This document shows, piece by piece, positions 1 through 16,377 of a stretch of DNA of 16,377 nucleotides. Origin of the DNA: Actinomycetota bacterium. GTDB lineage: Bacteria; Actinomycetota; Thermoleophilia; Gaiellales; Gaiellaceae. Under the pieces are notes generated by a model. That model had not been told where the DNA came from. It made no database searches and worked only from the letters and a program-made list of their open reading frames with translations. The position numbers and the translations under genes are program-made. Location of the stretch: contig VAXA01000134.1 in the NCBI GenBank assembly GCA_005883365.1, forward strand, positions 1-16,377, in the 5' to 3' direction. How positions within the stretch are numbered: the stretch's first letter is position 1; the number at the start of each line of letters is the position of its first letter.

Positions 1-31
1 GGGCTCGTTCACTCTCGCTTGCGCCAGTGTC

Positions 32-45
32 CTGTCGCCTGACAG
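32..45 (-). terminator. Short hairpin just after the sigma factor stop (weak terminator candidate)
   Basis: A perfect 5-base inverted repeat (CTGTC / GACAG) with a 4-base loop lies directly next to the sigma factor stop codon. On the minus strand no run of T follows it, so it is at best a weak or Rho-independent-like end. It may be only a chance hairpin in GC-rich sequence. Confidence 0.25.
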
Positions 46-804
46 CTAGCGGGCCAGCGATTCCTCGTCCTCGGCGATCGTCTCGCGGATCTTCTCGAGC
101 GAGCGCCGGATCAGGCGCGACACGTGCATCTGCGAGATCCCGACCTGCTGGGCGATCTGAGACTGGGTCAGCCCCTCGAAGAAGCGGAGCTGGAGGATCT
201 TCCGCTCGCGGTCGTCCAGGGCCTTGAAGCCCGGCGCGAGCACGGCCCGGTCCTCCGAGACCTCGTACTGGTGCTCCTCGGTGCCGAGCGACTCGAGCGG
301 ATCGAGATCGTCCTCGTCGCCTCCCCCGCCTCCGGCGGACAACGACAGGGACGTGTACGCACGGCCAGACTCGAGCGCCTCGAGCACTTCCTCCTCCTCG
401 ACGCCGGCGGCCTTGGCCAGCTCGGGGATCGTCGGGGAGCGGGCGAGCTGCACTGTGAGCTGCTCGACGAGCCGCGAAAGCTGGACGTTGAGCTCCTGCA
501 GGCCGCGGGGCACCCGAACCGACCAGCCCTTGTCGCGGAAGTGCCGCTTGATCTCACCGATGATGTTCGGCGTCGCGTAGGTCGTCAGCTCGACGCCGCG
601 CTCGAGGTCGAAGCGGTCGATCGCCTTGATCAGCCCGATCGCGCCGATCTGGACGAGGTCCTCGAGCTGCTCGCCGCGGTACGAGTAGCGCCGCGCGAGC
701 GAGCGGACGAGCGACATGTACTGCTCGATCAGCTGCTCCCGCGCCTGGAGGTCGCCGTCCTCGTGATAGCGGCGAAGGAGGATCTTGTCGTCGACCCGCG
801 TCAT
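46..804 (-). CDS. SigB/SigF/SigG-family RNA polymerase sigma factor (group 3)
   Basis: This 252-residue protein directs RNA polymerase to alternative promoters, most likely for general stress or developmental genes. Region 2 lies at about residues 20-90, with the conserved block DLVQIGAIGLIKAIDRFD near 49-66 and TTYATPNIIGEIKRHFRD near 74-91. Region 3 follows at about 95-150, beginning with RVPRGLQEL. An acidic, glycine-rich linker spans about 155-185. Region 4 has a clear helix-turn-helix at about 211-240 (LTQSQIAQQVGISQMHVSRL). Length and order fit the SigB/SigF/SigG group and not sigma-70 or ECF factors. The ATG overlaps the stop of the upstream anti-sigma-like gene by four bases (ATGA), so the two are translationally coupled. 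That gene order, anti-sigma then sigma, is the usual arrangement for this family. I cannot tell SigB from SigF by sequence alone, so no symbol is given. Confidence 0.95.
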   Translation of the reverse strand: MTRVDDKILLRRYHEDGDLQAREQLIEQYMSLVRSLARRYSYRGEQLEDLVQIGAIGLIKAIDRFDLERGVELTTYATPNIIGEIKRHFRDKGWSVRVPRGLQELNVQLSRLVEQLTVQLARSPTIPELAKAAGVEEEEVLEALESGRAYTSLSLSAGGGGGDEDDLDPLESLGTEEHQYEVSEDRAVLAPGFKALDDRERKILQLRFFEGLTQSQIAQQVGISQMHVSRLIRRSLEKIRETIAEDEESLAR

Positions 805-1187
805 CCGCCCGCCTCTGCAGGACTCGCGATCCGCTTCGTCAGCTCGACCCAGGCGCCCTCGTCGCGCTCCTCGACCTCATGCGTGTCGCAGACGGTTTCG
901 AGGACGCGACGCAGGTCGAGACCGCCGTCCGAGTCGCCCACGTGCACCTTCTCCGGCGCGAACGGTCCGAGCGAGGCGTGCAGCACGCCGTCGTCGACAG
1001 AGAGGGATACGACGAGATCACCGGAGTCGTCGCGCAGCGTGAGCAGCGCCTCGATCCCCAGCTGCAGGTCGTCGAGGTCGTCGTACGTCACGTCGAGCCG
1101 CATGGCGAGGCCGCCTGTGACGAGGTGCGCGATCGGCCTGAAGTCCTCCTCGGCGGGGATGACGAGCCGGATCTCTTCGGTGGTCAC
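801..1187 (-). CDS. RsbW-like anti-sigma regulatory protein with degenerate ATPase fold
   Basis: A 128-residue protein starts at GTG (VTTEEIRLVIP) and shares four bases (GTGA) with the stop of the upstream membrane protein gene. It also overlaps the sigma factor start by four. Size, position and fold pattern match the HATPase_c anti-sigma factors RsbW/SpoIIAB: an N-terminal strand-helix part, a helix around residues 36-50, and a final GGLDLRRVLETV (88-99) plus GAWVELTKRI (111-120) that resembles the end of the family. The usual ATP-site features are not seen. The N-box helix reads DDLQLGIEALLTL, without the Asn that follows the conserved Glu, and there is no DxGxG G1 box. It may therefore bind the sigma factor without kinase activity. 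Longer starts further upstream would run through the preceding gene and were rejected. No RsbV-type antagonist is encoded nearby. Confidence 0.8.
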   Translation of the reverse strand: MTTEEIRLVIPAEEDFRPIAHLVTGGLAMRLDVTYDDLDDLQLGIEALLTLRDDSGDLVVSLSVDDGVLHASLGPFAPEKVHVGDSDGGLDLRRVLETVCDTHEVEERDEGAWVELTKRIASPAEAGG

Positions 1188-1642
1188 GGTCCCACCTCCC
1201 GCAGCTCGTCGGCGAGATCTGTCTCGCGCCGGGCCGCGGCCTCCTTCCCCGCCTGCACGGCGTGGCGCCAGTCGCGCCGCACCTTGAAGTCGGCGGCGCC
1301 GTAGCTGACGCCGGCGGCGAAGCCGGACACCTTCTGCACGGGACGCGTGATGGCCAGGCTCACGGCCCGCACCGCCGTGTCGACGCTGTCCGCCGCGTCG
1401 ACGGCGCTGTCCGTGATCCGGTCCACCTTGTCGAGCTGCCCATTCACGCGGTCCACACTGCCTCCGACCTTGCCAATCACGGGGAGGACGGACTCCTCCG
1501 CTCCCCGGATGAACGCCGAAAGACGCGCGACGGTTCCGGCCAGCCGTACGAGGAGGTACGCGAACGAGAGCCCCACCGCGAGGAGGAACACGGCGAGAGC
1601 CAGCCGCCAGAGATCCCCCCACGTGAACGCCACGACCAGCAT
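1184..1642 (-). CDS. Small membrane-anchored protein, DUF948/YtxG-like
   Basis: A 152-residue protein with one N-terminal membrane helix (about residues 11-36, after a short lead) and then a soluble amphipathic region. The region around 45-105 has a recurring V/D pattern (SVDRVNGQLDKVDRITDSAV, DSVDTAVRAV), which suggests a long helix or coiled coil. This architecture resembles DUF948 proteins such as Bacillus YtxG, a general-stress protein; that match is from memory of the family pattern and is moderate. It is the first gene of a three-gene operon whose other members are the anti-sigma-like protein and the sigma factor, joined by 4-base overlaps. A role in stress response or as a membrane anchor or sensor for the sigma system is possible but inferred. 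The ATG has only a weak GGGG upstream, and a -10-like hexamer lies 9 bases before it, so a nearly leaderless transcript is plausible. Confidence 0.8.
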   Translation of the reverse strand: MLVVAFTWGDLWRLALAVFLLAVGLSFAYLLVRLAGTVARLSAFIRGAEESVLPVIGKVGGSVDRVNGQLDKVDRITDSAVDAADSVDTAVRAVSLAITRPVQKVSGFAAGVSYGAADFKVRRDWRHAVQAGKEAAARRETDLADELREVGP

Positions 1643-1651
1643 CCCCGGCCG

Positions 1652-1657
1652 ATCTTA
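1652..1657 (-). promoter_or_regulatory. Candidate -10 element (TAAGAT) for the sigma operon
   Basis: On the minus strand the sequence ACTAAGATCGG lies 9 bases before the ATG of the membrane protein gene. It resembles the ACTAGACTCG element in front of hutH and of the MBL hydrolase gene. No convincing -35 box is visible, so this rests only on position and on similarity between the sites. Confidence 0.3.
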
Positions 1658-1690
1658 GTAATCCTGCGGCGCCAGGAGTACGCTGCGCGC

Positions 1691-4600
1691 ATGGCCGTCT
1701 GCACGAGTTGCGGCGCCCAATCGGAGGAGGGCAAGCGCTTTTGCGGCGACTGCGGAAGCCCACTCGAGGCGGCCTGCCCCTCGTGCGGCGCACCGACCGC
1801 GCCGGGGAAGCGGTTCTGCGGTGACTGCGGCGCACCGCTCTCCGAGGCTGCGGCCGCGGCCCAGCGACCTACGCCGGTGGCGGAGCGGCGGCTCGTCTCC
1901 GTCCTTTTCGCGGACCTCGTCGGGTTCACGAGCCTCGCAGAGGACCGCGACTCCGAGGAGGTGCGCGAGCTCCTCTCCCGCTACTTCGAGACGTGCCGGC
2001 GAGTGCTCGGCCTCTACGGCGGCACCGTCGAGAAGTTCGTCGGGGATGCGGTGATGGCCGTCTGGGGTGCACCCGTCGCGACCGAAGACGACGCGGAGCG
2101 GTCGGTCAGGGCCGCGCTCGAGCTCGTCAGCGCCGTGCAGGCTCTCGGCGAGGAGATCGGCATCCCCGAGCTGAGCGCTCGGGCCGGCGTGCTCAGCGGC
2201 GAAGCAGCTGTGACGCTTGGAGCCGAGGGCGAAGGCCTTGTCGCGGGCGACCTCGTGAACACGGCCGCGCGGGCGCAGTCACTTGCGTCGCCCGGCGCGG
2301 TACTCGTCGGAGAAGCGACACGACGTGCGACCGAGCCGGCAATCGTCTATGAGCCGGCAGGGACGCACGAGATGAAGGGCAAGACGGGGCTCGTCCCGCT
2401 CTGGCAGGCGCTGCGGGTCGTCTCCGGCGGGCGTGGCGCACTCAAGTCGGAAGGTCTCGAGGCGCCGTTCGTGGGACGCGACCGCGAGCTGCGCCTGCTC
2501 AAGGATCTCTTTCATGCCGGCGCGGAGGAGCGCAAGGCATTCCTCGTCTCGATCACCGGCATCGGCGGAATTGGCAAGTCGCGTCTCGCCTGGGAGTTCA
2601 TCAAGTACATCGACGGCCTGCCGCAGCGCACGCTCTACCACCGGGGTCGCTGTCTCGCGTACGGCGAGGGCGTGACCTACTGGGCACTCGCGGACATGGT
2701 CCGCATGCGCTGCCGCATCGCCGAGGACGAGGATCCGGCGTCCGCGCTCGAGAAACTGCGTAAGACGCTCGCCGAGTTTCTCCTCGACGAGGAAGATCGC
2801 CGCTTCGTCGAGCCGCGCCTCGCCCACCTCCTCGGGCTCGAGCAGCACGAGGCGCGCTCAAAGGAGGAGCTCTTCGGCGCATGGCGGCTCTTCTTCGAGC
2901 GCCTCGCCGACGCCGACCCGGTCTTCCTGGCCTTCGAGGACATGCAGTGGGCCGATCCGAGTCTGCTCGACTTCGTCGAGTACCTTCTCGAGTGGTCGCG
3001 CGACTACCCGATCTATGTGCTGACGCTCGCGCGGCCGGAGCTGCTCGAGCGCCGCCCGACGTGGGGCGCGGGCGGCCGCGCCTTCACCTCCATCTCCCTC
3101 GAGCCACTCGGAGCGGAGCCGACGCACGAGCTTCTTGCGGGGCTCGTGCCCGGGCTGCCGCAGGAGCTGCGGAACGAGATCCTCGGCCGCGCCGAGGGTG
3201 TGCCGCTCTACGCCGTCGAGATGGTGCGGATGCTGCTCGACCGCGGGCTGCTCGTCCCGGAAGGAGCTATCTACCAGCCGGTCGGCGCGATTGGGGCCCT
3301 CGAGGTTCCCGAGACACTTCACGCGCTGATCGCCGCCCGGCTCGACGGCCTCTCCGCGGAAGAGCGGCAGCTGCTCCAGGACGCATCCGTGTTCGGCAAG
3401 ACCTTCACCCGCCAAGCCCTCGAAGCGGTCACCGGGATCGACGAGGCCGAGCTCGTGCCGCTCCTCGCGGGGCTCGTCCGCAAAGAGGTGTTCTCGATCC
3501 AGTCCGACCCGCGTTCTCCCGAACACGGGCAGTACGGTTTCCTCCAGGACCTCGTGCGGCGCGTCGCCTACGAGATGCTCTCGAAGCGCGAGCGAAAGGC
3601 GCGTCACCTTGCCACCGCTGCCTACCTCGAGCAGGCTTTCCCCTCCGAGCATGAGGTCGTGGAGGTGCTCGCATCCCACTACGTGGCTGCGTACGAGGCG
3701 GTGCCGGGCGACGACGACGCCGCGCAGATCCAGCAGCGCGCGCGCGAGCTCTTGTCACGCGCTGGTGAGCGCTCGGCCTCGCTCGCTGCGAGCGAGGAGG
3801 CACGGCACTACTTCGAACAAGCTGCCGCGTTCACCGAGGACAGGCTCGAGCAGGCGCGGCTGCTCGAGCGAGCGGGAGAGATGGCTCTCCGCGCGGGAGA
3901 CAGTGAGCGCGCGCAATCCCGCCTCGAAGAAGCACTCTCGCTTCTGACCGAGCTCGGCGAGGCACATCAGGGGGCGCGTGTCCTGGCTCGCCTCGGCGAA
4001 GTCGACTGGTGGCGAGGCCGTCCCGACGAGGCGCTCGAGCGACTGGAGCGTGCCTGGAAGGAACTCGAGGGCGAGGAGCCCGACGCCGACATAGCCATGC
4101 TTGCCGCGGCGATCGGCCGTGTGCATCTGCTCAGGGGCGAGCTCGGGCCCGCCGCGGCACGGCTCGAGACGGCTCTCGAGCTCGCGGAGTCCCTCTGGCT
4201 TCCCGAGGTCCTCGCGGAGGCGCTGGACAGCAGCGGCGTGGTCATGAATTTCCGCTCGCGCATCCAGCAGGGACAGGCTCTGATCGAGCGGGCGCTCACA
4301 CTTGCGCTCGAGCACGAGCTACCGGCGGCGGCGCTGCGTGCGTATCACAACCTCGGTGACAATCTCAACCGGGTCGACCGCTGCGAAGACGCGATCGCAA
4401 GGTTCGAAGCCGGGATCGCGCTCGCTCGGCGCGTCGGCCACCGACGCTACGAAGATTCGCTCCTCGGCGAGCTCAGCTGGTCGCTCGCGCTCACCGGCCG
4501 CTGGTCGGAGATGTTCGCGGCCCGCGTGCAGGTGCCGGACGAGCGGATCCTCGAGCTGCTTCCGGCCTTCCTGCTTGCGCTGCCGGAGCCGCTCGTCGCG

Positions 4601-5236
4601 CAGGGAAGGCTCGGGGACGCCCGTGACCACCTCACGCTCCACGCCCCACACGAGGACAGCGCCGACTTCCAGCGGCGGGAGGGCTTCCGGGCTGCGCAGG
4701 CGGTCGTGCTGCGGGCCGAGGGGGACGCTGCCGGAACGCTCGGAGCGGCCGAGGAGGTGCTTGCGTCGGCGCTCGAGACGCGCCCTGCAGACCCGGCAGT
4801 GAAGGTCGTCTTTCCGCAGGGTCTCGAGGCTGCGCTGGCGCTCGGCAAGGTCGAGTGGGCGCAGGAGCTGCTCGCCCGCGTCGAAGCCCTCCCTCCGGGG
4901 CGCTTCGCGCCGAGCTTGCGCGCGCACGCAATACGCTTCCGGGCCCGGCTGGCGGCCGAAGAGGGGGATCGCTCGAGTGCTGCGAATGCGTACGCCCGTG
5001 CAGCCGCGATCTTCCGAGAGTTCGCGATGTCGTTCTGGCTGGCGGTCACACAGACCGAGCACAGCGAGTGGCTTGCGGTGCAGGGGAAGATGGACGAGGC
5101 GAATCCGCTTCTCTCGGAGGCGCACGCGACGTTCCGAGGCCTCGACGCCAAGCCCTGGCTCGAGCGGGTCGAGGCGCTCGGGCCTCAGGCGGCCGAGGTG
5201 ATCGTTCCGCAGCCGACCACTGCGTCTTCGTCGTAG
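1691..5236 (+). CDS. Zinc-ribbon / class III cyclase / STAND-type ATPase / TPR signalling protein
   Basis: A 1181-residue multidomain protein. Two zinc ribbons open it (Cys 4, 7, 18, 21 and 29, 32, 43, 46). A class III nucleotide cyclase domain follows at about 65-240. It has metal aspartates at D75 (LFADLVGFTSL) and D119, the substrate-site lysine K115 (EKFVGD), and N190 and R194 (VNTAAR) for transition-state binding. The second substrate-specifying position appears to be Leu183 and not Asp/Thr, so cAMP or cGMP output cannot be predicted. An ATPase module follows, with Walker A at 290-297 (GIGGIGKS) and Walker B at about 411-422 (VFLAFEDMQWAD). From about residue 700 to 1165 it is rich in TPR-like helices. 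The start is placed at MAVCTSCG because the first ribbon begins there; AGGAG lies 12 bases upstream. Its last 18 codons are antisense to the end of mnmA. It is divergent from the sigma operon with a 48-base gap. The ligand is unknown. Confidence 0.9.
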   Translation: MAVCTSCGAQSEEGKRFCGDCGSPLEAACPSCGAPTAPGKRFCGDCGAPLSEAAAAAQRPTPVAERRLVSVLFADLVGFTSLAEDRDSEEVRELLSRYFETCRRVLGLYGGTVEKFVGDAVMAVWGAPVATEDDAERSVRAALELVSAVQALGEEIGIPELSARAGVLSGEAAVTLGAEGEGLVAGDLVNTAARAQSLASPGAVLVGEATRRATEPAIVYEPAGTHEMKGKTGLVPLWQALRVVSGGRGALKSEGLEAPFVGRDRELRLLKDLFHAGAEERKAFLVSITGIGGIGKSRLAWEFIKYIDGLPQRTLYHRGRCLAYGEGVTYWALADMVRMRCRIAEDEDPASALEKLRKTLAEFLLDEEDRRFVEPRLAHLLGLEQHEARSKEELFGAWRLFFERLADADPVFLAFEDMQWADPSLLDFVEYLLEWSRDYPIYVLTLARPELLERRPTWGAGGRAFTSISLEPLGAEPTHELLAGLVPGLPQELRNEILGRAEGVPLYAVEMVRMLLDRGLLVPEGAIYQPVGAIGALEVPETLHALIAARLDGLSAEERQLLQDASVFGKTFTRQALEAVTGIDEAELVPLLAGLVRKEVFSIQSDPRSPEHGQYGFLQDLVRRVAYEMLSKRERKARHLATAAYLEQAFPSEHEVVEVLASHYVAAYEAVPGDDDAAQIQQRARELLSRAGERSASLAASEEARHYFEQAAAFTEDRLEQARLLERAGEMALRAGDSERAQSRLEEALSLLTELGEAHQGARVLARLGEVDWWRGRPDEALERLERAWKELEGEEPDADIAMLAAAIGRVHLLRGELGPAAARLETALELAESLWLPEVLAEALDSSGVVMNFRSRIQQGQALIERALTLALEHELPAAALRAYHNLGDNLNRVDRCEDAIARFEAGIALARRVGHRRYEDSLLGELSWSLALTGRWSEMFAARVQVPDERILELLPAFLLALPEPLVAQGRLGDARDHLTLHAPHEDSADFQRREGFRAAQAVVLRAEGDAAGTLGAAEEVLASALETRPADPAVKVVFPQGLEAALALGKVEWAQELLARVEALPPGRFAPSLRAHAIRFRARLAAEEGDRSSAANAYARAAAIFREFAMSFWLAVTQTEHSEWLAVQGKMDEANPLLSEAHATFRGLDAKPWLERVEALGPQAAEVIVPQPTTASSS

Positions 5237-6438
5237 AGCACTGCCGTCTGGCCCGCCGCGACGCCGTAGGCCGGCTCGTCGAGCTCGAGCCGGAAGCCAT
5301 GCGACGTCGGCTCGACCAGCGCCGGCATCGCAGGCGAGCGGTAGCGGAGCTTCGCCTCGACCCGGCCGACCTCGGCGTACAGGCGGCCGCGCGCCTCCAC
5401 ATGCGTGCGCGCGAGCGACTCCCGTGGACCGACGACAACGGCGTTCGCGGACGGGCGTGTGCCGAGGACGTAGAGCGGCTCCGGAGCGGCGAGGCCGAGA
5501 CCGCGCCGCTGTCCGGGGGTGAAGCGCCAGAAGCCGTCGTGGCGGCCGAGCTCGCGGCCGTCTTCTCCGACGATCGCGCCCTCCTGCGGTTCGAGCCCAT
5601 GCCGGCCGAGAAACGCGCGGTAGTCGTCGCCGGCGAGGAAGCACGCCTCCTGGCTCTCGGGCCGGCGTGCAGCAGCGAGCCCTGCATGCTCGGCCTCCGC
5701 CCGTGTTACCTCCTTGTCCTGCTCGCCGAGCGGGAAGGAGACTCGCGCCAGGTGGCGCGGCTCGAGCGCCGCGAGCATGTAGCTCTGGTCCTTCGTCGCG
5801 TCGACTCCGCGCGCGAGGAGGAGACGGCCGTCTCGCTCGACGATGCGCGCGTAGTGGCCGGTCGCCAGCCGCTCGGCGCCGGCACGCCGCGCGAACGCGA
5901 GCAGCTCGGCGAAGCGGAAGCCGCCGTTGCAGCGGGTACACGGGTTCGGCGTCTCGCCGCGGGCGTAGCCGCGGACGAAGGGCGCGACAACCGCGCGCCG
6001 GAACTCCTCGCGCAGGTCGAGCGTCACGTGCGGCACGCCGAGCCGGTGACACGTCTCGCGCGCGGCGATCACGCTCTCGGGCGAGCAGCAGGCGCGCTCC
6101 GAATCCGGTCCGTCCGGATCGAGCCAGAGGCGCAACGTCACGCCGACGGCGTTCGGCAGCGAGCGGAGGAGGGCGACCGCGCTGTCCACCCCGCCGCTCA
6201 TGGCCACGGCCCCGCGTCCCGGCTCAGGCGCAGCGCGGAAGACCGGCCCGATCGCGTTCGCGAGCGCGTCCACCACGAGCGTCTCGCCGCCGACCGACGA
6301 CGCCTCGAGGAGCGTCAAGCCTGCGACGTCGCGCTCGAGCCCGGGCCCGTCCGCCTCGACGATCCGGTCGCCGTCGACGAGCAGGCGCACGGCTGCCCAC
6401 TCGCCGCCGCGGCTCGAGTCTCCGAACACTTCGCGCAT
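5185..6438 (-). CDS. mnmA: tRNA-specific 2-thiouridylase MnmA with N-terminal IscU-like extension
   Basis: This enzyme thiolates U34 of tRNAs for Lys, Glu and Gln in the cytoplasm. The PP-loop SGGVDS sits at 81-86. The nucleophilic Cys is C170 in TPNPCTRCN, and the partner Cys is C266 in PESQEACF. GHYAR (194-198), KDQSYML (216-222) and FTPGQRRGLG (307-316) are family blocks. The protein has 417 residues, against roughly 350-380 for ordinary MnmA. The extra ~75 N-terminal residues resemble an IscU/NifU scaffold (VRLLVDGDRIVEADGPG, then EASSVGGETL) but contain no cysteine. The ATG at 6438 is chosen because the extension starts sensibly there and a GGTGAGG lies just upstream; that motif is inside a perfect hairpin at 6439-6459. 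The gene follows aspS after the putative 6S RNA, and its 3' end overlaps the convergent cyclase gene by 52 bases. Confidence 0.95.
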   Translation of the reverse strand: MREVFGDSSRGGEWAAVRLLVDGDRIVEADGPGLERDVAGLTLLEASSVGGETLVVDALANAIGPVFRAAPEPGRGAVAMSGGVDSAVALLRSLPNAVGVTLRLWLDPDGPDSERACCSPESVIAARETCHRLGVPHVTLDLREEFRRAVVAPFVRGYARGETPNPCTRCNGGFRFAELLAFARRAGAERLATGHYARIVERDGRLLLARGVDATKDQSYMLAALEPRHLARVSFPLGEQDKEVTRAEAEHAGLAAARRPESQEACFLAGDDYRAFLGRHGLEPQEGAIVGEDGRELGRHDGFWRFTPGQRRGLGLAAPEPLYVLGTRPSANAVVVGPRESLARTHVEARGRLYAEVGRVEAKLRYRSPAMPALVEPTSHGFRLELDEPAYGVAAGQTAVLYDEDAVVGCGTITSAA

Positions 6439-6459
6439 GCCCTCACCGTAGATGAGGGC
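6439..6459 (-). promoter_or_regulatory. Hairpin covering the mnmA ribosome binding site
   Basis: A perfect 7-base inverted repeat (GCCCTCA / TGAGGGC) with a 7-base loop abuts the mnmA start codon. The GGTGAGG that would serve as Shine-Dalgarno sequence lies in its loop edge and 3' arm, so folding would hide it. It also sits at the 3' end of the putative 6S RNA and could help define that end, although no T-run follows. The inverted repeat is directly visible; its function is inferred. Confidence 0.4.
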
Positions 6460-6610
6460 CCGGCCCCGAGCTCCCGAACCGAACGATGTGATCCTGGTCT
6501 CCCAGGTGGGTGCCGTGCCCGCCTTCGGCAATGCCTCGGTCGGGACGCCGGCTCCCTTTCACGTAGCGTTGGATCTACATGTGCGCCCGATTCGGCGCGC
6601 GGGGCCGAGC
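6459..6610 (-). ncRNA. ssrS: Putative 6S RNA (long imperfect rod between aspS and mnmA)
   Basis: The gap after aspS folds end to end on the minus strand. A closing stem pairs 6609-6601 with 6467-6459 (CTCGGCCCC with GGGGCCGGG). Inner helices pair CCGAA (6595-6591) with TTCGG (6483-6479) and ATGT-a-GATCC (6580-6571) with GGATC-ACAT (6494-6486). After an unpaired 5' stretch (6570-6557), an apical rod pairs GGG-GCCG-CCCG-CC with GG-CGGG-CGGC-CCC around a GGC/GCC hairpin (6556-6508). A small hairpin CCTGG-GAGA-CCAGG (6506-6493) sits on the 3' side of the central bubble and competes with the GATCC helix. This is the layout of 6S RNA, which binds housekeeping RNA polymerase and mimics an open promoter. 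A 6S gene next to aspS is also known in Firmicutes. About 150 nt is slightly short for the family. A TAGAGT hexamer lies 7 bases before the 5' stem. Confidence 0.6.
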
Positions 6611-6616
6611 ACGGAG

Positions 6617-6622
6617 ACTCTA
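6617..6622 (-). promoter_or_regulatory. Candidate -10 element (TAGAGT) for the putative 6S RNA
   Basis: TAGAGT on the minus strand, within GCTAGAGTC, is 7 bases upstream of the first paired base of the putative 6S RNA. That is the right distance for a transcription start at about 6610. It lies just past the aspS stop codon and resembles the elements before hutH and the MBL gene. No clear -35 box is visible. Confidence 0.35.
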
Positions 6623-6629
6623 GCGCCCG

Positions 6630-8345
6630 CTAGTCGGCCTGTGGCTGAAGCAACCCGATGCCGAGCTCGCGCAGCGCAGTGTCGGGATACGGCGTCGGTG
6701 CCCCGGTGAGCGGATCCGACCCGCTTGCGATCTTCGGGAACGCGGTCACCTGCCGGATGTCGGGCTCCCGCGCAAGCAAGGCGATGAAGCGGTCGATGCC
6801 CATGGCGAAGCCGCCATGTGGCGGCGGGCCCATCTGGAGCGCATCGAGGAGGAAGCCGAACTTGTCCCGCTGCTCCTCCTCACCCATCCCCATCACGCGG
6901 AAGACGGCCTGCTGAACCTCTGCCTGGTGGATCCGGATCGAGCCGGAGCCGAGCTCCCAGCCGTTCCAGATCAGGTCGTAGTGCTGGCCGCGCACGTGCG
7001 CGGAGTCGGACTCGATCCTCTGCTCCTCGCCGCCGATCGGAGCCGTGAACGGGTGATGCATGAACGTCCAACCGCCAAACTCCTCGCTGATCTCGAAGAG
7101 CGGGAAGTCGTGGATCCAATGGAAGACATCGAGGCCGGCGTCGATCAGGTCGAGCTCCCGCGCAAGGTGCAAGCGGAGCAGCCCGAGCACACGGCTTACC
7201 ACGGCTTCCTCGTCCGCGACGAACAGCGCCGTTGCCTCTTCCGGGACACCGAACGCCTTCAGCTCGCGCTCCGAGAGGAACTTGGAGACCTGCCTGAGGT
7301 TCGCGAGCCCCTTGGCACCCCACTCCTTCGCGAGCTCCTCCAGCCGCGCTTGCTCCGCACGAGAGTACGTACGCGGGACGACGACGTAGCGCACGCACGG
7401 CGCGTTCTTGAAGACTCCGAACTCCGAGTCCCGTGTCACGTCCGTCGCGTCCTGGATCTCCATGCCAAAGCGAAGGTCAGGCTTGTCTGAGCCGTAACGA
7501 AGCATGGCGTCGGCATACGAGAGGTGCGGGAACGGCCGCTGCGGCGGCTCGACGCCTGCAGCCTCGAACGAGGCGGCGACACACGCCTCCATCACGTTGA
7601 GCACATCCTCGCGCTCGACGAACGCCATCTCGAAGTCAAGTTGGCGAAACTCGAACTGACGGTCGGCGCGGAGATCTTCGTCCCGCCAGCAGGTCGCGAT
7701 CTGGTAGTAGCGGTCGATCCCGCCCACCATGCAGAGCTGCTTGAACAGCTGGGGCGACTGGGCGAGGGCGAAAAAGCGCCCCGGCTGGAGTCGAACGGGC
7801 ACGAGGAAGTCGCGCGCGCCCTCGGGCGTGCCGCGGGTCATGCTCGGCGTCCAGACATCGATGAAGTCCCGCTCGTCCATGACATGGCGGATCGCCGCGA
7901 TCGCGGTGTGGTTGAGCCGGAGGTTGCGCTGCATCCGCTCTGTACGCATGTCGAGCCAGCGGTAGCGCAGGCGAAGCGTCTCGTCGACGTTCTCCTCGTC
8001 GAGCTGGAACGGGAGCGGCGTTGAGCGGGAGACGATCCGCAGCTCGTCGACCTGCACCTCGATCTGGCCGGACGGCAGGTTCGGGTTGACGAGTTCCGGC
8101 GCACGCGCGGTGACTTCGCCCACAGCCTGGAGCACGAACTCGTTGCGGATCTCGTGCGCGGTCTCGGCGGCGACGGGCGAGCGCTCCGGGTTGACGACCA
8201 GCTGGACCTTGCCGGTGTGGTCGCGAAGGTCGACGAAGACGAGCCCGCCGTGGTCGCGGCGTGTGTCGGCCCAGCCGGCGACCGTGACGCGGCGGCCGGC
8301 GTCGTCGGGCCGCAGCTCGCCGCACATCGCGTCGCGCCAGCTCAT
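6630..8345 (-). CDS. aspS: Aspartyl-tRNA synthetase (bacterial type), possibly non-discriminating
   Basis: This class II enzyme charges tRNA-Asp with aspartate. It has 571 residues, near the bacterial norm of about 590. The N-terminal OB-fold anticodon domain covers about 1-105 (WADTRRDHGGLVFVDLRD). The catalytic core starts with RYRWLDMR (127-134). Motif 2 is at about 219-240 (CWRDEDLRADRQFEFRQLDFEM), and motif 3 at 509-525 (PHGGFAMGIDRFIALLA) carries Arg519. The bacterial GAD insertion lies roughly at 285-405. His32 in RRDHGG is the residue found in several non-discriminating AspRS enzymes, which also make Asp-tRNA-Asn for amidation by GatCAB; discriminating enzymes such as that of E. coli usually have Leu there. 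Motif 2 reads QFEFRQLD where QPEFTQLD is usual. The ATG overlaps the hisS stop by four bases (ATGA), so the two synthetases are coupled. Confidence 0.97.
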   Translation of the reverse strand: MSWRDAMCGELRPDDAGRRVTVAGWADTRRDHGGLVFVDLRDHTGKVQLVVNPERSPVAAETAHEIRNEFVLQAVGEVTARAPELVNPNLPSGQIEVQVDELRIVSRSTPLPFQLDEENVDETLRLRYRWLDMRTERMQRNLRLNHTAIAAIRHVMDERDFIDVWTPSMTRGTPEGARDFLVPVRLQPGRFFALAQSPQLFKQLCMVGGIDRYYQIATCWRDEDLRADRQFEFRQLDFEMAFVEREDVLNVMEACVAASFEAAGVEPPQRPFPHLSYADAMLRYGSDKPDLRFGMEIQDATDVTRDSEFGVFKNAPCVRYVVVPRTYSRAEQARLEELAKEWGAKGLANLRQVSKFLSERELKAFGVPEEATALFVADEEAVVSRVLGLLRLHLARELDLIDAGLDVFHWIHDFPLFEISEEFGGWTFMHHPFTAPIGGEEQRIESDSAHVRGQHYDLIWNGWELGSGSIRIHQAEVQQAVFRVMGMGEEEQRDKFGFLLDALQMGPPPHGGFAMGIDRFIALLAREPDIRQVTAFPKIASGSDPLTGAPTPYPDTALRELGIGLLQPQAD

Positions 8346-9565
8346 CCCTGCAGGAGCTCCAGCAGCGCCGCCTCGTCCACCTCGACGTCGAGCTCCCCCC
8401 TGCGGCGGAGCGTCATGCCCCCTCCGGTGACGAGGAGGACCGAGCGCGCGCGTTTCTGTCCGTAGCCGATCTGGCCCTTCATCGAGCGGCCAGCGTAGTC
8501 GGCGTCGGCTGAAATGCCCTCTGTGCGCAGGCGGGCGAGCAGCGCCCGGACGGGCTGCCCCGGCTCGGCGGCGACGAACACGTCGAGCAAGTCCTCGTCG
8601 GCCGTGCTTCCTTCCTGCTCGAGCGCAAGCACGAGCCGCTCGATTCCCGCGCCGAACCCGACACCGGGGGTCGGCGGGCCGCCGATCTGCTCGACCAGAT
8701 AGTCATAGCGGCCGCCCCCTGAGATGCTCGACGCCTGCGTCGACTCGTCCGCGCCGAGGAACTCCCACGTCGTGCGCGAGTAGTAGTCGAGACCGCGCAC
8801 GAGCGTCGGGTCGAGGGCGTACCGGATCCCGGCGTCGTCGAGTGCCTCACGAACCGCGGCGAAGTGCTCCTCGCACGCTGGACAGAGCGACTCGCCGATC
8901 TTCGGCGCGTCCTCGAGCGCGGCGCGCACCTCCGGGCTCTTGACGTCGAAGACGCGAAGCGGGCTCGTCGCGCGCTTCTGCCGCGCGTCCGCGTCGAGCA
9001 GGTCGGCGTGCTCGTCGAGCCACGCGTTGAGGCGGTCGACGTATGCCGGACGGCATTCGCGGTCGCCTATCGAGTTGAGGTGAAGCTCGTAGCGGGTGAT
9101 CCCGAGATTGCGGAGCAGTGTGTCGTAGAGCGCGATCACCTCCGCGTCGACGGCGGGCGCAGCCGAGCCGATGGACTCGACCGAGAGCTGGTTGTGCTCG
9201 CGGTAGCGGCCGCGCTGCGGCTTGTCGTAGCGGTAGTACGTTGCGAGCGTGTACAGCTTCACCGGCTGCGGCTCCTGCTGCATGCCGTTTTCGACGTAGG
9301 CCCGGCAGATCGGCGCGGTCGCTTCCGGACGGAGCGCGAGGGTCCGGCCGCCCCGGTCCTCGAAGACGTACATCTCCTTCTGGACGATGTCCGAGCCCTC
9401 TCCCGCGGTGCGCAGAAAGAGCGCGACGTCCTCGAAGACCGGCGTCTGGATCCGCCGGTAGCCGTAGAGCGCGCACAGCCGCTCCATCTCCCCTGTCACC
9501 TTCCGCCAGAGTGGCTGCTCGGACGGGAGGATGTCGCGCGTCCCCCGCGGCCGCTCGATCTTCAC
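8342..9565 (-). CDS. hisS: Histidyl-tRNA synthetase
   Basis: This class II synthetase charges tRNA-His. The start is GTG (VKIERPRGTRDILP), because the family begins with this PRGTRD block and the codon forms a 4-base GTGA overlap with the upstream MBL gene stop. The protein has 407 residues, typical for bacterial HisRS. Motif 1 is around TPVFEDVALFLRTAGEGSDIV (41-61), and TLALRPEATAPICRAY (75-90) binds substrate. Motif 2 is YRYDKPQRGRYREHNQ (111-126), a variant of the usual FRYERPQ form. The histidine-specific LVRGLDYYSRTTWEF is at 255-269, and SGGGRYDYL (282-290) plus GFGAGIERL (303-311) form motif 3. The C-terminal anticodon-binding domain covers about 325-407. The order MBL hydrolase, hisS, aspS is a recurrent bacterial cluster. 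Confidence 0.97.
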   Translation of the reverse strand: MKIERPRGTRDILPSEQPLWRKVTGEMERLCALYGYRRIQTPVFEDVALFLRTAGEGSDIVQKEMYVFEDRGGRTLALRPEATAPICRAYVENGMQQEPQPVKLYTLATYYRYDKPQRGRYREHNQLSVESIGSAAPAVDAEVIALYDTLLRNLGITRYELHLNSIGDRECRPAYVDRLNAWLDEHADLLDADARQKRATSPLRVFDVKSPEVRAALEDAPKIGESLCPACEEHFAAVREALDDAGIRYALDPTLVRGLDYYSRTTWEFLGADESTQASSISGGGRYDYLVEQIGGPPTPGVGFGAGIERLVLALEQEGSTADEDLLDVFVAAEPGQPVRALLARLRTEGISADADYAGRSMKGQIGYGQKRARSVLLVTGGGMTLRRRGELDVEVDEAALLELLQG

Positions 9566-10206
9566 GACGCGGGCGCGCGGAGCTCTGCGAGGAACGGATT
9601 GCGCGCGAGCTCGACGCCGAGCGTCGTCTCGTGGCCGTGGCCGGGATGGACGACGGTCTCGGGCGGGAGCCGCTCGGCGAGCATCCGCACCGAGGCGAGC
9701 AGCGTGTCCCAGTCGGCGCCGGGCAGGTCGACGCGTCCGACCGAGCCGGCGAAGAGGAGGTCGCCGCTGAAGAGCTCGCCTCCGGCATGGAAGGCGAGGT
9801 GCGCCGGCGAGTGGCCGGGCACCGCGAGGCACTCGAAGGAAATACCGGCGACCTCGATCGTCTCGCCGCCGCTCAGTAGGTGCTCCGGCGCATGCGGGCG
9901 CCCCTGGACGCCGACCGGCGCGAACTCCGGAAAGCGTTCGAGCTTCTCGCGCTCGCCCTCCGGCATCCAGACCTCTGCGCCGGTGCCCTCGGCGAGGTCG
10001 GCCACGCCACCGAGGTGGTCGAAGTGGCCGTGCGTGATGAGGATCCCTGCGCACGACGCGCCGAGCCGGGCGAGCTCGAGGCGGAGATCCGCCGCATCGC
10101 CGCCCGGATCGACGACAGCGCACTCCGGCGCGCCGCGCTCTCGCCGGACGACGTAGCAGTTCGTCTGAAGCGGGCCGAGCTCGTATCTGTCGACGGCGAG
10201 CGGCAT
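9562..10206 (-). CDS. MBL-fold metallo-hydrolase (glyoxalase II-like)
   Basis: A 214-residue metallo-beta-lactamase-fold hydrolase, probably cytoplasmic. The metal-binding THGHFDH is at 58-64 (H59, H61, D63, H64). Further ligands are H132 in VPGHSPAH, D149 in SGDLLF and H187/H190 in VHPGHG. The set is complete for a two-metal site. The family includes hydroxyacylglutathione hydrolase-like enzymes, but the real substrate cannot be read from sequence, so no symbol is assigned. The ATG at 10206 is preferred over an in-frame upstream start because the conserved DRYELGPLQTNCYVV block begins within a few residues. No ribosome binding site precedes it, but a TAGACT hexamer 7 bases upstream suggests a leaderless transcript. 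It is the first gene of the MBL-hisS-aspS operon and is divergent from the cupin gene with 59 bases between starts. Confidence 0.92.
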   Translation of the reverse strand: MPLAVDRYELGPLQTNCYVVRRERGAPECAVVDPGGDAADLRLELARLGASCAGILITHGHFDHLGGVADLAEGTGAEVWMPEGEREKLERFPEFAPVGVQGRPHAPEHLLSGGETIEVAGISFECLAVPGHSPAHLAFHAGGELFSGDLLFAGSVGRVDLPGADWDTLLASVRMLAERLPPETVVHPGHGHETTLGVELARNPFLAELRAPAS

Positions 10207-10213
10207 GGCGGCG

Positions 10214-10219
10214 AGTCTA
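10214..10219 (-). promoter_or_regulatory. Candidate -10 element (TAGACT) for the MBL-hisS-aspS operon
   Basis: On the minus strand CACTAGACTCG ends four bases (CCGCC before ATG, counting the spacer) short of the start region; the TAGACT hexamer itself is exactly 7 bases before the MBL start codon. The same 11 bases occur before hutH at the equivalent place. The spacing predicts transcription starting at or next to the ATG. No clear -35 box is seen. Confidence 0.45.
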
Positions 10220-10251
10220 GTGGAGCGCTGGTTAGCCGCCCGGCGGGTGCG

Positions 10252-10257
10252 GGAAGG
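10252..10257 (+). promoter_or_regulatory. Ribosome binding site of the cupin gene
   Basis: GGAAGG lies 8 bases before the GTG at 10266. It is one of the few clear Shine-Dalgarno matches in the window and supports this GTG as the cupin start. Confidence 0.55.
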
Positions 10258-10265
10258 GCTCGTTC

Positions 10266-10628
10266 GTGCGCTACTGGAAGCTTGGCGAGGTCGAGATGCC
10301 GCACGGCACCCGGTCACCCGTCGTCCTGCACTCGAGGGAGGGTGCCGAGAGAGCCGTCCTCATCTCGTTGCGTCCCGGCGAGTCGCTCGGCGACCACGGC
10401 GTGAAGGAGTCCGCGCTCCTCCTCGTGCTCGACGGAGCGCTGCGCGTCGAAGCCGCCGGCGAGTCGGTCGAGGCGGACGCCGGGGCGCTCTTCCACTTCG
10501 ACCCGGACGAGCGGCGCTCGGTCACGAGCGGCGGCGGCGCTAGGCTCCTCCTGCTCCTCGCGCCATGGCCCGGCGAGGGTCACTACCGGGGCCAGCGTCC
10601 GGCGTCGTCCGGCCTCAGCGCTTCTTAG
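10266..10628 (+). CDS. Small single-domain cupin protein, metal site incomplete
   Basis: A 120-residue protein with one cupin beta-barrel. Residues 36-61 (RPGESLGDHGVKESALLLVLDGALRV) fit cupin motif 1, and 69-86 (EADAGALFHFDPDERRSV) fit motif 2. Motif 1 keeps a single His (H44), and in motif 2 the usual His of the P-x-x-x-H turn is replaced by Arg84. A classical 3-His/1-Glu metal site is therefore not present; H77 is the only other nearby candidate. It may bind a ligand without metal catalysis. The GTG start has GGAAGG 8 bases upstream. The gene diverges from the MBL hydrolase, and its last 14 bases overlap the end of the convergent membrane protein gene. No partner or substrate is suggested by the context. 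Confidence 0.82.
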   Translation: MRYWKLGEVEMPHGTRSPVVLHSREGAERAVLISLRPGESLGDHGVKESALLLVLDGALRVEAAGESVEADAGALFHFDPDERRSVTSGGGARLLLLLAPWPGEGHYRGQRPASSGLSAS

Positions 10629-11055
10629 GCTGCCGCTTCCCTTCCTGCTGCTCGGCGCGCCGTTGCCAGCGGTTGTGCGAAAAGCGGTCGATCGTGTACG
10701 TGAAGGGGATGAAGAGGGCGGTGTAGACCGCCGCGAGGCCGAGCGCCGGCCCGAGGCTGTGGCCCCCGTTCTTCGATCCGAGGATGTAGAAGAGCGCGAA
10801 GATCGCAGCGCCGAGGATCGCCGAGCGTTTCGCCGCCCGCTGCCAGGACGGCGGCGGGGGGACGCGCACGGGCCTGCCGCCGCGTTGCTGCTGAGCCGCC
10901 TTCGACTTCGGCTTGGCTACGTCGGTCCGCGCGGGCGCGGCGACGAGCTCCTCCGGCGGCTCCTCGAGCTCGTTCCCTTCCCCGTCGACCCAGACGGTCT
11001 CGTATTCGTGCCGGCGTCCCTTCTGCGCCCGACGCCGCTGTTTCCTCGTCGGCAT
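10615..11055 (-). CDS. Small two-helix membrane protein of unknown function, last gene of the hut operon
   Basis: A 146-residue protein that I do not recognise. It begins with a strongly basic stretch (about 1-16), followed by an acidic and proline-rich linker. Two predicted membrane helices follow: about 78-93 (SAILGAAIFALFYILG) and about 100-121 (LGPALGLAAVYTALFIPFTY). The tail is basic (129-146). The basic ends suggest that both termini lie in the cytoplasm by the positive-inside rule. The ATG is only 6 bases after the hutI stop and has no Shine-Dalgarno sequence; the bases between are CCCTCC. Translation probably depends on coupling to hutI. It overlaps the convergent cupin gene by 14 bases. 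A transport or histidine-related role is possible from position only; the basic-linker-two-helix form is also common in unrelated small membrane proteins. Confidence 0.75.
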   Translation of the reverse strand: MPTRKQRRRAQKGRRHEYETVWVDGEGNELEEPPEELVAAPARTDVAKPKSKAAQQQRGGRPVRVPPPPSWQRAAKRSAILGAAIFALFYILGSKNGGHSLGPALGLAAVYTALFIPFTYTIDRFSHNRWQRRAEQQEGKRQPKKR

Positions 11056-11061
11056 GGAGGG

Positions 11062-12282
11062 CTAGCGTAGCTCGCCCCCGACGACCACCTTGGCGACGAC
11101 GCGGCCCCCGAGGTGGTATGCGAGGTAGCGCCAGTCGGACGCGTCGAGGAGCGTGATGTCGGCGCGATGGCCGGGCGCGAGACGGCCGATCCGGTCGGCG
11201 CGCCCGAGCACGTGAGCTGCGTTGACCGTGCAGGCGGCGAGCGCCTCCGCGGGCGAGAGATGGAGCTGCGTTGCGGCGAGGGAGCAGACGAGCGGCAGAC
11301 TCTCGCAGAAGGCGCTGCCCGGGTTGAAGTCCGTTGCCAGGGCGACGGCGGCGCCGGCGTCGATGAGTGCTCGCGCAGGCGGCATCGGTCGGCCGAGGAA
11401 GAGCGCGCTCGCCGGCAGGAGCACGCCCACGACGTCGCTCGCCGCGAGGGTCCGGATCCCCTCCTCGCCCGTAGCCTCGAGATGGTCGACGGACCGGGCC
11501 CCGAGCTCGACGGCGAGCGGGATCGCTCCTGACTCCGTGAACTGGTCCCCGTGCAGCCGTAGCGCGAGACCCGCCTCCCGGCACGTCTCGAGGTAGCGCC
11601 GCGCCTGCGTCGCGTCGAAAGCGCCACGCTCGAGGAAGACGTCAGCCGCCTCGGCGATCTCGGCCGCCTCCGGCAGCACCTCGGAAAGCGCGAAGTCGAG
11701 GTACGCGTCGGCGTCGGGCAACTCGGGCGGCACGGCGTGCGCGCCGAGCCAGGTCGGGACGCCACCCGCCTGCCGGATGGCGCGCAGAGACGCGAGCTCG
11801 GTTGCCCGGTCGAGCCCGTAGCCGGACTTCGCCTCGAAAGTCGTCGTGCCCTCGCGCAGCATCCACGAGCGATGCAGCTCGACCGCGGCTCGCAGTCCGT
11901 CCTCGCCCGCCGCACGCGTGGCACGGACGGTGGAGAGAATCCCGCCGCCGGCCGCGTGCAGCTCCTCGTAGCTCGCGCCGCCGGCGCGGAACGAGAACTC
12001 GTCGACGCGGTCGCCCCCGAAGGCCGCGTGCGTGTGGCAGTCGACGAGGCCGGGCACCGCGCACAGCCCGCGGCACTCGACCTCGACGACGTCGCCGGCG
12101 ATTGCCGGCAAGTCGCGCATCCGCCCGACGGCCTCGATCGACTCGCCGTCGCACAGGACGAAGGCGTCCTCGAGCACCTCGACTTCGCCGAGCGCCGGTC
12201 CGCGGAGGGGAGCACCCGTCCCGGCCGGCGTCGCCAGCTGCGCGAAGTCGCGGAGCAGCAGGCGCGCGCCGGTCAGCGTCAC
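11062..12282 (-). CDS. hutI: Imidazolonepropionase
   Basis: The third enzyme of histidine degradation opens the ring of imidazolone-5-propionate to give N-formimino-L-glutamate. It has 406 residues, the usual length. It belongs to the amidohydrolase superfamily, with metal ligands H83 and H85 in [13 protein letters not shown]244 in LRLHGDQF and D318 in ATDFNPGS. H267 in VDHLEA is the conserved catalytic-site His. [10 protein letters not shown] (149-158) is the substrate-binding block that distinguishes HutI from other amidohydrolases. The GTG start shares four bases (GTGA) with the hutU stop, so translation is coupled. The order hutH-hutU-hutI follows the reaction order. The membrane protein gene begins 6 bases downstream. 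Confidence 0.96.
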
Positions 12283-13988
12283 GCGTCGCTGGGGACGTGC
12301 GGGATCCGCAGCCCGCCTTCCTCAGCGGCGGCGAGCGCCTCCGGGTAGCCCGCGTCAGCGTGCCGCATCACGCCCGTGCCCGGGTCCGTGGTCAGCACAC
12401 GCTCGAGCCGTTCCGCCTGCGCGTCGGTGCCGTCGGCGACGACGACCATTCCCGCGTGGATCGCGTTGCCGATCCCCACACCACCGCCGTGGTGGACGCT
12501 CACCCACGTCGCTCCCGCTGCGACGTTGACGAGCGCGTTGAGGATCGGCCAGTCCGCGATCGCGTCGGAGCCGTCGCGCATCGCTTCGGTCTCGCGATAC
12601 GGAGAGGCGACGGAGCCGGCGTCGAGGTGATCCCGCCCGATCACCACCGGCGCCTTCACGTCGCCGCTTCGCACGAGCTCGTTGATCGCCAGACCTGCCT
12701 TCGCGCGGTCCCCGTAGCCGAGCCAGCAGATCCGGGCGGGCAGCCCCTGGAACGCCACCCGCTCGGACGCCAGCGCGAGCCACCGCTGCAAGAGCGGATC
12801 GTCCGGGAACAGCTCCCGCAGGCGGTCGTCGATCGCTGCGATGTCCGCCGGATCCCCCGACAGCACGGCCCAACGGAAGGGGCCGACCCCGCGGCAGAAG
12901 AGCGGCCGGATATAGGCCGGGACGAAGCCCGGGTATGCGAACGCCTCTTCTACGCCATCTTCACGCGCCTCACCCCGCAGGTTGTTGCCATAATCGAAAA
13001 CATACGCGCCTCGTCGGACGTACTCGAGCAGCGCCTCGACGTGGCGGACGATCGACTCGCGCGCGAGCCGCAGGTACTCGTCCGGATCGGACGAGCGCAG
13101 CGCCGCCGCCTCGTCCACCGCATAGCCGCGCGGCACGTAGCCGTTCAGCGGGTCATGCGCGGCCGTCTGGTCGGTGATCAGGTCGAACTCCTCGCCGCGG
13201 GAAACGAGCTCCGGGACGACGTCCGCCGCGTTCCCGAGCAGGCCGACCGAGAGCGGCCGGCGCTCGCCCGCCGCGGCCCGAACGCGTTCGAGCGCGTCGT
13301 CGAGCGAATCGGTCGCCTCATCGAGGTAGCGGGTCTCGAGCCGCCGCTCGATCCGGTGCGGATCGACCTCGACGCAGAGGATCGCCGCGCCGGCCATCGT
13401 GCCGGCGAGCGGCTGCGCACCCCCCATGCCGCCGAGCCCGGCGGTGAGGATCGTCCGGCCGCGCAGATCGGGCGAGCCGAAGTGCTTCTCACCCGCTGCC
13501 GCGAAGGTCTGGTACGTGCCCTGCAGAATCCCCTGGGTGCCGATGTAAATCCACGAGCCGGCGGTCATCTGCCCGAACATCGTCAGCCCCTCGGCCTCGA
13601 GCCGGCGGAACTCGTCCCAGGTCGCCCACCGCGGCACGAGGAGCGCGTTCGCGATCAGCACGCGCGGCGCACCCTCGTGCGTCGTGAAGACGCCGACCGG
13701 CTTGCCGCTCTGGACGAGCAGCGTCTCGTCGGAGCCGAGCTCGAGCAGCGCCGCCACGATTGCACGCAGCGCCTCATGATTGCGGGCCGCCTTGCCAGAG
13801 CCGCCGTAGACGACGAGCTCCTCGGGCCGCTCGGCGACCTCGGCGTCGAGGTTGTTGAGAAGCATCCGCAGCGGCGCCTCGGTCGACCACTGGCGCGCGT
13901 TCAGGTCGATCCCGCGGGGAGCGCGGATCGATGTGAGGTCGCCGACCAGCGCCTCGACCCGCCCGGCGAGACTCGCGGTCGTGCTCAC
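12279..13988 (-). CDS. hutU: Urocanate hydratase (urocanase)
   Basis: The second enzyme of histidine degradation adds water to urocanate to give imidazolone propionate, using tightly bound NAD as an electrophile. It has 569 residues (family about 555-560). The NAD-binding [13 protein letters not shown] is at 184-196. [20 protein letters not shown] (44-63) and the long block from GRDHLD through [10 protein letters not shown] are family signatures. C421 in [13 protein letters not shown] matches the active-site cysteine known as Cys410 in the Pseudomonas putida enzyme. The GTG start (VSTTASLAG) is chosen because it overlaps the hutH stop as GTGA and gives the normal N-terminus; the much longer open frame upstream is antisense-style read-through of hutH in another frame. 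Confidence 0.97.
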
Positions 13989-15529
13989 GCGAGCGCCCCC
14001 GCCTCGGCCTCGACCGCCGCAACGACCGAGCCGTCGCGGATCGCCGACGCAACGGCCTCGATGTCGCCCGCGAGCGGCCGGTCGTCGCGCAGTCTCGGCG
14101 ACAGCTCCCGCACTGCAGCCCGCGCGGCTCGCCCGCCGACTCCGGGCTCGAGCGGCGCGTGGAACTCGACCGCCTGCGCGCCTGCGAGCAGCTCGATCGC
14201 GACCGCCCGCTCGGAGTTCGCCAGCACCTGCCACGCCTGGAGCCCGGCCGCGTTCCCCATCGAGACGTGATCCTCCTGCCCGGCGCTCGTCGGGATGGAG
14301 TCGACGGAGGCCGGATGGCAGAGCACCTTGTTCTCGGAAACGAGGGACGCGGCCACGTACTGCGGGATCATGAAGCCGCTGTTGAGGCCGCCGTCGGTGG
14401 TGAGGAAGGCTGGCAGCCCTTCCGAGAGGTTCGGGTTGACGAGGCGCTCGAGGCGCCGCTCGGAGATGCTCGCGAGCTCCGCGACGGCCATGGCGAGCGC
14501 GTCGAGCGCGAACGCGAGCGGCTGGCCGTGGAAGTTGCCGTTCGAGACGAGCTCCTCGTCGTCGACGAGGACGAGCGGGTTGTCGGTCGCGGCGTTCAGC
14601 TCGACGCTCACCGTGTACTCGGCGTACTCCAGGAGGTCGCGGCAGGCGCCGTGCACCTGCGGCGCGCACCGGAGTGAGTACGCGTCCTGCACCTTGTCGC
14701 ACCAGCGGTGCGCCTCGATGATCGCCGAGCCCTCGAGGAGGCGCAGGAGGTTCGCGGCCGCGGCGCCCTGGCCGCGCAACGGGCGGAGCGCGTGGATCTG
14801 CGGCAGGAAGGACGTGCGCGAGCCCTGCAGCGCCTCCACCGAGAGCGCACAGGCGACGTCCGCCACCCGCGCGAGTCGCCGTGCCCGCACGAGCCCGAGC
14901 GCAAGGGTCGCCGCCATGAACTGCGTGCCGTTGACGAGCGAGAGCCCCTCCTTCGCGGCCAGCTGCACGGGCTCGAGACCAACCCGCGCGAGGGCGTCGG
15001 CGCCCGACAGCCGGTCGCCCCCGACCCGGGCCTCTCCTTCGCCGATCAACGGCAACGCGAGATGCGCGAGCGGCGCGAGGTCGCCGGAGGCTCCGACCGA
15101 GCCGCGGCTCGGCACGACCGGCAGCACGCCGCGGTCGAGTAGGGCGAGGAGCAGCTCCACAGTGGCCACGCGTGCTCCCGAGTTCCCCTTGGCGAGTGCG
15201 TTCGCACGCAGGAGCAGCGCAGCTCGGACGATCTCGTCGGGGTACGGCTCGCCGACGCCGCAGGCATGCGATCGGAGCAGACGAAGCTGCAGCTCGCCGG
15301 TCTGCTCCTCGGGGATCGCGACGACAACGAAGCGGCCGAAGCCGGTGTTGACGCCGTACGTGTGCTCGCGGCTGCCGTGTGCGGCCCGCTCCACGAGCTC
15401 GCGGGCGGCATTCATTCTTTCCCGCGCCTGGTCGGACAGCGCAGCACCGGCCCCCTCGACGGCCACGGCCCAGACGTCGTCCACGGTGAGGTCATCGCCC
15501 GTCAGGCCGATCGCCGTCCGCTGCGCCAC
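13985..15529 (-). CDS. hutH: Histidine ammonia-lyase
   Basis: The first enzyme of histidine degradation converts L-histidine to urocanate and ammonia. It has 514 residues, typical of the family. The self-forming MIO cofactor comes from A147-S148-G149 in [14 protein letters not shown]. Tyr58 in [10 protein letters not shown] is the conserved catalytic loop Tyr. Other HAL blocks are [12 protein letters not shown] (107-118), [23 protein letters not shown] and [15 protein letters not shown]. The helix usually ending in RPHPGQ reads RPLRGQ here. It is the first gene of a hut operon, so it sets operon expression. The GTG start lies 6 bases after a TAGACT hexamer and has no ribosome binding site, which suggests a leaderless mRNA. 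HutH rather than phenylalanine or tyrosine ammonia-lyase is clear from its coupling to hutU and hutI. Confidence 0.97.
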
Positions 15530-15535
15530 GCGCCG

Positions 15536-15541
15536 AGTCTA
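15536..15541 (-). promoter_or_regulatory. Candidate -10 element (TAGACT) for the hut operon
   Basis: On the minus strand CACTAGACTCG is followed by the hutH GTG; the TAGACT hexamer ends 6 bases before it. The same 11-base string precedes the MBL gene. The spacing predicts a transcript that starts at or very near the start codon. A -35 box at the normal distance is not convincing. Confidence 0.45.
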
Positions 15542-15581
15542 GTGCGCCACGGCTGTCGGGAAATTCGGCTACTCGCATTTC

Positions 15582-15601
15582 TTGATTGATTATTCAGTCA
15601 A
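15582..15601. promoter_or_regulatory. 20-base near-palindrome, TetR-style operator candidate
   Basis: TTGATTGATT and ATTCAGTCAA form an inverted repeat with 8 of 10 positions matching and no spacer. The half-site TTGAyTGAwT resembles operators of TetR-family repressors. It lies in the AT-rich divergent region between hutH and the exported protein gene, about 53 bases from the hutH start and 84 from the other. No regulator gene is visible in the window. The symmetry is seen directly; the protein that would bind it is inferred. Confidence 0.4.
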
Positions 15602-15622
15602 TTGAGATTGGGGCTTTTCGAA

Positions 15623-15648
15623 GTTTTTGTTGAAGCTTCTGTGGGAAT
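15623..15648 (+). promoter_or_regulatory. Candidate SigB/SigF-type promoter of the exported protein
   Basis: GTTTTT at 15623-15628 and GGGAAT at 15643-15648 are separated by 14 bases. This fits the GTTT ... GGGTAT form read by SigB/SigF-group sigma factors. It would start transcription about 30 bases before the ATG at 15685. A sigma factor of that group is encoded at 46-804, but the link is inferred. Confidence 0.4.
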
Positions 15649-15673
15649 TACCCGCGCCGTCCGTCATCTCACC

Positions 15674-15680
15674 AAGGAGA
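15674..15680 (+). promoter_or_regulatory. Strong ribosome binding site of the exported protein
   Basis: AAGGAGA lies 4 bases before the ATG. It is the clearest Shine-Dalgarno match in the window and fixes the start of a gene that runs off the right edge. Confidence 0.75.
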
Positions 15681-15684
15681 AACG

Positions 15685-16377
15685 ATGACGCGGAAATCCG
15701 TGCTGCTCGGATTGGCGGCACTGGCCGTGGCGGCGATCGCCGCAGGCGGCGCACTCTCGGCGACGACGTCCGTGACCATCACGACGCCGAAGGCCAATCA
15801 GAAGGTCTCGCTGAAGCAGAACCCCTACCTCGCCGTGGCGGGAACTGCGAACTTCGCGGCAACGACCGCGGGAACGACACGCTTCTTCCTGCGCCGCGAC
15901 GGGTGTGGCACGAGCAACGACAACCCCCACCTCAGCATCACGTCCGGCACCGACGGCGGCGACGGCTGCGGGCTGATCTTCAATGCCGTGGCCGGACCCG
16001 GCGGGGACGTCGCACCTCAGGCCTCGTTCATCGACTTCCCGTCCAGCGACGGCATGCCGCTCGCGTACGACGGGACACAGCCGATCGACGGCCAGGTCTC
16101 GCTCACCGGTGCCCAGGTCGGGGTCGCGGACGTCGACGTGGCCCTCGAGGCGCTCGTCGGCGGCAACGCCGTCGACATCGGCAGTGCGACGGGCAGCGCA
16201 GTCCTGGACCCGACGGGAGCTTCGACCCCGGTTCCGTTCACGATCCAGCCGAACTTCTCGCTGGACGGCTCGGACCTGCAGGCCCTCGACCTGAGGGTGA
16301 CGGTCCACGGCCCGAACGTCTACAGCGGCTTCATCGCCCTGAGCGGGGCCTCCTGGGTGGACATGCCGAGCTACGCG
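15685..16377 (+). CDS. Exported protein of unknown function (partial, C-terminus beyond the window)
   Basis: The first 231 codons of a gene with no stop before the window ends. The N-terminus is a signal peptide: a basic MTRK, a hydrophobic core at about 5-20, and a likely cleavage after ALSA (residue 26), with no lipobox Cys. The mature part is rich in Gly, Thr, Asp and Val, with no further membrane helix, and looks like an all-beta extracellular protein. Its two cysteines, in DGCGT and DGCGL (about residues 74 and 93), could form a disulphide. I recognise no family. It has a strong Shine-Dalgarno sequence (AAGGAGA) and a SigB/F-like promoter match, unlike the leaderless-looking genes elsewhere in the window. 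It is divergent from the hut operon and shares its AT-rich regulatory region. Confidence 0.8.
   Translation, partial: MTRKSVLLGLAALAVAAIAAGGALSATTSVTITTPKANQKVSLKQNPYLAVAGTANFAATTAGTTRFFLRRDGCGTSNDNPHLSITSGTDGGDGCGLIFNAVAGPGGDVAPQASFIDFPSSDGMPLAYDGTQPIDGQVSLTGAQVGVADVDVALEALVGGNAVDIGSATGSAVLDPTGASTPVPFTIQPNFSLDGSDLQALDLRVTVHGPNVYSGFIALSGASWVDMPSYA

Follow-up and report, generated by a model that had tools for sequence, protein, structure and literature searches.

A very probable 6S RNA (ssrS) gene between aspS and mnmA in a Thermoleophilia bacterium

6S RNA is usually encoded once per genome, under a promoter of its own, and its transcript is abundant and rises in stationary phase. As summarised in PMC8876501, it binds the RNA polymerase holoenzyme as a mimic of an open promoter; the polymerase copies a pRNA from it, and helix P2 is unwound. 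Release is helped by a longer 3′ bubble hairpin in E. coli and by a bubble-collapse helix in B. subtilis and Aquifex (same source). The great majority of known 6S RNAs (97%) are 150-210 nt long, according to PMC4191392.

Papers of 2022 and 2024 present 6S RNA as missing or disputed in Actinobacteria. PMC9130861 describes 6S RNAs as widespread except in this group and regards those proposed in Streptomyces as unproven, and PMC11077062 leaves Actinobacteria without 6S RNA save one Streptomyces candidate. According to the same papers, Rfam yields candidates for Ms1, another polymerase-binding RNA, near mycobacteria only (PMC9130861), and each species is proposed to have one type of abundant polymerase-bound RNA (PMC11077062). 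The earlier claim of an actinobacterial 6S RNA (coelicolor) falls in the class of Blastococcus and is disputed. The main text of PMC9130861 mentions neither Thermoleophilia nor Rubrobacter or Gaiella. In our literature search the term "6S RNA" was not found together with "Thermoleophilia", and the papers listed for names of outer classes did not contain it either, which excludes little; an earlier mention is possible in Barrick 2005, in Wehner 2014, among automatic Rfam entries or in the additional file with new 6S RNAs to which PMC2864571 points.

We analysed a stretch of 16,377 nucleotides (hereafter the window). A preliminary description of it had noted a rod-forming stretch in a gap of 190 bases between aspS and mnmA and read it as a 6S RNA. 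All the pieces it named are present on the minus strand (Table 1). Between the stop codon of aspS at 6630 and position 6438, where the translation of mnmA has its first in-frame ATG, the gap measures 191 bases. Closing stem and -10 box together suggest a 5′ end of the proposed gene near 6610 and a 3′ end near 6458; measured between the outer ends of the stem the RNA would have about 153 nt, inside the range of known 6S RNAs.

Table 1. Parts of the proposed 6S RNA gene and its neighbours (positions in the window)
Feature	Position	Strand	Remarks
mnmA, tRNA 2-thiouridine synthase	5185..6438	minus	NF001138, 334 bits; downstream neighbour of the 6S gene
Very probable 6S RNA gene, ~153 nt	6458..6610	minus	RF00013, held-out model R1, fold z
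Closing stem, 3′ strand	6458..6468	minus	GGGGCCGGG at 6467-6459
P2 core, 3′ strand GGAUC	6490..6494	minus	GG common to P2 and the 3′ bubble hairpin
3′ central-bubble hairpin CCUGG-GAGA-CCAGG	6493..6506	minus	98.2% of cells paired
Apical arm	6508..6556	minus	base GGGAGCC (6556-6550) with GGCACCC (6514-6508)
Distal 5′ bubble GUGA	6559..6562	minus	could pair with UCAC 6491-6488 after P2 opens (constrained fold)
5′ central-bubble hairpin CAUGUAG/CUACGUG	6560..6581	minus	encloses the putative pRNA start
Putative pRNA start, template C	6568	minus	by analogy with the B. subtilis 6S-1 pRNA 5′-GUUCGGUCAAAACU (PMC12005410)
P2 core, 5′ strand GAUCC; putative pRNA template	6571..6575	minus	pairs with 6490-6494 in 46/46 sequences
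Closing stem, 5′ strand	6600..6610	minus	pairs with 6458-6468; CTCGGCCCC at 6609-6601
-10 element TAGAGT	6617..6622	minus	seven bases before CTCGG of the closing stem
aspS, aspartate-tRNA ligase	6630..8345	minus	NF001750, 701 bits; upstream neighbour of the 6S gene

Elsewhere in the window we observed a sigma factor gene of the SigB/SigF/SigG type (46-804, minus; TIGR02980, 286.7 bits) and a small gene from 801 upwards, overlapping and upstream of it, with no Pfam match and an anti-sigma look by eye. A large protein encoded at 1670-5236 on the plus strand combines zinc ribbon, adenylate/guanylate cyclase, AAA and TPR domains. Ahead of the catalytic domain of MnmA lie about 76 residues (6438-6211, minus) that match neither Pfam nor NCBIfam; this N-terminal extension looks conserved in family f1, where most relatives' matches start near the same residue.

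At gathering thresholds, Rfam found no match in the whole window. A permissive search of the minus strand with the 6S model RF00013, proposed as a check in the preliminary description, gave a match at 6575-6490 with 25.3 bits and an E-value of 0.002, below the cut-off of 46.4 bits. It was the sole match among 4227 Rfam families in 6380-6700 at E<=10, and RF00013 matched the source genome only once at the same threshold. A clear 6S RNA elsewhere in the genome, considered beforehand as evidence against this reading, was not found in the assembly, which is 78% complete (2.15 Mb in 310 pieces). When the source genome and 60 relatives were searched, RF00013 appeared at E<=1 in 40 of the 61 and scored over the cut-off in nine: two of the same genus (G001, G012), five of the same family and two of the same order.

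Among named genomes, the aspS loci of seven relatives (L032-L038) did not reach the RF00013 cut-off, and four Thermoleophilia genomes gave matches below it, with E-values from 0.0076 to 7.9e-8. The closest aspS among the named relatives belongs to L032 and L033, labelled Thermoleophilia bacterium (89 and 88% identical); their 6S matches equal those of two genomes of the window's genus, G009 and G011, in contig place and E-value.

A covariance model tailored to the clade (R1) was built from 22 of 30 fetched relatives, with the window left out. It matched the window over its full length at 6616-6451 with 107.8 bits (E 9e-21) and, at E<=0.01, found this place only in the source genome. The second model, R2, was built from 26 sequences of several classes that include the window, so its match there is no test. 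A clade-specific model of the R1 kind detects GC-rich 6S RNAs below the Rfam cut-off as well.

For the 155-nt segment 6611-6457 the fold energy is -91.2 kcal/mol, compared with a mean of -66.5 (sd 4.4) for 200 dinucleotide shuffles, none of which folded equally well (z -5.63). Both strands of the closing stem proposed earlier were located, and the stem could be extended to 11 continuous pairs, 6610-6600 with 6468-6458, that is, one pair beyond CTCGGCCCC/GGGGCCGGG at each end. In the minimum-energy fold the P2 core is open (mean pair probability 0.015) and two bubble hairpins are present instead. The 3′ hairpin is already formed in the predicted free RNA (mean pair probability 0.99), where forcing P2 would cost 3.4 kcal/mol. 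The preliminary description had foreseen competition between this CCTGG-GAGA-CCAGG hairpin and an inner helix; that helix is GAUCC/GGAUC, which shares its GG with the hairpin. The potential for refolding is present as predicted pairing and complementarity.

The 5′ bubble hairpin was considered as a feature of the whole family and rejected, as a hairpin of at least six pairs with a loop of 8-9 nt occurs in only 11 of 46 sequences. Within its clade it may serve to lock pRNA initiation.

Conservation of the structure was studied in alignment A2, in which the window stands beside 45 relatives that belong to families f1 and f4 or are named (46 distinct sequences in all). The closing stem, P2 core and apical base together had 94.0% of their cells paired, a count that leans towards structure because most rows of A2 are best-scoring matches, and 11 of the 23 pairs had changed on both sides. 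None of 500 shuffles of A2 reached any of five measures, and structures slid by 1-3 columns paired at 21-58%. The compensatory changes which the preliminary description had suggested looking for in relatives were found and favour its reading. They occur in seven of 12 column pairs of the closing helix and two of five pairs of the P2 core. In the apical base 99.3% of cells are paired; four of its six pairs are invariant and two have changed on both sides. The alignment also contains invariant blocks across all 46 sequences. Individual pairs of the closing stem vary: columns 13/184 are paired in 11 sequences, the window among them, and unpaired in 35, and columns 20/175 are unpaired in eight, the window included.

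When the 3′ hairpin replaced P2 and pair 13-184 was dropped, 96.9% of cells were paired and 10 of 23 pairs had changed on both sides, again with 0/500 shuffles. Column 149 can belong to either structure. Five sequences (L003, L031-L033 and the window) carry A there, all others U. The P2 pair that it forms with column 48 is present in 46/46 sequences (AU 37, UA 5, GU 4), and the hairpin pair 132-149 is broken in exactly those five. P2 is thus supported by changes of its own, because column 149 follows column 48 rather than hairpin column 132; the five variants may go back to one or two events, as cells do not equal events. The 3′ hairpin is likewise supported, because its top pair changes from GC to CG in four sequences.

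The preliminary description had pointed to a -10-like TAGAGT seven bases ahead of the 5′ stem, and it is indeed found at 6622-6617. In all 46 aligned loci the end of a TANNNT motif lies 4-11 nt ahead of the start modelled for the stem (0-16 allowed), compared with 14 of 1012 background windows taken from the same upstream DNA with an equal number of start positions. A G stands two bases ahead of the motif in 42 of the loci and a C one base ahead in 37. The upstream DNA of the 46 loci showed no conserved -35 signal, and no terminator-like site was found at the 6S locus.

The gene order around the element was also compared. Of the 45 relatives, 40 have an mnmA nearby: in 36 it follows downstream in the same orientation, and in four it is read from the opposite strand. 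In these four loci (L025, L155, L158 and L160) the 6S gene is antiparallel to the adjoining mnmA, which points to a local inversion or relocation.

In the window's class, R1 matched 151 of 249 genomes (102 of 176 better assemblies), once per genome among the matches listed bar one genome with two matches and 8% contamination. The remaining 98 had no match at E<=0.01; they may reflect incomplete assemblies, lost weak matches or, in family f9, real absence. In f9, R2 matched at E<=1 in two of 61 genomes only, at 17 bits, and in none of 46 good assemblies; the family looks like a second loss of 6S RNA besides that in the class of Blastococcus.

Across Actinomycetota, RF00013 was found at E<=0.01 in 131 of 396 genomes, 90 of them over the cut-off and 106 outside the window's class; R2 was run with the same kind of filters on 198 genomes of the phylum and matched 64. 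In the class of Blastococcus aggregatus (G632), named Actinomycetes, both RF00013 and R2 found 0 of 296, in searches whose stricter filters lose weak matches and leave a diverged 6S RNA in that class possible. Beside aspS in 67 loci, nearly all of Geodermatophilaceae, R1 found nothing real (one match of 17.2 bits, E 0.29), and in five named genomes of this family RF00013 at E<=10 gave noise in two (E 2.3 and 6.6) and nothing in three.

The linkage to aspS extends beyond the class. Among the best 20 RF00013 loci of the phylum, all outside the window's class, 18 have a co-oriented aspS match whose end lies 25-122 nt upstream, and the other two (L118, L128) show no aspS match in the fetched flanks. 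None of the 20 has an mnmA match in these flanks. Linkage to aspS is thus frequent among the best-scoring loci of other classes of Actinomycetota. The preliminary description had called the aspS neighbourhood shared with Firmicutes 6S genes, which was not confirmed in three Firmicutes aspS loci (L088, L090, L110): RF00013 at gathering thresholds, R1 and R2 all found no match there.

Could such a rod arise without any function? GC-rich spacers fold easily and the window's Rfam score is below the cut-off. A chance rod is nevertheless extremely unlikely in view of the fold z-score, the E-value of the held-out model R1, covariation that no shuffle equals and the blocks that stay invariant in 46 sequences. 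A functional element could also belong to a message, as a leader or attenuator in the mnmA mRNA or a 3′ element of aspS, and yield no free RNA. Its position in the gap, with both neighbours in the same orientation as the element, would suit such a role, as would the 36 of 40 loci in which mnmA follows in the same direction. The four inverted loci speak against it, as do the 20 loci of other classes, which have no mnmA match in their flanks and aspS ahead in 18, and so does a conserved -10 box of its own in 46/46 loci together with the lack of a terminator-like site. Since mnmA lies on the opposite strand in four loci, the RNA is not tied to the mnmA message; the idea of an mnmA leader was dropped on account of these loci and the promoter, and we consider an element within either mRNA highly improbable.

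The other candidate is Ms1, which binds the sigma-free core polymerase, so that the RNA of the window would merely resemble 6S RNA. Ms1 is a polymerase-binding RNA known in Actinobacteria and has a 6S-like central bubble (PMC9130861). It is about 300 nt long, with extra end hairpins and a HAD hydrolase neighbour, whereas the RNA studied here has about 153 nt, lies between aspS and mnmA and matches RF00013. In addition, RF00013 and R2 found nothing in 296 genomes of the class of Blastococcus, Actinomycetes, to which the Ms1 orders listed in Table 4 of PMC9130861 belong. An Ms1 homologue is therefore very unlikely. The reading as 6S RNA is supported by the covariance models, the compensatory changes and the -10 box, and the minus-strand gap between aspS and mnmA is very probably the ssrS gene of this Thermoleophilia bacterium; the gene would have a promoter of its own and encode an open-promoter mimic.

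We infer expression, holoenzyme binding, pRNA synthesis and release of the 6S RNA. Two helical arms around a central bubble would imitate an open promoter and bind polymerase with the primary sigma factor, mostly as growth slows, and promoters would thereby be spared of polymerase. Once nucleotides are back, the polymerase would copy a short pRNA, 5′-GUUGGAUCUACAUG, from near 6568, a start proposed by analogy; with holoenzyme on a 6S RNA template, products beginning GUUGGAUC would be expected. The growing pRNA would invade and open the P2 core GAUCC/GGAUC. The 3′ strand of the core, no longer held in P2, could then stay in the CCUGG/CCAGG hairpin and also pair with the distal 5′ bubble (GUGA/UCAC), and the collapse of the bubble would release the polymerase, as in B. 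subtilis 6S-1.

The last steps were examined by folding and by comparison across the family. With 14 template bases from 6568 blocked, the predicted fold gained a GUGA/UCAC helix that joins the distal 5′ bubble to the 3′ side of P2. In segments taken by alignment columns, the best bubble-collapse helix averaged 4.72 with true and 4.02 with swapped partners in the 46 sequences (0 of 5000 permutations). The corresponding values were 4.75 and 3.96 for 36 representatives (0/5000), 4.75 and 4.04 for 24 (3/5000), and 4.56 and 3.80 for 16 (2/5000). Fewer than four pairs were found in eight of the 46. The best stretch listed for the window, AACG/CGTT, has four pairs and equals GUGA/UCAC in length, so the window alone is no proof of the latter helix. 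Release of the B. subtilis type is favoured because helices with true partners are longer than those with swapped partners across the family. The predicted anatomy fits a pRNA-release cycle of this type.

The RNA of the window adds a new member to a family already known, and what may be new is its place in the phylum. We lean towards a history in which 6S RNA was present just after aspS in the ancestor of Actinomycetota, was kept in Thermoleophilia and other outer classes, and was lost towards the class of Blastococcus, where Ms1 or CoRP took over, and independently in f9. If this is true, the statement that Actinobacteria have no 6S RNA holds for one class and not for the phylum, and Ms1 is a replacement rather than the phylum's original. 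At the level of sequence, matches in Thermoleophilia and other classes, set beside 0/296 in the class of Blastococcus, would narrow the gap to that one class, and the replacement of 6S RNA by Ms1 would become testable in organisms from both sides of the loss.

Among the polymerase-associated RNAs of the same phylum, CoRP RNA of Corynebacterium is about 500 nt long, has close homologues in Corynebacterium only and binds both core and holoenzyme (as described in PMC11077062). Ms1 (MTS2823, scr3559) also comes from this phylum and has a 6S-like bubble; compared by its description in PMC9130861, it differs from the RNA of the window in its length of about 300 nt, its extra 5′ and 3′ hairpins, its HAD hydrolase neighbour and its binding to sigma-free core.

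The likeness to 6S RNA itself (SsrS, RF00013) is closer: the RNA of the window is a rod, its central bubble flanked by two arms, and it shares the GAxCC/GGxxC P2 core and the GGGAGCC/GGCACCC apical base with the Rfam consensus. Unlike the 187-position Rfam model, it has about 153 nt, a shorter apical arm and a GC-rich sequence, and it occurs in a phylum reported to have no 6S RNA. In mechanism the nearest relative would be B. subtilis 6S-1, from which the window's clade departs by adding a predicted 5′ bubble hairpin around the putative pRNA start. The two have in common a predicted 3′ bubble hairpin in the free RNA and a possible bubble-collapse helix, and the pRNA of the window would begin with 5′-GUU, like that of B. 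subtilis (PMC8876501, PMC12005410).
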